DNA of 64,000 nt, taken from the NCBI RefSeq assembly GCF_018613835.1, contig NZ_JAGGPM010000013.1:1-64000 (forward strand), read 5' to 3'. A program made the position numbers and the translations under genes. Origin of the DNA: Arthrobacter sp. ISL-5. Lineage in GTDB: Bacteria; Actinomycetota; Actinomycetes; Actinomycetales; Micrococcaceae. The notes under the pieces are model-generated. The model was not told the origin of the DNA, searched no databases, and saw only the letters and a list, made by a program, of their open reading frames with translations. This document shows positions 1-64,000 of the stretch, one piece after another (position 1 is the first letter of the stretch; each line of letters begins with the position of its first letter).

Positions 1-238
1 CTGCCGCCGCCGCATTTACACAGTGGCCGTTTCGGTGGAACGGGCTTCACCATCACGTGCTGGCTCACCCCGACCAGCATGCCTTCTATGCGGTTCGTGT
101 CCCTCGGTGCAGGGATTTGCCTCCGGCTTCCTTCCCACCCCACCTCACGATGACGCAGTTGCCATTGGCTAGAAGTTAAACCACCTTCTCCTTCAGAGGA
201 CTTTCACCTCCAAGCAAATGCCCATGCTGGGCGTACAC
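1..238 (-). mobile_element. Group II intron, 5' end (partial, cut by window edge)
   Basis: Read on the minus strand from 238, the sequence begins GTGTACGCCCAGCATGGGC and continues with GGAGGTGAAAGTCCTCT, GGCAACTGCGTC, GGAAGCCGGAGGCAAA and GACACGAACCGCATAGAAGG. A GUGYG-like 5' end followed by these domain I blocks is typical of bacterial group II introns. No protein frame is visible, as expected for domain I; any reverse transcriptase/maturase would lie beyond base 1. The intron begins 2 nt after a strong hairpin (241-278) downstream of gabT, and some bacterial group II introns prefer to insert behind terminators. The subclass cannot be assigned from this part. Confidence 0.7.
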
Positions 239-240
239 GA

Positions 241-278
241 CGGCGGGCCGGGCACCCGTGAAAGTGCCCGGCCCGCCG
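241..278 (-). terminator. Hairpin next to the intron insertion site
   Basis: Perfect 15-bp inverted repeat: CGGCGGGCCGGGCAC at 241-255 pairs with 264-278 across an 8-nt loop. It lies downstream of gabT on the minus strand and directly before the group II intron. It has no T-run of its own, because the intron follows after two bases. Confidence 0.6.
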
Positions 279-291
279 GTTCGCACAGCCC

Positions 292-356
292 AGCGCGAAC
301 GGGCAGATAATGCCCTGTTCAGCGCCTACTGGGGGCGTTATCTGCCCGTTCGCGCT
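292..356. repeat. Long palindrome downstream of gabT
   Basis: Perfect 19-bp arms (AGCGCGAACGGGCAGATAA at 292-310 and its complement at 338-356) flank a 27-nt centre. It begins 15 nt after the gabT stop. It could be the main gabT terminator or a dispersed palindromic repeat; no T-run is present. Confidence 0.65.
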
Positions 357-371
357 TCTGTGTGGCAGCGG

Positions 372-1736
372 CTACGCGTTGGCCTTGATGGCCGCGGCCA
401 GCACGTCGAGGCCGTCCGTCAGGAGTTCGTCGCTGATGACCAGCGGGGGCAGCAGGCGGATGACGTTGCCATAGGTGCCGCAGGTCAGGATGATGACGCC
501 TTCCTTGAGGCAGGCGGCCGCCACGGCCTTGGTGAGCTCCGGGTTGGGCTCCTTGGACCCGGCCTGGACCAGCTCGATGGCCAGCATGGCGCCGCGGCCG
601 CGGATGTCGCCGATCACGGAACGCTCACCAAGCTCAGTTGCGAGCTCGCGCAGGCGGCCCACCGCCAGTTCCTCGATGTGCTTCGCCCGGCCGTTGAGGT
701 TGTATTCCTTCATCGATCCGATGGACGCCAGCGCGGCGGCGCATGCCACCGGGTTGCCGCCGTAGGTTCCGCCCAGGCCGCCCGGGTGGACGGCGTCGAG
801 CAGGTCGGCCCGGCCGGTGATCGCGGACAGCGGCATGCCGCCGGCGATCCCCTTGGCCATGGTGATGATGTCCGGAACGACGCCCTCGTGGTTCACGGCG
901 AACCACTCGCCCGTGCGGCAGAAGCCGGACTGGACCTCGTCCGCGATGAAGACGATGCCCTTCTCCTTGGCCCACGCGGCCAGCGCCGGCAGGAAGCCGT
1001 CGGCCGGAACGATGAAGCCGCCCTCGCCCTGGATCGGCTCGATGATGATCGCGGCAACGGATTCGCCGCCGATCTGCTTTTCGATCATGGTGATGGCGCG
1101 CTTGGCGGCCTCGGCACCGGTGATCTCCGGGTTTTCCTCACGGTACGGGTAGCTCATGGGCATGCGGTAGACCTCGGGCGCGAACGGTCCGAAGTTGGTC
1201 TTGTACGGCATGGCCTTGGCGGTCAGCGCCATGGTCAGGTTGGTGCGGCCGTGGTAGGCGTGGTCAAAAGCGACGACGGCGTCCCGGCCGGTTGCGAGCC
1301 GCGCCACCTTGACGGCGTTTTCCACGGCCTCCGCACCGGAGTTGAAGAGGACCGTGCGCTTCTCGTGGTCGCCCGGGGTGAGGCGGTTCAGCTGCTCGGC
1401 GACCGCGACGTACCCTTCGTACGGCGTTACCATGAAGCAGGTGTGGGTGAAGTGCTCCACGGCCTCCTTCACGGCGCCGACGACGGCGGGATCGGACGCG
1501 CCGACGCTCGTCACGGCGATGCCCGAGCCGAGGTCGATGAACGAGTTGCCGTCGACGTCGTGGATGATGCCGCCGTCGGCGTCCGCGACGTAAACCGGAA
1601 CGCTGGAGGCGACGCCGGCGGCAACCACTGCCTTGCGGCGTTCGGACAGTGCCACCGACTTGGGGCCCGGGAAGTCGGCCTGGACGCGCCGCTTTTGCTC
1701 GAGACGGTAGGTGATTTCGCTTGCGGTGGTGGTCAT
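372..1736 (-). CDS. gabT: 4-aminobutyrate aminotransferase
   Basis: Class III PLP-dependent aminotransferase of 454 aa, the usual GabT length. It converts GABA and 2-oxoglutarate to succinic semialdehyde and glutamate. Visible are the substrate and cofactor region NSGAEAVENAVK, the YHGRT segment, the acidic cofactor motif IADEVQSGF and the Schiff-base lysine in MAKGIAGG. AAAGGAAA lies 4 nt before the ATG. It is the second gene after the aminobutyraldehyde dehydrogenase on the same strand. A hairpin at 1874-1898 lies between them, so expression of the two may be partly separated. No succinic semialdehyde dehydrogenase gene is in the window. Confidence 0.93.
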   Translation of the reverse strand: MTTTASEITYRLEQKRRVQADFPGPKSVALSERRKAVVAAGVASSVPVYVADADGGIIHDVDGNSFIDLGSGIAVTSVGASDPAVVGAVKEAVEHFTHTCFMVTPYEGYVAVAEQLNRLTPGDHEKRTVLFNSGAEAVENAVKVARLATGRDAVVAFDHAYHGRTNLTMALTAKAMPYKTNFGPFAPEVYRMPMSYPYREENPEITGAEAAKRAITMIEKQIGGESVAAIIIEPIQGEGGFIVPADGFLPALAAWAKEKGIVFIADEVQSGFCRTGEWFAVNHEGVVPDIITMAKGIAGGMPLSAITGRADLLDAVHPGGLGGTYGGNPVACAAALASIGSMKEYNLNGRAKHIEELAVGRLRELATELGERSVIGDIRGRGAMLAIELVQAGSKEPNPELTKAVAAACLKEGVIILTCGTYGNVIRLLPPLVISDELLTDGLDVLAAAIKANA

Positions 1737-1873
1737 GGTGTTTCCTTTGCAACTGATTGGGCCCCCGTCGGCAGGGTTCCCTGGCCGAAGCGAAGCGAGG
1801 TTAGGGCGCCGGTGGGGTGGGTGCCGGTCCGGGTCTCGACTAGCTCGACCACCGGGTGCTCGTGTTTCGTGAT

Positions 1874-1898
1874 GGGGGTCGGGACAGGCCCGACCCCC
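1874..1898 (-). terminator. Hairpin between the dehydrogenase gene and gabT
   Basis: GGGGGTCGGG (1874-1883) pairs with CCCGACCCCC (1889-1898) across a 5-nt loop, 34 nt past the dehydrogenase stop. It may partly terminate transcription before gabT. The 1750-1870 stretch beside it carries a short repeat-like sequence (TCTCGACTAGCTCGACC) of the type seen between Arthrobacter genes. Confidence 0.55.
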
Positions 1899-1931
1899 GG
1901 AGTTGTTATGCGTCTGAGTTATGCATCCGCG

Positions 1932-3362
1932 CTATGCATCAAGTGCACTCATGACGTGCTTGATGCGCGTATAGTCCTCGACTCCATACATGGAGAGGTC
2001 CTTGCCGTAGCCGGACTGCTTGAACCCGCCGTGGGGCATTTCGGCGGTGAGCAGGATGTGCGTGTTGATCCAGACCGCACCGAAGTCGAGATCGCGGCTG
2101 AGCCGCATGGCGGTGCCGTGGTCGGACGTCCAGACGCTGGACGCCAGCGCGTAGTCGACGTCGTTGGCCATGTCCACGGCTTCCTGTTCCGTGCTGAACT
2201 TCTGCACGGTGATGACCGGGCCGAAGGTTTCCTTCTGCACGATGTCGTCGGTCTGCTTGGCGCCGGTGATGATGGTGGGCTCGAAGAAGAAGCCCTTGTC
2301 GCCGGAGCGGTGGCCGCCGGTCTCGATCCGGCAGTTTTCCGGCAGCGACTCCACGACGGCGCTGACCGCCTTGAAGTGGTTGACGTTGTTCAGCGGGCCG
2401 AAGTAGTTGTCTTCGTCGTTCTGCGATCCGGTGTGCAGCGTCTTGGTGTGCTCCACCATGGCTGCCACGACGTCGTCGTGCACCGAGTCCTCGACCAGCA
2501 CGCGGGTGATGGCGGTGCAGTCCTGGCCGGCGTTGAAGAACGCGAACTCGGCGATGGCCGCCGCGCTCTTCTTGACGTCGGCATCCTTGAAGACGATGGC
2601 CGGGGCCTTGCCGCCGAGCTCCAGGTGGGCGCGCTTGAGTCCCTTCGCGGCGCCGGACGCAACGGCAATGCCGGCCCGGACGGACCCGGTGATGGAGACG
2701 AGTCCGGGGACCCTGTGCTCCACCATCATGGCGCCGGTTTCGCCGGTGCCGAGGATGACGTTGAGAACGCCGGCCGGGAAGATGTCCTTGGCCAGCTTTG
2801 CCAGCACCAGGGTGGATTCCGGCGTGGTGTCAGAGGGCTTGAGGACCACCGTGTTGCCGGCGGCGAGCGCGGGACCGATCTTCCAGATGGCCATGAGGAA
2901 CGGGTAGTTCCACGGCGCAACCTGGGCCACGACGCCGATGGGTTCGCGGCGGACGAAGGAGGTGTGGCCCTCGAAGTACTCGCCGGCGGATTTTCCTTCG
3001 AGGATGCGGGCCGCGCCGGCGAAGAAACGGAGCTGGTCGGCGCCGGCGGCAACTTCCTCGGAGGCGATCAGGGAGCGGACCTGCCCGGTGTTGCGGTGCT
3101 GGGCTTCGACGAGTTCGTCGCTGTTGGCCTCGATGGCGTCCGCAAGCTTGAGGAGCATGAGCTGCCGCTGGCCCGGCGTGGTGTGCTTCCAGGTCTTGAA
3201 GGCATCCTTGGCTGCCGTCATGGCGGCGTCGACGTCTTCCGCGACGGAGATGGGCGACTTGGCCACCACTTCACCGTTCGTGGGATTCACGATGTCAAGC
3301 AGTCCGGTGCCGGCGGGCGTGACGAATTCGCCGTTGATGAAGTTCTGCAAGGTTTGAACCAC
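1932..3362 (-). CDS. Gamma-aminobutyraldehyde dehydrogenase
   Basis: NAD(P)-dependent aldehyde dehydrogenase of 476 aa. It most resembles the PatD/YdcW aminobutyraldehyde dehydrogenases rather than succinic semialdehyde dehydrogenases: FFAGAARILEGKSAGEYFEGHTS, the catalytic cysteine in NAGQDCTA, ELGGKAP with the general-base glutamate, and EMPHGGFKQSGYGKD near the end. It would oxidise 4-aminobutyraldehyde from putrescine to GABA, which GabT then uses. I chose the GTG at 3362 because AAGAGG lies 9 nt upstream and homologous proteins begin at this point; an upstream ATG at 3428 lacks support. It is divergent from the PucR regulator. Confidence 0.88.
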   Translation of the reverse strand: MVQTLQNFINGEFVTPAGTGLLDIVNPTNGEVVAKSPISVAEDVDAAMTAAKDAFKTWKHTTPGQRQLMLLKLADAIEANSDELVEAQHRNTGQVRSLIASEEVAAGADQLRFFAGAARILEGKSAGEYFEGHTSFVRREPIGVVAQVAPWNYPFLMAIWKIGPALAAGNTVVLKPSDTTPESTLVLAKLAKDIFPAGVLNVILGTGETGAMMVEHRVPGLVSITGSVRAGIAVASGAAKGLKRAHLELGGKAPAIVFKDADVKKSAAAIAEFAFFNAGQDCTAITRVLVEDSVHDDVVAAMVEHTKTLHTGSQNDEDNYFGPLNNVNHFKAVSAVVESLPENCRIETGGHRSGDKGFFFEPTIITGAKQTDDIVQKETFGPVITVQKFSTEQEAVDMANDVDYALASSVWTSDHGTAMRLSRDLDFGAVWINTHILLTAEMPHGGFKQSGYGKDLSMYGVEDYTRIKHVMSALDA

Positions 3363-3492
3363 GGTGTACAACCTCTTTCGTACTGAATGATGGGATGCAG
3401 CTGCTTCGAGCCTATGCCAGCCCGGCAAGCCGGGGAATAGTCACCTGCACACCCTTGTCCGGAGGCTTTAGTGCGATCGGCCAGCATCCGGC

Positions 3493-3506
3493 TACGCTTG
3501 ATGGCA
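3493..3506 (+). promoter_or_regulatory. Leaderless promoter of the PucR-type regulator
   Basis: A -10 box TACGCT (3493-3498) ends 7 nt before the ATG at 3506, and no Shine-Dalgarno sequence is present. Transcription probably starts at or next to the start codon. Confidence 0.5.
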
Positions 3507-4939
3507 TGGCAATTTCCCTGGCGGCGCTGCTCGCCGTGCATTCCCTGGGGCTCAAGAAGGCCGGCCTGGCCGAGACCACTTCCCATCAGGACATCCACTG
3601 GGTGGCCGTCACCGAACAGGAGGATCCGCAGCGTTTCCTCAACGGCGGCGAACTGGTGCTCACCACCGGCATGCGGCTGCGCAGCGCGCCGGAACAGCGG
3701 CGGTTCGTCCGCCAGGTCCAGCGTGCCGGTGCGGTGGGGATCGGGTTCGGCGTGGGACTGACGCACGAAGCCGTTCCGCCGGCCTTGATCGCGGAAGCCA
3801 ACCGCTGGGGGCTGCCTGTAGTTGAGGTCCCCTATGAGACGCCGTTCATCGCCATCGGCAAGCTGGTGGCCGACGCGCAGTCGGCCGACCATTACTCGAA
3901 GCTGGAGCGGCTCATCGCCGGGCACCAGATCCTGGCCCGCGCCCTGCTCACCGGCGGCGGCCTGGCCGAGCTCCTCAGGCACCTGGGCGGAATGCTGCGC
4001 ACGGATATTGTCCTGACCCAGTTCACGGCGCAGCTCTACAACAGCAGCGCAGAGCCGCCGTCGGCAGATTCCTGGGCGTCCTATCCGATTCCCACGGGCC
4101 GCCGGGACGCGTGCACGCTGTGGGTGAAGCAGCCGTTCGAGGATTCGGGCATCGTGGGATACGCCCAGAACCTCATCAGCGTGGAGCTCAACAACATGGT
4201 GAAGCAGCGCCAGGCCGAGCGCGCGCTCTGCGGCCAGGTGCTCGAAGACGTGATTCATGGAACGCTTGACCCGAGCGAGGCCACCCGGCGGCTCGCGGGA
4301 ACGGGCATCAACAGCACCCGCAAGAACGTGGTGATACTGGCCGGCTCCGAGGCGCACCACAAGCAGCTCGTTACCTCATCGCTGCCGCAGTCCCTCGAGA
4401 AGGCGGTGACCGCCGTCGTCGGGAAGGATCTGATTACGGTGATTCCCGACGACGGCCGCGGCGCCACGGCGCTGGCCAAGAGCCTCAGCGATCACCTGGC
4501 CGAGGCCGGCATCCACGCGACGATCGGCATCGGCGGCGCCTACACGAAGCCCAACGGTCTCCGCTGGAGCTACTTCGAGGCGCGTGACGCCGCGAGCCAC
4601 GGGCTGCCGGTCAACGAGCCCGAACGGCTCAGCCTGACATCGCTGCTGCTCGCGAGCGAGGACGTGCCGCTCGCGGACATGGCCAACGAATCGCTGACTC
4701 CGCTCCGTTCCTTCGACGCCGCCCACGGCGCCGAGCTGATGGCCACGCTGGAGAGCTACCTGAACAACAACGGCTCGGTGGCAGCGGTGGCGGAGGCCCT
4801 CACGCTGCACCGGAACACGGTCCGGTACCGGCTCGCGCAGATCACCGAGCTCACCGGCTACGACCCCTCGGTCACCGCCGACCGTGTCCAGCTGTGGCTG
4901 GCCCTGGCCGTCTCGCGGCTCGGGGCAAGGCACTCCTGA
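3506..4939 (+). CDS. PucR-family transcriptional regulator (GabR-like)
   Basis: 477 aa. The N-terminal PucR domain (about 1-125) is followed by a central GGDEF-like segment and a C-terminal helix-turn-helix with the family motif LHRNTVRYRL (about 430-470). In Corynebacterium glutamicum a PucR-type GabR activates the adjacent gabTDP genes; the divergent position next to aminobutyraldehyde dehydrogenase and gabT suggests the same job here. This is inference from context. The chosen ATG fits a leaderless transcript and begins the conserved domain (ISLAALLAVHSLGLKKAGL); an in-frame ATG at 3395 would add 37 residues with no family resemblance. Confidence 0.85.
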   Translation: MAISLAALLAVHSLGLKKAGLAETTSHQDIHWVAVTEQEDPQRFLNGGELVLTTGMRLRSAPEQRRFVRQVQRAGAVGIGFGVGLTHEAVPPALIAEANRWGLPVVEVPYETPFIAIGKLVADAQSADHYSKLERLIAGHQILARALLTGGGLAELLRHLGGMLRTDIVLTQFTAQLYNSSAEPPSADSWASYPIPTGRRDACTLWVKQPFEDSGIVGYAQNLISVELNNMVKQRQAERALCGQVLEDVIHGTLDPSEATRRLAGTGINSTRKNVVILAGSEAHHKQLVTSSLPQSLEKAVTAVVGKDLITVIPDDGRGATALAKSLSDHLAEAGIHATIGIGGAYTKPNGLRWSYFEARDAASHGLPVNEPERLSLTSLLLASEDVPLADMANESLTPLRSFDAAHGAELMATLESYLNNNGSVAAVAEALTLHRNTVRYRLAQITELTGYDPSVTADRVQLWLALAVSRLGARHS

Positions 4940-4996
4940 CGGCCGGCCGAACTGGCACCCCCGGGCCGGCAGGCAACGCGTCGGTCAGGCAACGCG

Positions 4997-6655
4997 CTAT
5001 TTGACGCCGCGCTTCAGGAGCTTGCGGGCCTTCCTGCGGGCCTTGCGGTATTTGGCTTCGTCGGCGGCGGCGATGCGTTCCTCCATGTCCAGCAGCGAGC
5101 CGTAGGCCAAGGCCACGGGCTCCGGAAGATCTGTGGGCGATCCGAGCTTTCCGAGCAGGTCCCGGGCGATGACGCTGTCGTGGTGATCGCCGAGGATCGT
5201 CTGCTGCTTGTGCGAGGCCTTGGCGAGTTTCGCGGCACGCTTGCCGTAGACCGGGTCAACCGATTCCGCGGCATGCCGGACACGCTTGGCGTCCTTGCGC
5301 ACCTGGTGCAGCGCGGCGTCGCGGGCCGAGCCCTCCGCGGAACGGGCTGCCGCCTTGTGGGCCCGGCGCAGCCGCCTTACCGTCCTGTTCACCAGCTTGC
5401 CTGCCACCTTTCGCGCCGGCGACGACGCGAGGGGCCGGACCGGCGGGTAGTCGCGGAAGCCTTCAAGGTCGTCCAGGAGGCGGAAGTAGCGATCGGTCAG
5501 GAGGACTTCGTGTGCCTTCCGGTAGCCGGCGTCAAACCTGGTGCCCAGTTCCCGTTCCACGCGCTCCTTCACCACGTCACCGGCCTGCTCCGGCGGGAGC
5601 TCGGCGGCGTGCTGCCGCAGCCGTTCGAGCATGACTTCCGCATCCCGGGGAGCACCGAGGATCCCGCCAATCCACTGCAGTTCGTCTCTGAGCCTGCGCA
5701 CCGCCGCGCCGCCGAAAAGTTTGCGGTAGACCGCCAGCGCCGACCGCATCCGGCGGGCGGCTGACCGCATGGCATGCACCGCGTCGGGCTCCTCCAGCCG
5801 GACGCGGGGATCCTGCGCCAGGAGTTCGTCGATCTGCCCGCCAAGGTATGCGGTAACGACGGCGGACGCCGGCCACTTCTTGCCGGGCTTCTTTTTGCCG
5901 CGCTTCTTTGCGGCTTGCGCCCTTTCCGCAGCGGCGGCGCCGTCGTCGTGCGCCGCTTCCAGGCGCTGCGGCCATGCCTCCCCCAGCGCCCGGCCCACTT
6001 TGGACTCATGCGGCGCGGGCCGCGCGCCCGCCGCGGCCAGGCATGCCGCGGCGGCCGGAAAAAGATCCGGCCCCCCGTGGACGAGTTCGAGTTCCCATTC
6101 GCGCCACTGCCGCTTCCGCGCGGCTGCGGCCAGATCCGCCCCGGCCTGATCTGCCGCTTCCTGACCCCCTTCGGCCAGCCCCGCCCCTGCCATCACTTCG
6201 GCGTCCACGTGATCATCGGCAAAGTCGGCGAGGTGCACGCCGTCGTGCCCGTAGAGGGCGACGGTGGTGCGCCGGGTGTCCAGCCGGGCCACCGGCTCCA
6301 GATCGGAACCCCGGAGGTAGACGTGGAGGTGCGCCAGCAGTTTGTCAGGCACGACGTCGGGCTGGCCCAGCGGCGCGTGGATCTCCCGTCGCTGCTCGGC
6401 GTCCGATGCTGACGGAGACGTCGGCGCCGACGGCAGCTTGAGGTGCCAGCCGGCGTCGGACCCGCCGGTCCGGCGCCGCAGCGTGATGCGGCGGGCGGCA
6501 AGCGCCAGGTCCTCCGTGTCAAAATAGACCGCTTCCAGGTGTGCCTCGTAGGGCTCCGCCACGCGCCCGATTCCCGGGATGTCCTCGAGGGTCGGCAGCG
6601 GAGCCGCGGGATCGACGTCGTACTTCTTCTCGGTTTCAGTGCCCTCGGCAGTCAT
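4997..6655 (-). CDS. CYTH and CHAD domain protein
   Basis: 552 aa with two domains. The N-terminal CYTH (triphosphate tunnel metalloenzyme) domain, about 1-215, starts with the signature ExExK in TETEKKY. The C-terminal CHAD domain, about 270-545, is all-helical and carries conserved His/Arg/Lys helices (HAMRSAARRMRSAL, HQVRKDAKRVRHAAESV). CHAD domains bind inorganic polyphosphate, and CYTH domains cleave triphosphates or polyphosphate, so a role in polyphosphate or triphosphate metabolism is likely. A basic Lys/Arg/Ala linker (about 248-262) joins the halves. It is divergent from the MFS gene, with no partner gene adjacent. The ATG has only a weak, distant AAAGGA upstream. Confidence 0.85.
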   Translation of the reverse strand: MTAEGTETEKKYDVDPAAPLPTLEDIPGIGRVAEPYEAHLEAVYFDTEDLALAARRITLRRRTGGSDAGWHLKLPSAPTSPSASDAEQRREIHAPLGQPDVVPDKLLAHLHVYLRGSDLEPVARLDTRRTTVALYGHDGVHLADFADDHVDAEVMAGAGLAEGGQEAADQAGADLAAAARKRQWREWELELVHGGPDLFPAAAACLAAAGARPAPHESKVGRALGEAWPQRLEAAHDDGAAAAERAQAAKKRGKKKPGKKWPASAVVTAYLGGQIDELLAQDPRVRLEEPDAVHAMRSAARRMRSALAVYRKLFGGAAVRRLRDELQWIGGILGAPRDAEVMLERLRQHAAELPPEQAGDVVKERVERELGTRFDAGYRKAHEVLLTDRYFRLLDDLEGFRDYPPVRPLASSPARKVAGKLVNRTVRRLRRAHKAAARSAEGSARDAALHQVRKDAKRVRHAAESVDPVYGKRAAKLAKASHKQQTILGDHHDSVIARDLLGKLGSPTDLPEPVALAYGSLLDMEERIAAADEAKYRKARRKARKLLKRGVK

Positions 6656-6770
6656 GGCCGCACGGCATCCTTTCCCATCGGCGGGCCGCTGCGGCCCGGA
6701 TGTCTCGGTGGCCTGAGTCTATTCCCAGGACCGCAGCGCCGCGAGAGTTTGGCCACAAAACCCTAGACAT

Positions 6771-6797
6771 CAAACGTCAAACGTCTAACGTTAAGGG
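6771..6797 (+). promoter_or_regulatory. MFS/GntR operon promoter with three tandem heptamers
   Basis: CAAACGT, CAAACGT, CTAACGT run head to tail at 6771-6791. The last contains the -10-like TAACGT, and the MFS ATG follows 6 nt later, so the mRNA is probably leaderless. The heptamers overlap the core promoter and are a candidate site for the operon's own GntR-type regulator. Confidence 0.45.
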
Positions 6798-8039
6798 ATG
6801 GCCACCACTTCTTCAGCTCCCCCCGCGACGGCAACCGGCCTGCCCAGGCCGCGTGCCGCCGTCGTCACCGGCGTCATTGCACTCGTGCTGATCGGGCTCA
6901 ACCTCCGCGCTGGCATTACCGGGGCGTCGGCGCTGCTGCACGACCTTCAGCTCGTCCTGGGCTACGGACCGCTGGTCGCCTCGATCATTCCGTCCATTCC
7001 CACGCTGTGTTTCGCGGTGGCAGGGGCGGCCACCTCGTGGCTCACGGGGAAGCTCGGCGTCGAGAAGTCCATCCTGTTGTCCCTCGCGATGCTGGCGGCC
7101 GGGCTCCTGGTCCGCGGCATTCCGTCGACCGGCATGTTGGTGGCCGGAACGGTGCTGGGGATGTCCGGCCTCGCGGTCTGCAACGTTGCCATGCCTTCGT
7201 TCATCCGTGAGCATTTTGCCCGCCGCACGTCCCTCATGACCGGGCTGTACACCGTGACCATGACCAGCGGCGCCACGGTCACCGCCATCGTGGTGGTACC
7301 GCTGGCCCAGCTGCTTGGCTCGCCGTCCGCGGGCCTGGGCGCGATCGGGATCCTTGCGGTGGCCGCCTTCCTCGGCTTCGTGCCTGTGGCACTCCACGCG
7401 CACCGCAACAGCGTCCGGAAAACTGCCGGCCATGTCTCTCCGTGGCCGCTGCTGCGCACCAGGAAAGGGCTCCTGATCACCGCGATCTTCACGCTGCAGG
7501 CACTGCTCGCCTACGCGCTGTTGAGCTGGTTCCCCTACATGCTGACCACGATGGGGCTGAGCGCGGCGGAGAGCGGCCTGCTGTACGGGCTCATGCAGCT
7601 CGTCTCCGTCCCGGCCGGCATGGTGCTGATCGCCATCGGCTCCCGCCCCGGCATGCTGCGCCCGGCCTTCTATCTGTCCACCGTCACCATGGCCGTCGGG
7701 GTAGCGGCGCTGCTCCTCCTTCCCGTTGCGCTGGCGGTCATCCCCGCCGTCCTGCTGGGCTTCGGCCTGGGCATTTTCCCCCTGGTCATGGTGATGATCA
7801 GCCGCAGCGGGCAGAACACGGCCGAGACCACGGCACTCTCCACCCTGGCGCAGTCCACCGGCTACCTCCTGGCTACGGTCGGCCCCTTCGGCATGGGCCT
7901 GCTGCACAGCGCTACCGGCGGCTGGACGCTGCCGCTGGCGCTGCTGCTTGCCATCGCACTGGCCCAGATCGTCGTGGCCCACCTCCTGAGCGGCGGCCGC
8001 ACGGCCAGGACGCCGGCCACTGCTGGAATGAAAGAATAG
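6798..8039 (+). CDS. MFS transporter, CynX/NimT type
   Basis: 413-aa integral membrane protein with about 12 hydrophobic segments and the CynX/NimT-like opening GLNLRAGITGASALL. Characterised relatives export cyanate (CynX) or 2-nitroimidazole (NimT), but the substrate here cannot be read from sequence. The ATG is preceded by a -10-like TAACGT and no ribosome-binding site. A FadR/GntR-type regulator follows after 6 nt, so the pair is probably one self-regulated unit responding to the transported compound. Confidence 0.8.
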   Translation: MATTSSAPPATATGLPRPRAAVVTGVIALVLIGLNLRAGITGASALLHDLQLVLGYGPLVASIIPSIPTLCFAVAGAATSWLTGKLGVEKSILLSLAMLAAGLLVRGIPSTGMLVAGTVLGMSGLAVCNVAMPSFIREHFARRTSLMTGLYTVTMTSGATVTAIVVVPLAQLLGSPSAGLGAIGILAVAAFLGFVPVALHAHRNSVRKTAGHVSPWPLLRTRKGLLITAIFTLQALLAYALLSWFPYMLTTMGLSAAESGLLYGLMQLVSVPAGMVLIAIGSRPGMLRPAFYLSTVTMAVGVAALLLLPVALAVIPAVLLGFGLGIFPLVMVMISRSGQNTAETTALSTLAQSTGYLLATVGPFGMGLLHSATGGWTLPLALLLAIALAQIVVAHLLSGGRTARTPATAGMKE

Positions 8040-8045
8040 GACGCC

Positions 8046-8726
8046 ATGACTCTGAGCACCTCGCACCGCCCGCCCCTGGCGGACGAAATCACCACCAAAC
8101 TCCGGGAGATGATCCATTCGGGCGAGTGGCCGCTGCAACAGCGCATCCCGTCCGAAACCGAGCTCATGGCCGGGCTGGGCGTATCCCGCGGAACCCTGCG
8201 GGAGGCCATCAAGGCCCTGGCCCACAGCGGCATGCTCGAAGTGCGCCGCGGGGACGGCACCTACGTCCGCGCCACGAGCGAGATCTCGGGCGCGGCCCGG
8301 CGGCTGTACCAGGACCACACCGATGAGCACATCCTCGAAGTGCGGGTGGGGCTGGACACCCAGGCCGCACGCCTCGCCGCCAGGCACGCAACCGCCGACG
8401 ACGTCGCCGCCATGCGCGCGCTGCTCGCCGAGCGCGAAGACGCGTGGCACGCAGCCGACTATGCGCGCTGGGCCCGCGCGGACTGGGGCTTCCATGAACG
8501 GGTGGCACAGGCCTCCGGCAACCCCCTCCTGCACGAGCTCTACGTCAGCTTCGGCGACGTTTTCCACAACGACCTGCTGAAGCAGCAGCGGCGCAGCGGC
8601 TTCAACGGGCTGCCGCACGAGGGCCATGGCGAGATGGTGGACGCCATCGAAGCGCACGACGGCGACGCTGCTGTGGCCAGCGTGCACCGGAACCTCAACT
8701 CCTGCGCGGAGTGGCTCCGGGAGTAG
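8046..8726 (+). CDS. FadR-type GntR transcriptional regulator
   Basis: 226 aa. An N-terminal winged helix-turn-helix (about 10-75; IPSETELMAGLGVSRGTLREAI and a GDGTYVR wing) is joined to an all-helical FCD ligand-binding domain (about 85-220) with histidines typical of the metal/ligand site (ADWGFHERV, NLNSCAEW). It starts 6 nt after the MFS stop with AGGA just upstream, so it is cotranscribed. It probably represses the MFS promoter and is released by a small organic acid; the ligand is unknown. Confidence 0.88.
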   Translation: MTLSTSHRPPLADEITTKLREMIHSGEWPLQQRIPSETELMAGLGVSRGTLREAIKALAHSGMLEVRRGDGTYVRATSEISGAARRLYQDHTDEHILEVRVGLDTQAARLAARHATADDVAAMRALLAEREDAWHAADYARWARADWGFHERVAQASGNPLLHELYVSFGDVFHNDLLKQQRRSGFNGLPHEGHGEMVDAIEAHDGDAAVASVHRNLNSCAEWLRE

Positions 8727-8931
8727 CGCCTGTGGAGGTGGACTGCGATCGTCATCGGGTTCGTCAACGCCGAGTTCTGAGGCAGGCGGCGTCCAGCGAC
8801 GCTCCTGTCCAGTGGCGCGCCTGCGGGGTTTCACCATCCTCAGACACATCAGTAGGCTTACTACCTGAACCGGGGAATTAACTCCGGGGAGCTCAATGCT
8901 CCCCGCCGCCCGCTGATGACGAGGAGTTCCG

Positions 8932-10125
8932 ATGGCCCGATCGGCAGAACTGTCCGAGCAAGAATCACCCGGCCAGGACCCGCCGGCCCAGCCCCCGCAG
9001 CCTCGGAAGAACAGGCAGTTGCGTGACCGGAAATCCCCCGGGGAACTCTGGGCCGACGGCCTCGGCAGGGTAGGCATCCGGAGCGCGCAGGTCCTGCTGA
9101 TGCTCGCCGTCGCCGCCGTGGCCACCTACGGCCTCCTGCAGGTCAAGCTCCTGGTCATTCCGGTCGTGATCGCGCTGATCCTGGCAGCCGCCATCGGCCC
9201 GTTCGTCAACATACTGCGGCGGCGGGGCATACCGGGCGGCATTGCCACGGGACTGGCCTTCGTGGGCCTGTTGCTCCTGCTGGCCGGGGTCACCACGGTG
9301 ATCTATTTATCCGTCCGCAGCCAGTGGGGCGAACTGGCGCAGCAGGCATCCTCCGGGCTGGACGAACTGGAAAACTTCCTGCTGACCGGCCCCGTTCCCC
9401 TCGACCGCGAGCAGCTGAACCAGGCACGGGAGGGCCTGGTCCAGTTCGCGGCCAGCAGCCAGGTGCGCTCCGGCGCCATCCTGGGACTGTCGATGGTCAC
9501 TGAATTCCTCGCCGGCGCCGCCCTCATGGTGGTGTTCCTGTTCTTTTTCCTGAAGGACGGCGCAAAGATCTGGAACTTCTTCCTGCGGCCCTACTCAGGC
9601 CACCGCGAGGCCAGGCTCCGGCGCGCCGGCCAGCGGACCTTGGAGGTCCTGGGCGGCTACGTCCGCGGAACCGCCATCGTGGCACTGGTGGATACGGTGG
9701 CAATCGGCGCCGCCCTGCTGATCCTGCAGGTGCCGCTGGCCATCCCCCTGGCCATCGTCGTTTTCATCACCGCCTTTGTGCCGCTCGTGGGAGCCACCGT
9801 GGCCGGGATCCTCGCCGCACTGGTGGCCCTGGTGGCCAACGGGCCGGTGGTGGCCTTGATCGTGGTGGCCGTGGTGATCGTGGTCAACCAGCTCGAAGGT
9901 GACCTGCTGCAGCCGATTGTGATGGGCAAATCGCTCCAGCTCCACGCCCTGGTCATCCTGATGGCACTGACGGCCGGCACCATCCTGGCGGGCATCGTCG
10001 GCGCCGTCCTTTCGGTGCCGCTGGCAGCCGTGACCTGGGCGATCATCCAGGTGTGGACCGCGGAAGATCCTGACCTCGAAGCCATGAACCCGGACCTGCC
10101 CCCTGCCAACAGCCAGCCGACGTAA
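8932..10125 (+). CDS. AI-2E family transporter
   Basis: 397 aa. A hydrophilic Pro/Gln-rich N-terminus (1-45) precedes about seven to eight membrane segments, with the family features LLVIPVVIALILAAAIGPFV, FFFLKDG and NQLEGDLLQPIVMGKSLQLH. Members include the TqsA autoinducer-2 exporter and Na+/H+ antiporter-like proteins; the substrate here is unknown. GAGGAG lies 5 nt before the ATG. The 205-nt gap upstream holds only a short GGGGAGC/GCTCCCC hairpin near 8896-8910. A monocistronic unit is likely. Confidence 0.85.
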   Translation: MARSAELSEQESPGQDPPAQPPQPRKNRQLRDRKSPGELWADGLGRVGIRSAQVLLMLAVAAVATYGLLQVKLLVIPVVIALILAAAIGPFVNILRRRGIPGGIATGLAFVGLLLLLAGVTTVIYLSVRSQWGELAQQASSGLDELENFLLTGPVPLDREQLNQAREGLVQFAASSQVRSGAILGLSMVTEFLAGAALMVVFLFFFLKDGAKIWNFFLRPYSGHREARLRRAGQRTLEVLGGYVRGTAIVALVDTVAIGAALLILQVPLAIPLAIVVFITAFVPLVGATVAGILAALVALVANGPVVALIVVAVVIVVNQLEGDLLQPIVMGKSLQLHALVILMALTAGTILAGIVGAVLSVPLAAVTWAIIQVWTAEDPDLEAMNPDLPPANSQPT

Positions 10126-10186
10126 CCAACGCACGACGGCGGGCCGCACCCGTCCTGTTGACTGAACTTCAGAGGAGACTGAACCG

Positions 10187-10447
10187 ATGCCGGAGAGCCC
10201 TGGCCGGCGTGCCCGGTTGGCGCACCGCATCCCGCTGGAGGAGAACGCCGGGATGCGCCGGGCGCCGTTGCGGCAGAAAGCGGCCGTGCTGGCGCGGTCG
10301 ATTCCGGATGGTCTCGTCGATGAGCTGATCGGGGTCTTGCGCACGAGCCGGGATCGGGCGCTCGTGAGCCTGTATTTGTCCTCGGGTGCCCGGGCGAGCG
10401 AGCTTCTCGGGGTCCGGGGTGACCAGGTGGACTGGGCCAGGCAACGC
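10187..10447 (+). pseudogene. Tyrosine recombinase (integrase) fragment
   Basis: About 87 residues match the middle of actinobacterial tyrosine recombinases: APLRQK, ARSIPDGLVDELI, RDRALVSLYLSSGARASELLGV. It keeps the first catalytic arginine (GARASELL) but ends at about DWARQR, before the second arginine box and the active tyrosine. The N-terminal core-binding domain is also missing. Beyond 10447 the frame enters unrelated sequence that reads as a hydantoinase fragment on the other strand. It is a dead relic of a mobile element. Confidence 0.7.
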
Positions 10448-10748
10448 TTCCCCGTACCCGTAGACCGGTTGACCCTTGCCGCGCGCCTCGCGGATGGCGT
10501 CCACGTCTTCGTGGACGCTGACGTGCATCTGGTAAGTGGGGCTCCTACATGGGCGCCAGCGTGATCGCCATCTGGAACGAGAGGTTTTCGGATAGGTTGT
10601 TGTGGGGATGGTGCATGTACTCGATGCCGATCTGGCCCTCGTGCTGCAGCTTCTTATAGGAGTACATGACGGTATCGTCGTCCTCCGCGTGGACGGCGAG
10701 CATTGCGCCGGCAGCAGCGGTCTGCTCTATAAGTCCCACTTGTTGCCA
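10448..10748 (-). pseudogene. Hydantoinase/dihydropyrimidinase fragment, frameshifted
   Basis: On the minus strand a first frame reads AAAGAMLAVHAEDDDTVMYSY and later YMHHPHNNLSENLS before a stop. A second frame then resumes as HVSVHEDVDAIREARGKGQP. These are the consecutive 'VHAE' and 'HVS...DAIREARAKG' blocks of D-hydantoinase/dihydropyrimidinase. Both ends are missing and a frameshift with a stop lies near 10545, so no active enzyme can be made. The break at 10447/10448 with the integrase relic is abrupt. Confidence 0.7.
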
Positions 10749-10840
10749 AGGCCGGTCTATTGCTTGGGTGGAGAACCTCACTCTGCAGGTCAAGTAGGAA
10801 AGGTACGACGGCCGGTTCAGTCCCCTGCCCGGCGCGCCTG

Positions 10841-11986
10841 TTACCCTCCCAGCGGTGCCATGATGAACCGCGGAGGGACCGCTGCACGGAACGGCGCCAG
10901 GGTGGCCGGATCCGCGGTGGCCCTCCAGTCGATGACCTGGTTGGTCGGCACCGTCTCTTCTTTGGTGTACTCGAACCACATGGCCAGTTTCATCAGGGGG
11001 AACCGCGTTGAGAGACCGGGGTCGAACATTTGCTTCCACCAGGCGGATTTGATGTCCAGCGCTGCCGCTCCGTCTGTGCGGGCCGTGTTGTAGAACGCTG
11101 CTGTTTCGGAAATGGCGAATGGCTTGGCGTGCCCTTCCGCGTAGGTGGCATAGAAGTCCGGGACGGCGGTTTCATCCACGAGGCCGATCTTGTATGTTCC
11201 GGTGATTTTCGCGGCCAGCTTGCCCGGGGCGGGAATCTCGTTTTCGCCCCAGGGGTAGACGTCGCCGAAGTGATAGAGCGTGAGTCCCACCCAGTCCACG
11301 GCGTCGTCGCCGGGCCAGTAGGGGCTGTAGGGGTCGTCGTCCATGGACAGCTTCCCGTCGCCGTTTGTGTCCAGGGCGGAGAATGCGGCTGTTCCGGGCT
11401 TCGCCTCCTGCGCCCCTCCAGGGAACGGGTAGCCGCCGCCTTCGTTCGGGGACCAGAGCATGGTGGATCCGGGGACCGCATGGACGGCTGCGGCCACCTG
11501 GCGGAACTTTTCGATGAAGAGCGCCGGCTGCTGGCCCCATGGATACCACGATCCGTTCATTTCATGGGCGAAGCGCACCATGACGGGAACACCCTTGCGG
11601 GTCCAGGTCGTCAGCTCCCGCGAGAACGCCGCCAGCACCTCTGGCGTGACGGAGGCGAGGCCGTTCCGGGGTTCGAGCGTCAGCATCATGGCGGAATGGG
11701 CCGCAGCCAGCTCCGCTACCTCCTCGCCCACTGCCTTTTCCTCCTCCGGCGTCAGGGGGAAGCTGACGTAGCGTCCGTACATTGCAGGGCTCGCTCCGAG
11801 TCGGGATGCATAGTCCTCCACGGAATCCTGCTGCCAGTCCAGCTGGACGCCGTAATAGGCCTTCCCGTCGTCGGGAACGGGGAATGGGACGCGCCGTTCG
11901 GTGAACGCAAAGGCCAGGGAAGCGGCTGCGACCGCAAGCGCCACCATGCAGACAACCACCTTCCGGGCTGTGCCTTCCCGGTTCAT
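10841..11986 (-). CDS. GH26 family glycoside hydrolase (mannanase-like), membrane-anchored
   Basis: 381 aa. One N-terminal hydrophobic segment (about 9-28) acts as signal or anchor, and a GH26 (beta/alpha)8 domain follows. The acid/base region RFAHEMNGSWYPWG is diagnostic, and the likely nucleophile is the glutamate in AISETAAFY. GH26 enzymes mostly cut beta-1,4-mannan, some beta-glucans. A DTNGDGKLSMDD segment (about 203-214) resembles a calcium-binding EF-hand/dockerin loop. The ATG overlaps the upstream stop as ATGA, so it is translationally coupled to the membrane protein and the GT2 synthase. The setting suggests trimming or release of a polymer made by that synthase. Confidence 0.82.
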   Translation of the reverse strand: MNREGTARKVVVCMVALAVAAASLAFAFTERRVPFPVPDDGKAYYGVQLDWQQDSVEDYASRLGASPAMYGRYVSFPLTPEEEKAVGEEVAELAAAHSAMMLTLEPRNGLASVTPEVLAAFSRELTTWTRKGVPVMVRFAHEMNGSWYPWGQQPALFIEKFRQVAAAVHAVPGSTMLWSPNEGGGYPFPGGAQEAKPGTAAFSALDTNGDGKLSMDDDPYSPYWPGDDAVDWVGLTLYHFGDVYPWGENEIPAPGKLAAKITGTYKIGLVDETAVPDFYATYAEGHAKPFAISETAAFYNTARTDGAAALDIKSAWWKQMFDPGLSTRFPLMKLAMWFEYTKEETVPTNQVIDWRATADPATLAPFRAAVPPRFIMAPLGG

Positions 11987-12315
11987 GCGGGGATCACCCT
12001 CACGCTTTTCTCGGTCTTCAGGATGACGTACACCACCATCAACGCCAGTTCTGCGGTGATCGCCGCCGCGAAAACAATGTCCGGCAGGAGCTGATCAAGG
12101 ACCCCATGGAGGGCTGCCGCCAAGGGTACACCGATGAAGACAGAGGCCATGAGCGCTCCGGTGAACAACAGGGCCAGGCACGCCACCCGAGTTTTCAGGC
12201 TGGCCTTGCCAGCCGCCGTCGGCATGGGCAGTTCCTCGTTTGCGACGGCGGCCGCGGTTGCGGCTGTTTCTGCCGTCAAGCCGTCTCCGACGGCGAATCC
12301 TATGCTTGGTTCCAT
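11983..12315 (-). CDS. Small membrane protein of the GT2/GH26 operon
   Basis: 110 aa with no family that I recognise. The first 45 residues are hydrophilic and Ala/Thr-rich; two hydrophobic segments follow (about 48-68 and 74-98) and a short basic tail. The ATG at 12315 comes 1 nt after the glycosyltransferase stop; a GTG at 12324 overlapping that stop is an alternative. It ends in an ATGA overlap with the GH26 gene. Its constant position suggests an accessory or export subunit of the synthase; that is inference. Confidence 0.65.
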   Translation of the reverse strand: MEPSIGFAVGDGLTAETAATAAAVANEELPMPTAAGKASLKTRVACLALLFTGALMASVFIGVPLAAALHGVLDQLLPDIVFAAAITAELALMVVYVILKTEKSVRVIPA

Positions 12316-12316
12316 G

Positions 12317-13753
12317 TCACTCACCGTTCCTGATGCTCGCGAGGTCTGCTTGCTTGGTCTTGGGGGTGGGTATCCACGCCACCCCACGTTTTCCGGACAC
12401 CCAGCCCACAACAGCCCAAAGGGCTGCGGAGCTTTCACAGATCCCCGCGATCGGGGCAACGGCCACTGCGCGTGCGATCTCCGCCGCACGGGTCCATCTG
12501 TCCAGCCCGGCGTCGGCCACGTTGTGCCAGGCACCAACGAACACCGAGCCGAGCCACATTGCGCCGATAACGGCCAGCCAGAGACTGGCTGCCTCGGGGA
12601 TCAGCGGAACGTCGTCCAGGATCAAGGCTGCGATGGCACGGGCCACGAAGAGGGGAACCACCAGCAGTGAGAGTGTCCCGACGATGGCGCCGAGCGCGAA
12701 GGTAGTGATGCGGAAGCGGGTGCCCCACAGCAGTCCTGTCCTGGTCCGCAGCGGTAGAGTGCGGAAGAGCGAGCTCCGGGCCGCGGCGGTGATCCCCTGG
12801 AGGACGCCGAAGATCCAGCGGTACCGCTGCTTGAAGGCGCTGTGCACCGAGAAGGGGGGCTGTTCCAGCATGAGGCAGCCGTGCCAGTCGAAAATGTCGC
12901 GGCCGTACTTGGTAAACGCGTTCATTCCGAACACGTAGTCCTCGGCTATGAACGGCTGACCGTCCAGGGAGCCGATGTCCCAGCCCAGCTCGTTCTCGAG
13001 GGCTTCATCCACCACCAGGTTGGAGCCGTGCAGGTGGAGCGGGACCCCTGATTCCATCACGTGGCGGCACTCGTAGCAGCCGATGGGGCGGTTGGCCTCC
13101 ATCGACCGGCAGAGGACGGATGCGCGCAGGTATTCGAGTGGGTAGAAGATGGGGCCTTCGAGGACCTGCTTGCTGGTGCCGGAGAGGATCTTCATCAGCT
13201 TGCGGAGCTCCTCGGGGACCATGACGCTCTCCTCGTCGTAATGGACGATGAAGGTGCGGCCCGATTTTCTGTTCCACAGTCCCCGCCGGTTTTCCACCGC
13301 GTAGTGCAGGCCCCTGGCCTTGAGGCCGGTCCCGGCGGGGGTTTCGTAGTTGGCAGGGATCACCAGGGCGTCGACGGCGATGGGTGCGTCGTGGAAGACC
13401 CTCCGCACTGTCTCTGCCTGATCGGCGGATTCGGTCACTACTTCCACTGACAGGAACCGGCGGTAGAACGCGGGGTCCTCACGGCCAAGCTCGACAACGT
13501 TGCGGATCCCCCGCAGGATGACACCGGTGCTGCCGTCTGAGCCGCGGGTGGTGATCTGGATCTTGACGAACGGCACGTCCAGCCCGCGCAGTTCGGTGGT
13601 GGTCACAGCCTCCCGCCGCCGGTAGCGTCTCCAGAAGAAGACGAAGCTCAACCAGTATCCGGCCATGCGGACGCCGATAACGGAGACGGCCACGAACAGG
13701 AACGGACCCAGCGTCATCAGCGCGGAATCAATCAAATCCGGCATGGTGATCAC
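12317..13753 (-). CDS. Family 2 glycosyltransferase, egghead-like polysaccharide synthase
   Basis: About 478 aa. A membrane segment near residues 10-35 precedes a GT-A domain with HYDEES (DxD-like), FIAEDYVFG and the QRYRW motif, and several C-terminal membrane segments follow (about 345-450). The processive-type motifs and the order resemble egghead-like beta-1,4-mannosyltransferases, which fits the GH26 hydrolase in the same operon. Product and linkage are inference. I favour the GTG at 13753 because it overlaps the stop of a preceding 26-codon ORF as GTGA; the ATG at 13744 is an alternative. No Shine-Dalgarno is present, consistent with coupling. Confidence 0.8.
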   Translation of the reverse strand: MITMPDLIDSALMTLGPFLFVAVSVIGVRMAGYWLSFVFFWRRYRRREAVTTTELRGLDVPFVKIQITTRGSDGSTGVILRGIRNVVELGREDPAFYRRFLSVEVVTESADQAETVRRVFHDAPIAVDALVIPANYETPAGTGLKARGLHYAVENRRGLWNRKSGRTFIVHYDEESVMVPEELRKLMKILSGTSKQVLEGPIFYPLEYLRASVLCRSMEANRPIGCYECRHVMESGVPLHLHGSNLVVDEALENELGWDIGSLDGQPFIAEDYVFGMNAFTKYGRDIFDWHGCLMLEQPPFSVHSAFKQRYRWIFGVLQGITAAARSSLFRTLPLRTRTGLLWGTRFRITTFALGAIVGTLSLLVVPLFVARAIAALILDDVPLIPEAASLWLAVIGAMWLGSVFVGAWHNVADAGLDRWTRAAEIARAVAVAPIAGICESSAALWAVVGWVSGKRGVAWIPTPKTKQADLASIRNGE

Positions 13754-13830
13754 GGCCAAGTGGCGGGGTTGGCGTGCATCCGGCCAGCCAGCTCAGGCAG
13801 GGCGCACAGGAATATCGCTTCTTCACGCAT
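13750..13830 (-). CDS. Candidate 26-aa upstream ORF, coupled to the glycosyltransferase
   Basis: ATG at 13830 is preceded by AAAAGG at good spacing (7 nt). The frame reads MREEAIFLCALPELAGRMH and ends with a TGA that overlaps the glycosyltransferase GTG as GTGA. A promoter candidate lies upstream: TTGCGG (13872-13867), 17 nt, TATCGC (13849-13844). It could be a leader peptide that controls synthase translation or a small membrane-associated protein. No homolog is known to me. Confidence 0.45.
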   Translation of the reverse strand: MREEAIFLCALPELAGRMHANPATWP

Positions 13831-13956
13831 TTTGAGACCTTTTGCGATAGGCGGTGTTCAGTTGAACCGCAAGTCCACAGCATGGGAAAGCGCGCGTCAC
13901 GAGTACCCGATACCCGCTAATAGTCCGGTGCCGTCTTCGGTCTCTCGTGCTTGTAC

Positions 13957-14292
13957 TCAGAACGGGATGGCCACCACTTGGTCCCTGGCTCCTGGATCTG
14001 CTGTTCCTTGACCCGAGGCGCGCGGCACAGCGAGCCCCTTCCGAGGGCGAAAATTAACGTGCCCGGTGGATGCATCCTGCGTAACGTCCACCCTCAGTGA
14101 AAGGGGTTCACCGGGTCGCATGGACAGCCCGCAGGCCGCACAGATCTTGGCGGTGTAGGCCGCCGTGAACACCTCTGGTCCCCCGGGTTCGTACTCGGGG
14201 TGAACCCGGCGCCAGCACACCGCCGTCCCCTGCTCACGGCGGAACCCGGACCCGGAACGGCCGAACGAACCTGGGCGCGCCACCCTACCCAC
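13957..14292 (-). CDS. Uncertain small ORF with a CxxC motif
   Basis: An open frame of up to 111 codons; the plausible part is TAKICAACGLSMRPGEP, which has one CxxC pair, and the N-terminal half is Arg/Gly-rich and may be untranslated. It ends before the promoter region of the polysaccharide operon. I do not recognise a family. The stretch from 13831 to 14332 otherwise shows nothing beyond the promoter of the 26-codon ORF. Confidence 0.25.
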   Translation of the reverse strand: MGRVARPGSFGRSGSGFRREQGTAVCWRRVHPEYEPGGPEVFTAAYTAKICAACGLSMRPGEPLSLRVDVTQDASTGHVNFRPRKGLAVPRASGQGTADPGARDQVVAIPF

Positions 14293-14332
14293 TTGAAAAG
14301 TGCAGAGAAGGCCGGTCAGTGTTGCCTCGCGA

Positions 14333-14368
14333 ACGGCGGCCGGGCACCTGAGGTGCCCAGCCGCCGTC
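14333..14368 (-). terminator. Hairpin downstream of the 14406 gene
   Basis: ACGGCGGC, GGGCACC, loop TGA, GGTGCCC, GCCGCCGT form a near-perfect stem 37 nt after the stop of the membrane protein gene. A weak CTTTAAAG follows. It could act in either direction. Confidence 0.6.
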
Positions 14369-14405
14369 GCCCTTTAAAGGGTCGACCTTCTAAACGGAAC
14401 TGCCC

Positions 14406-14939
14406 TTAGCGGAGGCCTTTGAACACGTTCTTGGGCCGCTGCATCTCACCGTGCTTGGCGCCGAGGACGATGACCCAGGCGGCGAACACCGGAATGGCCC
14501 ACTGCAGCGCCTTGAGCTGCTTCTGGGCCGACTGCAGCTTGTCGGACGCGCCGGCGCCGGGCTCGGTGGCCCCTTCGGCACCCTGGCCCGCCAGCTTCTC
14601 AACCTTCTTGCCGAGGACGCCCGCATACAGCGTCACCGCTGCACCCGCCACGGTGACTGCCGTCTTGTAGATGGTGTCGGCTCCCACGCTGTCCTGCTTG
14701 GCGATGCGTTCCCTGTTCTCCCAGGCGATCGCCAGGTCCGCGGCGAGGTGCGCGGCGAAGGCTGCGGTCTGAATCGGAGCCCATTTCATCCAGCCGCGGC
14801 TCGAGAGCCGTGTGCGTTCGGCGGGCTCCCGGGCTTCCGCCGCTGCCCCGTTGAGGCCGATGGCGCCCATGAGCGAACCGCCGAACCACGCCGCCGCCGT
14901 CAGGTCGTGAACGGACCGGGCCAAAAGATTTCCTGTCAT
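14406..14939 (-). CDS. Hypothetical membrane protein
   Basis: 177 aa. It opens MTGNLLARSVHDLTAAAWFG with hydrophobic segments at about 12-32, 57-75, 90-108 and 145-162 and an Ala/Gly/Glu-rich loop between the last two. I do not recognise a named family. AGGAAG lies 6 nt before the ATG; upstream in-frame codons lack support. It is divergent from the small cytosolic protein at 15113, with a promoter region between. It ends at a strong hairpin, so it is probably monocistronic. Confidence 0.65.
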   Translation of the reverse strand: MTGNLLARSVHDLTAAAWFGGSLMGAIGLNGAAAEAREPAERTRLSSRGWMKWAPIQTAAFAAHLAADLAIAWENRERIAKQDSVGADTIYKTAVTVAGAAVTLYAGVLGKKVEKLAGQGAEGATEPGAGASDKLQSAQKQLKALQWAIPVFAAWVIVLGAKHGEMQRPKNVFKGLR

Positions 14940-15112
14940 GTTGTGCTTCCTAACGTAGAGATCAAACCTGCAAGGTGGATCAGTTGGCTTCAGCAGCCCC
15001 GGCGTCGCCGGAGCTGCCTCCCGCAGCAAAGTCACGGTGCAACATGGTAAGCACACTTACTAACGTTACGGTAGCCCGCAATATCGGCTGTCCTGTGCGT
15101 AAAATCAACGCC

Positions 15113-15403
15113 ATGGGATCAACAGGAACACTGTTCGGCTGGGCATTCGGGGACTCCGAGCGCGAGGACGATGCAGCGTACGTCGGCGAGCTCAAGCGGG
15201 AAGCCCTGAACAACGCCACGGAGGCTGCGAAGTCCAAGGGCTTTGACGTTGAGCCCGGTTCGGAGGTCTTCACCATCCTCAGCGCCGGCGATGCCCTGGT
15301 GGATGTGGACACTGCACCGGACAGCCTGGTGGTTCGCTGCACGGTGAAGCTCGTGGGTGAGGGATCAAACAATATCCACGCCGAAGGACCCATGAACGGC
15401 TGA
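15113..15403 (+). CDS. Small conserved-looking hypothetical protein
   Basis: 96 aa, soluble and acidic, starting MGSTGTLFGWAFGD; an alpha/beta arrangement is likely, with repeated Val-rich strands (DVEPGSEVFTIL, SLVVRCTVKLV). No function is recognised. The -10 box TAAAAT (15100-15105) lies 7 nt before the ATG with no Shine-Dalgarno, so the mRNA is probably leaderless. The DUF1206 gene follows after about 29 nt and may be cotranscribed. Confidence 0.65.
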   Translation: MGSTGTLFGWAFGDSEREDDAAYVGELKREALNNATEAAKSKGFDVEPGSEVFTILSAGDALVDVDTAPDSLVVRCTVKLVGEGSNNIHAEGPMNG

Positions 15404-15432
15404 CCAGGGCCCCGGCGGAAGAGGAGTCCACC

Positions 15433-16239
15433 ATCGGCGAAGCGGCGGACGTCGCAGAGGCGGCGTCGAACACCAAGGCGCTGGACGTCGTCGCGCGTTC
15501 AGGCTTTGCCGTGATGGCCCTGCTCCACATGGTCGTCGGCGCAATCTCGATCGCACTGGCGCTGGGACAGCCCGGGCAGGCCGAAGCCACCGGAGCCATC
15601 GAGCAGCTGGCCGCCAATCCGTGGGGCCCCGCCGTCATGTGGGCCTGCATGATCGGCTGCGCGGGCCTCGCCCTCTGGCAGCTCAGCGAGGCGACGCTCC
15701 GGGCCCGGCGCAAGCCGCGGAAAGAACGGGCGGGAAAGCTCATCTCCTCGGGGTTCCTCGCCATTGCGTACGGCACCGTGGGGCTCACCTTCGGCGGCTT
15801 TGCCGTGGGGCTCCGCGGCGACTCCGGCGAAACAACCAGGGACATCAGCACAGCCCTCATCAACGCCCCCTTTGGCGCGGTAGTGCTGGGCGCCCTGGGC
15901 CTCACCGTCATGGGCGTGGGGGTCTATTTTGTGGTGAAGGGGCTCCGGCGCGGCTTCAAGGAGGAATTGTTCCGTTTTGACGGCACGCGGCGGGGAAAGA
16001 TCATCGATTCCCTGGGCGTGACGGGCCACGTGGCCAAAGGCATCGCCCTCAATCTGGCCGGGCTGCTGTTCGTGATCGCGGCCGCGAAGCAGTCCCCCGA
16101 AGAATCCACCGGCCTGGACGGCAGCCTCAAGGCACTGCGCGACCACCCCTACGGGCCCTACCTGCTGCTGGCGATCGGCGCCGGCTTCATTTGCTACGGC
16201 ATTTTTGCCCTGGTTCGGTCAAAGTTCGGCAGGATGTGA
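15433..16239 (+). CDS. DUF1206 membrane protein with apparent ATC start
   Basis: 268 aa if begun at 15433. DUF1206 proteins have three repeats of two membrane helices: the helices here lie around 30-50, 68-86, 108-126, 150-170, 195-215 and 240-258. The reading frame is open back to 15361 but has no ATG, GTG or TTG before GTG 15508 and ATG 15511, which would cut off the start of the first helix (VARSGFAVMALLHMVVG). An ATC at 15433 has a perfect AAGAGGAG 6 nt upstream. Function is unknown. The next gene starts 3 nt after its stop. Confidence 0.75.
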   Translation: MGEAADVAEAASNTKALDVVARSGFAVMALLHMVVGAISIALALGQPGQAEATGAIEQLAANPWGPAVMWACMIGCAGLALWQLSEATLRARRKPRKERAGKLISSGFLAIAYGTVGLTFGGFAVGLRGDSGETTRDISTALINAPFGAVVLGALGLTVMGVGVYFVVKGLRRGFKEELFRFDGTRRGKIIDSLGVTGHVAKGIALNLAGLLFVIAAAKQSPEESTGLDGSLKALRDHPYGPYLLLAIGAGFICYGIFALVRSKFGRM

Positions 16240-16242
16240 ATC

Positions 16243-17625
16243 ATGAGCAGGCGCAGTATGGCACGCGAGTTCCGTGAGCTCGCCCGGCAGGCAAGCGACA
16301 CCATCCGCAGGTCGGGGCCCGTTCCCCGACTAGGTAGCAGCTCACGCGGTTCTGAGCCGCCAAAACGACGTCAGCTGCTACCTGGTTGGCCGGAACCGGG
16401 CGGGCATGCTGCGGATCTCGCCGGGCAGGCCTTCGCCACAGTTTTCCGCGCCATCAAGGCCGTTCGTCCGGTCCGCCCGATACATCCACGGGGCATCAGC
16501 CTGCTCGGTGAGCTCACCCAAACCGGTGCTGACGGACGCGCAGCCGGCGGGATCCCCGGTGCGCGAAGCGGGATCAGCTGGCTGGACGCCGCCGGAACCG
16601 AGCCCGTGCAGGCGCGTTTCTCCCGCTCCGTGGGCCTGCCGGAGGCGCTGCCGGACATTCTCGGCCTGGCCCTCCGCACCGGTCCGGCCGACCAGCCGGC
16701 GGATATGCTGTTCGCTTCGACCGGCTGGGGCTTCCCCGCCCGGTTCATGCTGATTCCGAAGCTGGACGTCCGCTCCGCCAGATTCACCACGCTGATGCCC
16801 TACCAGGGCGCGGACGGGCCCGTACTCCTGGGGCTGCGGACGCTTTCCCTGCCTTCCGGCGCCACGGGCCGGGCCGACACGGGCGGCAACTTCAAGGATT
16901 CACTGGCCGACGGCGAATGGTCCCTGGCGCTTTCCTTCGCCACGCCCGCCGGCCGGTGGGTCCCCGCCGGGGTGCTGCGGCTGCGGGCAGCCCCGGCCTC
17001 CGATGACGCGTCAGCCCGTTTCGATCCCCTGGAGCATCCGCTGCCCGGAGCCGGGACGTATCCGTGGGCGCGCCGGCTCCGGGAACGCTCCTACCGCGCG
17101 GCCCGCCGGCCTGCGCCGCTAAAGGCTGCGCCTCTAAAGACTGCGGCGCTAAAGACTCCGCCGAAGCCCGACGAAAGGAACCCCATGTCAACCGTCACTC
17201 GGGTCTTCAATTCTCCGGCGGCAGACGTCTGGAAGGTGATGGCCGACGGCTGGCTCTACTCCGGCTGGGTTGTGGGCGCGTCGAGGATCCGCTCGGTGGA
17301 CGCCCACTGGCCGGAGATGGACGCGCGGCTCCATCATTCCGTGGGGGCGTGGCCCCTGCTCATCAATGATTCCACCAGGGTCGCTGCTGCCGATCCCGGC
17401 CGGAAACTGGAGCTCATCGCGCGCGGCTGGCCCGTGGGCGAGGCCAAGGTGGTCATCACCCTCGAAGACCTGGGGCCGCAGTGCCGCGTCACCATCGCCG
17501 AGGACGCCGTCCGCGGTCCGGGCCTCGCCGTTCCCAAGATGGTGCGGGATCCGCTCATCAGAGTGCGCAACACGGAGACCCTGAAGCGGCTCGAACTCAT
17601 GGCTGCCGGCGGAGCCGGAACCTAG
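16243..17625 (+). CDS. Two-domain protein: uncharacterised N-terminal domain plus SRPBCC domain
   Basis: 460 aa. The N-terminal domain (about 85-290; RGISLLGELT, FSRSVGLPEALPDILGLALR, HPLPGAGTYPW) resembles actinobacterial proteins often labelled phosphodiesterase without proof. The C-terminal domain (about 315-455) is SRPBCC-like, starting STVTRVFNSPAADVWKVMAD, and may bind a hydrophobic ligand. Between them is a repeated PLKAAPLKTAALKTPPKP linker, and an internal ATG at 17185 has AAAGGA 5 nt upstream, so the SRPBCC part may also be made alone. Residues about 29-49 are encoded by a palindromic intergenic-type repeat (16327-16389). The ATG follows the DUF1206 stop by 3 nt. Confidence 0.65.
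   Translation: MSRRSMAREFRELARQASDTIRRSGPVPRLGSSSRGSEPPKRRQLLPGWPEPGGHAADLAGQAFATVFRAIKAVRPVRPIHPRGISLLGELTQTGADGRAAGGIPGARSGISWLDAAGTEPVQARFSRSVGLPEALPDILGLALRTGPADQPADMLFASTGWGFPARFMLIPKLDVRSARFTTLMPYQGADGPVLLGLRTLSLPSGATGRADTGGNFKDSLADGEWSLALSFATPAGRWVPAGVLRLRAAPASDDASARFDPLEHPLPGAGTYPWARRLRERSYRAARRPAPLKAAPLKTAALKTPPKPDERNPMSTVTRVFNSPAADVWKVMADGWLYSGWVVGASRIRSVDAHWPEMDARLHHSVGAWPLLINDSTRVAAADPGRKLELIARGWPVGEAKVVITLEDLGPQCRVTIAEDAVRGPGLAVPKMVRDPLIRVRNTETLKRLELMAAGGAGT
16327..16389. repeat. Palindromic repeat, copy A, inside a coding region
   Basis: Arms ACTAGGTAGCAGCT and AGCTGCTACCTGGTT flank a centre containing TTCTGAGCCGCCAAAACGAC. It matches copy B at 19196-19259 in the arms and core. 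It is read in frame inside the 16243 gene. Confidence 0.65.
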
Positions 17626-17643
17626 CGGACGTTAAAGCGACGC

Positions 17644-17684
17644 GGGGCCGCTCCCCGCCCGGCTAACGGGCAGGGAGCGACCCC
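17644..17684. terminator. Bidirectional terminator between convergent genes
   Basis: GGGGCCGCTCCC (17644-17655) pairs with GGGAGCGACCCC (17673-17684), with an inner CGCCCG/CGGGC extension. It lies between the SRPBCC gene (+) and fprA (-). Confidence 0.65.
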
Positions 17685-17701
17685 GGCGGAACTGCAGAGA
17701 G

Positions 17702-19168
17702 CTAGACGCTGGCGGCAACCCCGTCGCGGGAGATGGCAACCATGTCCTCGCGCGGCACAACCTTGATGCGCTCGCGCTTGACCTCAACGCCGTGCGATCC
17801 GCCGGCCGCGGTGGCCTCGGCGCCCAGGGCGAGTTCATGCGCGTCCAGGGCCAGCCAGCCTTCCCAGCTGGTGTACTGCACGCCGCGGCTTTCCAGGAGG
17901 TCGACGACGGCGCTGGCGGCGGGTGCCTCGGCAACCGGCAGGTTTTCGCGGTCTTCCAGCAGGTACGTCACGGTCTCGAGGGCGTCGCCCTTGGTGTGCC
18001 CGATCAGGCCCACGGGGCCGCGCTTGATCCAGCCGGTGGCGTAGATGCCCGGAACGTGCTCGCCGGACGCGTCCAGGACGCGGCCGCCGGCGTTCGGGAC
18101 GACGCCCTTCTTGTGGTCGAATTCGACCTCCGGAAGGGCGGAACCGAAGTAGCCGATCGCGCGGTAGACGGCCTGCACCGGGTAGTCGATGTATTCGCCG
18201 GTGCCGCGGGCGTTGCCCGTGCCGTCCAGCTCGGTGCGCTCAAACTTCATGCCGCTGACGCGCCCGGGGTTCTCGGCGTCGTCGTAAATCTCCACCGGGC
18301 TGTGCAGGAAGTGCAGGTGCAGGCGGCGGGAGGCCTTGAGTTCGGAGAGGTCCTCGGGCTGCTCGGCGATCCAGTTGGTGAGCGTGCCCACCATGGTCTT
18401 GGTCTGGTTGTTGCTCTGGATCTGGCGGTCGGATTCCTCATCGAACTCGAAGTCCTCCGGGTACAGGATGATGTCCACATCCTTGGAGTGGGACAGCTCG
18501 CGCAGTTCCAGCGGGGTGAACTTGACCTGGGCGGGGCCGCGGCGGCCGAAGACGTGGACGTCCGTGACCGGTGATGCCTTCAGGCCCGCGTAGACGTTGT
18601 CCGGGATCTCGGAGACCAGGAGGTCGTCAGCGTGCTTGGACAGGACGCGGGCCACGTCGAGGGCCACGTTGCCGTTGCCGATCACGGCGATTTCCTTGGC
18701 ATCCAGCGGCCATTCGCGGGACACGTCGGGGTGGCCGTCGTACCAGGAGACGAAGTCCGCGCCGCCGTAGGAGCCATCCAGCTCGATGCCCGGGATGTTC
18801 AGGTCAGCGTCCTTGATGGCGCCGGTGGCGAAGATGACGGCGTCGTAGTGGGTGCGCAGGTCCTCGATGGAGAGGTCCGTGCCGTAGTCCACGTTGCCGA
18901 AGAAGCGGATGTCGCCGCGGTCCAGGACCTTGTGCAGGGCGTTGACGATGCCCTTGATGCGCGGGTGGTCCGGGGCAACGCCGTAGCGGATCAGGCCGTA
19001 GGGGGCCGGGTAGCGGTCAAAGAGGTCGATGCTCACGGTCAGCTCGCCGCTCTTGACGGCCTCGCTCTTGGTGAGGATGTCCGCTGCGTAGACGCCGGCC
19101 GGGCCGGACCCGACGACGGCCACACGCAACGGGCGGGCGGCGGTTCCTACGGTGGTGCTGGTTGACAC
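17702..19168 (-). CDS. fprA: Ferredoxin--NADP+ reductase, FprA type
   Basis: 488 aa, adrenodoxin-reductase-like flavoprotein that moves electrons between NADPH and ferredoxin. The FAD-binding GSGPAGVYAAD (about 21-31), the signature DRYPAPYGLIRYGVAPDHP, the NADP-binding GNGNVALDVARVL and the C-terminal ATGWIKRGPVGLIGHTKGDA are all present. The GTG start has AAAAGGAA 7 nt upstream. It sits just before cysG, which suggests service to ferredoxin-dependent sulfite reductase at 30533, although no sulfur box was found in front of it. A palindromic repeat (19196-19259) separates it from cysG. Confidence 0.92.
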   Translation of the reverse strand: MSTSTTVGTAARPLRVAVVGSGPAGVYAADILTKSEAVKSGELTVSIDLFDRYPAPYGLIRYGVAPDHPRIKGIVNALHKVLDRGDIRFFGNVDYGTDLSIEDLRTHYDAVIFATGAIKDADLNIPGIELDGSYGGADFVSWYDGHPDVSREWPLDAKEIAVIGNGNVALDVARVLSKHADDLLVSEIPDNVYAGLKASPVTDVHVFGRRGPAQVKFTPLELRELSHSKDVDIILYPEDFEFDEESDRQIQSNNQTKTMVGTLTNWIAEQPEDLSELKASRRLHLHFLHSPVEIYDDAENPGRVSGMKFERTELDGTGNARGTGEYIDYPVQAVYRAIGYFGSALPEVEFDHKKGVVPNAGGRVLDASGEHVPGIYATGWIKRGPVGLIGHTKGDALETVTYLLEDRENLPVAEAPAASAVVDLLESRGVQYTSWEGWLALDAHELALGAEATAAGGSHGVEVKRERIKVVPREDMVAISRDGVAASV

Positions 19169-19195
19169 GGCTGTGTTCCTTTTCTTCGGTCCCGC

Positions 19196-19259
19196 CCAAC
19201 TAGCTCGCAGTTGTGGTCGTTTTGACGGCTCAAAACGACCACAACTGCTACCTAGTTGG
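19196..19259. repeat. Palindromic repeat, copy B, between cysG and fprA
   Basis: GCAGTTGTGGTCGTTTTGA pairs perfectly (19 bp) with TCAAAACGACCACAACTGC across CGGC, extended by CAACTAG/CTAGTTG ends. It is related to copy A at 16327. It lies just past the cysG stop and may also end transcription. Confidence 0.75.
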
Positions 19260-19269
19260 GGAACGGGGG

Positions 19270-20568
19270 CTAGGGGGTGAGAACGCGGGTGGTGCTCGTA
19301 CGGGGTTTGTTGGGGCTGGTGGTGCTGTAGTCAGCGGTCTTGAAGTGCGACGGCGCGAAGGGGCTCACGCGGACAACGTCACCTATGACGATCACGGCAG
19401 GATTCGCGACGCCGGTGGCCTCGGCCTGGTCGGCGATGGTCGCGGCCGTGCCGATCGTCACGCGCTGGTTCGGCAGGTAGCCGTTCTCCACAATACCAAC
19501 CGGGGTGTCCGCGGGCAGACCGGCGCGGACCAGGGCGGCCGCCGATTCGCGCAGCTGGCCCACTCCCATGAGTAGCACCACGGTGTGGTCGGCGCGGGCC
19601 GGGACCTCGGACAGCTCCTCATGGCCGGTCACCACGCTGAAGCCTTTGGCCAAGCCGCGGTGCGTCACGGGGATGCCAGCGGCAGCAGGCACGGAGATGG
19701 CGGACGTTACGCCGGGAACCACTTCAACTTCGACGCCGTGGTGCCGGCAGAACTCTGCTTCCTCGCCGCCGCGGCCCAGGACATAGGGATCCCCGCCCTT
19801 GAGGCGCACCACGCGGTGGCCGGCGAGGGCTTCTTCCACGAGGATGCGGTTGATGTCGGCCTGCGGCACGGGGTGGTGGCCCGGCGTCTTGCCGACCTCG
19901 ATGACGCGGACATCCGGGGCCAGTTCGTTGAGCAGCTCGCGCGGGCCCAGGCGGTCCGCCACCACGACGTCGGCCTGGCCCAGGAGCCGGCGGCCGCGCA
20001 CGGTGATGAGCCCGGTGTCGCCGGGGCCGCCGCCGACGAGGGCCACGGAGCCCCGGTGATTGAGCTGGCCGGAATCAGACTTGGGCACGCGGCGCCGGCG
20101 CAGCGGAAGGTCGCCGGTTTCCAGGGCGGTGGCGACGGCGTCGCGCAGGGCCATGGCGCGGCGCGGGTCTCCCCCGGCGTTGACGGCGATCTTGACGTCG
20201 TCCACGACGGCGACGGCGGGGGTCCAGGCTGCGGAGGCTTCGTGGTCGGAGGCGTTGACGCACCAGACACGCTGCGCCTCGGCGTCGGCCGACACCTGCG
20301 CGTCCACGGCGGGATCACCGGTGGCGGTCTGGACGAACCAGACGCCGTCGACGTCGGAGGAAGAGTAGGTGCGCGGCTCCCAGGTGAGCAGGCCGGCGTC
20401 GGCGAGTTCGCGGAGCCCGGCGGAGGCGTCAGGGGCCACGACGGTGACGCGGGCACCGGCGTCGAGCAGGCCCTTCGCGCGGCGTGTGGCCACGGGTCCG
20501 CCGCCCACCACCAGCACGGGGCGGCCGAGCAGGCGCAGTGCCGTTGGGTAGATGTCCTGAATTGCCAT
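19270..20568 (-). CDS. cysG: Siroheme synthase / uroporphyrinogen-III C-methyltransferase
   Basis: 432 aa, two parts. The N-terminal precorrin-2 dehydrogenase-like domain (about 1-150) has the NAD-binding [20 protein letters not shown]. The C-terminal SAM-dependent uroporphyrinogen-III methyltransferase domain (about 170-410) has [46 protein letters not shown] and VVPGVTSA. Together they make sirohydrochlorin for siroheme, the cofactor of sulfite reductase; the CbiX-like protein at 32464 could insert iron. The promoter is leaderless (TACCGT, 6 nt, ATG) and preceded by a box shared with the other sulfur operons. Confidence 0.92.
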
Positions 20569-20574
20569 GAATCA

Positions 20575-20604
20575 ACGGTAGGGCCACGTCATATACCGGA
20601 CCAA
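20575..20604 (-). promoter_or_regulatory. cysG promoter, leaderless
   Basis: -35 TTGGTC (20604-20599), 18 nt, -10 TACCGT (20580-20575), then 6 nt to the ATG. No Shine-Dalgarno. Confidence 0.5.
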
Positions 20605-20608
20605 CGGC

Positions 20609-20632
20609 GCGGAAACACCAGTTCACGTAAGG
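20609..20632 (-). promoter_or_regulatory. Sulfur-operon box, cysG copy
   Basis: The plus strand reads GCGGAAACACCAGTTCACG, then TAAGG. It matches the boxes at 24104 and 32326 (consensus SCGGAAAC, 6 nt, TCAC) and ends 4 nt upstream of the -35 box, where an activator would touch RNA polymerase. Confidence 0.55.
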
Positions 20633-20654
20633 TAACGCTGCGTCACAAAGGGAT

Positions 20655-20675
20655 GGGGCGGCCTACGGCCGCCCC
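20655..20675 (-). terminator. Hairpin downstream of the monooxygenase-like gene
   Basis: GGGGCGGCC, loop TAC, GGCCGCCCC, 8 nt past the repaired stop of the ABM-family gene. Confidence 0.6.
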
Positions 20676-20682
20676 GGCCCCG

Positions 20683-20980
20683 CTACTTCACGGCGATGAG
20701 TTCAACCGGCCGGATGTACGGATCAATGGCGAGCAGGGACGGACCGCGCTCGCCCAAGGCGGCGGGAAATGGCCCCGTTGAGATGGGCCTGCCGGTCCTC
20801 CTCGGTGTCAAAAGTGTCGAAAATGCCGAAGGTGTCCTCGCTGATCCGGAACGCGTACCAGGTCCTGGTGCCCGGCTCGTTGAGCACTATCTCGCGTCCT
20901 TCGTTGAGGAAGTCCCAAACTTCCTGTTCCTTCCCGGACTTGGCCTCGACCAGTGCCAGCAAGCCAAATTTTGGTGCCAC
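20683..20980 (-). pseudogene. Antibiotic biosynthesis monooxygenase (ABM) family protein, frameshifted
   Basis: The frame starting at ATG 20980 reads MAPKFGLLALVEAKSGKEQE and continues as a compact ABM ferredoxin-like fold to AHLNGAI. It then runs into an abnormal tail SRRLGRARSVPARH at 20723. Removing one T from the minus-strand TTT at 20769-20767 restores the family-like ending AALGERGPSLLAIDPYIRPV, with its stop at 20683. So a one-base insertion has altered the last quarter. It is either a real recent mutation or a sequencing error. The enzymatic role is unknown; many relatives are small quinone or heme-type monooxygenases. The 85-aa truncated product could still be made. Confidence 0.65.
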
Positions 20981-21087
20981 GGCTATCGCCTCAAATCATT
21001 GTCGGGATGGGGCCGGGTGCCCGCCTAGTCGCGAGTCTAGGCACGGGGCATCCGCCGAACAAGGGTCCGCGGCTGACAACAGGCAGC

Positions 21088-21124
21088 GGAAAGCCCGACG
21101 GCGATGGTCGCCGTCGGGCTTTCC
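21088..21124 (-). terminator. Terminator of the sulfonate ABC operon
   Basis: Perfect 17-bp stem GGAAAGCCCGACGGCGA with loop TGG at 21088-21124, 23 nt after the permease stop, with T-rich ends. Confidence 0.8.
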
Positions 21125-21147
21125 GTGTTGGGTATTGCCGGGGTGCT

Positions 21148-22131
21148 TTAGCGGGTGCTGCCGGAGAGAAGGCCGCGGCGCTGGAGCAGTCGCTTCTCGA
21201 TCGGCGCGAAGACGAGGAGCTCGATCAGGATGCCGACGGCCAGGATCAGCAGGATCGCGGACATCACGATGGTCATGTCGGCGAGGTCGCGGCCCTGGTT
21301 CAGCATGGAGCCGAGACCGAAGCCGATGGTGCCGCCAACGGCGATGATTTCCGCGGCCATGAGCGAACGCCACGAGAAGGCCCAGCCCTGCTTGAGTCCG
21401 CTGAGATACCCGGGAAGGGCCGCGGGAAGGACGATCTGCACGGCCATCTGCAGGCGTGAGGCGCCCAGTACCGTGCCGACGCTGCGGTACTGCGGCGGGA
21501 TCTGGTCCACGCCGGAGATCAGGCCGTTGATGATGGACGGGATGGCGCCCATGAACACCACGAAGTAGACGGTGGAGTCCGTGAGGCCGAACCAGATGAT
21601 GGCCGCGGGCACCCACGCCACAGACGGCAGCACCTGGAGCCCGGAGATGAGCGGGCCGAATGCCCGGCGGAGCGGGGCCACCTGGGCCAGCAGCAGTCCG
21701 ATGGGCGTGGCGATGGCGACGCTGATGAGGAAGCCCACGAGCCCGCGCTGCAGCGATGTCCACACGGCTTCCTGCAGCGAACCATCGGCCCAGAGGGCGC
21801 CGAACTGTTGCGCCACATCCAACGGGCCGGGCACCAGGTCGCGGCGCTTGAGGCCGAGCGAGACGTATGCCTGCCAGATGATGATGAGCACCACGACGGC
21901 GGCCACCGGCAACAGGATGCGGCTCCAGTCGACGCGCGCCTTGCGGACGGTGTCGGACTGTAGCGAGTCCAGCCCGGACTCGAGTTCGCGAAGGTCGGCG
22001 GAGCCGGTGGAGGAGCGGGTCAGCGCCGCGTGGACCTTACGTGTCTCTTCGTGCTCGCCGAGTGAGCCTGTCGAAACCGGGGTCTCGGATACTTCCGGCG
22101 TCTCGGCCACGGGAGATGGATTACTTGGCAT
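21148..22131 (-). CDS. ABC transporter permease, sulfonate/nitrate/taurine type
   Basis: 327 aa, SsuC/TauC-like BPD permease with about six helices and the EAA-like loop GASRLQMAVQIVLPAALPGYLSGLKQGWAFSWR. The first 75 residues are a hydrophilic extension whose PVSTGSLGEHEETRK part looks derived from a dispersed repeat. The gene overlaps the ATPase stop by 11 nt, so they are coupled. A strong terminator follows. With the ATPase and binding protein it should import an organosulfur compound such as an alkanesulfonate; no desulfonating monooxygenase is in the window. Confidence 0.87.
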   Translation of the reverse strand: MPSNPSPVAETPEVSETPVSTGSLGEHEETRKVHAALTRSSTGSADLRELESGLDSLQSDTVRKARVDWSRILLPVAAVVVLIIIWQAYVSLGLKRRDLVPGPLDVAQQFGALWADGSLQEAVWTSLQRGLVGFLISVAIATPIGLLLAQVAPLRRAFGPLISGLQVLPSVAWVPAAIIWFGLTDSTVYFVVFMGAIPSIINGLISGVDQIPPQYRSVGTVLGASRLQMAVQIVLPAALPGYLSGLKQGWAFSWRSLMAAEIIAVGGTIGFGLGSMLNQGRDLADMTIVMSAILLILAVGILIELLVFAPIEKRLLQRRGLLSGSTR

Positions 22132-22846
22132 GGCGGCGGATCTCCTCTCGCAGCCGGGCGGTGATGACCCCGGTCAGCTGTCCGGCAAGACCGGCGTCGG
22201 TACGGTGTTCCTCGGTGACGTTCCATTCCTGCACTACGCGGCCGGGCCGGGAGGACAGCAGGAGCACACGCTGGCCGAGGCGGACGGCCTCGCGGACGTT
22301 GTGCGTCACGAACACGATGGTGCGGCCGGTTTCCTTCCAGATGCGTTCGAGTTCATCGTGCAGCAGGTCGCGGGTGATGGCATCGAGGGCCGCGAACGGC
22401 TCATCCATGAGGAGCAGCTGGCGATCCTGCGCGAGCGAACGGGCCAGGGAGACGCGCTGGCGCATGCCGCCGGAGAGCTCGTGGGGGCGCTTGTCGCCGG
22501 CACCGGCCAAGTGAACCAGGTCAAGGAGTTCGTTGGCCTTGGTGCGCCGGTCGGCCTTGCCCACGCCGCGCAGCTTCAGGGCGAGCTCGATGTTTTCCCG
22601 GGCCGTCAGCCACGGAAAGAGGGCGGCGTCCTGGAACATGAAGGCGGCGCCGTCGCTGGGCACCTCAAGAGCGCCCGACGTCGGGACCTCCAGTCCCGCC
22701 ATGATGTTCAGCAGGGTGGACTTGCCGCAGCCGGACGCACCGAGGAGGGCGACGAACTCGCCCTTGCCGATGGTGGCGTTGACGTCGTCCAGCACCGGGG
22801 CGCCGTCGCCGAAGCGTTTGCCCAGGTTTTCCAGTACGACTGGCAT
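22121..22846 (-). CDS. ABC transporter ATP-binding protein, SsuB/TauB type
   Basis: 241 aa. Walker A GASGCGKSTLLN, Q-loop FMFQDAALFPW, signature LSGGMRQRVSLARSLA, Walker B LLLMDEPFAALDA and switch histidine in VFVTHNVREAV are all present. It energises the permease encoded just downstream (11-nt overlap) and lies 63 nt after the binding protein gene. Order binding protein, ATPase, permease. Confidence 0.92.
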   Translation of the reverse strand: MPVVLENLGKRFGDGAPVLDDVNATIGKGEFVALLGASGCGKSTLLNIMAGLEVPTSGALEVPSDGAAFMFQDAALFPWLTARENIELALKLRGVGKADRRTKANELLDLVHLAGAGDKRPHELSGGMRQRVSLARSLAQDRQLLLMDEPFAALDAITRDLLHDELERIWKETGRTIVFVTHNVREAVRLGQRVLLLSSRPGRVVQEWNVTEEHRTDAGLAGQLTGVITARLREEIRRHAK

Positions 22847-22909
22847 GGTCCCGTCCTTTGTTCGTGGTGGGTGATGCTTGGAGTGCGGTGGTGCGTGTTC
22901 GGGCTGCGG

Positions 22910-24064
22910 CTAGTCCTGGCCCAGCCCGGCTGCGGAGGTCTTGTCCTCGGCCACGGAGTTCAATGTCCGGAGGTCGAAGATGCCGTTGAGGTCGGCCTGC
23001 TTGGTGGTGCCGGCGTCCACGCCGTCCTGCAGGAGCTTGGTGAAGGTCCCGGCCAGCGGGTCAACCGTGAACACGATGTTCTGCAGCGAGCGGTCGATGA
23101 CGTCCTGCGGCAGCGCCTTGCCGGAGTCCTGCTTCAGGGCGCCGTTGACCACCGCTGCCTTTTCGGCGGCCGGGGTGTCGTTGAGCCACTTCACCGCCTC
23201 GACGTGCCCCTTGAGCAGCCCCTCCACGGTTTCCGGGTGCTCGGCGGCGAACTTCCTGTTCACGATCAGGACGGTGGTGGGGAACTCGCCCGGCTTCCCG
23301 GTCAGCGAGCCGTCCCACAGGTCCTTCTCGTCCACCAGGACCTTCGCGCCGGCCTGGAGCACCAGCCGGGAGGCCCACGGCTCCGGCAGCCACGCACCGT
23401 CGAGCTTTCCGTCCTGGAACAGCTTCAATGTCTGGGCATTCTCGGTGGGGTTGATCGCCACGTCCCCGCCGCCGTCGGTGTTGGTCTTGAAGCCCTGCCT
23501 GCCCAGCCAGGCGCGCAGCGCCACATCCTGCGTGCCGCCCAGCTGCGGCGAGGCCAGGGTCTTGCCCTTCAGGTCCGCCGCCGTCTTGATTTCCGGCTTG
23601 ACCACCAGCTGCGCCCCGCCCGACGCCGCGCCGGCAATGATGCTGACGGACTCGCCCTTGCTCTTGACGAACGAGTTAATGGCCGGGTTCGGGCCGATGT
23701 ACGTGGCGTCGATCGCGCCGGCGTTCAGCGCCTCGATCGCGGCCGGACCGGCGTTGAACACCTGCGTGGACAGCTTCGTGCCGCCCAGGTTCTTCTCGAT
23801 GAAGCCCTGCTTGACACCCACCAGGGCGGCGGCGTGCGTGATGTTGCCGAAGTAGCCCAGCTTCAGCTCCGCAGCCGGCGTGGCCGACGGGGCGCCGGCC
23901 GCCTGGGCTTCGCTATTGCGGGAAATCGTTGACGCCGCCACGGCACCGGCGGCAATGAGCAGCACCAGGCCGAGGGCAACCAGAACCTCGACGGCGCGCT
24001 TGCGGCGGGGTTTGTTGCTCTCTCCTGCCACGATGCGGGTCATTCCGGGCTGGGGACTTGTCAT
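22910..24064 (-). CDS. ABC transporter substrate-binding protein, SsuA/TauA type
   Basis: 384 aa. After a basic stretch (RRKRAVEV) a hydrophobic segment (about 28-48) anchors or exports the protein; no lipobox cysteine follows, so it may be held by an uncleaved helix. The mature part is a type II periplasmic binding fold of the NMT1/SsuA group (LKLGYFGNITHAAALVGV, FNAGPAAIEALNAGAIDATYIGPNP). The ATG at 24064 was chosen because a near-consensus promoter, TTGAAC-17-TATGGT, ends 6 nt before it (leaderless). The sulfur box lies 4 nt upstream of that promoter. Sulfonate or sulfate-ester uptake during sulfur limitation is the likely role. Confidence 0.87.
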   Translation of the reverse strand: MTSPQPGMTRIVAGESNKPRRKRAVEVLVALGLVLLIAAGAVAASTISRNSEAQAAGAPSATPAAELKLGYFGNITHAAALVGVKQGFIEKNLGGTKLSTQVFNAGPAAIEALNAGAIDATYIGPNPAINSFVKSKGESVSIIAGAASGGAQLVVKPEIKTAADLKGKTLASPQLGGTQDVALRAWLGRQGFKTNTDGGGDVAINPTENAQTLKLFQDGKLDGAWLPEPWASRLVLQAGAKVLVDEKDLWDGSLTGKPGEFPTTVLIVNRKFAAEHPETVEGLLKGHVEAVKWLNDTPAAEKAAVVNGALKQDSGKALPQDVIDRSLQNIVFTVDPLAGTFTKLLQDGVDAGTTKQADLNGIFDLRTLNSVAEDKTSAAGLGQD

Positions 24065-24070
24065 GGTTTC

Positions 24071-24099
24071 ACCATAGGGAGTGTCATAAACCCGTTCAA
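24071..24099 (-). promoter_or_regulatory. Sulfonate operon promoter, leaderless
   Basis: -35 TTGAAC (24099-24094), 17 nt, -10 TATGGT (24076-24071), 6 nt, ATG. Confidence 0.65.
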
Positions 24100-24103
24100 T
24101 GAA

Positions 24104-24127
24104 GCGGAAACGGGGGGTCACGCGGGT
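24104..24127 (-). promoter_or_regulatory. Sulfur-operon box, sulfonate copy
   Basis: The plus strand reads GCGGAAACGGGGGGTCACG, then CGGGT. Same box and same 4-nt distance to the -35 as at cysG. The rest of 24128-24238 shows no other recognisable signal. Confidence 0.55.
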
Positions 24128-24238
24128 TCATCTAACGTCACATTCGGACCGGCGTTAGCGTGCGCCATTGGCCGGCCGGTGTTCGACGATCCGAACCTCC
24201 TGTCCTCGGCCGGGCTGGTCCCTTCGGTGGACCCAGGT

Positions 24239-25552
24239 TTACGTCACGTACGTGTCGGCTCCCGCCAGTGCCTCGTCCAGGATGGCCAGGCCCGCGGCGG
24301 CGTCGGAGTCATTCACGTTGAGGGGAGGGGCGACATGGACGCGGTTGCCCTGGATCAGCGGCAACAGGCCCCGATCCCGGCACGCCTTGGCGAAGGAGAC
24401 CATCGGCGCGTTCGCCGTGCCAGTGGCTCCTGCAGGCACGAGGGGCTCTTTGGTCAGCCGGTTGCGGACCAGTTCGACGGTCCAGAGGCCGCCGATGCCG
24501 CGAACGTCCCCTACTGACTCGTGCTTCTCGGCAAGCGCCCTGAGTCCTGGACCCAGTATGTCCGTGCCGAGGCGGGCAGCTGCCGCGACGGTGTCCTCCT
24601 CGCGCATGGCGTTGATGGCGCCGACGGCTGCCGCGCAGGCGAGCGGGTGGCCGCTGTACGTCATGCCCGCCGGGTAGGGGCGTTTGGTGAACATCTCGTA
24701 GATCGCGTCGCCGACCAGCACGCCGCCCAGCGGCACGTACCCGGAGTTCACGCCCTTCGCGAACGCCATCAGGTCGGGTGCCACGCCATCGTGGTCGACG
24801 CCGAACCAGGCTCCCGTCCGGCCGAAGCCGACCATCACCTCGTCGGCGATGTAGACGATGCCGTGGCGGTCGCACAGCTCCCGCACCCCGCGCAGGTAGC
24901 CGGCTGGTGGCACGATGACGCCCGAGCTGCCGATCACCGATTCCAGGACCAGGCCGGCGATCGTCGACGGGCCTTCCAGGAGGATCACCTGCTCGAGATG
25001 GGCGAGCGCCCGGTCGCACTCTTCCTCCTGGGTCCTCGACCCGAACGCCGACCGGTACAGGAAGGGACCGAAGAAGTGGACGGCACCCGCCGCGCCGGTG
25101 TCCGAGGCCCAGCGGCGGGGGTCGCCGGTGAGGTGGATCGATGTCGCCGTCGAGCCATGGTAGGAGCGGTAAGCGGCGAGCACCTTCGGCCGTCCGGTGT
25201 AAAGGCGCGCCATCCGAACCGAATGCTCGATGGCCTCCGTCCCGCCAGTGGTGAACAGCACGTGCCCGAGGCCCTCCGGCGCGACCTCCACAATCAGCCG
25301 TGCCGCTTCTCCCCGGACGTCGGACGCGTGGCCGGGTGCGAGCGTGCACAGACGGTCGGCCTGCTCCTTGATCGCAGCCACGATGCGCGGATGTTGGTGA
25401 CCAAGGTTCGTGAACACCAGCTGCGAGCTGAAGTCCAGGTAGCGCCGTCCGCTGGCGTCGATGACGTAGCTCCCGGAGCCACCGACCAAGGTAGGCACGT
25501 CGCGCGGCCCCTGCACAGCCCACGGGTGGAAGACCAATTCGTCGAGATTCAT
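24239..25552 (-). CDS. Class III aminotransferase
   Basis: 437 aa, PLP-dependent. The PLP region TTGGTEAIEHSVRMAR, YHGSTAT, ADEVMVGFGRTG and the Schiff-base lysine in FAKGVNSGYVPLGG are intact. Substrate is uncertain: the type includes beta-alanine/taurine-pyruvate and diamine aminotransferases. Its place between sulfonate uptake and sulfate assimilation genes makes taurine:pyruvate aminotransferase a reasonable but unproved guess. ATG 25552 has GGAGG 7 nt upstream; a TTG two codons earlier overlaps that site. It has no sulfur box and lies downstream of rtcB, beyond a terminator. Confidence 0.8.
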   Translation of the reverse strand: MNLDELVFHPWAVQGPRDVPTLVGGSGSYVIDASGRRYLDFSSQLVFTNLGHQHPRIVAAIKEQADRLCTLAPGHASDVRGEAARLIVEVAPEGLGHVLFTTGGTEAIEHSVRMARLYTGRPKVLAAYRSYHGSTATSIHLTGDPRRWASDTGAAGAVHFFGPFLYRSAFGSRTQEEECDRALAHLEQVILLEGPSTIAGLVLESVIGSSGVIVPPAGYLRGVRELCDRHGIVYIADEVMVGFGRTGAWFGVDHDGVAPDLMAFAKGVNSGYVPLGGVLVGDAIYEMFTKRPYPAGMTYSGHPLACAAAVGAINAMREEDTVAAAARLGTDILGPGLRALAEKHESVGDVRGIGGLWTVELVRNRLTKEPLVPAGATGTANAPMVSFAKACRDRGLLPLIQGNRVHVAPPLNVNDSDAAAGLAILDEALAGADTYVT

Positions 25553-25616
25553 GACCAACCTCCGTTGCTTCGACGCCGGACTGTTCGCGCCTACTGCTTC
25601 ACCTTGGCACCGTCAC

Positions 25617-25657
25617 GCGGCCGACGTCCAGAGCCTTGCGCTCTCGACGTCGGCCGC
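25617..25657 (-). terminator. Terminator of rtcB
   Basis: GCGGCCGACGTC (25617-25628) pairs perfectly with GACGTCGGCCGC (25646-25657), with an inner AGAG/CTCT pairing. It starts 12 nt after the rtcB stop. Confidence 0.7.
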
Positions 25658-25669
25658 GGCCCGCGCGGT

Positions 25670-26836
25670 TCAGTCGCCTTTGACGTTGACGAGCTGCCGC
25701 AGCCTGTGGCGCACCTTTACCAGGTCCTCCGCGTCGCGCATCACTACGTCGATCGGCTTGTACGCAGCGGGAATCTCATCGATGAAGGCCTCGGTGGCCC
25801 GGAATTCGATGCCGTGCATGGCCGCCTTCAGCTCCTCCAGCGAGAACGTCTTGCGGGCCGCCGTCCGGGAGTACTCCCGCCCGGCGCCGTGCGGCGAGGA
25901 ATTCAGCGAAACCGCATTGCCCAATCCCTCCACCACGTACGACGCCGTGCCCATGGACCCGGGAATCAGGCCAGGGTCCCCGGCTTCGGCCCGGATCGCG
26001 CCCTTGCGGGACACCCAGACGGACTTGCCGTAGTGGGTCTCCTGCTGGGTGAAGTTGTGGTGGCAGTTGATCCGCTCCCTCTCCTTCACGCTGCCGCCCA
26101 CCCACTCGCTGAACTGCCGGACGACGCGGTCCATCATTTCCTCGCGGTTCAGCAGGGCGAAGTGCTGGGCCCAGCGCAGCTCCTTGATGTACCGGGTGAA
26201 CTCGGGCGTGCCCTCCTCCAGGTAGGCGAGGTCGGGGTCCGGCAGCGTGACGCGCTTCTGCCGGGCCACGCCCTGCGCCACCTTGATGTGGTGCTGCGCG
26301 ATCCGGTTGCCCACGCCCCGCGAGCCGGAGTGCAGGAAGAGCCAGACGGCGTCCGTCTCGTCCGCGCACACCTCGATGAAGTGGTTTCCCGATCCCAGCG
26401 AGCCAAGCTGCAGTTCCCATTTCCCGGTGTACTGGGCGGGGTTGAATCCGGCTTTCTCGGCGAGCCTCTTCAGCTCGCCGATCCTCGGTACCGCCGTAAT
26501 CGCGACGCTCCGGTTGTTGTGGCCAGCGGACAGCGGAATGGCACGCTCGATCGCCTCCCGCAGCCGCTTCCGGTCGCGGGGCAGGTCGTTCACCGAGTAC
26601 TGGGTCCTGACCGCGATCATGCCGCAGCCGATGTCCACGCCAACGGCGGCCGGGATGATGGCGCCGAGGGTTGGGATGACGGATCCGACCGTGGCGCCCT
26701 TGCCAAGGTGTGCGTCCGGCATCAGCGCCAGATGCGGGTAGATGAAGGGCAGCCGGGAGGTTGCCAGGGCCTGCTCACGGGTCTTGTCATCCAAGATGGA
26801 TGCCCAGTTGATGAGCCGGCTGTTGATGGTTTCCAC
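25670..26836 (-). CDS. rtcB: RNA-splicing ligase RtcB family
   Basis: 388 aa, the short bacterial RtcB form. It would join RNA 2',3'-cyclic phosphate or 3'-phosphate ends to 5'-hydroxyl ends using GTP and Mn2+. Metal and active-site motifs are visible: PDAHLGKGATVGSV, VGVDIGCGM, LGSGNHFIE, LHSGSRGVGN, NCHHNF, GSMGTASYVV and the GMP-accepting histidine in NSSPHGAGREYSR. I chose GTG 26836 (AGAGGA a few bases before it) over 26881. No archease or RtcA gene is nearby. A terminator-like hairpin (26928-26956) precedes it. Confidence 0.9.
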   Translation of the reverse strand: METINSRLINWASILDDKTREQALATSRLPFIYPHLALMPDAHLGKGATVGSVIPTLGAIIPAAVGVDIGCGMIAVRTQYSVNDLPRDRKRLREAIERAIPLSAGHNNRSVAITAVPRIGELKRLAEKAGFNPAQYTGKWELQLGSLGSGNHFIEVCADETDAVWLFLHSGSRGVGNRIAQHHIKVAQGVARQKRVTLPDPDLAYLEEGTPEFTRYIKELRWAQHFALLNREEMMDRVVRQFSEWVGGSVKERERINCHHNFTQQETHYGKSVWVSRKGAIRAEAGDPGLIPGSMGTASYVVEGLGNAVSLNSSPHGAGREYSRTAARKTFSLEELKAAMHGIEFRATEAFIDEIPAAYKPIDVVMRDAEDLVKVRHRLRQLVNVKGD

Positions 26837-26927
26837 GATTTCCTCTCGTCGGGCCGTTCCGCGGTTCGGCGGCGCGGGCACTTCGGTGAAACAAAGAGGT
26901 TCGGGTATCGTCCGGATCCAAAGACAA

Positions 26928-26956
26928 AGCCCCGAACCATTGCTGGTTGCGGGGCT
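26928..26956 (-). terminator. Intrinsic terminator or attenuator upstream of rtcB
   Basis: On the minus strand AGCCCCG and AACC arms pair around AGCAAT, then TTTGTCTTT follows. It ends about 90 nt before the rtcB start, so it either ends a small RNA from the 27155 region or attenuates rtcB. Confidence 0.6.
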
Positions 26957-27155
26957 AAGGCCTGCTGGATACAGGCTCTAGCTCACAATCAACCCATGGC
27001 GACGGCGGGTGGCGGGTAGCTGTTCGACGGCAGCACGCAGCAGCGGCAGGAGTGCTTCCTGTCGCTGCCTTAACTGCATGCTGCTTGCCACTTTGTCCCC
27101 GCACTGTTCGCGGCCCGGAGGCCTGCCATGGGAATGTCCCGTTCCGGGCCATCAC
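26928..27155 (-). ncRNA. Possible leader or small RNA before rtcB
   Basis: A promoter candidate TTGACA (27190-27185), 17 nt, AATAGT (27167-27162) points toward rtcB and a terminator follows about 230 nt later. A 68-codon frame runs through the interval from an ATG near 27158, but without a recognisable family or convincing ribosome-binding site. The 27190-27300 stretch upstream holds only a 12-bp palindrome (27238-27249/27277-27288). Confidence 0.3.
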
Positions 27156-27237
27156 GGAGAAACTATTGTGCACCCGGCGGCGGCTGTCAACAGTTCGTTG
27201 CGCACGGACTCGTTCCCCCGGTGCGAAGTTCGCCCAC

Positions 27238-27288
27238 GCTTGACCGGCCCCCGCCCGCACGCGCGGCCCGGGGCGCGGCCGGTCAAGC
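27238..27288. repeat. Inverted repeat upstream of the rtcB leader
   Basis: GCTTGACCGGCC (27238-27249) and GGCCGGTCAAGC (27277-27288) are perfect complements around a GC-rich 27-nt centre. Function is unknown. Confidence 0.5.
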
Positions 27289-27301
27289 GGGGACAGCAAG
27301 A

Positions 27302-27335
27302 AGGCCCCGGTCCGGATAATTCCGGGCCGAGGCCT
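27302..27335 (-). terminator. Terminator of the cys operon
   Basis: AGGCCCCGGTCCGGA and TCCGGGCCGAGGCCT pair with two G-T wobbles across TAAT. It begins 18 nt after the cysN stop and is followed by TTCTT on the minus strand. Confidence 0.75.
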
Positions 27336-27352
27336 CTTGGTGTTCCAAGGAA

Positions 27353-28774
27353 TCAGATGCTGTAACGCTCGTCCTCGTGGTCGCCCGGGTGGTCCTTGAC
27401 CAGGCCCGCGGCCAGCGTGTTGCCGTCCAGCGGGTCGATCACCAGGAACGCGCCGGTGCGGCGGTGGTGCAGGTAGTTCTCCAGCGGCAGCGGGGCGGCG
27501 AGCCGGAGCTGCGCGTGGCCGATGTCGTTGAGTTCCAGGCTGGACGCGCCCTCGAGATTGAACGTGGCGAGGTCCAGCTTGCCGCTGACGCTGCGGACCA
27601 GCGCCTGCACCGTGCGGGTTCCGTGCTTGACCAGCACCTTGGCACCCTCGCGGAGCGGCTTCGGCGACAGCCAGCACAGGGCGGCGTAGAGGTCGGCCGA
27701 GCTCTCGCGGACGGTGCCGGCCGCGGCGATGGTGTCACCGCGGGCCACATCAAACTCGTCGGCCAGGCGGATCGCCACGGATTGCGGTGCCACGGCCTCG
27801 GTGAGCTCAGCGCCCGCGAAGTCGATGCCCGTCACCGTGGTGGTGCGCGGGGCCTGGCCGGGGGTCAGCACGCTGACCTCGTCCCCCACCTTGACCGAGC
27901 CCTCGGTGATCTGCCCGGCGTAGGCGCGGTAGTCGCGGTACTTCTCGACGTCGAGCCCGCCGGCAATTGCGTCGGGGGCCAGTGCACCCTGCGGCCGGAC
28001 CACCAGCTGCACCGGGAAGCGGAAGCTCTCCAGGTGGCTTTCGAGTTCGTCGGCGGCGGGCAGGGTCTCGAGCACCTCGAGCAGGGCCGGGCCGGTGTAC
28101 CAGGGGGTGCGCTCCGAGCGCTCCACCACGTTGTCGCCGTCGAGCGCGGAAACCGGAACCACCAGCAGGTCGGCGATCCCGTCGGAACCGAGGCCGAGCT
28201 CGCGGCCCACCTTCTGCACGTCGGCTTCGATCTCGCGGAACACGGACTCGCTGAAGTCCACCAGGTCGATCTTGTTCACGGCCACAATCACGTGGGCCAC
28301 GCGCAGCAGCTGCAGCACGGACAGGTGCCGGCGGGTCTGCTCCAGGACACCCTTGCGGGCGTCGATGAGGACGACGACGGCATCCGCGGTGGACGCGCCG
28401 GTCACCGTGTTCTTGGTGTACTGAACGTGCCCGGGGCAGTCGGCCAGGATGAAGCTGCGGCGGTCCGTGGCGAAGTAGCGGTAGGCGACGTCAATGGTGA
28501 TCCCCTGCTCGCGCTCGGCACGCAGGCCGTCGGTCAGCAGCGCCAGGTCGATGCCGCCGGCCGATCCGCCGAACCCGCGGTCCGCAGAGGTGCGGGCAAC
28601 GGCGTCGAGCTGGTCGGCGAGGATGGCCTTGGAGTCGTGCAGGAGGCGGCCCACCAGAGTGGACTTGCCGTCGTCGACCGATCCGGCGGTCGCGAAACGG
28701 AAGAGGGTGGCGTCCTTCAGCGGAGCCTCGTCAAGAAGGGCAGCCGCGCGGGCGGTGTCAATTTCGGTGCTCAT
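27353..28774 (-). CDS. cysN: Sulfate adenylyltransferase subunit 1 (GTPase)
   Basis: 473 aa, EF-Tu-like GTPase that drives ATP sulfurylase. GTPase motifs: P-loop GSVDDGKST (about 31-39), DCPGHVQYT and NKIDLVDFS. Beta-barrel domains II and III follow (about 250-470). The length excludes a fused CysC kinase domain, consistent with direct APS reduction by CysH. The start overlaps the cysD stop by one base (TAATG), so it is coupled. It is the last gene of the sir-cysH-cysD-cysN operon. Confidence 0.95.
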   Translation of the reverse strand: MSTEIDTARAAALLDEAPLKDATLFRFATAGSVDDGKSTLVGRLLHDSKAILADQLDAVARTSADRGFGGSAGGIDLALLTDGLRAEREQGITIDVAYRYFATDRRSFILADCPGHVQYTKNTVTGASTADAVVVLIDARKGVLEQTRRHLSVLQLLRVAHVIVAVNKIDLVDFSESVFREIEADVQKVGRELGLGSDGIADLLVVPVSALDGDNVVERSERTPWYTGPALLEVLETLPAADELESHLESFRFPVQLVVRPQGALAPDAIAGGLDVEKYRDYRAYAGQITEGSVKVGDEVSVLTPGQAPRTTTVTGIDFAGAELTEAVAPQSVAIRLADEFDVARGDTIAAAGTVRESSADLYAALCWLSPKPLREGAKVLVKHGTRTVQALVRSVSGKLDLATFNLEGASSLELNDIGHAQLRLAAPLPLENYLHHRRTGAFLVIDPLDGNTLAAGLVKDHPGDHEDERYSI

Positions 28775-29721
28775 TAGAAATAGCCATCCTTCTTGCGGTC
28801 TTCCATGGCGGCCTCGGAAATGCGGTCATCCGCACGGGTGGCGCCACGTTCGGTGATGGTGGAGGCGGCAACTTCGATCACGACGTCGCGCACCGTGGCG
28901 GCGGCTGACTCAACAGCGCCGGTGCAGGACATGTCGCCGACGGTCCGGTAGCGGACGGTCTTGGTGATGACTTCCTCGTCGGGGCGGGGCTGGGACACCT
29001 CGCCCACTGCGCGCCACATGCCGTCGCGGGCGAACACCTCGCGGTCGTGGGCATAGTACAGGCCGGGCAGCTCGATGTTTTCGCGCTCGATGTAGCGCCA
29101 CACATCCAGCTCGGTCCAGTTGCTGATGGGGAACGCGCGGACGTGCTGGCCCACTGTGTGGCGGCCGTTGTACAGGTTCCACAGCTCGGGGCGCTGGTTG
29201 CGCGGGTCCCACTGGCCGAACTCGTCGCGGAGACTCAGGATGCGCTCCTTGGCACGGGCCTTGTCCTCGTCACGGCGGCCGCCGCCGAAGACGGCGTCGA
29301 ACTTGTTGGACTGGATGGCATCCAGCAGCGGGACGGTCTGCAGCGGGTTGCGGGTGCCGTCGGCGCGCTCGGCCAGCTCGCCGCGGTCGATGAACTCCTG
29401 GACGGAGCCGACAACCAGCTTCAGGCCCAGGCGCTCAACGGTGCGGTCGCGGAAGTCGATGACCTCGGGAAAGTTGTGGCCGGTGTCCACGTGCAGCACC
29501 GGGAACGGGACCTTGCCCGGCCAGAAGGCCTTGGTGGCGAGGTGCAGCATGACCACGGAATCCTTGCCGCCGGAGAACAGCAGGGCCGGCTTCTCGAACT
29601 CGGCGACGACTTCGCGGATGATGTGGATCGCTTCGGATTCGAGGGTGTCCAGGCTGGAGAGGCGCGTTGAAACGGCTGCGTCGTTCACCAGGGTGGGCTC
29701 CTCAGTTAGGAAAGTGCTCAT
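28774..29721 (-). CDS. cysD: Sulfate adenylyltransferase subunit 2
   Basis: 315 aa. The PP-loop ATP pyrophosphatase motif FSGGKDSVVMLHLA lies near residues 47-60, followed by VDTGHNFPEV, GGGRRDEDKARAKER and ISNWTELDVWRYI. With CysN it makes adenosine 5'-phosphosulfate from sulfate and ATP. The ATG at 29721 overlaps the cysH stop as ATGA. The C-terminal end (EAAMEDRKKDGYF) is typical for CysD. Confidence 0.95.
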   Translation of the reverse strand: MSTFLTEEPTLVNDAAVSTRLSSLDTLESEAIHIIREVVAEFEKPALLFSGGKDSVVMLHLATKAFWPGKVPFPVLHVDTGHNFPEVIDFRDRTVERLGLKLVVGSVQEFIDRGELAERADGTRNPLQTVPLLDAIQSNKFDAVFGGGRRDEDKARAKERILSLRDEFGQWDPRNQRPELWNLYNGRHTVGQHVRAFPISNWTELDVWRYIERENIELPGLYYAHDREVFARDGMWRAVGEVSQPRPDEEVITKTVRYRTVGDMSCTGAVESAAATVRDVVIEVAASTITERGATRADDRISEAAMEDRKKDGYF

Positions 29722-30536
29722 ACGTGTAGTCCGCATTCTGTCTTGTTGGTTCCTGCCCAGCGGCCGGCGCGGGGATCGTCGCCCGGGGCCACCTTGCGGG
29801 TGCAGGGCTGGCAGCCGATCGACGGGTAGCCCTGGGAGAGGAGCGGGTTGACGGGAAGGAGGTTGTCATCGGAGTACTGCACCAGCTGGTCGAACGTCCA
29901 GGCTGCCACCGGGTTGACCTTGACCAGGCCGTTGGCCTCGTCAAAGGTGACCAGCGGGGTGTTGATGCGGGTGGGGGCTTCGTCGCGGCGGACGCCGGTG
30001 AACCAGAGTTCGTAGCCGGCGAGGGTGCGGCGGAGCGGGGCCACCTTGCGGAGCGCGCAGCACTGGGCGGCGTCGCGGGCGAAGAGGTCCTTGCCGAGGA
30101 GCCGGTCCTGCTGTTCCACGGTGTTCTCCGGAAGCACGTCCACCACGTTGACCCGGAGGTTCGCGGCCACCTCGTCACGCGTGGCGTAGGTCTCCGGGAA
30201 GTGGTAACCGGTCTCCAGGAACAGGACGTCGACGCCGGGAATCTGGTCCGCGACGAGCGCCGGCAGGACGGCGTCGGCCATGGAGCAGGCGACGGCGACG
30301 GCGGGCATCTCGAAGTTGCGCTCCACCCAGGCGATCACGTCGCGGGCGGGGGCGTCCCAGCCGAGCTCGGCGGCGCCGGCCTCGGCCAAGGCCTTGAGCT
30401 CCTCGACGGACCGCTTGGGCACGGTCGTCGAGACCGGGGTTTCGGCGCCGCTGGCCGGGTTAATTCCCAAAGAGGGGCCACGGCCACCGGGGTCCCCGGC
30501 CGAGCTTGCGAGGTTGGGGAGTGGCTGGGGATTCAC
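29718..30536 (-). CDS. cysH: Adenylylsulfate (APS) reductase
   Basis: 272 aa. Reduces APS to sulfite. It carries the two cysteine pairs that mark 4Fe-4S APS reductases (CCALRKVAPLRR and IGCQPCTRK) and the redox cysteine at the end (KTECGLHV). LFLETGYHFPET and WFTGVRRDEAPTR are conserved. GTG 30536 overlaps the sulfite reductase stop as GTGA. The first 40 residues are low-complexity (ASGAETPVSTTVPKRS) and may not be part of the core enzyme. The cluster type implies thioredoxin as electron donor. Confidence 0.93.
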   Translation of the reverse strand: MNPQPLPNLASSAGDPGGRGPSLGINPASGAETPVSTTVPKRSVEELKALAEAGAAELGWDAPARDVIAWVERNFEMPAVAVACSMADAVLPALVADQIPGVDVLFLETGYHFPETYATRDEVAANLRVNVVDVLPENTVEQQDRLLGKDLFARDAAQCCALRKVAPLRRTLAGYELWFTGVRRDEAPTRINTPLVTFDEANGLVKVNPVAAWTFDQLVQYSDDNLLPVNPLLSQGYPSIGCQPCTRKVAPGDDPRAGRWAGTNKTECGLHV

Positions 30537-32284
30537 TGGAGTGCCTCTTCGTCTGCCGCGTGGGCCCACTCGGCGAAGGTCTGGCCTTCGGCGCGTTCCG
30601 CCACGAACTTCCGCACCACGCGTTCCACGTAGTCCGGCAGGTCCGCAACGTACACCTTCAGGCCGCGGACGGTACGTCCGAGGCCGGCCTCTTCGCGGTC
30701 CGACGAAGCCAGCCCGCCGCCCAGGTGGACCTGGAAACCGGGGCTTGGATCGCCGTCGGGCGTGGGGAGCATCATGCCCTTGAGCCCGATGTCCGCCGTC
30801 TGGATGCGGGCGCAGGAGTTGGGGCAGCCGTTGATGTGCAGGGACAGTGCGTGGGGCAGTTGGCCGCTGTCCGCGAGGTCGGCGAGGCGGCGCTCCAGCT
30901 CGGCAACGGCCGTGGCCGCGGTGACCTTGGTCTCCACGATGGCCAGCTTGCAGTACTCGATGCCGGTGCACGCGATGGTGCCCCGGCGGAACACGGACGG
31001 CCGGGCGGAGAGGCCCAGGGCGTCGAGCTCTGCCACGAGCGGCTCAACCTCGTCCTTGGGCACGTCCAGCACAACCAGCTTCTGGTGCGGGGTGGTGCGC
31101 AGGCGGTGCGAGCCGCGGGCCTCGAGGGTGTCCGCGAGCCTCACCAGCTGGGTGCCGGACAGGCGGCCGGCCACCGGCGTGGCGCCGATGAAGAACTTGC
31201 CGTCCTTCTGCTCGTGCACACCCACGTGGTCGCCCGGGGTGGACGGCTTGGGCGCGGCGGGGCCGTCGGCCAGCTTGTAGCCGAGGTATTCGTCCTCGAG
31301 GATCTGGCGGAACTTCTCCGGACCCCAGTCGGCCATGAGGAACTTCAGGCGGGCCTTGGTGCGCATGCGGCGGTAACCGTAGTCGCGGAAGATGCTGGTG
31401 ACGCCGAGCCACACGTCGGCAGCCTGCTCGGGCGTGACGAAGGCGCCGAGGCGCTTGCCCAGCATCGGGTTGGTGGACAGTGCTCCGCCGGCCCAGAGGT
31501 CGTAGCCGATGCCGAGTTCGGGGTGCTTGACGCCCACGAGCGCGAAGTCGTTGATCTCGTGTACCACGTCCTGGCTGGGGTGGCCGGTGATGGCGGTCTT
31601 GTACTTGCGCGGCAGGTTGGACAGCAGCGGGTTGCCGATGAACCGTTCGCCCAGCTCGGCGATGAGCGGGGTGGGGTCGATGATTTCGTCCTTGGCGATG
31701 CCGGCCACCGGGGAGCCCAGGATGACGCGGGGCACGTCGCCGCAGGCTTCGGTGGTGGACAGGCCAATGCCTTCGAGGCGGCGCCAGATCTCCGGCACGT
31801 CCTCGACGCGGATCCAGTGCAGCTGGATGTTCTGGCGGTCGGTGAGGTCGGCGGAGTCCCGGGCGAAGTCGACCGAGATGTTGCCGATGACGCGCAGCTG
31901 CTCGGTGGTGAGAGCACCGCCGTCGATCCTCACGCGGAGCATGAAGTACTTGTCTTCGAGCTCGTGCGGCTCAAGCGTGGCGGTCTTGCCGCCGTCGATC
32001 CCGGGCTTGCGCTGGGTGTACAGGCCCCACCAGCGGAAACGGCCGTGGAGGTCCTGGCCCGCGATGGAGTCGAAGCCGTCCTTGGAATAGATGGACTCGA
32101 TACGCTCGCGGACGTTGAGGCCGTCGTCTTCCTGCTTCCAGGTTTCGTTGGCGTTCAGCGGGGTGGTTCCGTCCACCTTCCACTGGCCGTGAGGCTTTGC
32201 GGCGGGGCGGGAGGCACGGGCCGGGCGCGCGGGCTTTTCCGCGGGCTTATCGGTCGCCGCTCCGGCTAGAGCTGTATCAGTCAT
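30533..32284 (-). CDS. Ferredoxin-dependent sulfite (nitrite/sulfite) reductase
   Basis: 583 aa, two-repeat siroheme/4Fe-4S reductase that takes sulfite to sulfide. Cluster ligands are visible as IACTGIEYCKLA and NGCPNSCA. The tyrosine in RFRWWGLYTQR and the cysteine in STTEACGDVPR correspond to the Tyr-Cys pair of mycobacterial SirA/NirA, which fits sulfite rather than only nitrite use. An Ala/Pro/Lys-rich leader (about 1-35) precedes the core. The ATG at 32284 follows a TACAGT -10 box by 6 nt (leaderless). First gene of the cys operon; electrons probably come from FprA through ferredoxin. Confidence 0.92.
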   Translation of the reverse strand: MTDTALAGAATDKPAEKPARPARASRPAAKPHGQWKVDGTTPLNANETWKQEDDGLNVRERIESIYSKDGFDSIAGQDLHGRFRWWGLYTQRKPGIDGGKTATLEPHELEDKYFMLRVRIDGGALTTEQLRVIGNISVDFARDSADLTDRQNIQLHWIRVEDVPEIWRRLEGIGLSTTEACGDVPRVILGSPVAGIAKDEIIDPTPLIAELGERFIGNPLLSNLPRKYKTAITGHPSQDVVHEINDFALVGVKHPELGIGYDLWAGGALSTNPMLGKRLGAFVTPEQAADVWLGVTSIFRDYGYRRMRTKARLKFLMADWGPEKFRQILEDEYLGYKLADGPAAPKPSTPGDHVGVHEQKDGKFFIGATPVAGRLSGTQLVRLADTLEARGSHRLRTTPHQKLVVLDVPKDEVEPLVAELDALGLSARPSVFRRGTIACTGIEYCKLAIVETKVTAATAVAELERRLADLADSGQLPHALSLHINGCPNSCARIQTADIGLKGMMLPTPDGDPSPGFQVHLGGGLASSDREEAGLGRTVRGLKVYVADLPDYVERVVRKFVAERAEGQTFAEWAHAADEEALQ

Positions 32285-32290
32285 GCATCG

Positions 32291-32321
32291 ACTGTAGGGC
32301 CGCCCGGAAACCCGCCACAAA
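32291..32321 (-). promoter_or_regulatory. Sulfite reductase operon promoter, leaderless
   Basis: -10 TACAGT (32296-32291) is followed by 6 nt and the ATG. The -35 is TTTGTG or TTGTGG at 32321-32315, spacing 18-19 nt. Confidence 0.5.
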
Positions 32322-32325
32322 GGCC

Positions 32326-32349
32326 CCGGAAACGCTAAGTCACCTAGGG
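32326..32349 (-). promoter_or_regulatory. Sulfur-operon box, sulfite reductase copy
   Basis: The plus strand reads CCGGAAACGCTAAGTCACC, then TAGGG. Same box as at 20609 and 24104, 4-5 nt from the -35. A weaker copy, CCGGAAACCCGCCACAAAGG, lies within the promoter at 32304. Confidence 0.55.
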
Positions 32350-32394
32350 AAATATTTCGTCATGAATCGCCGAATGGCCTTGAACGGACCGCCC

Positions 32395-32461
32395 GGCTGT
32401 GCATCGGCGGCGGGGCCTGGCTGTGCATCGGCGGCGCGGCCTCTGGGCATCGGCGGCGCGG
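32395..32461. repeat. 24-bp tandem repeat between cbiX and sulfite reductase
   Basis: About 2.7 copies of a 24-bp unit beginning GGCTGTGCATCGGCGGCG, at 32395, 32419 and 32443. The last abuts the cbiX stop. Confidence 0.7.
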
Positions 32462-32463
32462 CG

Positions 32464-33264
32464 TCAGGCGGCGGCCGTGTGCGCGGCCAGCGCGGCGTCG
32501 AAACGCTCCAGCGCGATCTCCGCCAGCACCGGCGACGGCAGCAGCGGTGCCGTCACGACGTCCGCGCCCGCCTTGGCGAGCTGGTCGTGGAAGTAGCCCG
32601 GCGCGAGGAGGTACGACGCAATAACCACCCGGCCGCCCAGGTCAACGGCCCCGGCGGACTCCCCCGCCCCGGCACCGCCGGCGGCCTCCTCGCGGAGCAT
32701 GGCCACGGCCTCGGGCACGGAGGGCTTGGCGGACGCCCCGTAAGCGGGCTCGATCCGGTTGGACCGGAGGGCTCCGAGCTGCTCGGCGAGCTTCTCCACG
32801 CTGAGCGCGGCGTTGGGGTTAGAGGAGCCGGCGGCGGCCAGGACGATCGCGTCGTTGTCCGTGACGCCGGCCTCCCTGAGCCGCTGGTCCAGCAGGGCGG
32901 CCAGCCGGGGGTCGGGTCCCAGCGGTGCGGCCGCGAGGGTCCCCGGGCGGCTCTTGACGGCCCGGGCGATGTCCACCTTCACGTGATATCCCACACTCAG
33001 CAGGAGCGGCACCACCACGGCGGAGGGCGCCGGTCCGCCGTCTCCCCCGCCTCCGGGGGCCTGGGCGGGAGCCTGGTCGCCGGGAGCCCCGGGAAGGCCC
33101 GCCACCACGTCCACCAGGTCGGGCTGCTGCACGTCCACGTAGGCCTCGCGGACGTCGAGCCCGGGGCGGAGTGCGGCGATGGCGTCGCGGAGGGCGTTGA
33201 CCTCGGCGGCTCCCTGGGCGTTGGAGGTCCCGTGGGCACAAGCGATCATGATCGGGCTGTTCAT
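32464..33264 (-). CDS. CbiX-like sirohydrochlorin chelatase
   Basis: 266 aa with two CbiX half-domains. The first begins IACAHGTSN with the metal-binding histidine, and GYHVKVD carries another; the second contains VLAAAGSSNPNA and GYFHDQL. It would insert Fe2+ into sirohydrochlorin, completing siroheme for the neighbouring sulfite reductase together with CysG. A low-complexity APAQAPGGGGDGG loop (about 67-82) interrupts the first half. ATG 33264 is leaderless (TACGCT, 7 nt, ATG). It overlaps the promoter region of the divergent TRIC gene. Confidence 0.85.
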   Translation of the reverse strand: MNSPIMIACAHGTSNAQGAAEVNALRDAIAALRPGLDVREAYVDVQQPDLVDVVAGLPGAPGDQAPAQAPGGGGDGGPAPSAVVVPLLLSVGYHVKVDIARAVKSRPGTLAAAPLGPDPRLAALLDQRLREAGVTDNDAIVLAAAGSSNPNAALSVEKLAEQLGALRSNRIEPAYGASAKPSVPEAVAMLREEAAGGAGAGESAGAVDLGGRVVIASYLLAPGYFHDQLAKAGADVVTAPLLPSPVLAEIALERFDAALAAHTAAA

Positions 33265-33271
33265 ACGGGCT

Positions 33272-33277
33272 AGCGTA
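33272..33277 (-). promoter_or_regulatory. -10 box of cbiX, leaderless
   Basis: TACGCT followed by 7 nt and the ATG. No clear -35 and no sulfur box were seen here. Confidence 0.4.
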
Positions 33278-33323
33278 ACGTTGGAGCCGCCCTGTCCGCC
33301 CCTTGAATTAGCCGGGACGCTCC

Positions 33324-33995
33324 ATGACATTCCCTTTTGACATCGCCCTGGTATGGCTGGACCTGGCCGGCGTCTTCTTCTTTGCGGTCTCCGGTTCCCT
33401 GCTCGCGGCGCGGAAACAGTTCGACATCATCGGTTCCCTCCTGCTCGCCTCCCTTGTTTCGCTGGGCGGCGGCGTAATCCGCGACATCATCATCAACACC
33501 GGGCCGCCGGCTGCCTTCACCAACCCCGCATACCTCGCGCCGCCGCTGCTGGCCACTGTGTTGGTGTATTTCCTGTTCTCCAGCGTGCAGCGCTTCACCT
33601 CGCTGCTGACTCTGTTCGACGCCGGCGGCCTGGCCCTGTTCTGCATTACGGGCACGCTCAAGGCGCTGTCCTCCGGGATGAATCCCATCGCGGCGGTGCT
33701 GTTGGGGGTCGCGACGGCGGTGGGCGGAGGCCTGCTGCGCGACATCACGGCCAATGAGGTGCCACAGCTGTTCGACGCCAGGGACCTCTACGCCCTGCCC
33801 GCGTTCACAGGCGCCGCGCTTACAACCGTGCTGTGGGTTTCGGGTTCGTTCAATGCCCTCTCAGCGTGTGCCGTGGCGGCCGTCGTGTTCGCCTTCCGGG
33901 TGCTGGCCTGGCGCCGCTCGTGGCACGCTCCGCTGGCCGTCCGAGGGTGGCACCGGCTGGGGCTGGACACCGGCAATTCACGGGGCCGGGATTAG
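33324..33995 (+). CDS. TRIC-type cation channel (UPF0126) protein
   Basis: 223 aa with seven predicted helices and two repeated halves, each with a glycine-rich motif: SLGGGVIRDIII and AVGGGLLRDIT. These are hallmarks of prokaryotic TRIC channels, which form trimeric K+-conducting channels. The last 25 residues are basic and hydrophilic. It is divergent from cbiX with only 59 nt between the starts. No Shine-Dalgarno is evident. Confidence 0.87.
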   Translation: MTFPFDIALVWLDLAGVFFFAVSGSLLAARKQFDIIGSLLLASLVSLGGGVIRDIIINTGPPAAFTNPAYLAPPLLATVLVYFLFSSVQRFTSLLTLFDAGGLALFCITGTLKALSSGMNPIAAVLLGVATAVGGGLLRDITANEVPQLFDARDLYALPAFTGAALTTVLWVSGSFNALSACAVAAVVFAFRVLAWRRSWHAPLAVRGWHRLGLDTGNSRGRD

Positions 33996-33996
33996 C

Positions 33997-34009
33997 TAGG
34001 ATAAGAGCC
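33997..34009 (+). promoter_or_regulatory. Leaderless promoter of the SUKH-like gene
   Basis: -10 TAGGAT (33997-34002), 7 nt, ATG 34010. It starts 2 nt after the TRIC stop, so this gene has its own promoter despite the short gap. Confidence 0.45.
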
Positions 34010-34435
34010 ATGACTGACATGTTCCTCGAGAAGTTCCGCGCGCTCGTTCCGAAGTATCTCGAAGACGAATGGCAGGAAGAGGACGGGCTGCCCGCCGAGG
34101 AGCTCGATTCCGCACTTGCCGAACATCAGTTCGCCGTTCCGCTGGTGCTCCGCGAGTTCTACCTGGCCCTTGGCGGCTGCGAGGACCTCATGGAGGCCTA
34201 CCACTACTTCTGGGACCCCGAGGAACTCGAAGTGGACGACGACGGTTTCCTCATGTTCCTTGAAGACGAGGCGGAGCAGTTCACCTGGGGCTTCCGCATG
34301 GGCGATCTCAGCGTCCCGGACCCCATCGTGTACCGCCGCAACAACCTCCGCGGCCAGTGGAAGAGCGAAGAAGGCACCTTCTCGGAATTCGTGTTCGACA
34401 TGTTCGACTGGGCCTTCAACGAGGACGAGGACTGA
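34010..34435 (+). CDS. SMI1/KNR4 (SUKH)-like acidic protein
   Basis: 141 aa, strongly acidic. LPAEELDSALAEHQFAVPLVLREFYLALGG and the following YHYFWDPEELEVDDDGFLMF and QFTWGFRMGDLSVPDPIVYR fit the SUKH fold, whose members are often toxin-immunity proteins but also housekeeping proteins. No toxin gene is adjacent. ATG 34010 is supported by a leaderless promoter and by the length of the fold. Confidence 0.6.
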   Translation: MTDMFLEKFRALVPKYLEDEWQEEDGLPAEELDSALAEHQFAVPLVLREFYLALGGCEDLMEAYHYFWDPEELEVDDDGFLMFLEDEAEQFTWGFRMGDLSVPDPIVYRRNNLRGQWKSEEGTFSEFVFDMFDWAFNEDED

Positions 34436-34546
34436 CCCTCACCTTTGCCTTACCTTTCTGTGCCGTCCTGACCCTGTTTGGCCGCCGACCGGCAGCGGCT
34501 CGCCGCTGAGCCTGCGTGTCGGGGATCCCGCGGCGTCAAAGAGGGT

Positions 34547-34582
34547 CACGACGGCGGCACTCACCACGACGGCGGCCCTCAC
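34547..34582. repeat. 18-bp tandem duplication
   Basis: CACGACGGCGGCACTCAC and CACGACGGCGGCCCTCAC stand head to tail between convergent genes. Confidence 0.6.
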
Positions 34583-34589
34583 CAGGGCG

Positions 34590-35429
34590 TCATTCGGGTG
34601 CGAACCTGCCCAATGCCCGCAGGCGGAGCACCGCCAAGACCTGTTCCACCATGGCTTCGGGGTGATGTACCACGTCATCGTAGTAATAGCGCAGTGTGAG
34701 ATGGCCCCCGAGCATGCCGGCATTGTTGCGCCGCTGATCTTTCTTGACCTGCCGAGGTTCAAAGTGCGTGGAGCCGTCCAACTCCACCACCAGACATTCC
34801 TCAACCAGGCAATCCACCTCGCCCACCCCCGGCAGGTGAACGTGCATGCGGACCTTGAGGCCGGCGCGGACAAAGTGCGTATGGGCCAGTATCTCCAGCA
34901 CGGAGTCTGCCCGCGGAATCAGCAGATCCAACACCGCGCGGCCGCGGCCGTTCCTGTTCCCGACGAGTTTGTTCCTCAGGAAGTCAGCGGAAATCTGGCC
35001 TCGGCCCGTGGCTGACTGCACCAGGGCCAGCGCTTCGAGCTCCGGCAGGCAGCGCACCGCATGAAGGAGCACATCTGCCAGGCCCGCCACGGGATAGGCC
35101 CGGTGGGGGTCGTGCGTGCACGGGGCATGGTCAATCACGCCGGTCTTTGGCACACCGTTGCCGCAGCTCAGGTGCACTTCTTGCGGCGGATGCAGGGCCC
35201 ACAGGCTGTAGAACCGCGCTGCCGACACGCAGGTGAGCCGGCCGTTGAACCTAAAGGCGGCTAGGACGCCGTCGTCCGCGTTATGCAGCGCGTACACTCC
35301 CCGCAGCGTCCGGTGCAGCCGCCCGGCGTCGACGGCAGCCTCGAGCGCGGGCCGGAGGAAGCCGGCGCGCAGGAGGTCGCTCCTCCGGGCCGCTCCGCCG
35401 CGTCGCGCCAGGAAGGTTGCAAGGTCCAT
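34590..35429 (-). CDS. AbiEi-like winged-helix / DUF559 endonuclease-fold protein
   Basis: 279 aa from ATG 35429 (an ATG at 35459 would add 10). The N-terminus (DLATFLARRGGAARRSDLLRA, RLHRTLRGVYAL) resembles the winged-helix start of AbiEi-type antitoxins. The C-terminus (VDCLVEECLVVELDGSTHF then EPRQVKKDQRRNNAG) matches DUF559, a PD-(D/E)XK nuclease-like fold with the E..D..E-type core. Such proteins are common, usually solitary, in actinobacteria. No toxin partner is next to it. Function is unknown. A second protein of this kind lies at 43397. Confidence 0.6.
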   Translation of the reverse strand: MDLATFLARRGGAARRSDLLRAGFLRPALEAAVDAGRLHRTLRGVYALHNADDGVLAAFRFNGRLTCVSAARFYSLWALHPPQEVHLSCGNGVPKTGVIDHAPCTHDPHRAYPVAGLADVLLHAVRCLPELEALALVQSATGRGQISADFLRNKLVGNRNGRGRAVLDLLIPRADSVLEILAHTHFVRAGLKVRMHVHLPGVGEVDCLVEECLVVELDGSTHFEPRQVKKDQRRNNAGMLGGHLTLRYYYDDVVHHPEAMVEQVLAVLRLRALGRFAPE

Positions 35430-35716
35430 CACCCCACGGTCCCCGTGCTCGGCAGCCATGGGGAGCCATGGACTTGCCTATGTGCACAACCTACCCGGGT
35501 CCGCCGTGACCCACTTTCGTGGCCGACTGCCGACGGCGCGCCACCCCACCGGCGTGTCCTTCAAGGACGGAGACCAAACAAGGTCAGGACGGCGGCACGG
35601 ACGGCGCAGGGTTGTGACACGCCCGTTAACAGCAGATTTGAATTGTGTGACAAACGTGTCATAGACTGTTTCATGGATCCACTAAATGCCTCCGGTGGAT
35701 CTGATGCGAACGGAGA

Positions 35717-35774
35717 AACGGCCCCGGTTCCATGCAGCGTATGACTCGTAACGCTGCAGGGAACCGGGGCCGTT
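35717..35774. terminator. Very stable two-part terminator
   Basis: AACGGCCCCGGTTCC (35717-35731) pairs with GGAACCGGGGCCGTT (35760-35774), and inside it TGCAGCGT pairs with ACGCTGCA. It lies 42 nt after the polyprenyl synthase stop. The rest of 35430-35716 shows nothing certain. Confidence 0.8.
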
Positions 35775-35815
35775 CCGTTTAAGCCTGCTCGGTCCAGGCC
35801 GGGGAGGCCGTGGGC

Positions 35816-36916
35816 CTAGCTCGCGCGGTCCACCACGGCCCGGGCGAAGCTGGTCAGTGAATCCTTCACCACGCCCTCGGGCAGCGGCGCCAGCGCGGCG
35901 ATGGCTTCGTCGGCCCAGGCGCGGGCGACCACCCACGACTCCGCGGTCACGGGGTGCTCGCGCAGGCCGGCCACGGCTTCGGCGAGGGCCTCGTCGGAGG
36001 AGAGGTCGCCGTCGATCAGCTTGAGAAGCTCGACGGCGGACTGGTCGCCCTGCGTCGCGGCGTTGCGCAGGAGCAGCACCGGCAGGGTGGGGACGCCTTC
36101 GCGGAGGTCCGTTCCCGGGGACTTGCCGGACTTGACCTTGACACCGGTGACGTCGATGACGTCGTCGGCCAGCTGGAAGGCCACGCCCACCTTTTCGCCG
36201 TATTCCACCAGGACGTGCTCGTAGGCTTCGTCGGCGCCGGAGAAGATGGCGCCGAACTGGCCGGAGGCCGCCACCAGGGAACCGGTCTTGTCCGCGATGA
36301 CCGACAGGTAGTGCTCCACCGGGTCCTCGTCCGGGCGGGGGCCCACGGTTTCGTGCAGCTGGCCCAGGCACAGCCGCTCAAAAGTGCGGGCCTGGATGCC
36401 CAGGGCGCGGGAGCCCAGCTCGGAGACGAGGATCGATGCGCGGGCGAAGATGAGGTCGCCGGTGAGGACAGCCACGGAGTTGCCCCAGACCTCGTGCGCC
36501 GTGGGGGCACCGCGGCGGAAGGGGGCCGAGTCCATGACGTCGTCGTGGTACAGCGTGGCCAGGTGCGTCAGTTCCACGACGACGGCGGCCTGCACCACCG
36601 CGGGCAGCGAGGCGTCACCGAGGTGGGCGCAGAGCAAGGTCAGCAGGGGGCGGATGCGCTTGCCGCCGGCTTCCACGAGGTGACGCGACGTTGCGTCAGC
36701 CAGGGGGTCCGAGTTGGCGATGGCTTCGCGCAGCTTCTTCTCCACGCGGGCCAGGTTGTTGGTGATCGCGGGCCCGAGTTCGGGGTCCCCCGCGATGGCC
36801 GCGAAGCCTGCCGGCAGCTGGAGCCCGGTGGCGATGGCGGTGGTGTTGAGGCTGGGTTCGGAGGCCGGCAGGCCATGCCCGGCATGCGTCCAGCTGTGGT
36901 TCGCGGAGTTGGTCAC
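35816..36916 (-). CDS. Polyprenyl diphosphate synthase
   Basis: 366 aa trans-prenyltransferase. First aspartate-rich motif LYHDDVMDSAPFRRGAPT, second FQLADDVIDVTG, and GGKRIRPLLTLL near the IPP site. It would build the long side chain for menaquinone, so a hepta- to nonaprenyl product is expected; chain length is not readable. GTG 36916 follows TAGGGT by 6 nt, and the TAG of that -10 box is the stop codon of the flavoprotein gene upstream. So it has its own leaderless promoter although the genes lie 9 nt apart. Confidence 0.88.
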   Translation of the reverse strand: MTNSANHSWTHAGHGLPASEPSLNTTAIATGLQLPAGFAAIAGDPELGPAITNNLARVEKKLREAIANSDPLADATSRHLVEAGGKRIRPLLTLLCAHLGDASLPAVVQAAVVVELTHLATLYHDDVMDSAPFRRGAPTAHEVWGNSVAVLTGDLIFARASILVSELGSRALGIQARTFERLCLGQLHETVGPRPDEDPVEHYLSVIADKTGSLVAASGQFGAIFSGADEAYEHVLVEYGEKVGVAFQLADDVIDVTGVKVKSGKSPGTDLREGVPTLPVLLLRNAATQGDQSAVELLKLIDGDLSSDEALAEAVAGLREHPVTAESWVVARAWADEAIAALAPLPEGVVKDSLTSFARAVVDRAS

Positions 36917-36928
36917 GGGTTAACCCTA
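36917..36928 (-). promoter_or_regulatory. Leaderless promoter of the polyprenyl synthase gene
   Basis: -10 TAGGGT (36928-36923) then TAACCC and GTG. The box overlaps the preceding stop codon. Confidence 0.45.
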
Positions 36929-38260
36929 ACTTTTTGTTGCGGAAACCGCTGATTTGAGGCCTGACGGGGCATGGGCGGACGTATTGGACGTGGCGGGCAC
37001 CAGCAGTTCCAGGACCCTGATCACGCGGTCTTCGAACCCCTTGGCGGCCGGATCGGTCAGGTTGGCCAGGAGCCGGACCACGAAGCGCATGAGCACGGGG
37101 ACGGGCATTCCGGTCCGCAGCGCGAGCTTCATCACCGCGGGCTTGCCGATCAGCGCGGCAAAGGCCCGGCCCAGCGTGAAGTGCGACCCCCACTGCTTGC
37201 GCACGTAGTCCGCGTACCCCGCGAGGCGGGCATCGGCGTCGTGCGTGGACCAGCCGGCAGAAGCGGAGCGGGCGGTGCAGTCGATGATGAACTCGGCCGC
37301 AAAGCGGGCGGACTCCATGGCGTAGGAGATGCCCTCGCCGTTGAACGGGGACACCATGCCGCCGGCGTCGCCGAGGAGCAGCAGGCCCGGCGAGTAGTGC
37401 GGCGTCCGGTTGAAGCCCATGGGCAGGGCGGCACCGCGGATCTCGCCCACCTGGTTTTCCGGAGTGAAGCCCCATTCGGCAGGCATGCCGGCGGTCCACT
37501 CGCGGAGCACCTGCTTGTAGTCCAGCTTGCCGAATTCCTTGGACGAGTTGAGGATGCCGAGGCCCACGTTGGAGGTGCCGTCGCCCACGCCGAACACCCA
37601 GCCGTAGCCGGGCAGCAGCTTGCCGTCGCGGCCCGGAAGCTCCAGCCAGCCCTCCATCCAGTCGTCGTCGTGGCGCGGGGAGGTGAAGTACGTGCGCACG
37701 GCGACGCCAAGGGGTCGGTCGTCGCGCTTCTGGATGCCGAGGGACACGGCGGTGCGGGTGGAGTTTCCGTCCGCTGCGAGGACGACGTCGGCGGTAAAGT
37801 CGAGCGTCTCCCCCGTCTTGCGTCCGGACTCGTCCAGGAGCGCTGCGCGGACGCCGGTCACCCGGCCGTCCTCGCTGCGGAGCGCTTCGGTGACGCTGTG
37901 GCGTTCCAGCACGACGGCGCCCGCGGCCTGGGCGTGCCGGGCCAGTTCCTCGTCGAATCCGAGCCGCGTGCGGATCAGCCCGTACTGCGGAAAGTCGGAC
38001 ACCTCGGGCCAGGGCAGTTCGATGGAGCGGCCGCCAGCGAGCAGGCGCAGGCCTTTGTTCCGGCGCCAGCCGTCCTCCTGGTGGTGAGGCAGGCCGAGCT
38101 TCTGGATCTCCCGGACTGCCCGCGGCGTGAGGCCGTCGCCGCAGACCTTTTCGCGCGGAAAGCTGGTTTTTTCCAGCACCGTGACGTCGATGCCGGCCTT
38201 GGCGAGGTAATATGCAGCGGTGGACCCGGCCGGACCCGCGCCGACAATCAGTACTTTCAC
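36926..38260 (-). CDS. Geranylgeranyl reductase family flavoprotein
   Basis: 444 aa FAD-dependent oxidoreductase. FAD-binding VKVLIVGAGPAGSTAAYYLA starts at residue 1; CGDGLTPRAV and LLLGDAGGMVSPFNGEGISYAMES are conserved in the geranylgeranyl reductase/MenJ-like family. It probably saturates a double bond in the menaquinone side chain, given MenG immediately upstream and the polyprenyl synthase downstream. GTG 38260 comes 4 nt after the menG stop. Confidence 0.85.
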   Translation of the reverse strand: MKVLIVGAGPAGSTAAYYLAKAGIDVTVLEKTSFPREKVCGDGLTPRAVREIQKLGLPHHQEDGWRRNKGLRLLAGGRSIELPWPEVSDFPQYGLIRTRLGFDEELARHAQAAGAVVLERHSVTEALRSEDGRVTGVRAALLDESGRKTGETLDFTADVVLAADGNSTRTAVSLGIQKRDDRPLGVAVRTYFTSPRHDDDWMEGWLELPGRDGKLLPGYGWVFGVGDGTSNVGLGILNSSKEFGKLDYKQVLREWTAGMPAEWGFTPENQVGEIRGAALPMGFNRTPHYSPGLLLLGDAGGMVSPFNGEGISYAMESARFAAEFIIDCTARSASAGWSTHDADARLAGYADYVRKQWGSHFTLGRAFAALIGKPAVMKLALRTGMPVPVLMRFVVRLLANLTDPAAKGFEDRVIRVLELLVPATSNTSAHAPSGLKSAVSATKS

Positions 38261-38264
38261 AGTG

Positions 38265-39050
38265 TCAGCGGGCGGAACGCGGGATGTTGCGGCGCAGCTT
38301 GGCCACCGGGCCGGTGTGGGCGGCGATGGCGGCAGCCCCGCCGTCGGGCGTTGAATCAAGGGGCTTGTGGGCGCGGTGGACCGCAACGATGCCGCCGCTG
38401 AGGTTGCGGTAGGTGACGTCTTGCCAGCCGGATTCCTGCAGCCACGCGGCCAGGTGGTCCTGGTCCGGCCAGGCGCGGATGGACTCGGCGAGGTAGACGT
38501 AGGCGTCCGGGTTCGAGGAGACCTTGACGGCGATGGCCGGGAGGGCCCGCATGAGGTATTCGGTGTACATAGTGCGCCACAGCGGGACCACCGGCTGGGA
38601 GAACTCGGCGATGACCACCTTCCCGCCGGGTTTGGTGACGCGGAGCATTTCGGCCAGGGCCTTCTTGGGCTCGTTGACGTTGCGCAGGCCGAAGGAGATG
38701 GTGGTGGCGTCGAACGTGTTGTCCGCGAACGGCAGGTTGGTCGCGTCACCGGCGATGAAGTCGATGTCGGGGCGGCGGCGCTTGCCCACCTTGAGCATGC
38801 CGAGGGAGAAGTCGCAGGCCACCACGTCTATGCCGGCATCGGCATATGGCTCGCTGGAGGTCCCGGTTCCGGCCGCCAGGTCCAGCACTCGCTGGCCCGG
38901 CCGCACATCCATGGCCTCGACCACAACCTTGCGCCACCGGCGCGTCTGCCCCATCGACAGGACATCGTTGACGACGTCGTACTTCGGTGCGACGTCGTCA
39001 AACATCGTGGCTACTTCGTCCGGACGCTTATCCAAGGATGCTCGGTTCAC
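38265..39050 (-). CDS. menG: Demethylmenaquinone methyltransferase
   Basis: 261 aa, UbiE/MenG SAM methyltransferase performing the last methylation of menaquinone. It opens with [23 protein letters not shown], has motif [17 protein letters not shown] and the family signatures [14 protein letters not shown] and [14 protein letters not shown] 39050 is leaderless: TAGATT, 6 nt, GTG. It leads a unit with the reductase-like flavoprotein and is divergent from isochorismate synthase. Confidence 0.93.
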
Positions 39051-39056
39051 CCTGAC

Positions 39057-39062
39057 AATCTA
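39057..39062 (-). promoter_or_regulatory. -10 box of menG, leaderless
   Basis: TAGATT, then 6 nt and GTG 39050. Confidence 0.45.
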
Positions 39063-39182
39063 CCCGAATCTACCGTCAGGTACTTGCCGCTGCCGGCGGG
39101 AAGCGGTAAGCCCCGGCGAGGCGGGCGGCCGAAGTTGCTGTTTTCTACCGAAGTTTGCCGCGCGGAGTACTGTTGACCCATC

Positions 39183-40568
39183 ATGACCAGAACGCTCCGC
39201 ACCTTGACAGTCCCTTTGGATGGAGAATCGACTCCCGGGGGGCTGCCGTCGTATCTGGTGCGGGACGATGTCCTCTGCTGGACCCGCCGCGAGGCCGGCC
39301 TGGTGGGCTTCGGCGAGGTCGCCCGGTTCACGGCCACGGGCCCGGAGCGCTTCCTCGAGGCGGACATCTGGTGGCGGCACCTGGTCATCGAGGCCGACAT
39401 CACCGACCACGTGGAGTGCCCCGGCACCGGCCCCGTCGCGTTCGGCTCCTTCGCGTTCTCCAAGGTTTCCGCCCATGAATCCCGGCTGATCGTGCCGGAG
39501 ATCGTGGTGGGCGTCCGTGACGGCCGCACCTGGCTCACCCAGATCACGGCCGACGACGGCGAACTCACCGAAGCGGGCGCCCTCGCCGCCCTGGAGGGGT
39601 GGCTGGAGTCGACTGCTGCTTCAAGTGGCGCTGCCGCCGGCGCCGCTTCCGGCGGCGCTTCCGGCGGCGCTTCCGGCGGCGGGGTGCCCGCGGAGGCGGG
39701 TGCCGCCGTCGAACTTTCACACCCCGCCACGCTGGAGACCGGGTCCCTGAGCGAAGAGGACTGGATGGCCGCCGTCGCCGCCGGTGTTGCCGAGATCCGG
39801 ACGGGACGGCTGGAAAAGCTGGTGCTGGCCCGGGACGTGGTGGCCACGGTGCCGGAGGGCGTCAATGCCGCCGAAGTGCTGCGGCAGCTGGCGGTGCGGT
39901 ACCGCGAATGCTGGACGTATGGCGTGGACGGGCTTGTGGGCGCGACGCCGGAGATGCTGATCCAGGTGGAGGGCCGCACTGCCCAGGCGCGCGTGCTGGC
40001 GGGAACGCTGGACCGCCTCGACGCCGTGGGCGAGGCCGGGCTGCCCCTGGACTATGCCGAGCGGGTCCTCGCCGGGTCCGAGAAGCAGCGGCACGAACAC
40101 GAGATCGCGATCCAGTCGCTGACCACTCAGCTCGCGCCTTTCTCCGAGGCCATGAACGCGCACAGCGAACCGTTCATCCTGGAGCTGCCCAATGTGTGGC
40201 ACCTGGCATCGGACGTCAAGGCAGAGCTCACCGAGGTGGAGGGGCACGTCCCCACCTGCCTGGCGCTGATCAATGCCCTCCACCCCACGGCGGCCGTGTG
40301 CGGCACCCCCACGCAAGTGGCCGGCGCCCTGATCCGCAAACTCGAGCACCTGGACCGCGGGCCGTATGCCGGGCCGGTGGGGTGGCTCGATGCCGCGGGG
40401 AACGGCGAATGGGGCATCGCCCTGCGCGGCGCCGTCATCGAATCGCCGAACACCGTGCGGTTATATGCCGGCTGCGGAATAGTCGAGGGGTCGCACCCGG
40501 AGGCCGAGCTGGCGGAGACCTGGGCCAAGTTCCGCCCGATGCTCGAATCGCTGGGCATCATCAGCTAG
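39183..40568 (+). CDS. menF: Isochorismate synthase
   Basis: 461 aa, chorismate-binding enzyme, first committed step to menaquinone. The catalytic C-terminal half has RLEKLVLARDVVA, PEMLIQV, AGTLDR, HEIAIQSL, HLASDVKAEL, LHPTAAVCGTP and GPYAGPVGW. A Gly/Ala/Ser segment (about 145-168) is encoded by a 12-bp tandem repeat (39637-39681) and joins the N-terminal beta-domain to the catalytic part. It is divergent from menG. Choice of menF over entC rests on the menaquinone setting. Confidence 0.88.
   Translation: MTRTLRTLTVPLDGESTPGGLPSYLVRDDVLCWTRREAGLVGFGEVARFTATGPERFLEADIWWRHLVIEADITDHVECPGTGPVAFGSFAFSKVSAHESRLIVPEIVVGVRDGRTWLTQITADDGELTEAGALAALEGWLESTAASSGAAAGAASGGASGGASGGGVPAEAGAAVELSHPATLETGSLSEEDWMAAVAAGVAEIRTGRLEKLVLARDVVATVPEGVNAAEVLRQLAVRYRECWTYGVDGLVGATPEMLIQVEGRTAQARVLAGTLDRLDAVGEAGLPLDYAERVLAGSEKQRHEHEIAIQSLTTQLAPFSEAMNAHSEPFILELPNVWHLASDVKAELTEVEGHVPTCLALINALHPTAAVCGTPTQVAGALIRKLEHLDRGPYAGPVGWLDAAGNGEWGIALRGAVIESPNTVRLYAGCGIVEGSHPEAELAETWAKFRPMLESLGIIS
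39637..39681 (+). repeat. 12-bp tandem repeat within menF
   Basis: Unit GGCGGCGCTTCC, about 3.5 copies, in frame, encoding Gly-Gly-Ala-Ser repeats. Confidence 0.75.
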
Positions 40569-40784
40569 CCTATGCTCAGCCGGCGGGCGGGCGGCGGGGC
40601 CAGACGGCGGTCGGGCGGCCGGGAATCCGGGATTACAGACACGCGGGCCGCCGAAGGTCTTGAATTACAGTGTGATTTAGTTATCCAATAGTGAAACTTA
40701 GTTTTCTGTGATGTACCTCTCGTGTTCGGCGGTACACTATAAACCGATTTAGGTCCGCATACCCCTGCAACAAAAGGTAAGAAA

Positions 40785-41591
40785 ATGCAGCTCAAGTCCC
40801 TTGCCACGGCCAAGCTCAGCGCCAAGGCAGCCGCAATCCTAGCCGTCGGGGCCCTCAGCCTCACCGCATGCGGAGGCGGCGGCGCCACTCCCGCTGCCAC
40901 CACCACCGGCGGGGTGCAGCTGATCAATGCCGGCAAGCTCACGGTGTGCTCCGACGTCCCTTACGAGCCGTTCGAGTTCCAGAAGGAGGGCAAGATCGTC
41001 GGCTTCGACATGGACATCGCGGGCGAGCTGGCCAAGGACATGAAGGCCGAGCTCAACGTCGTGGACAGCTCCTTCGAAGCCATCGAGACTGGAACGGCCC
41101 TAACCCAGTGCGACGTTTCCATCTCCTCGATCTCCATCACGGACACCCGCAAGAACGTCATGGACTTCTCGGACCCGTACCTGAATGACGATCTGACCCT
41201 CGTGGCCACTGAGGCCTCAGGCATCACGAACATCGACGGCGCCAAGGGCAAGAAGGTGGGCGTGCAGCAGGCCACCACCGGTGCCCAGTACGCGAAGGAC
41301 AAAGGCCTGGACGCCCAGCAGTTTGAGGACACGGGACTCCTGGTCCAGGCCCTCAAGGCCGGCACCATTGACGCCGCCCTGGGCAACCAGTCTGTCCTCG
41401 GCTACGCCATCAAGGATGACTCCAAGTTCAAGCGCGTAGAGGACTACGCCACCGGTGAAAAGCTCGGCATCGCGGTCAAGAAGGGAAACTCCGCCATGCT
41501 CGGCCAGGTCAACACCACGCTGAAGCGCCTGACCGACGACGGAAGCCTCAAGAAGTTCGAGACCAACTGGTTCGGCGAAGCCACCAAGTAA
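40785..41591 (+). CDS. Amino-acid ABC transporter substrate-binding lipoprotein
   Basis: 268 aa. Lipoprotein signal with lipobox LSLTAC (Cys near residue 29), then a family 3 solute-binding domain: KLTVCSDVPYEPFEFQKEGKIVGFD, SSISITDTRKNVMDFSDPYL. It should bind a polar amino acid; the ligand is not evident. AAAAGGTAAG precedes the ATG at good spacing. The upstream 40569-40784 stretch is unusually AT-rich near 40670-40745, with a TACACTATAAA promoter element at 40733. A hairpin separates it from the permease. Confidence 0.9.
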   Translation: MQLKSLATAKLSAKAAAILAVGALSLTACGGGGATPAATTTGGVQLINAGKLTVCSDVPYEPFEFQKEGKIVGFDMDIAGELAKDMKAELNVVDSSFEAIETGTALTQCDVSISSISITDTRKNVMDFSDPYLNDDLTLVATEASGITNIDGAKGKKVGVQQATTGAQYAKDKGLDAQQFEDTGLLVQALKAGTIDAALGNQSVLGYAIKDDSKFKRVEDYATGEKLGIAVKKGNSAMLGQVNTTLKRLTDDGSLKKFETNWFGEATK

Positions 41592-41619
41592 CCGGCGCGC
41601 CTGACACCTACGCAGCAGG

Positions 41620-41658
41620 GGCCCCGTTCCGGATCTGTTCAGCAGTCCGTACGGGGCC
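41620..41658 (+). terminator. Hairpin between binding protein and permease genes
   Basis: GGCCCCGT (41620-41627) pairs with ACGGGGCC (41651-41658) with an inner pairing. No T-run, so it is more likely an mRNA processing or stabilising hairpin that favours the binding protein. Confidence 0.5.
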
Positions 41659-41688
41659 TCAACTGCGCAAAACGAATGTGAGTACACC

Positions 41689-42480
41689 ATGGCAATGACC
41701 GCACGACAGCGAGCCAGAGTAAGTCTTTACGTCCAGGCCGGGATATTCGTCGTGGCCATGGCCGCGCTGATCCTGGCCACCGACTGGAAGACCGTCACGG
41801 ACAACGTCTTCAACTTCGGCAAGATCGGTCCGATGTTCCCGGACATCATCCTGATCGGCCTGAAGAACACCCTGATCTACACCTTCCTCGGGTTCATCGT
41901 CGGCCTCTCCGGGGGTCTCCTGCTGGCCCTCATGAAGCTCTCCACCTTCCCGCTGTACCGCTGGATCGCCACCGGCTATATCGAGTTCTTCCGCGGAATC
42001 CCGGCCCTGCTGGTGTTCATCGCCTTCGGCTACGGCGTTCCGCTCGCGTTCGGCGTCCAGTGGAGCGTGACAGTCGTGGTGATGGTGTCGCTGGGCATGG
42101 TGGCGGCCGCTTACATCGCAGAGACGCTCCGCGCCGGCCTGCAGGCGGTGCCCAAGGGCCAAATGGAGGCCGCGCGGTCCCTCGGCATGCCGATGTGGCG
42201 GTCGATGGTCACGATCGTCATCCCGCAAGCCTTCAGGATCGTCCTTCCGCCGCTGACCAACGAGGTTATCCTGCTGACCAAGGACTCCTCGCTGATCTAC
42301 GTGCTGGGCCTCACCGCCTCGCAGTACGAGCTCACCAAGTTCGGCCGCGACGGCATCTCCAGCCTCGGCGCAGGGCTCACCCCGCTCCTCGTAGCCGGTG
42401 CGTTCTACCTCGTGGTGACCATCCCGCTGAGCCTCCTGGCCCGGAAGTTCGAAAGCCGCTCCGCGCGGACCAAGCGTTAG
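41689..42480 (+). CDS. Amino-acid ABC transporter permease
   Basis: 263 aa, HisM/GlnP-type permease with about five helices. The EAA loop reads AETLRAGLQAVPKGQMEAARSLGMPMW, and YIEFFRGIPALLVF and LTKDSSLIYVLG are typical. It is 97 nt after the binding protein and 12 nt before the ATPase gene. Confidence 0.92.
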   Translation: MAMTARQRARVSLYVQAGIFVVAMAALILATDWKTVTDNVFNFGKIGPMFPDIILIGLKNTLIYTFLGFIVGLSGGLLLALMKLSTFPLYRWIATGYIEFFRGIPALLVFIAFGYGVPLAFGVQWSVTVVVMVSLGMVAAAYIAETLRAGLQAVPKGQMEAARSLGMPMWRSMVTIVIPQAFRIVLPPLTNEVILLTKDSSLIYVLGLTASQYELTKFGRDGISSLGAGLTPLLVAGAFYLVVTIPLSLLARKFESRSARTKR

Positions 42481-42492
42481 GCAGAGAAGTCA

Positions 42493-43296
42493 ATGAACGA
42501 CGTCGTAATTCCCTCCCGCAACCACACCGGGCCTGTCCACGCCGCCGGGGTTTCCATCAAGGACCTGCGCAAGTCGTACGGCTCCAACGAGGTCCTCAAG
42601 GGCATCAGCCTGGACGTTGCCCCGGGCGCGGTTGTCTGCCTGATCGGCCCGTCCGGTTCCGGCAAGTCCACGCTGCTGCGGTGCGTCAACCTGCTTGAGC
42701 AGCCCAACGAAGGCACCATCCATGTGGGCGGCTTCGAGGCCACGGACCTCGACGTGGACATCGACAAGATGCGCCGCAAGGTGGGCATGGTGTTCCAGCA
42801 GTTCAACCTGTTCCCGCACCTGAACGCGCTGCGCAACTGCACCATCGCGCAGACCAAGGTACTCAAGCGCTCCCAGGCCGCGGCGGACAAGGTGGCCCAG
42901 GCCAACCTCGACCGCGTGGGTCTGGGGCACCTCGCGGACCGCTTCCCTGACCAGTTGTCCGGCGGCCAGCAGCAGCGCGTGGCCATTGCCCGCGCTCTGA
43001 GCATGGACCCTGAGCTGATGCTCTTCGACGAGCCCACCTCGGCCCTGGACCCGGAGACGGTGGGCGACGTGCTCTCCGTCATGCGGAACCTGGCCAAGGA
43101 AGGCATGACCATGCTGGTGGTCACGCACGAGATGGGCTTCGCCCGCGAAGTGGCCGACCGTGTGGTCTTCATGGACGGCGGCGTGGTGGTGGAGGAAGGC
43201 GTGGCCGAACGTGTCATCAGCAACCCCACGCAGGGCCGCACCAAGGAGTTCCTCAAGCGCGTGCTGGACCCGACGCACATCGAGATCTCGGAGTAG
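42493..43296 (+). CDS. Amino-acid ABC transporter ATP-binding protein
   Basis: 267 aa, GlnQ-type. Walker [15 protein letters not shown]-loop [10 protein letters not shown], signature [15 protein letters not shown], Walker [15 protein letters not shown] and switch VVTHEMGFA. The first 22 residues precede the domain. Last gene of the three-gene transporter, followed by a textbook terminator. Confidence 0.94.
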
Positions 43297-43320
43297 GTTT
43301 CCTTTTTCCGCGCCGTTTTC

Positions 43321-43362
43321 GGACAGCCGCTACGTGGATCCACGTAGCGGCTGTCCGTTTTT
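43321..43362 (+). terminator. Terminator of the amino-acid transporter operon
   Basis: A perfect 36-bp palindrome centred on GGATCC (arms GGACAGCCGCTACGT) is followed by GTTTTT. Confidence 0.85.
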
Positions 43363-43396
43363 GTAGCGAATTCGGTGATGGGGCGCAGGCTCACCC

Positions 43397-44341
43397 TCAA
43401 CACGAGGGCCGCCTCAACCGTGGTACCCCGGCCAGATCGAGGAAGACCGCAAACTTCCTCGGGTCCGCCAGGTCAGACCACGTCCATCGGATGACACGGC
43501 GGCCGGTGGCGCGTATGCGGTCCTCCCGGCGCTTTTCGTCGATCACCACCTGCGACGTGGATCGTCCCCGCAAGTACTCGTCCTTCTGGTACTTGACCAT
43601 GCCGTCGAACTCTCCGGCCAGACCGTCCTCCGGCCACTCAAAATCAAGGTAGCCAGCAAGCCCGCTGGCATCGCGGATCTCCGACTGCAGCATGGGTGGT
43701 TTGAAGCCCGCAAGGTGCATCAAGGCCCGGCTCAGCGATTCCCCTGGTGACCCCGCCGCAGGATCAGCAAATTCCAAGGCAGCCTGGATTCGCCGCACGG
43801 CTGCATCGCTATACGGTGCCAATGCCGCCGCGAGCTCGTGTTTGGTCACCGCCTGCAGGCCACGCGGCCGGTCCGGTTTCAAAACATGGTCAAACGCCAC
43901 GACGGCCTGCTCGAATGACCCGAAGGCGGCCAGATCAAGCACAGTCCTGGTTCGGCTGGTGACAAGGAGGCCGGACCGCTCTTCGATCTCCAAGGATTCG
44001 GTGTCCACACGATGCCGGCGGACCCCGGCACGGGAGCGCCCGCCGCGGCCGTCGCCGGTACAGGCGTGGACCAGCGTGTGAGTGCCCAGCAACGGGACGC
44101 CCCACACACACGCAGCAGACTGCCGGCAGAATACGGTGGTGCTCCGCAGCGTGGATGCGGCCGCCTGGATCAACATCGGGTACCGTTCCCAGGCCGTCAG
44201 GGCCCGCCACTCCGCGGCTGGCACGTACACGCCCTGCCGGATTCTGCTGAGCTCGCCGGCAGCTTGGAGCCGTGCCAATTGCCGGGCATCGCGGCCCAGC
44301 TTGGCATATTCGCTGGTGAGGATCAGGGTTGATTGCGGCAT
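43397..44341 (-). CDS. AbiEi-like / endonuclease-fold protein, second copy type
   Basis: 314 aa. The N-terminus (DARQLARLQAAGELSRIRQGVYV) is the AbiEi-type winged-helix start, and the central SGLLVTSRTRTVLDLAAFGSFEQAVVAFDHVLK block is common to this family. The C-terminus YLDFEWPEDGLAGEFDGMVKY and EKRREDRIRATGRRVIRWTW resembles PD-(D/E)XK folds. It shares architecture, not close sequence, with the protein at 34590. ATG 44341 is chosen at the conserved start; upstream codons to 44440 are doubtful. No toxin gene is adjacent. Confidence 0.6.
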   Translation of the reverse strand: MPQSTLILTSEYAKLGRDARQLARLQAAGELSRIRQGVYVPAAEWRALTAWERYPMLIQAAASTLRSTTVFCRQSAACVWGVPLLGTHTLVHACTGDGRGGRSRAGVRRHRVDTESLEIEERSGLLVTSRTRTVLDLAAFGSFEQAVVAFDHVLKPDRPRGLQAVTKHELAAALAPYSDAAVRRIQAALEFADPAAGSPGESLSRALMHLAGFKPPMLQSEIRDASGLAGYLDFEWPEDGLAGEFDGMVKYQKDEYLRGRSTSQVVIDEKRREDRIRATGRRVIRWTWSDLADPRKFAVFLDLAGVPRLRRPSC

Positions 44342-44492
44342 GCTTCGATGCTTGCGCCGCATTCGTGCAATGAACACCGGCGACAGGCCGTATGTGGACA
44401 AGCTCGCACCGGAATCCGCGGCGATTCCGGACATCCGCACCTCGGATCCGGGGCGCGGATGTCCGAAACCGGTGCGGATCTTCGCGAAGACG

Positions 44493-46361
44493 CTACTCCG
44501 CCAGCACTCCCGCCACGGCTGCGCTTACCGCCGCCTTGATCCGCCGATGCAGGGCCCGCAGCTCGGACCGGTCCGTGCGCACCTCAATGATGGTGCGGCC
44601 CGCGAACGGCGCGGCAAGCGCCTCGGCGAGTCCCGCCGTCGTACTTACCGAGCAATGCCCGACGCCGTACGCTGCGGCGAGTGCCGCGATGTCCACTGAG
44701 TGGGGAGTGCCGAAGAGGCGTTCGACGGCGTCTCCGTAGCCGCCTGCCTCGGCCACCGCGCCGTGCTCCAGGAGGCTGAAGATGGCTCCGCCGGAGTCGT
44801 TGAGCACCACCATGCGGAGCTGCGGCTCGCTCTCCCCGGCGCCGAGGAGGAGGCCGCCGGCGTCGTGCAGGAACGTGAGGTCACCGAGAAGCAGGGTGGT
44901 TTCCTGGCGGCCGCCGAGCGCGATGCCCGTGGCGGTGGAGATGGTGCCGTCGATCCCGGCGAGGCCGCGGTTGGCGAAGACGGTGGCGGCGGGTTCGGGA
45001 GCGGGCTGGCCGGCGAGGTCGACGTCGCGGATGCCGTTGGAGGAACCGAGGACCAGCTGGCCGCGGGAGTGCTGCCAGACGACGGCGGCCACGGACGGGC
45101 CGGTTGCTGCGTCGGCCGTGGCGAGCACGCCGTCGAGGGCGTGCTGGGCAGCGGCGCCGGCGAGCAGCCAGGCATCAAGCCACGCCGAGGAGCCGCGCCC
45201 CGCGAATTCCGCCAGTTCGGTCAGGCTCGCGATCGGGGTTTCGCGGCGCCGGCCGGGCTCGTACCAGGCCACGGGAACGGGCTCGTAGAGGGCTGCAGGG
45301 ACGTCTGCCCGTGCCAGCAGCGCCGAGACGGGCCGCGAAAGCGTGGGGCGGCCGAAGACCACGACGCGTTCGATCGGCATGACCGAGTCCGGTCCGAAGT
45401 GCTCTAGGAGCAGCCGGTAGGGACCCACGGCGTTCGGGCCGAAGCGTGAGTTGGACGACGGCTCGGCAAGAAGCGGCAGGCCGTGGGCGCGGGCGAAGGC
45501 TTCGGCGACCGGCCCGGCGTCGTGCCCGGCGAGGACCACGGTGCGCAGCTCCGGAAGGTCGGCCGTGGTGTGGGTCAGCGTCATGGTAAGCGGCTCGGTT
45601 GCGATCCGGAACGTGCCGCGGCCGTGTTGCTCCGGCAGCCGCTCCCCCGCCTCGGGAACCAGCGGATCCCGGAAGGCGAGATTGAGCTGGACGGGCCCGG
45701 GCGGCGTGTCCTCGAAGACCCCGGTGGCTGCGGCCAGGGCCGTATCGACGGCGCGCTGCGGGCTGTCGCCGGCGGGAACATCGACGGCGAAACGCACGTG
45801 CTCGCCGAAGAGGTCCAGCTGGATGGTGGTCTGGTTGGCGCCGGTTCCGCGGAGCTCCTCCGGCCGGTCGGCCGAAACCACCACGAGCGGCACGGCGGCA
45901 TGGTTGGCTTCCATGACTGCCGGCAGAAGATTTCCGACGGCGGTCCCCGAGGTGGTCAGCACAGCCACCGGAGCTCCGGTCGCCAGGGCGAGGCCCAGTG
46001 CGGTGAAGCCGGCCGAGCGCTCGTCGATCCGGACCAGTAGCTCCACCTTCCCAGCAGCCGACGCCTCGGCCAGCGCGTACGCCATGGGCGCGGAGCGCGA
46101 CCCCGGCGCAAGCACAACAAAGCGGACGCCGCCGTCGAGCAGTGCCGCGACCGCAATCCGGGCCGCACCCAGCGAGGTCAGCGTGTGCTGCGGGCCGGCG
46201 GCGGGGTGGCTGATGGTGTCCGCGGAGGCGTTGACAGGGCTGTCCGCGTCGCTGTGTGCGTTCGAGTCGGCTGGGCCGCCCGTGGGGTCGCCTTCGGAAA
46301 GCGGGGCATCATCGGCTGCTGCATAGGCGTTGAGCGGGTCCAGCGGGTTCTCAGAAGTCAC
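44493..46361 (-). CDS. menD: 2-Succinyl-5-enolpyruvyl-6-hydroxy-3-cyclohexene-1-carboxylate synthase
   Basis: About 622 aa ThDP enzyme. The core starts near residue 60 with RIAVAALLDGGVRFVVLAPGSRSAPMAYAL; the ThDP glutamate lies in RIDERSAGFTALGLA, TSGTAVGNLLPAVMEA and SADRPEELRGTGANQTT follow, and LLLGDLTFLHDAGGLL is the cofactor-binding motif. It joins isochorismate to 2-oxoglutarate in menaquinone synthesis. The first 58 residues are an unusual Asp/Ala/Ser-rich extension. GTG 46361 has GGGAG 9 nt upstream. It is alone, 4 kb from menF. Confidence 0.92.
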   Translation of the reverse strand: MTSENPLDPLNAYAAADDAPLSEGDPTGGPADSNAHSDADSPVNASADTISHPAAGPQHTLTSLGAARIAVAALLDGGVRFVVLAPGSRSAPMAYALAEASAAGKVELLVRIDERSAGFTALGLALATGAPVAVLTTSGTAVGNLLPAVMEANHAAVPLVVVSADRPEELRGTGANQTTIQLDLFGEHVRFAVDVPAGDSPQRAVDTALAAATGVFEDTPPGPVQLNLAFRDPLVPEAGERLPEQHGRGTFRIATEPLTMTLTHTTADLPELRTVVLAGHDAGPVAEAFARAHGLPLLAEPSSNSRFGPNAVGPYRLLLEHFGPDSVMPIERVVVFGRPTLSRPVSALLARADVPAALYEPVPVAWYEPGRRRETPIASLTELAEFAGRGSSAWLDAWLLAGAAAQHALDGVLATADAATGPSVAAVVWQHSRGQLVLGSSNGIRDVDLAGQPAPEPAATVFANRGLAGIDGTISTATGIALGGRQETTLLLGDLTFLHDAGGLLLGAGESEPQLRMVVLNDSGGAIFSLLEHGAVAEAGGYGDAVERLFGTPHSVDIAALAAAYGVGHCSVSTTAGLAEALAAPFAGRTIIEVRTDRSELRALHRRIKAAVSAAVAGVLAE

Positions 46362-46383
46362 CAATCCAGTCTCCCATCAACCA

Positions 46384-46527
46384 AACGCTCTCTCACATCC
46401 CGCCGCCCAACCCACAACGCTCTCTCACTTCCCGCCGCCCAGACATTGAAGGTGAGAGAGCGTCTCAAGAAGACCCGCAGGAAGTGAGAGAGCGTCCCTG
46501 AAAAACACACAGGATGTGAGAGAGCGT
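46384..46527. repeat. GAGAGAGCGT repeat array, copy 1
   Basis: Five copies of an AACGCTCTCTCACTTCCTGC-like unit: two forward (46384, 46416) and three inverted (about 46451, 46477, 46510), with forward and inverted copies able to pair. It fills the gap between menD and the LacI gene. Confidence 0.8.
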
Positions 46528-46542
46528 GGCAGGGAGGGCGCG

Positions 46543-46558
46543 GCTCACACGAGTTAGG
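46543..46558 (+). promoter_or_regulatory. LacI-type operator O3 before the regulator gene
   Basis: GCTCACACGAGTTAGG matches 13 of 16 positions of the palindrome CCTAACACGTGTTAGG found before the transporter operon. It suggests that the regulator represses itself. Confidence 0.5.
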
Positions 46559-46602
46559 TAAACTGCAGCAAAGCAGTGATTTAGCACCCAGAGGAACAGC
46601 CC

Positions 46603-47703
46603 ATGAACCGCAAGGCCACCGCACTGGACGTCGCCAAGCTGGCGGGTGTCTCGCGTAGCGCTGTGTCGCTCGTGCTCAACGGGCGGGGGGACGGCAATGT
46701 TGCACTGGAAAGCCAGCAGCGCATCCGGGAAGCAGCGGCGGCCCTCAACTACTCGCCGAACAAGATTGCCCTGAGCCTGCGCAACCAGCAGTCGCGGGTC
46801 ATCGGGATCGTGTCGGACCTGGGGGTCACCAGCCCGTTCGACGGCAACATCATCGCCGGCGCGGACGCGGTGGCGCGGTCGCACGGCTTTGTCACCGTGG
46901 TGATGGATACGGAATTGGACGAGTCCCGGGACGAAAGCGCCGTGGAAACCCTGCTGGACCGGCAGGTGGACGGGCTCATGTACGTGACGGTGGGCCTGCG
47001 TCCCCTGCACGTGCCCCCGAACATGGCCAGGGTCCCGTCGATCCTGGCCAACTGCTTCGATGACCGCCCCGAAGCCGGCCTTCCCGCTGTCATCCCGGAC
47101 GAGGTCAGGGGCGGACGGGAAGCCGCCGAGCACGTGATGGCCCTCGGCCACCGGGACATTGCCTTCCTCGCCGGCGACTCCCTGACGCCCGCCGCGCCCC
47201 GGCGGATCGAGGGCTACCGCGATGCATTCAAGGCCGCGGGCTTGCCGGTGAACGAGGACCGGGTCCTCCAGGTGGGCTGGGACATCGACGCCGGATTCCA
47301 CGGCGCCATGAAACTCCTCGACGGCGTGGAACCGTCCACCCGCCCCACCGCGATCCTGTGCGCCAACGACCGCCTCGCCATCGGCGTCGTGCTGGCCTGC
47401 TACCGGCTGGGGCTGAACGTCCCGCAGGACGTGTCCGTCATGGGCTACGACGACGAATTCCGCGTCGCCAAGGCCATGGTCCCGGCGCTCAGCACCATGG
47501 CCCTTCCGCTCCGGGAGATGGGGGCGGCGGCCATGACGGCTCTGCTCGCCGAGGTGGAGGCGTCGCCGAGCGGAAAGAACGACGACGGCGGCGCGGGTGC
47601 CGGCCCCGGTGCCAGCGCTGAGCCCGCGACCAGCGCTGAGACGATGGTTCCGTGCCGGCTGGTGGTCCGGGATTCCACGGGCCCCGTCCCGGCCGGGCGC
47701 TGA
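46603..47703 (+). CDS. LacI-family repressor of the fructan/sucrose cassette
   Basis: 366 aa. The helix-turn-helix ALDVAKLAGVSRSAVSLVLNGRG starts at residue 6 and a hinge with NKIALSLR follows. The periplasmic-binding-like sensor domain covers about 60-325 (VIGIVSDLGVTSPFDGNI, MGYDDEFRVAKAMVPALST). A low-complexity Gly/Ala/Pro/Glu stretch (about 325-348) sits before the end. AGAGGA precedes the ATG by 7 nt. It converges on the GH32 gene and is the probable owner of the three CCTAACACGTGTTAGG-type operators; inducer unknown, likely a fructose-containing sugar. Confidence 0.88.
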   Translation: MNRKATALDVAKLAGVSRSAVSLVLNGRGDGNVALESQQRIREAAAALNYSPNKIALSLRNQQSRVIGIVSDLGVTSPFDGNIIAGADAVARSHGFVTVVMDTELDESRDESAVETLLDRQVDGLMYVTVGLRPLHVPPNMARVPSILANCFDDRPEAGLPAVIPDEVRGGREAAEHVMALGHRDIAFLAGDSLTPAAPRRIEGYRDAFKAAGLPVNEDRVLQVGWDIDAGFHGAMKLLDGVEPSTRPTAILCANDRLAIGVVLACYRLGLNVPQDVSVMGYDDEFRVAKAMVPALSTMALPLREMGAAAMTALLAEVEASPSGKNDDGGAGAGPGASAEPATSAETMVPCRLVVRDSTGPVPAGR

Positions 47704-47731
47704 CGCCCGGACGGCTCCAAGACTTCCGGGC
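47704..47731. terminator. Short bidirectional terminator
   Basis: CGCCCGGA and TCCGGGCT arms fill the 28-nt gap between the convergent LacI and GH32 genes. Confidence 0.5.
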
Positions 47732-49198
47732 TCAGCCCTGGGCTGACGGCTGCTTCAGTTCCCAGACGTCCGCCGTGGCGCCGGACGGAAGGTGCAGCTG
47801 CCACTGCTCCCCCGCAGCCGGGTAAGCGCGCAGCGTCGTGGCCACCGAACCGGTCCGGTAGACCTCCACCAGCGAGGCATCCACGAAGACCCGCAGTTCA
47901 TCCCCCGGTGCGATGGTTCCGCTGAAGACCGTCTGGCGGCTGCCGTCCCCCACGAGCAGGAGTTCGACGGCGGTGTTCCCGCTAGTGCCCGCCGCGTCAC
48001 CAGACCCGGTCCCGCCAGCGGTCACCAAGGCTTCAGCAAACGGCGGAAGCACAACGGATCCTCGCACCTGGCTGGCCGTCTGCGCTCCACGGTAGGCGTC
48101 GATTTCGGGGGCCGGGCTGACGGCCAAGGCGCCGTTGACCACCGAGAGTTCACGCGGGAACGTCAGGACCCCGGCCCAGCCGGCGGCGTCAATTTCGTCC
48201 TGGCTCCGGCCGCTGCGTCCGTCGCGGCCCGGGCCTTCATTGGCCCAGCCCCACAGCAGGGCCCGGTCCTCCAGCGCCACGATCTGGGGCGCATAGAAGT
48301 CGCGCCCGAGGTCGGACTTCCCGCCGCCGCGGGCCGTGAACACGGGCAAGCCGGTCTCCGGGTCCTCGGTCAGCGAACCGACCAGGTGGCCCACGCCGTT
48401 GGCGTGTTCGTGCGCGTCGCCTGAGAGCCAGAGCGAGAACATCATGAGCCAGGTTCCCGAATCGCTTGAGTCGCCTGAGGAGGCGCCCGAGTTGCCTGAG
48501 TCAGAAGAGTCCCCGGTGGAATCAGGCACCCGCACCAGCTGCGGGCATTCCCAGATCTCGGCCGGCGTGAACTGCGAAGCCACCGGGTTCTCCGACGTCA
48601 GCCAGATGCCCTGGTACTTCCAGTCGGACAGGTCCTCCACCGTGTACAGGAGCAGTGCGGCGTGCCCGTTGGCGAGGCCGGCACCCTGCATGGCGTACCG
48701 CTTGCCGTTGAAACGGAAGATGAACGGGTCGCGCACCGCGGTGACCTGCCCGTCGTCCGGCATCGAGGCCGCCACGTGGCCGGTCTGCTCCCAATGGACC
48801 AGGTCCTCCGAACCGCGGGCGATGACCACCTGCGAGTGGCCCCCGTCGCCGCGGACGCCCGAGTACGCCGCGGTGGGAACACCGCCGTCGTCCATCACCA
48901 CACCGGTCCAGCAGCCGTACTCATCCGGCCCGCCGTGCTGGGGGCGCAGGGCCACCGGGTGTTCGTCCCAGCGCACCAGGTCGGCGGAGCTCACGTGGCC
49001 CCAGGCGATCCTGTGGTGCCGGGCGGAGTCCGGGTTGTACTGGAAGAACACGTGGTACCGGCCGTTGATGTGGCTGATGCCGTTGGGATCGTTGATCCAG
49101 CCCTGCGCGGGACGCGGGTGGAACCGCGGGAAGGCGGGGTCGGGGTGGGCGGCGGCGACGTCGTCGAAGCGCATGGCGGCGAGGTCCGGGGAGGGCAT
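47732..49198 (-). CDS. GH32 beta-fructosidase (sucrose/fructan hydrolase)
   Basis: 488 aa without a signal peptide, so cytoplasmic. Catalytic motifs: nucleophile in GWINDPNGISHINGRYHVFFQ, transition-state RDPFIF and acid/base WECPQLV. A C-terminal beta-sandwich follows (about 380-480). An Asp/Ser/Gly-rich insert (about 229-247) sits right after the acid/base motif. It should hydrolyse sucrose or short fructans imported by the adjacent ABC transporter. AAAGG lies 6 nt before the ATG. Last gene of the operon. Confidence 0.9.
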   Translation of the reverse strand: MPSPDLAAMRFDDVAAAHPDPAFPRFHPRPAQGWINDPNGISHINGRYHVFFQYNPDSARHHRIAWGHVSSADLVRWDEHPVALRPQHGGPDEYGCWTGVVMDDGGVPTAAYSGVRGDGGHSQVVIARGSEDLVHWEQTGHVAASMPDDGQVTAVRDPFIFRFNGKRYAMQGAGLANGHAALLLYTVEDLSDWKYQGIWLTSENPVASQFTPAEIWECPQLVRVPDSTGDSSDSGNSGASSGDSSDSGTWLMMFSLWLSGDAHEHANGVGHLVGSLTEDPETGLPVFTARGGGKSDLGRDFYAPQIVALEDRALLWGWANEGPGRDGRSGRSQDEIDAAGWAGVLTFPRELSVVNGALAVSPAPEIDAYRGAQTASQVRGSVVLPPFAEALVTAGGTGSGDAAGTSGNTAVELLLVGDGSRQTVFSGTIAPGDELRVFVDASLVEVYRTGSVATTLRAYPAAGEQWQLHLPSGATADVWELKQPSAQG

Positions 49199-49220
49199 GC
49201 GGGGCCTTTCGGTGAGGAGG

Positions 49221-50123
49221 TTATTTTCCGGTGCCGGCCGTGAGGCCGTCCTGGAGTGCGCGCTGGCCGAACATGAAGACCACGAGCGCCGGAATCATGG
49301 ACAGGACCACGCCTGCGAGCACCACGGAGATGCTGCCGGTTCCCAGGTTGCCCTGGAGCGAGACAAGTCCCAGCGGGAGCGTGAAGTTTTGCTCGGAGAT
49401 GGTCAGGATGAGCGGGCGGAAGAACTCGTTCCAGTGGAAGTTGAATGCGAGGATTCCCACGATCGCCATGCCGGGCATCGCCAGCGGTGCATATACGGAA
49501 CGGAACGTCCGCCAGGGCGAGGCGCCGTCGATCGAGGCGGCCTCGGCCAGCTCGGCGGGGAGCCCCATGAAGTACTGGCGCATCAGGAAGGTGCCGAACG
49601 CCGTCGGAATGGCCGGCAGGATCAGCGCCAGCAGCGTGTCGGAGAGGCCCATGCCGCGGATCAGCATGAAGACGGGCACGATCGTGACCTGCACCGGCAC
49701 CATCATGGTGGCCAGCACGATCGAGAAGAGTGCGCCGCGGCCGCGGAACTTCAGGTGCGCGAACGCGTAGCCAGCCATCGCCGCGGACACCATCTGGCCC
49801 ACCGCGATCAGCCCGGTCACCAGGGCGCTGTTGAGGACGAGGAGGAAGATATTCAGCTGCTGGAATACTTCACCGTAGGACGTGAAGTCCGGGTTCCACG
49901 GGAAGAACGACGGCGGCAGCTTGAAGGATTCCGACGGCGACCGCAGGGACGTGGACAGGGTCCACAGCACCGGGCCCAGCGTGAGGGCGGCCGCGATCAG
50001 CAGCAGGACGATGCGGATGGCGAAGTTCCAGCTGAACCTGCGCCGGTTGGGAGACGTTTCCGGGAGGCCTTCGGAAAGCCGGGGGGAATGCCCAGCCAGG
50101 CCGTGGTCTGTTGTGGTTGTCAT
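49221..50123 (-). CDS. Sugar ABC transporter permease, MalG type
   Basis: 300 aa with six helices; the EAA loop reads ELAEAASIDGASPWRTFRSVYAPLAMPG. The first 25 residues are hydrophilic. It begins 8 nt after the MalF-type permease stop. No ATPase gene is present, so a shared MsmK-like ATPase encoded elsewhere must energise the system. Confidence 0.91.
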   Translation of the reverse strand: MTTTTDHGLAGHSPRLSEGLPETSPNRRRFSWNFAIRIVLLLIAAALTLGPVLWTLSTSLRSPSESFKLPPSFFPWNPDFTSYGEVFQQLNIFLLVLNSALVTGLIAVGQMVSAAMAGYAFAHLKFRGRGALFSIVLATMMVPVQVTIVPVFMLIRGMGLSDTLLALILPAIPTAFGTFLMRQYFMGLPAELAEAASIDGASPWRTFRSVYAPLAMPGMAIVGILAFNFHWNEFFRPLILTISEQNFTLPLGLVSLQGNLGTGSISVVLAGVVLSMIPALVVFMFGQRALQDGLTAGTGK

Positions 50124-50131
50124 GGCTGGCC

Positions 50132-51130
50132 TTACTGGTAGAAGACGAATCGTTTGCTGAGCCGGAACTGCGCGGCCGTGATGGCCATGATGATCAGGGT
50201 GAGAAGCACGCCGATGGCGGACGCCTGACCGAACTCGAGGCGCTGGAAGGCCGATTCGAAGATGACCATGACGGCGGTGCGGGTGGAGTCGCCGGGGCCG
50301 CCGCGGGTTAGCACGTATGGCTGGTCGAACACCTGCAGGGCGCTGATGATGGCCATTACCGAGGCCACCAGCGTGGTGGGGCTCAGCAGGGGCAGCGTCA
50401 CGTACAGGTGTTTGCGCCAGCCGGTGGCGCCGTCGATCGAGGCCGCCTCATATGTCTCAACGGGAATGGAGGCCAGGCCGCCGATGAACAGCAGGAAGGA
50501 GAACCCGAAGTTCTGCCACACGTAGACAAAGATCACGACGGCGGCGGACCCGCCCGGTGTGGTCAGCCACGGCACCGCGGGGATGCCCACGAGGGACAGG
50601 AACCAGTTGACCACGCCGAACTGTTCGTTGAAGAGGTACCGCATGAAGATGGAAACCGAGGCCGCGGACAGGATCAGCGGGAAGAAGAAGGCCGAGCGGA
50701 AGAACACGCGCAGCCAGGCCGGCATCTTCTCCTGCACCATGATGGCCAGCGCCAGGGCGAGCCCCAGCTGGAGGGCCACGGCCACCACCACGAACAGGAT
50801 GGTGTTCAGGAAGGACACCCGGACGGTGGGGTCCTGGACCACCTCGGAGAAGTTGTCGAAGCCCACGAAGGTCGGCGCCGAAATGATGTCCCAGTGGAAG
50901 AAGGCAAGGACCACGGAGGCCACGATCGGGATCAGGGTGAACAGGCCCATGCCGAGGATGGTGGGGGCCAGGAAGATCCAGGCAAGCCAGCGCTGGCTCT
51001 GCCGTGACTTGGCGGTGGGTTGGTGCTGGGCCGGGGCGTTGGCGTCAGGCGTCGTCGTTTCGCCGACTGCCCTCTTGCCGGACTGCCTCTTGCCGGACTC
51101 CCCTGCCAGGCGGCGGGTGGTGGTGCTCAT
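50132..51130 (-). CDS. Sugar ABC transporter permease, MalF type
   Basis: 332 aa with six helices after a 45-residue hydrophilic N-terminus; the EAA loop is VETYEAASIDGATGWRKHLYVTLPLL. The ATG overlaps the binding protein stop as ATGA. It pairs with the MalG-type permease. Confidence 0.91.
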   Translation of the reverse strand: MSTTTRRLAGESGKRQSGKRAVGETTTPDANAPAQHQPTAKSRQSQRWLAWIFLAPTILGMGLFTLIPIVASVVLAFFHWDIISAPTFVGFDNFSEVVQDPTVRVSFLNTILFVVVAVALQLGLALALAIMVQEKMPAWLRVFFRSAFFFPLILSAASVSIFMRYLFNEQFGVVNWFLSLVGIPAVPWLTTPGGSAAVVIFVYVWQNFGFSFLLFIGGLASIPVETYEAASIDGATGWRKHLYVTLPLLSPTTLVASVMAIISALQVFDQPYVLTRGGPGDSTRTAVMVIFESAFQRLEFGQASAIGVLLTLIIMAITAAQFRLSKRFVFYQ

Positions 51131-52548
51131 GACTGCCTCCTCAGGGCCAGTTCAAGGTCGCGCTGCATGGACGCGAGGGCCTGCTTGAGCTGGCGCTCGT
51201 CGCCGCTGACAGCCAGCGATACGTTCTTCATCAGGGCCGTTTCGACGGCGGCCTGCTGCGGCGGTGCCGGGATGGGGCCGGTGGTGGGGAACCGGTCCAG
51301 GGTGTCGTAGAAGACCTTCCAATTGGCGGGTCCCTTGCCGGCGTAGAGCTGCTCGTTGACCATGGAGCGCCGCGCCGGGGTGGTGATGGGGTTGGGGAAG
51401 ATCAGTTCCATCGCCTCGCGGCTGGAGCTGAACTTGATCCACTCCCAGGCGGCGTCCTTGTCCTTGGCGGTCTTCATGATCGCGTAGCCGGCGGTGCCGA
51501 ACTGGTGGCGCTGGGTCTTCCAGCGAGGGAAGAACTGGACGTCGAAATCGCTTTCGCCCATCCCGGCCTCGTGCAGGCCCTGCACCCAGTAGCCGCCGGC
51601 CGGCGTGGTCCCGATGCGGTTGGACGCGAACAGCCCGACAAGTGAGCTGCCGCCGCCTTCCTCCGGGCGGACACCGAGTCCGTCCTTGACCAGCCCGCGC
51701 AGGTAGTCGAAGGACTCGAATACGCGGTCGTCATTGGCGTTGGGCTCCAGCCACTGGTACCCGCCCGAACGGAGGCTGCGGGAGGGATCGTTGGCGTAGA
51801 AGCCGTCCCAGAGCCACTCCCCGCCGGCGGACCTGGTCTCCTTCAGGAAGCTGGTGTCGTTCGCGTAGAGCCACGGCACCACACCGCCGAAGAGCCGGTT
51901 GGTCCAGTAGTACGGGGTGAAGTCCGACGTGCGGGCCTTGCGCATGGCGGCTAGGCTGTTGCGGAAGTCCAGGTGGGTCCAGTCATCCGCCGGGCGCTCC
52001 AGCCCTGCCTGAGTGAACGCGGTGGTGTTGTAGTACATGTTGGCCGCGTTCCAGTCCATCGGGAGCTGGTACAGGCTGCCCTTGTACATGAAGGCTTCCA
52101 CCAGGCTGGGGTGGACGTCGTCGAAGAACTCGGCCATGTCCGCGGCGTCGCGGCGCACATACTCGTCGAGCGGATGGGCGAGCTTCTCCGCGAACAGTTG
52201 GGCGCCTTCGGTGGCCACGTAGACCACGTCCGGCGGTGTGCCCGCGGCCACCATGGTGAGGATCTTGGTGAAGAAGTCTTTCCAGTCCACGGCCTGGATG
52301 GCCTGGACCTTGACCTTGATCTCCGGGTGGAGTCGGGTGAAAGCGTCGATGGCGCGCTGGCGGGCGGCGGCGTCCGCGGCGGTGCCCATGATGGCGATGC
52401 TGAGGCTGTTGTCCCCGCGGCCCGGAATGTCCGTCCCGGAGAGACGCGGCCACGATGCCACGGTTGCTCCGATAATTCCCGCGCCGAGGGCACCAAGGGC
52501 GGTACGGCGGGTGATTTCCCGCAGGTGCCCGTTTGTGGCTCCGGTCAT
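51127..52548 (-). CDS. Sugar ABC transporter substrate-binding protein, Tat-type signal
   Basis: 473 aa, solute-binding family 1. The N-terminus REITRRTALGALGAGIIGATVA is a twin-arginine signal; no lipobox cysteine follows, so anchoring is unclear. The mature domain has AFTRLHPEIKVKVQ and DVVYVATEGAQLFAEKL. AAGGAA precedes the ATG. It leads a four-gene operon (binding protein, two permeases, GH32) controlled by the promoter and operators at 52561-52608. The substrate is probably a fructose-containing oligosaccharide. Confidence 0.9.
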   Translation of the reverse strand: MTGATNGHLREITRRTALGALGAGIIGATVASWPRLSGTDIPGRGDNSLSIAIMGTAADAAARQRAIDAFTRLHPEIKVKVQAIQAVDWKDFFTKILTMVAAGTPPDVVYVATEGAQLFAEKLAHPLDEYVRRDAADMAEFFDDVHPSLVEAFMYKGSLYQLPMDWNAANMYYNTTAFTQAGLERPADDWTHLDFRNSLAAMRKARTSDFTPYYWTNRLFGGVVPWLYANDTSFLKETRSAGGEWLWDGFYANDPSRSLRSGGYQWLEPNANDDRVFESFDYLRGLVKDGLGVRPEEGGGSSLVGLFASNRIGTTPAGGYWVQGLHEAGMGESDFDVQFFPRWKTQRHQFGTAGYAIMKTAKDKDAAWEWIKFSSSREAMELIFPNPITTPARRSMVNEQLYAGKGPANWKVFYDTLDRFPTTGPIPAPPQQAAVETALMKNVSLAVSGDERQLKQALASMQRDLELALRRQS

Positions 52549-52560
52549 GTCAATTTCCTT

Positions 52561-52576
52561 CCTAACACGTGTTAGG
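52561..52576 (-). promoter_or_regulatory. LacI-type operator O1
   Basis: Perfect 16-bp palindrome CCTAACACGTGTTAGG, directly downstream of the -10 box and 12 nt before the start codon. Confidence 0.8.
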
Positions 52577-52577
52577 A

Positions 52578-52607
52578 ACTGTAGATGAGCGACCTAACAC
52601 GTGTCAA
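52578..52607 (-). promoter_or_regulatory. Fructan operon promoter
   Basis: -35 TTGACA (52607-52602), 18 nt, -10 TACAGT (52583-52578). The -35 box lies inside operator O2, and O1 covers the transcription start. Confidence 0.7.
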
Positions 52608-52608
52608 G
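52593..52608 (-). promoter_or_regulatory. LacI-type operator O2
   Basis: CCTAACACGTGTCAAG, 13 of 16 matches to O1, centred 32 bp (about three helix turns) upstream of it. Confidence 0.7.
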
Positions 52609-52672
52609 CGTCACAACCTGGGGGCGGTAATACGTTGCGAACGCGGCCGGAAGCAGGTCCGACGCGGGCCGC

Positions 52673-53246
52673 ACGCTCTCTCACTTCCTGCACGCCAACC
52701 CGCGACGCTCTCTCACTTCCTGCACGCCAACCCGCGGCGCTCTCTCATCCCCTGCGGTCATGCCGCGAGAGGCGAGAGAGCGTTTGGGAAAAACCCGCGG
52801 ATCTGGAGGAGCGTCGCGAAAAAATGTTGCAGGAAATGAGAGAGCGTTGCAGGCGGAAGGGAGGCGGGCCAGGCCGGCCGCGCGGCTACATGTTCGCCGA
52901 CGTCTCGATGCCCAGCAGGTGCAGCCCCTCGGAGAGCCTGCGGAGGATGAGCGCGCACAGGGCACTGGTCATAACAGGACGTGAACAGCTGCGCCAACTC
53001 GCACAGGTTCTCTCACTTTTCGCAGCTAAAGCCGGGACGCTCTCTCAGTTCCTGCTGCCGTAAAGGCAACGCTCTCTCATCTCCTGTCCGTGTTGCGACA
53101 GGAGATGAGAGAGCGTTGGACACCAACCGACGGGAGGTGCGAGCGGGTCGGCCGAAAACCCGCAGGAGGTGCGAGAGGGTCGGCCAAAACCCGCAGGAAG
53201 TGCGAGAGGGTCGGCCGAAAACCCGCAGGAAGTGAGAGAGCGTCTA
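52673..53246. repeat. GAGAGAGCGT repeat array, copy 2
   Basis: At least 13 forward and inverted units of the AACGCTCTCTCACTTCCTGC family, including near-exact ones at 52673, 52707, 53035, 53068, 53097 and 53225. Degenerate GTGCGAGAGGGTCGG units lie between 53128 and 53215. The array surrounds an argS relic (52886-53006). No other gene is visible in 52610-53278. Confidence 0.85.
52886..53006 (-). pseudogene. argS 3' fragment
   Basis: One frame reads CELAQLFTSCYDQCPV, matching the 'YELAGLFSGFYEHCPI' block of arginyl-tRNA synthetases. After a frame change RRLSEGLHLLGIET then SANM and a stop match the end ('GLDTLGIETVERM'). About 15 residues between the blocks are missing. It is a non-functional remnant of the anticodon-binding domain embedded in the repeat array. 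Confidence 0.7.
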
Positions 53247-53278
53247 GGAGGGGCAGGAACCGTTAGGCGCTTAGGCCC

Positions 53279-55369
53279 CTAGGCGCCGATACGGAAGACC
53301 TGGATCACGGACGGGCGCGGGGCGCGGACCTGGCCGGGCTTCGGCGCGGCGCCTGCCCGCACGTAGTCCGGGAAGTACGAGTTGGGCGCCGCGAAGGTGC
53401 CTTCCTCGCCCGGGTGCTGGACCGAGACGAACACGTGGCCTTCGTCGTCGTGGATGATGGGCCCGCAGGTTTCACCATCCCGCGGCACGGCCAGGAACTG
53501 TTCGACGCGGCCGCGCTCTGCACCGTCGACCGTCACCTTGAACAGTCCGTCCGCACGGCCGATCCCCGAGGGGGCGCCGTCGGTGGAGATCCAGAGGTTG
53601 CCCACGGAGTCGAACGCGAGGTTGTCCGGGCAGGAGATCGGTGACACATGGTCTGCCGGGAAGCCGGAGAAGTAGGTGACGTCTCCCTGCGCCGGATCAC
53701 CGCAGACCATCAGGAGGTTCCAGGTGAACTTCCTTGAGGTCTGGTCGCCGGTCTCGGTGATTTCCACGATGTGCCCGTCGCGGTTTTCGTTGCGCGGGTT
53801 GACCTCCGTGGCGCCTTCCTTGCCCGGCTTGCCGCGGTCGGAGTTGTTGGTGCAGGCCACGTAGACCTTGCCCGTGTGCAGGCTCGGCTGGACGTCCTCG
53901 CAGCGGTCCATCTTGGTGGGGCCCACCTTGTCCGCGGCCAGGCGGGTGTAGACGAGGACTTCCTCGACGGTCATGCCGGCAACCATGGACTTGCCGCCGA
54001 CGACGAGAGGCAGCCATTCGCCCTTGCCGTCGAACGAACCGTCGGCCGGCACCGTGCCCGTGCCGTCGACCTCGGCGGCAGGTGCGTCGCCGCTGAACTT
54101 GGCAACGAAGAGGTCACCCTCGGAGAGGAGCGTCATGTTGTGCTTGCGGTCGCCCTCGCGGTACTTGGCCTTCGAGACAAACTTGTAGAGGTAGTCGAAG
54201 CGCTCGTCGTCGCCGGAGTACGCAACAACCTGCCCGGACTTCGCCACGATCACGTTGGCGCCCTCGTGCTTGAAGCGTCCCAGGGAGGAGTGCTTCTTCG
54301 GCGTGGACGTGGGATCGAACGGGTCAACCTCGACGATCCAGCCGAAGCGGTTGGCCTCGTTCTCGTAGCCGGGGTTGTTGGTGTTGAAGCGCGGATCGTC
54401 CAGTTCCCACTGGCGTGCGGTGACCTTGTTGGTGAGGCCGTAGCGCTTGTCCGAGGCGGACGTGCCGGGGGCCACGAAGTAGCCGTTGAAGTTCTCTTCG
54501 CCGGAGAGGATGGTGCCCCAGGGGGTGGTGCCGCCGGCGCAGTTGCCGAGGGTGCCGTTGATCCAGCGGCCTGCGGGATCGGCCGTGGTCTTGACCAGGG
54601 CGGAACCGGCAACCGGGCCGGTCAGCTCATAGCGGGTGCTGTTCAGGTAGCGGCGGTTAAGGCCGGCGCCTTGGACGTAGCTCCACGGCGTGCTCTTGTT
54701 GGCGCGCTCCAGTTCCACAACGGAGAGGCCGTGGGCCGCGGCACCGACGGCCCGCATCTCGGCGGCCGGCATGGTGGCCGGGAACATGATGTTCTCGTTG
54801 GTGTACTCGTGGTTTGCGAACAGGACCGCGCGGCGTCCCCTGCTGCCCGGGATCTCGAGGATGTCCGAGTAGTCGTTGTTGTAGCCGAACTGGCGCTCCT
54901 GGGCCGCGGCCGTCTGGTTGGCGAGATCGAACGCCGGGGCGTCGTTGAAGATGGGGTCGCCCCAGCGGATGACGGGCTGCCAGGTGAAGCCGGCCGGCAC
55001 GGTCACGGCATCGACGTTGGCTGCGATGGAAGGGATGGCCGTGAACTGCAGCTTCGATGCGCCTGCACCGTAGCCCGTGGTCGCGGCGCGGGAAAGGCCG
55101 GACCCGCCGTCGGCCACTGCCGTGCCGGAGGAGTTGAGGGCACCGCCGAATGCGACGGCGAGCGCTCCGGCGGCGCCGAAGCCCAGGGCGGCGCGGCGCG
55201 ACAGGGTGGTCGAGGCGATGTCACGGAAGTAGCTGTTGGAGCTGGTGTTGCAGACGTCGCCCGCGCACGCGTTGTCGCACTTGAGGGCACACGTGACAGG
55301 GCTGCGCTTGCCTTTGGTGTGGCCAAGCATGGGCAGCAGGGCAAACTTGCGTCCGGAGATTTCAGACAT
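53279..55369 (-). CDS. PhoX-family alkaline phosphatase
   Basis: 696 aa. A cytoplasmic-looking N-terminus with a cysteine cluster (CALKCDNACAGDVC) precedes a twin-arginine signal (TTLSRRAALGFGAAGALAVAFGG, about 47-70). The DUF839/PhoX domain follows: VLFANHEYTNENIMFP, GTILSGEENFNGYF, SGDDERFDYLYKFVSKAKY, DNLAFDSVGNLWISTDG. PhoX enzymes are Ca/Fe-dependent phosphatases exported by Tat during phosphate limitation. ATG 55369 lies after two direct repeats; GAGAGAGA is upstream. A PHO-box-like element is at 55477-55494. Confidence 0.88.
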   Translation of the reverse strand: MSEISGRKFALLPMLGHTKGKRSPVTCALKCDNACAGDVCNTSSNSYFRDIASTTLSRRAALGFGAAGALAVAFGGALNSSGTAVADGGSGLSRAATTGYGAGASKLQFTAIPSIAANVDAVTVPAGFTWQPVIRWGDPIFNDAPAFDLANQTAAAQERQFGYNNDYSDILEIPGSRGRRAVLFANHEYTNENIMFPATMPAAEMRAVGAAAHGLSVVELERANKSTPWSYVQGAGLNRRYLNSTRYELTGPVAGSALVKTTADPAGRWINGTLGNCAGGTTPWGTILSGEENFNGYFVAPGTSASDKRYGLTNKVTARQWELDDPRFNTNNPGYENEANRFGWIVEVDPFDPTSTPKKHSSLGRFKHEGANVIVAKSGQVVAYSGDDERFDYLYKFVSKAKYREGDRKHNMTLLSEGDLFVAKFSGDAPAAEVDGTGTVPADGSFDGKGEWLPLVVGGKSMVAGMTVEEVLVYTRLAADKVGPTKMDRCEDVQPSLHTGKVYVACTNNSDRGKPGKEGATEVNPRNENRDGHIVEITETGDQTSRKFTWNLLMVCGDPAQGDVTYFSGFPADHVSPISCPDNLAFDSVGNLWISTDGAPSGIGRADGLFKVTVDGAERGRVEQFLAVPRDGETCGPIIHDDEGHVFVSVQHPGEEGTFAAPNSYFPDYVRAGAAPKPGQVRAPRPSVIQVFRIGA

Positions 55370-55382
55370 GGAGAGAGACCTT

Positions 55383-55437
55383 CCAAGGGGTGAGATGCGG
55401 TCCCGCTTACCCGCCAAGGGGTGAGATGCGGTCCCGC
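55383..55437. repeat. 24-bp direct repeat before phoX
   Basis: Two exact copies of a 24-bp unit starting CCAAGGGGTGAGATGCGG, at 55383 and 55414 (period 31), in the phoX leader. Confidence 0.8.
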
Positions 55438-55476
55438 CCACCCTGTCAGCGCTAACCAAAGATGAGAGGACGCTCT

Positions 55477-55494
55477 GGTTAAGAGCCGGTGAAC
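55477..55494 (-). promoter_or_regulatory. PHO-box-like direct repeat
   Basis: GTTCACCGGCT followed by CTTAACC, two units of 11-nt period, as in actinobacterial PhoP sites. It is upstream of the phosphatase gene. Confidence 0.5.
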
Positions 55495-55523
55495 ATCACT
55501 GGCCCGGACGACGGCGTCCGGGT

Positions 55524-56576
55524 TCAGGCAATCTCCGCGTAGGTCCGGCGCAGCCGGGCGAGCCACCATTCCCTCCGCTCGGGAGCGGCGGCGTACTGCT
55601 CAAGCAGCCCCTCGTCGGCGGCCACATCGCGGAGGCGGATGGCGCCGTCGTCGGCCACCAGGGGATCGGTGGTGACGTCCGCGGCGAGCAGCGAGACCGT
55701 TCCCAGTCCGCAGGCGTACGGCAGTTCCGGCAGCGCCGCGGCGAGCGCCAGCCCCGCGCGGATCCCCACCGAGGTATCCAGCGCGGAACTCACGACGGCG
55801 GGCATCCCGGCCTGCGCCACGAGGTCCAGCGCGCGCCGCACTCCCCCCAGCGGCGCCACCTTCACCACGATCAGATCGGCAGCCCCGGCGCGTGCCACCT
55901 TCAGGGGATCTTCCTCCTTTCGCACGCTTTCATCGGCGGCGATCAGCACCGGCACGCCGAGCGCGCGGAGCCTGCGCCGCACCTCCGCCAAGCCCTCGAT
56001 GTCCGGCACGGGCTGCTCCGCGTATTCCAGCCCGACGGCGGCGAGCCGGGTCAGCGCCTCCACCGCCGCCGGCACGTCCCAGCCCCCGTTGGCATCCACC
56101 CTGATGGCGGCCTCCGGAAGTTCGGCCCGGACGGCTGCAACGCGGGCGGCGTCGTCGTCGAGGGACTGGCCGGGTTCGGCAACCTTGACCTTGACCGCGT
56201 CCACGCGGCCGAACCGGGCCAGGATTTCCGGCACGCGCTCGGCAGGAACGGCCGGCACCGTGGCATTCACCGGGATGCTGGCCCGCAGCGGTTCCGGGAA
56301 GCCGTGCCAGCCGGCTTCGATGGCCGCTGCGAGCCAGCGGGACGCCTCGGCGTCGCCGTATTCGGGAAAGGCGCCGAACTCGCCCCAGCCCACGGGTCCG
56401 CGCAACAGCAGCGTTTCGCGTTCAAGGATGCCGCGGAACTTCACGCGCATGGGCAGCGCCACCACGCGGGCGCCGTCGAGCAGTTCCGCAAGCGGCGGCA
56501 TTCCGCCCCAGGACGGCAGCGGAGACGCATGGAGCGGCGGAAACTTGGGGGCCCCGGGAGGCGAAGCGGCAGGCAT
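55524..56576 (-). CDS. menC: o-Succinylbenzoate synthase
   Basis: 350 aa, enolase superfamily. Catalytic pattern: VKVKVAEPGQS (KxK), RVDANGGWD, EYAEQPVP, LIAADESVRKEED, VKVAPLGGVRRA. It dehydrates SHCHC in menaquinone synthesis. ATG 56576 is leaderless (TACAGT, 6 nt, ATG). It stands alone between phoX and a methyltransferase gene, far from the other men genes. The first 25 residues are Pro-rich. Confidence 0.9.
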   Translation of the reverse strand: MPAASPPGAPKFPPLHASPLPSWGGMPPLAELLDGARVVALPMRVKFRGILERETLLLRGPVGWGEFGAFPEYGDAEASRWLAAAIEAGWHGFPEPLRASIPVNATVPAVPAERVPEILARFGRVDAVKVKVAEPGQSLDDDAARVAAVRAELPEAAIRVDANGGWDVPAAVEALTRLAAVGLEYAEQPVPDIEGLAEVRRRLRALGVPVLIAADESVRKEEDPLKVARAGAADLIVVKVAPLGGVRRALDLVAQAGMPAVVSSALDTSVGIRAGLALAAALPELPYACGLGTVSLLAADVTTDPLVADDGAIRLRDVAADEGLLEQYAAAPERREWWLARLRRTYAEIA

Positions 56577-56582
56577 GATTTC

Positions 56583-56588
56583 ACTGTA
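56583..56588 (-). promoter_or_regulatory. -10 box of menC, leaderless
   Basis: TACAGT, then 6 nt and the ATG. Confidence 0.45.
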
Positions 56589-56727
56589 CCGGTGGGGCCG
56601 GTCGGCCCCTCAGCGCCCGTGCGGCTATGTGGACAACCCCGACCGGAACCAGCCCAAGCGCCTCAGCCGGCCCTCAACGGGCGGCCCGTCGCGGCCCTCA
56701 GCGGGCGCGGCCGCCAACAGCCCACCG

Positions 56728-57402
56728 TCAACGGCCAGGGCTCGTTGCGTGGCCCAGGATATGGGCGACCCTCGGCGCCAGCGGGTGCCCTCCGAAGCCG
56801 AAGCGCTCATTGTCCTGGACAAGGAATCCGGCGGCCGTGATGGCTTCGAGCGTGTCCCGGTTGGGATGGCAGCCGCCCGCCATCCGCTGCCAGGCAGGGG
56901 TCAGCAGGTCCTCGGCCGCGGCCAGGACCGGATTCCCGGACCGGACGTGCTCGTAGTAGGCCAGCGTTCCGCCCGGACGCAGCACCCGGCGGATTTCCGC
57001 CAGCACCCTGGCCTGGTCCGCGACGCTGCACAGGACCAGGCTCGTGACCACCGCGTCCGCGCCCGCATCGGGGGCCGGGATCTGCTCCGCCACGCCGGCC
57101 ACGAGGACCACCGGCACGGGAGCCGACTCGGCCCGCCGCCGGGCCAGGTTCCTCAGGTAGTCGTTGGGCTCGATGGCCAGCACGTCGGTCACCGTTCCCG
57201 GATAGAGGCCGAACGAGGACCCCTCCCCGGCGCCGATCTCGATGACGCTCCCGCGCAAGCCGGCCAGCAGGCGGCGCCGGTGTTCGGCGCCTCCGCGCCG
57301 GTTCATTCCGACGACGGCCCGTGCGTACGCACGCGCGAACCGCGTGTGCTGCAGTCCAGCCGGCCCTAGTCCAGCCGGCCCTTCGGGTGCTGTCGGGGTC
57401 AT
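56728..57402 (-). CDS. Class I SAM-dependent methyltransferase
   Basis: 224 aa. Motif I VIEIGAGEGSSFGLYP, then AIEPNDYLRNLARRRA, VTSLVLCSVADQARVLAEIRRVLRPGGTL (split motif II/III) and YYEHVRSGN. It resembles thiol or small-molecule methyltransferases (METTL7-like layout); the substrate is unknown. ATG 57402 has GAAAGAG about 10 nt upstream. It follows the histidine kinase gene by 70 nt and might be a target or part of that unit. Confidence 0.8.
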   Translation of the reverse strand: MTPTAPEGPAGLGPAGLQHTRFARAYARAVVGMNRRGGAEHRRRLLAGLRGSVIEIGAGEGSSFGLYPGTVTDVLAIEPNDYLRNLARRRAESAPVPVVLVAGVAEQIPAPDAGADAVVTSLVLCSVADQARVLAEIRRVLRPGGTLAYYEHVRSGNPVLAAAEDLLTPAWQRMAGGCHPNRDTLEAITAAGFLVQDNERFGFGGHPLAPRVAHILGHATSPGR

Positions 57403-57472
57403 AGAAGGAACTCTTTCAGGTTTTACGCCGGTCCCCACGCCTTTGGAGGGGCCGGCGGCTTTGGGGCCGGCG

Positions 57473-58849
57473 CTAAGGCACCGGCTGCGGGACACCACGG
57501 AGGACAGCATCATTTTCTGCACCGAAGCGCGCGATCACGGTGGTCCCGCGCCCGGGAGCGGACATCACCTGGAGGGTACCGCCGGCCTCGCCGATGGTGT
57601 CCTCCATGATGCGCAGGCCGAAGTGGCCTTCCGGCGACCCAAGGCTCTGGTCGAAGCCGCAGCCGTCGTCCTGGATGCGGATTTCTGCCCGGTTGCCGTC
57701 CTGGCTGAGCCGGAGCTGGGCTGTGGCCGCTTTGGAATGCTTGGCCGTGTTGGCCAGGGCCTCCCGCGCCACCCGGTAGAACAGCGCGGCGCGGTCCCTG
57801 TCCAGCTCGCACTCGGGCGGCAGCTCGAGTTCGAGGCTGATCCCGCGTTCCTCGAGCGGATCCCCAAGCCTCGCCAAGGCTCCGTTGAGCCCCAGCCTGT
57901 TGAGGTCCGGCGGATAGAGTTCGGTGGTCATTGCCCGAAGGCTCCGGACGTTGTCCTGCAGGATCCTGCGGGCATCGGCGAAGAGCGCACGCTGTGCCTG
58001 GGGACCGTGGCGCTCTTCGGATTCCAACACATAGGACAGGCCCGAGAGGTCCTGGATCACTTCATCGTGAAGATCCCGGGCAATGCGCTGGCGCTCCAGT
58101 TCAGAGGCCTCGATCGCCCGGCGGAGCAGGCGGCTCCGCGCCGCTTCATGTGCCTGGATCCTGCGGGCCAGCCGTACAGCCGGGAAAAGTTGTGCCAGCT
58201 GCAGCACACCGAGGGCCAGGAGGAACGGCGGTGCCATGCCGAACAGGACCGAAGCCTGCTCAGCCCGGACTTCGTCGTCGTCGTAGTAGGCCTCGAACAC
58301 CAGCCGCTGGCCGTCCGGGGCGGTGACAGGAACGTAAACCTCCACCAACTCCTCCGGCGCCGCATTGGGCGTGTTCACCTCGTCCGTCTGCATCTCGAGA
58401 TTGGGCGGCACGAGACGTCCGGCCAGCACCTCCGCCGCGTCATGTGGGAGATCGAACCTTTTGCCAATCAGATTCTCGTCGTCCGAATAGACAATGCGCC
58501 CGTCCTTGTCCCACAGCCGGATCTCGAAAACCGAGGTTTCGCCCATCCAAGGGAGGAGCCGCTCGTCAAGACGCCCCACCGCCGTCGGGTTCCCCGAGAG
58601 GACTTCTTCGTCCAGCAGGGGCCCCACCACGTTGCTGGCCAGGTGCTCGGTGGCCTCCTTCGAGTTCTCCAGGGCGTGGTGTTCGGCCTCGGACCAGATC
58701 CAGAAGGCTACCGGAGTGGTGACGATGACGAGGGCAACCAGGCCCATGAGCAAGAACCGCCGGACGGCCTTGAAGACCTCGGAATTCTCGGACGCCGGCG
58801 ATTCAAACGGGCCGAACAGGGCAGGCTTTCGAAGGGACGGCCTAGCCAT
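57473..58849 (-). CDS. Sensor histidine kinase, HisKA_3 (NarL-partner) type
   Basis: 458 aa. Membrane helices at about 32-52 and 212-232 enclose an extracytoplasmic sensor region of about 160 residues (FEIRLWDKDGRIVYSDDENLIG resembles a single Cache domain). The phosphoacceptor is the histidine in IARDLHDEVIQDLSG; ATPase boxes are REALANTAKHSKA, IQDDGCGFD and GHFGLRIMEDT. The start overlaps the regulator stop by 8 nt, so the two are coupled. The signal is unknown. Confidence 0.9.
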   Translation of the reverse strand: MARPSLRKPALFGPFESPASENSEVFKAVRRFLLMGLVALVIVTTPVAFWIWSEAEHHALENSKEATEHLASNVVGPLLDEEVLSGNPTAVGRLDERLLPWMGETSVFEIRLWDKDGRIVYSDDENLIGKRFDLPHDAAEVLAGRLVPPNLEMQTDEVNTPNAAPEELVEVYVPVTAPDGQRLVFEAYYDDDEVRAEQASVLFGMAPPFLLALGVLQLAQLFPAVRLARRIQAHEAARSRLLRRAIEASELERQRIARDLHDEVIQDLSGLSYVLESEERHGPQAQRALFADARRILQDNVRSLRAMTTELYPPDLNRLGLNGALARLGDPLEERGISLELELPPECELDRDRAALFYRVAREALANTAKHSKAATAQLRLSQDGNRAEIRIQDDGCGFDQSLGSPEGHFGLRIMEDTIGEAGGTLQVMSAPGRGTTVIARFGAENDAVLRGVPQPVP

Positions 58850-60416
58850 GGGACGGCTGCTCGAGCATGCCGCGCCGTGACGCTTCCATGACCGATTCGA
58901 GCTGCGAATGGGTGCCCAGTTTGGCGAAGATTGCCTTCACGTAGCCGCGGCAGGTGTTCAGTGAGATGTCCAGCTTGCTGGCCACTTCCTTGGAGCCGTG
59001 CCCGCCCGCCATCAGCCGGAGCACGTCAAGCTCCCGGGGGGTCAGCACCGGACCGCCCGCCTCCACCGCCCGGACGGCCGGAGCCGGCTTCGGCGTGCTC
59101 ATGCCCAGCTGGGCCACCAGGGACGGGTGGACCACCATGTTCCCGGCCCGCGCATACCGGAGCGTATCCAGCAGCGTGGACAGCGAGCCGCCCTTGGGCA
59201 GGAAGGCGCAGATGCCCATCGAAGCGGCGGTCCGCAGCGCGTCCGGCGTGGGGTCGCCGGTCAGCATCACGATCCGGGTGTTCGGTGCATCGGCCAGGAT
59301 GCGGGCAGCGGCGGTGAGGCCGTCGCCGTCGGGCAGGTGGTAATCCATGATGACGACGTCGGGCTTGAGCGCCATGCTCTGCTCCACGCCGCTCTTGGCG
59401 GTGGTGGCCGAAGCGACGCTCCGGAGGTCAGGCTCGCGGTCGAGGGCGGCGGTCAGCAGTTCGGTGAACGTGCTGTGGTCGTCGATGGTCAGGATGCTGA
59501 TTTCCCGGGCGTTCTGCACGGACAGTGCCGGCAGCGGTGCGTCGCCGTCGGACATCTCAGAGGTGTCCTCGTCGCTGGCGGCGGTTGCCTGCAGCAGCCT
59601 GGCGTGCGCATCGCGGAGGGCACGTCCGGGCAGGCAGCCGATCTCCTGGTCCATAACCCGCCGGCAGCGGCCGTAGGCCCGCAGGGCTTCCATGTACTGT
59701 CCGGATTCCTCCAGCCCCAGGACCAGTGCGGTCCAGGCCCGCTCGTTGATGGGATCGTCCAGCAGCAGTTCGCTGGCCAGTGCCACGGCGCGTTCGGGCT
59801 GGCCCACGGTGACGGCGGCTTCGGCGGCACGGGCCTTGATGCTGGCCACACGGGCCGAGTGCAGTCCGCGTTCCTCTTCCGCCCAGCCTGCCAGGAGCTC
59901 ATCGCCGAGCAGCGGCACCGAGGCGATCTCCAGTGCCTTCTCGAGCAGCTGGAACGATTCCTCCGGGCCGGCATGTCCGGCCTGCTTCAGGAGGTCATCG
60001 AACCGGTCCAGGTCGAGGTCCACCATGGTGCGGTCAATCATGTAGCCGCCGGTGACCGTGCGGAGCGCACCGCCCTTGCCGGAGCCCGGCTGCAGGTGGC
60101 GCCGGAGGACGCTGACGTAGCTTTCGAGGGTGGACAGGGCCTCGGCCGGAGGCTGCCCGTTCCACAGGACGTCGATCAGGTGATTCTTGGAGACCGGTGT
60201 GCCCAGCTTGAGCAACAGGAGCTCCAGCACCTGCCGCGGTTTAGGTCCGCCCAGCTCGTGGGATCCGATCACCACGTTGCCCCGGCGGACCCGGAGCGGA
60301 CCCAGGATGTTGATGTACAGACGTGCTGTCTGCCCAGCTGCCAAAGTCGGGGGAAGGTACTCGTCTTCGTGCGCCCTGCCCGGCCAGCGAGTGTCTTCTG
60401 CAACTGTCTGAACCAT
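58842..60416 (-). CDS. Response regulator fusing BTAD/SARP-like, REC and LuxR domains
   Basis: 524 aa, unusual architecture. Residues about 25-120 form an OmpR-type winged helix of the SARP kind (GPLRVRRGNVVIGSHELGGPKPRQVLELLLL); 125-270 form a BTAD helical repeat (DLDLDRFDDLLKQAGH, NERAWTALVLGLEESGQ). At about 300-420 is a receiver domain with acidic pair TIDDHS, phospho-Asp in VVIMDYHLP, and MLTGD and FLPKGG. At about 455-515 is a LuxR helix-turn-helix (LTPRELDVLRLMAGGHGSKEVASKL). ATG 60416 has AGGTG 5 nt upstream; 60440 is possible. It should be phosphorylated by the coupled kinase and has two DNA-binding modules. Confidence 0.88.
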   Translation of the reverse strand: MVQTVAEDTRWPGRAHEDEYLPPTLAAGQTARLYINILGPLRVRRGNVVIGSHELGGPKPRQVLELLLLKLGTPVSKNHLIDVLWNGQPPAEALSTLESYVSVLRRHLQPGSGKGGALRTVTGGYMIDRTMVDLDLDRFDDLLKQAGHAGPEESFQLLEKALEIASVPLLGDELLAGWAEEERGLHSARVASIKARAAEAAVTVGQPERAVALASELLLDDPINERAWTALVLGLEESGQYMEALRAYGRCRRVMDQEIGCLPGRALRDAHARLLQATAASDEDTSEMSDGDAPLPALSVQNAREISILTIDDHSTFTELLTAALDREPDLRSVASATTAKSGVEQSMALKPDVVIMDYHLPDGDGLTAAARILADAPNTRIVMLTGDPTPDALRTAASMGICAFLPKGGSLSTLLDTLRYARAGNMVVHPSLVAQLGMSTPKPAPAVRAVEAGGPVLTPRELDVLRLMAGGHGSKEVASKLDISLNTCRGYVKAIFAKLGTHSQLESVMEASRRGMLEQPSHG

Positions 60417-60440
60417 CTGTGCACCTACTATCCCCATCAA

Positions 60441-60743
60441 ACTGCATTCCCCATGAATGTCTTGTCCTCATACTTGCCACTCGGCCAAGTAGGGGCACGA
60501 GTAGCGAGTACTCGATTTTTGCCGCGGGGACCACTTGGATGCTCTGGCGGCCTTTGGCGACCACCTGTCTGCTGCCTGCCGGGGGACCCCCCGAGTACTT
60601 GGGATAGGGCATCTGTGGGGGTGCCGAAACACCAAGTTTTTCCCAAGCACAGGGGGTTAGTTTCGTATTACCGCAGTTCCAGCGGTGATTCGGCGATCCT
60701 CGCCCCCGGAGGACCGCCAAATAACCATGAGATGGGTGATCCA
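60441..60743. other. Intergenic regulatory region with repeated CCAAGT/ACTTGG
   Basis: The divergent region between the fusion regulator and the second kinase unit. CCAAGT or its complement occurs at 60485, 60533, 60598, 60632 and, just beyond, 60775; the last and the third are extended to AGTACT. A TACTTG is at 60471. No riboswitch class or coding frame is recognised. Confidence 0.4.
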
Positions 60744-60953
60744 ATGACACGGAACATGGCCGTGGCGGGTACAACCAAGTACTCCGTGTACCGGGCGTTG
60801 AGGGGCGTTCCGGGCGACTTCCGCGGCCAAAAATATTTTGCCGAACGGGCGATTTCGTGTACGGCGTTAAGCTACCGGCTGGTAATCCGGCGGCACGTAG
60901 CGGCAGAATCAGCCCTGCCGGCACCACCCCGGCATTCACGGGTAGAACAGTGA
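60744..60953 (+). CDS. Possible 69-aa protein coupled to the sensor kinase
   Basis: Reads MTRNMAVAGTTKYSVYRALR and later GDFRGQKYFAERA, ending with a TGA that overlaps the kinase GTG as GTGA. GGGTGA lies 4 nt before the ATG. No family is recognised and the N-terminal part overlaps a CCAAGTACT site, so it may be non-coding; the overlap with the next start is its best support. Confidence 0.3.
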   Translation: MTRNMAVAGTTKYSVYRALRGVPGDFRGQKYFAERAISCTALSYRLVIRRHVAAESALPAPPRHSRVEQ

Positions 60954-62545
60954 ACCCGGCCAGCGCGCTGCGGGCGGAGATCCACTCCGTCCGCTTCCGG
61001 GTGCTGGCCACGCTTCTGGTGTTCATGGCCGTAGGGCTATTCGTTTCCGGCGCATTCACCCACGCCGCGCAGCTGAAAAACCTCAACGACCGTGTCAACC
61101 AAGAACTGCAGCTGCCCAGCAAGAACCTGGACGCCCTGGCCCAGCGGGGCCGGCCAAACGCCGGCGGCGCGGGTTACACCTCCCTTGAAGAGCTTTTTAC
61201 CACCTACCTGCGGGGCGGCTCGCCCGGAGGCTACGAGTCCGTCATGACCATGGTGCGGGGCGGCAACATCATCCTGCCCATCGAGGAACAGCGCACCAAT
61301 CTGGGGTCCCGTGAAGTGATCCAGCGTGTCTGGGACTGGCGGGTTCCCGGCCAGACCGTCCTGAGGGACACGGAGATTGACGGCCGGCAGGTCCGGCTCG
61401 CCATCACCTCCGTCTCCCTGGAGGGCCGGCCTGACCAGGGGCTGTTTGTGGTCTCCAACGAGATCGGGGTCCAGCGCGGCGAGGTCATCCAGTCCATGTG
61501 GATCTACGGCCTGGCTTCGCTGGCAACGCTAGGGCTGGCAGGTGTGGTGGGGTACCTGGTCACCGGGCGCCTGCTGAGTCCCATCCGGCGGTTGCGGGAG
61601 GCCACCCAGAGCACCACGTTCGACGACCTCACCAAGCGCGTCGAGGTTCCGGCCAGCACGGACGACGTCGCCCAGCTGGCCATGAACTTCAACCACATGC
61701 TGGAACGGCTGGAGTCCGGCTTCGAAAACCAGCGCCGCTTCGTGCACGACGCCAGCCACGAACTCCGGACCCCCATGACCATCATCCGCGGATATCTGGA
61801 ACTGCTCCGCGCCGGCGATCCGGCCGACGTCGACCAGACGCGGGTGTTGCTCCTGGACGAGCTGGACCGGATGCAGGAGTTGGTGGATGACCTGCTGATC
61901 CTGGCCCGCAGCGGCCGTCCCGACTTCATTTCCCCGGACTGGATCGAAACCGACGACTTCCTGGTGGGCGTCATGAACCGCATCAAGGTCCTCGGCGAAC
62001 GCCGCTGGCAGCTGGATGCCACGCCCGGCGGCCTGGTCCGCGCGGACCGCCGCCGGCTGACCCAGGCCGTCGAGCAGCTCGCGGCGAACGCTGTGAAGCA
62101 CACATCGGAGGCGGACCGGATTTCGGTCGGGGCTGCTTGGGCGCAGAACGACGACGGCGGCGCCCCGCAGGGCGCGCGGCCCGGCCTTGCGAAGAACCTG
62201 GAGATCTGGGTCGCGGACACCGGCGCCGGAATTCCCGCCGAGGATCACGAGCGCATTTTCGAGCGTTTCTGGAAGGGCCGGAATGCGGCCGGCACCGAAG
62301 GCTCGGGCCTTGGCCTGTCGATCGTGAAAGCCATTGCCGAGGCCCACAGCGGCAGGGTCCGGCTGGAATCCGAGGTGGGCAAGGGGAGCCGCTTCGTGCT
62401 GGTCATTCCGTCCGGAGGCGGTGACAGCGGCGGCGAAGCAGGCAGCGGTGAGGCGAACAGCGCAGCTGACGAGGTGGTCCAACTGCACGTGAGGGGGCCG
62501 TCGTCGGGCACTGAGATCCTGACCCAGGCCGGGGGAACGCCGTGA
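60950..62545 (+). CDS. Sensor histidine kinase, HisKA type with HAMP
   Basis: 531 aa. Helices at about 18-40 and 185-207 flank an extracellular domain; HAMP follows (about 208-260; GRLLSPIRRLREATQ). Phosphoacceptor in HDASHELRTPMTIIRGYLELL; ATPase boxes VEQLAANAVKH, VADTGAGIP, FWKGRNAAGTEGSGLGLSIVK. A Gly/Ser/Glu tail ends the protein. GTG 60950 is chosen from the GTGA overlap with a preceding small frame and from the conserved AEIHSVRFRVLATLL start; no Shine-Dalgarno. It overlaps the regulator start by 4 nt. Confidence 0.87.
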   Translation: MNPASALRAEIHSVRFRVLATLLVFMAVGLFVSGAFTHAAQLKNLNDRVNQELQLPSKNLDALAQRGRPNAGGAGYTSLEELFTTYLRGGSPGGYESVMTMVRGGNIILPIEEQRTNLGSREVIQRVWDWRVPGQTVLRDTEIDGRQVRLAITSVSLEGRPDQGLFVVSNEIGVQRGEVIQSMWIYGLASLATLGLAGVVGYLVTGRLLSPIRRLREATQSTTFDDLTKRVEVPASTDDVAQLAMNFNHMLERLESGFENQRRFVHDASHELRTPMTIIRGYLELLRAGDPADVDQTRVLLLDELDRMQELVDDLLILARSGRPDFISPDWIETDDFLVGVMNRIKVLGERRWQLDATPGGLVRADRRRLTQAVEQLAANAVKHTSEADRISVGAAWAQNDDGGAPQGARPGLAKNLEIWVADTGAGIPAEDHERIFERFWKGRNAAGTEGSGLGLSIVKAIAEAHSGRVRLESEVGKGSRFVLVIPSGGGDSGGEAGSGEANSAADEVVQLHVRGPSSGTEILTQAGGTP

Positions 62546-63360
62546 CGCGGATCCTGATCGCCGACGACGAGCCCCGCATTGCTGCCTTCCTCGCCAAGGG
62601 ACTTACGGCCGCCGGTTACACCACCACCCAGGTGTCTGACGGGGTGAAGGCGCTGGACTACGCCACCTCCGGCGAGTTCGACCTGCTCATCCTGGATATC
62701 GGGATGCCAAGGATGGACGGCCTGGCGGTCCTCAGGAACCTGCGGGCCATGCGCTCCACGGTTCCGGTGATCGTCCTGACCGCGGCGGACAGCCTGGAAA
62801 ACACGGTGGCCGCGCTCGACGGCGGGGCGGACGACTACATGACCAAGCCGTTCAGGTTCGAAGAGCTCCTCTCCCGCGTCAAGCTCCGGCTGCGCGGAAC
62901 CCAGGGCGTGACCGCCACGCCCTCCCTCGTCTGCGGAGACCTGACCCTGGACGTGAACCTGCGCACCGCGGAAATCGGCGGCCGCGTGATCGACCTGTCG
63001 GCGCGGGAATTCGTCATGGCGCGGACCTTCATGGAGAACGCAGGCCGGGTGCTGAGCCGCGAACAGCTCCTCAGCCGCGTCTGGGGCTACCACTTTGAGG
63101 GTTCCTCCAACGTCGTGGACGTTTACGTCCGGTACCTGCGGCACAAGCTCGGCGCGGAACGCATCCAGACCATCAGGGGCGTGGGCTACCGCCTCATGTG
63201 CATGCCCGCCCCGCATCCGGAACCCCCAGCCAGCGATCCGGCAGAGGCATCCGGCACCGGCCCCGAAGGCCCCGAAGGCTCCGGGGACCAGGCCGGTGAC
63301 CAGCCCGGCAACAAGGACCGCAACGGCGACCCCAACGGCCAGGAGCCTGCCGCCGTGTAG
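62542..63360 (+). CDS. OmpR/PhoB-family response regulator
   Basis: 272 aa. Receiver domain with ILIADDEPRI, phospho-Asp in LLILDIGMPRMDG, VIVLTAAD and MTKPFRFEELL; then an OmpR winged helix (VIDLSAREFVMARTFMENAG, DVYVRYLRHKLG, TIRGVGYRL). The last 48 residues are a Pro/Gly/Asp-rich tail not seen in most relatives. GTG start overlaps the kinase stop (GTGA). Partner of the preceding kinase; targets unknown, the following secreted protein gene is a candidate. Confidence 0.92.
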   Translation: MTRILIADDEPRIAAFLAKGLTAAGYTTTQVSDGVKALDYATSGEFDLLILDIGMPRMDGLAVLRNLRAMRSTVPVIVLTAADSLENTVAALDGGADDYMTKPFRFEELLSRVKLRLRGTQGVTATPSLVCGDLTLDVNLRTAEIGGRVIDLSAREFVMARTFMENAGRVLSREQLLSRVWGYHFEGSSNVVDVYVRYLRHKLGAERIQTIRGVGYRLMCMPAPHPEPPASDPAEASGTGPEGPEGSGDQAGDQPGNKDRNGDPNGQEPAAV

Positions 63361-63472
63361 GCGGTGCATGAACCGCCGTGTAGGCGGTGGATGAGAAGAC
63401 TCTCATCCGCGTCTCATCCCTGCCTCACCTTCGCCCCTCACAGTGGAAGCACGAATGAGGGAAGGCAAGCCG

Positions 63473-63964
63473 ATGAAGAAGTGGTCCTTGCTGAGCATTC
63501 CGTTGGTCGGACTTGCCAGCATTTCGGTCTGGGCGCAGGCCGTCGCCGGGGCCCCGGCTGACCAGTATTCCGGCGTGGTCGTGCGCGAACCCTCACCCCG
63601 CGACTCTGTTCTCAACATTGACGGCTTCACCAAGCGCCCCGGCCTGGCACCCATTGCCACGCCCAAGGCAACCTCGCCCGCGCTCAAGTCGACGCCGCTT
63701 AACCCCGCAACCTCGCCCGCCTCAAAGGCCGCCGAGGCACCGGATGCCGGCACCGCCGCTCCGGAGGATGGGGTCACCGTGGAGCGCGTGGAACCGGCGC
63801 AGGTCACCTCCCCCGCGGTGGCCCCCACTGACGACTCGACGTCGCAAACCGACCTCGACGACTCGACATTATATAGCACCCTCGACGATTCGACGTCGGT
63901 CACCATCCCCGATGACAACGGCGGTCTCTCCGGAAACAAAGGCACCGGAGGCAGCAATGAGTAA
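63473..63964 (+). CDS. Secreted Pro/Thr/Ser-rich hypothetical protein
   Basis: 163 aa. Signal peptide MKKWSLLSIPLVGLASISVWAQ with a likely AVAGA cleavage site; the rest is disordered, rich in Pro, Ala, Ser and Thr, with three DDST units (about 122-150). ATG 63473 has AAGG 7 nt upstream. One TTA codon, rare in this DNA, occurs in the ATTATATAG stretch near 63869. No family recognised. It lies 112 nt after the regulator and overlaps the next gene by 8 nt. Confidence 0.7.
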   Translation: MKKWSLLSIPLVGLASISVWAQAVAGAPADQYSGVVVREPSPRDSVLNIDGFTKRPGLAPIATPKATSPALKSTPLNPATSPASKAAEAPDAGTAAPEDGVTVERVEPAQVTSPAVAPTDDSTSQTDLDDSTLYSTLDDSTSVTIPDDNGGLSGNKGTGGSNE

Positions 63965-64000
63965 GCGCCCGCGGCGGCAGCCTGAATCAGTTTCCCCTCT
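63957..64000 (+). CDS. Start of a further gene (partial)
   Basis: ATG at 63957 overlaps the previous stop (ATGAGTAA) and reads MSKRPRRQPESVSP to the window edge. The overlap and basic N-terminus suggest a coupled gene, but too little is visible to name it. GGAGG lies 7 nt upstream. Confidence 0.5.
   Translation, partial: MSKRPRRQPESVSP

Follow-up and report, generated by a model that had tools for sequence, protein, structure and literature searches.

A putative polysaccharide synthase–hydrolase operon of GT2, two-helix and GH26 proteins in Arthrobacter sp. ISL-5 and related actinobacteria

Known synthase and hydrolase systems

Synthase–hydrolase operons are already well known for cellulose and PNAG. 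In the bcs cellulose operon, the BcsA synthase is paired with the extracytoplasmic glucanase BcsZ. Synthases of the BcsA/HAS class form their membrane channel by themselves, from at least six helices.

In clostridia, the ccsZABHI operon encodes the synthase CcsA, which is homologous to Gram-negative exopolysaccharide synthases, together with the GH5 hydrolase CcsZ; there this hydrolase served to support the identity of the polymer (PMC7710045). The activity of the PNAG synthase PgaC needs a small integral membrane partner, PgaD (PMC8461298). The wps-1 cluster of Actinoplanes missouriensis is of the Wzx/Wzy type and holds a GT2, the GH26 WpsE and sulfotransferases, and its authors write that they know of no earlier characterised Wzx/Wzy cluster with a GH26 (PMC13390465, 2026). 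For the mixed-linkage glucan synthase of Romboutsia, the extract of the source names no hydrolase partner (PMC10374906).

The locus described here lies in a 64,000-nt stretch of Arthrobacter sp. ISL-5 (assembly GCF_018613835.1, contig NZ_JAGGPM010000013.1, positions 1 to 64,000 of the forward strand), hereafter the window. It encodes a GT2 glycosyltransferase, a small two-helix protein and a GH26 hydrolase. As in ccsZABHI, a GT2 synthase and a putative cognate endo-hydrolase share one Gram-positive operon; unlike ccsZABHI, the hydrolase is a GH26 and not a GH5, the GT2 has no Pfam match to PF03552, and the operon has no additional genes (PMC7710045). CcsZ/CcsA is the nearest precedent for inferring a polymer from its hydrolase. 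As with PgaC–PgaD/PgaB, a GT2, a small membrane protein and a glycosidase are found in one operon (PMC8461298, PMC5933820). Unlike the pga/ica systems, the locus has no deacetylase and no outer-membrane part, and its small protein matches no Pfam family above cut-off; a PgaB-type deacetylase–hydrolase is absent, the third gene being a GH26 whose only other Pfam match is to EF-hand loops. The pairing of a synthase with an extracytoplasmic hydrolase resembles bcs, but there is no PilZ and no BcsB-like gene, and GH26 stands in place of GH8. The marks of cellulose operons (PF03552 synthase, PilZ, GH8/GH5) are absent from all three proteins at Pfam E-values up to 1. Like wps-1, the locus joins an actinobacterial GH26 to a GT2, but wps-1 is of the Wzx/Wzy type and the window operon of the synthase type (PMC13390465). 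The pep EPS cluster of Paenibacillus polymyxa likewise contains a GH26 (PepM), but it is large and has several glycosyltransferases (PMC7911366). Among open-licence PMC papers, no report of a GT2–small protein–GH26 operon was found.

Layout of the three-gene unit

The unit occupies 10841–13744 on the minus strand, with all three genes co-oriented. The GT2 membrane glycosyltransferase (P0001, 475 aa, 13744–12317, PF13632) starts with ATG. It is followed by the small two-helix protein (P0002, 110 aa, 12315–11983), recognised by hydropathy and by its position 3' of the GT2, and then by the GH26 hydrolase (P0003, 381 aa, 11986–10841, PF02156). The initial annotation had placed the whole operon at 12317–13830. 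All three genes do exist, but these coordinates cover the GT2 alone, and its reading frame opens at TTG 13759 and not at 13830.

The gap between the GT2 and the small protein is 1 nt, and the stop of the small protein overlaps the start of GH26 by 4 nt in an ATGA (11983–11986, minus strand). A putative ribosome-binding stretch, AGGAACGG (12324–12331, minus strand), lies within the end of the GT2 gene, 8 nt upstream of the ATG of the small protein. The narrow gap, the overlap and this stretch make coupling of translation across the three genes plausible.

A promoter scan of 10100–14500 is uninformative (0 found, 0.4 expected). In the same interval there are six terminator-like sites against 2.6 expected, none of them directly behind GH26. 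Separately, a fragment similar to phage integrases (PF00589, E 0.0017, below cut-off) lies 3' of GH26 at 10187–10564 and might be a trace of mobility.

Purifying selection acts on all three genes. In comparisons with Arthrobacter loci L079, L080 and L081, pN/pS is 0.17–0.21 for the GT2, 0.26–0.35 for GH26 and 0.48–0.62 for the small protein.

The GT2 glycosyltransferase

The GT2 matches PF13632 with an E-value of 1.8e-16. All motifs of processive GT2s (D..D, ED and QxxRW) are present in an alignment of 14 sequences, in which D170-E171-E172, E268-D269 and Q306-R307-x-R309-W310 are invariant. QxxRW, on which the processive reading draws, is also carried by non-processive glycolipid GT2s. An AF2 model (pLDDT 81.1, pTM 0.81) predicts a GT-A core that is preceded by one membrane helix and followed by about three more. 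The top Foldseek matches of this model are hyaluronan synthase, cellulose synthase and PcManGT, and a second structure aligner gives PcManGT (Z 20.0, 327 aligned, 16% identity), BcsA (16.8) and hyaluronan synthase (16.7). Identity to BcsA chains is 12–15% across the fold match, a polyalanine model excepted. As modelled, the GT2 has a cellulose-synthase-like fold, but the nearest solved protein is the crenarchaeal N-glycan mannosyltransferase PcManGT (PDB 6yv7). To our knowledge, PcManGT has no link to a hydrolase.

A channel of six or more helices is not found within the GT2, which has about four; two more are present only in the partner protein. Hyaluronan synthases have six membrane helices, the number that the four of the GT2 and the two of its partner would give together.

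A PDB sequence search with the single GT2 sequence returned no match; CD81, retrieved with a GT2 profile (E 2.1), was dismissed as a chance match. No GT2 match was found in the plasmid collection. A GT2 tree, whose branches were mostly open or weak, was set aside.

The initial annotation took the GT2 for a processive, egghead-like enzyme and named clustering with lipid or protein glycosyltransferases as evidence to the contrary. The PcManGT score, which exceeds that of BcsA, touches this point in part. As regards egghead, the sequence shows general membership of PF13632. The GT2 might not be a polymerase at all: it might transfer a single hexose (mannose), or a small number of them, onto a lipid carrier or a glycolipid, with GH26 trimming or recycling the glycan. 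Besides the fold ranking, the small number of membrane helices agrees with such a role, and Drosophila egghead is a glycolipid mannosyltransferase. Characterised GH26 enzymes, on the other hand, act on polysaccharide chains, and related GH26s pair with cellulose-synthase-like GT2s. A small membrane partner also accompanies PgaC, which is a polymerase (PMC8461298). On balance, we regard a non-polymerising GT2 as rather unlikely, though deserving of weight.

The small two-helix protein

The 110-aa protein has hydrophobic segments at residues 42–74 and 76–101, in agreement with its earlier description as a two-helix protein, and a [FY][IV]xxPL motif closes helix 1. It matches no Pfam or NCBIfam family above cut-off. 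Nor does any Pfam family above cut-off link it to PgaD/IcaD, although such a search readily overlooks short proteins of two helices.

In 16/16 loci, the GT2 is followed by an ORF that has two hydrophobic stretches and carries the [FY][IV]xxPL motif. With P0002 as the query, tblastn reaches E 0.001–0.002 in L084, L085 and L087 and gives no match at the expected place in L082 and L086, where the small ORF was assigned by its place, its pair of hydrophobic stretches and its PL motif. Kinship of the small proteins outside Arthrobacter and Sinomonas is therefore only weakly suggested at the sequence level. The small ORF of Arthrobacter sp. B6 (L079) has a stop near its beginning, but an internal ATG preserves both helices.

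The GH26 hydrolase

GH26 matches PF02156 with an E-value of 5.9e-7 (29.6 bits, cut-off 20.2). An EF-hand-like loop lies near residues 201–217 (EF-hand_5, E 7.7e-4, below cut-off). Glu142 and Glu294, assigned as the catalytic residues (acid/base and nucleophile) through a GH26 alignment and background knowledge of the family, are invariant in nine operon GH26 sequences. Both are present in 33/33 complete members of the operon and unlinked GH26 group, counting rows above 300 bits, duplicates once, the window included and four fragment rows excluded (two each from L011 and L152).

The AF2 model (pLDDT 79.5, pTM 0.82) predicts a TIM barrel that agrees with solved GH26 structures, best with 2ddx (Z 23.1, rmsd 3.1, 278 aligned). 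Fold scores are 23.1 for this beta-1,3-xylanase, 22.7 for AlXyn26A (titled MLXase), 22.0 for lichenase and 21.6 for mannanase; xylanase, lichenase and the best mannanase span no more than 1.5 Z. A profile of operon GH26s searched against the PDB retrieves the lichenase CtLic26 (3.1e-11) and a beta-1,3-xylanase (5.7e-7) ahead of mannanases (1.8e-6 and weaker). This ranking suggests a glucan-type substrate ahead of mannan, in an alignment that covers only part of the domain. The initial annotation had named beta-mannan as one of two possible products; it stays an option here but not the preferred one, since the profile ranking does not support it and the fold scores lie close together.

By hydropathy, a single N-terminal hydrophobic segment spans residues 6–30. 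The enzyme is likely to be membrane-anchored, as had been proposed, although the segment might serve either as an anchor or as a signal that is cleaved off. The operon GH26 of Blastococcus carries VVAGC, which we take to be lipobox-like.

Distribution of the operon

The GT2 is rare. With the window GT2 as query (E <= 0.001), 4/59 near genomes match, the close matches being the window's own genome and G003. Across the phylum, 4/396 genomes match at the same threshold, with the window's own as the sole close match. A four-sequence GT2 profile finds matches in 13/295 family genomes, five of them close (at least 804 bits). A scan of genome contigs seeded with two short peptide patterns gave 14 loci, which together with the window and Sinomonas-like G623 (L044) make 16 distinct loci. 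Several handles denote the same locus and were counted once (L045/L091, L046/L085, L083/L093, L047/L092, L054/L161, L056/L128, L057/L127 and L060/L160). The GT2s of L094–L096 (353–357 bits) were considered as operon members and excluded from the counts; they seem to form a separate lineage, and no glycosidase was noticed alongside them.

An intact GH26 stands behind the GT2–small protein pair in 10/16 loci. In Arthrobacter these are the window, Arthrobacter sp. B6 (L079), ISL-28 (L080), ISL-72 (L081) and Leaf337 (L088); the others are Sinomonas L085 and L091, Sinomonas-like L044, Cellulomonas marina (L084) and Blastococcus mobilis (L086). The three-gene order, for which a search in other actinobacteria had been proposed, thus recurs in Arthrobacter, Sinomonas, Cellulomonas and Blastococcus. 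Its recurrence in other genera and the pN/pS values place the operon beyond chance. Neighbouring genes outside it vary between the genera inspected, which marks the operon itself as the conserved unit.

The remaining loci differ in their glycosidase. In Modestobacter (L082), GH26 is truncated to a stretch matching residues 45–114, and the 1227-aa ORF behind this remnant is presumably a mobilisation gene. In a Quadrisphaera MAG (L089), GH26 lies directly upstream of the GT2. MAG L087, from Acidimicrobiaceae, encodes a GH42-like protein (PF02449, 1.6e-4, barely above cut-off) whose gene overlaps the GT2 start by 4 nt; upstream of the GH42-like gene and overlapping it, a 1090-aa protein without a Pfam match is encoded at L087:1719-4991. 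No linked glycosidase was found in 3/16 loci, namely those of Sinomonas gamaensis (L083), Arthrobacter ISL-30 (L090) and Pseudarthrobacter enclensis (L092); the GT2 frame of L092 is broken.

The small two-helix ORF is therefore more constant (16/16) than an intact downstream GH26 (10/16). This might mean that the GT2 and the small protein are the working unit and GH26 an optional addition, serving for example dispersal or attack on the polymer of neighbours. Yet the genomes of L083, L090 and L092 each hold an unlinked GH26 of another type, against a family rate of 66/295 genomes with PF02156, three genomes being few for such a comparison. We judge an optional GH26 to be the least probable of the explanations weighed here. 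Among 12 further GT2-bearing genomes, 11 have a PF02156 match somewhere, mostly the operon's own or a linked copy, which leaves the three genomes lacking a linked glycosidase as the informative cases. A single contig of Cellulomonas marina (L084; G748, contig C14) has six PF02156 matches. One belongs to a divergent gene that immediately precedes the GT2 operon; the operon GH26 itself is not among the six because it falls below the threshold of the PF02156 profile.

Shared history of the GT2 and GH26

Distances of the GT2 and of GH26 correlate closely (Mantel r 0.94, 10 taxa), in a comparison where shared species history is not controlled. In a 38-row GH26 tree, 9/10 operon GH26s form one clade (99/95), and 20 unlinked GH26s form a separate clade (100/99). 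The GH26 of Cellulomonas L084 falls outside the operon clade and groups with the unfused GH26 of L159. The tree group labelled 'opgc' is partly mislabelled: its L159 row is the unfused, higher-scoring GH26, and L058 and L059 are without OpgC.

The unlinked relatives, about 45–53% identical, are found on chromosomes and on plasmids of Arthrobacter and Paenarthrobacter. L009–L013 are stand-alone GH26 relatives on large plasmids of these genera, most typed conjugative; on plasmid AP018698 the GH26 copy is split into two ORFs. In L049, an unlinked GH26 lies beside ABC-transporter, isomerase-like and oxidoreductase genes, a sugar-uptake/catabolism set.

GH26 might accordingly be a scavenger of plant or fungal glycans that became a chance neighbour of the GT2 in a mobile segment. 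The conjugative plasmids, the L049 gene set and the weak integrase-like fragment in the window all fit this view. It is opposed by the constant position of GH26 after one and the same gene pair in four genera of three families, by the single clade of 9/10 operon copies, and by further kinds of GH26 that also adjoin GT2 genes. A scavenging role by chance proximity is, in our estimate, very unlikely.

GH26 beside other GT2s and OpgC fusions

A GT2 is present in the fetched stretch at 11/40 sampled GH26 loci, against 0/7 control stretches at hand-picked places, and none was found at 29/40; the 11 include L055, from which a seed was taken, and L044, which is the operon itself. The sample comprises every third of 120 PF02156 rows, the stretches measure 6.8 to 16.5 kb, and GT2 genes were detected with five seeds (E 1e-6), some of them drawn from GH26 neighbourhoods. 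The window genome has ten PF13632 matches in 5.35 Mb, or about 0.02 expected per 12 kb. The unlinked GH26s nearest the operon clade have no GT2 nearby, with the exceptions of L160 and L159.

GH26 genes adjoin GT2s in several arrangements. L159 has a cellulose-synthase-like GT2 (PF03552, 4.2e-24) with a GH26–OpgC fusion on one side and an unfused operon-type GH26 on the other, the latter 98 nt behind it. In L055, a GH26–OpgC fusion overlaps a cellulose-synthase-like GT2 by 4 nt. In L160, a third kind of GT2 is flanked by two GH26 genes. The window genome itself has a second GH26, with an extra N-terminal region, and a convergent GT2 172 nt away from it (L114:6639-7874 and 8047-9291, C11); similar pairs occur in L119, L137 and L160.

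GH26–OpgC fusions are present in L055 (2928–5510), L056, L057, L134, L136, L158, L159 (429–2924) and L054. OpgC was identified by Pfam in L055, L057, L136 and L159, and by length and a crude sequence mark in the other four. Substitutions affect one catalytic glutamate or both in 7/8 distinct fusion proteins, L056 alone keeping the two intact; relatives on the same branch without OpgC (L058, L059) likewise have replaced glutamate(s). Fusions lacking these residues are possibly dead hydrolases that would hold the chain for acylation.

Proposed function and significance

We consider a synthase-dependent surface-polysaccharide operon with its own hydrolase the probable reading of this locus. At the inner membrane face, the GT2 would build a beta-linked chain from an NDP-sugar, either UDP-glucose or GDP-mannose. 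The two-helix protein might bind the four-helix GT2 and complete or stabilise the export path, in the way that PgaD serves PgaC. Outside the membrane, GH26 would cut the emerging chain and thereby set its length, clear misplaced chains or release the chain. BcsZ and CcsZ are thought to act similarly on chains during cellulose synthesis. Most likely, the product is a chain with beta-1,4 or mixed beta-1,3/1,4 linkages, with glucan first and then glucomannan or mannan.

The conserved gene order, the invariant catalytic motifs, purifying selection and the occurrence of GH26s beside other kinds of GT2 support this synthase–hydrolase reading well. The parallel with operons of a synthase and a cognate hydrolase, drawn in the initial annotation, is borne out as a conserved module, intact in 10/16 loci and with invariant catalytic residues. 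The upstream GH26 of L089 and the upstream GH42-like protein of L087, present where the downstream GH26 is missing, also count in favour. Counting against it are the three loci without a linked glycosidase, the 29 sampled GH26 loci without a GT2, the unlinked GH26 relatives, PcManGT as the best fold match and the roughly four helices of the GT2.

In the present case, an uncharacterised GT2 lineage forms, with an unnamed two-helix partner and GH26, a recurring actinobacterial module. GH26 provides a ready probe, since identifying what it cuts would reveal the polymer, much as CcsZ helped with cellulose in clostridia. Should the small protein complete the channel, the pair would offer a compact two-subunit synthase for mechanistic work. 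More broadly, and as a tentative proposal, Micrococcaceae and related actinobacteria may use three or more distinct GT2 synthases to make a family of surface polysaccharides that are sensitive to GH26. The first would be a minimal two-subunit machine in which a four-helix GT2 and its two-helix partner are coupled to a catalytically active GH26 as editor. A second would be a cellulose-synthase-like GT2 coupled to an OpgC acyltransferase with a catalytically dead GH26 domain, and this domain would hold the chain for acylation.
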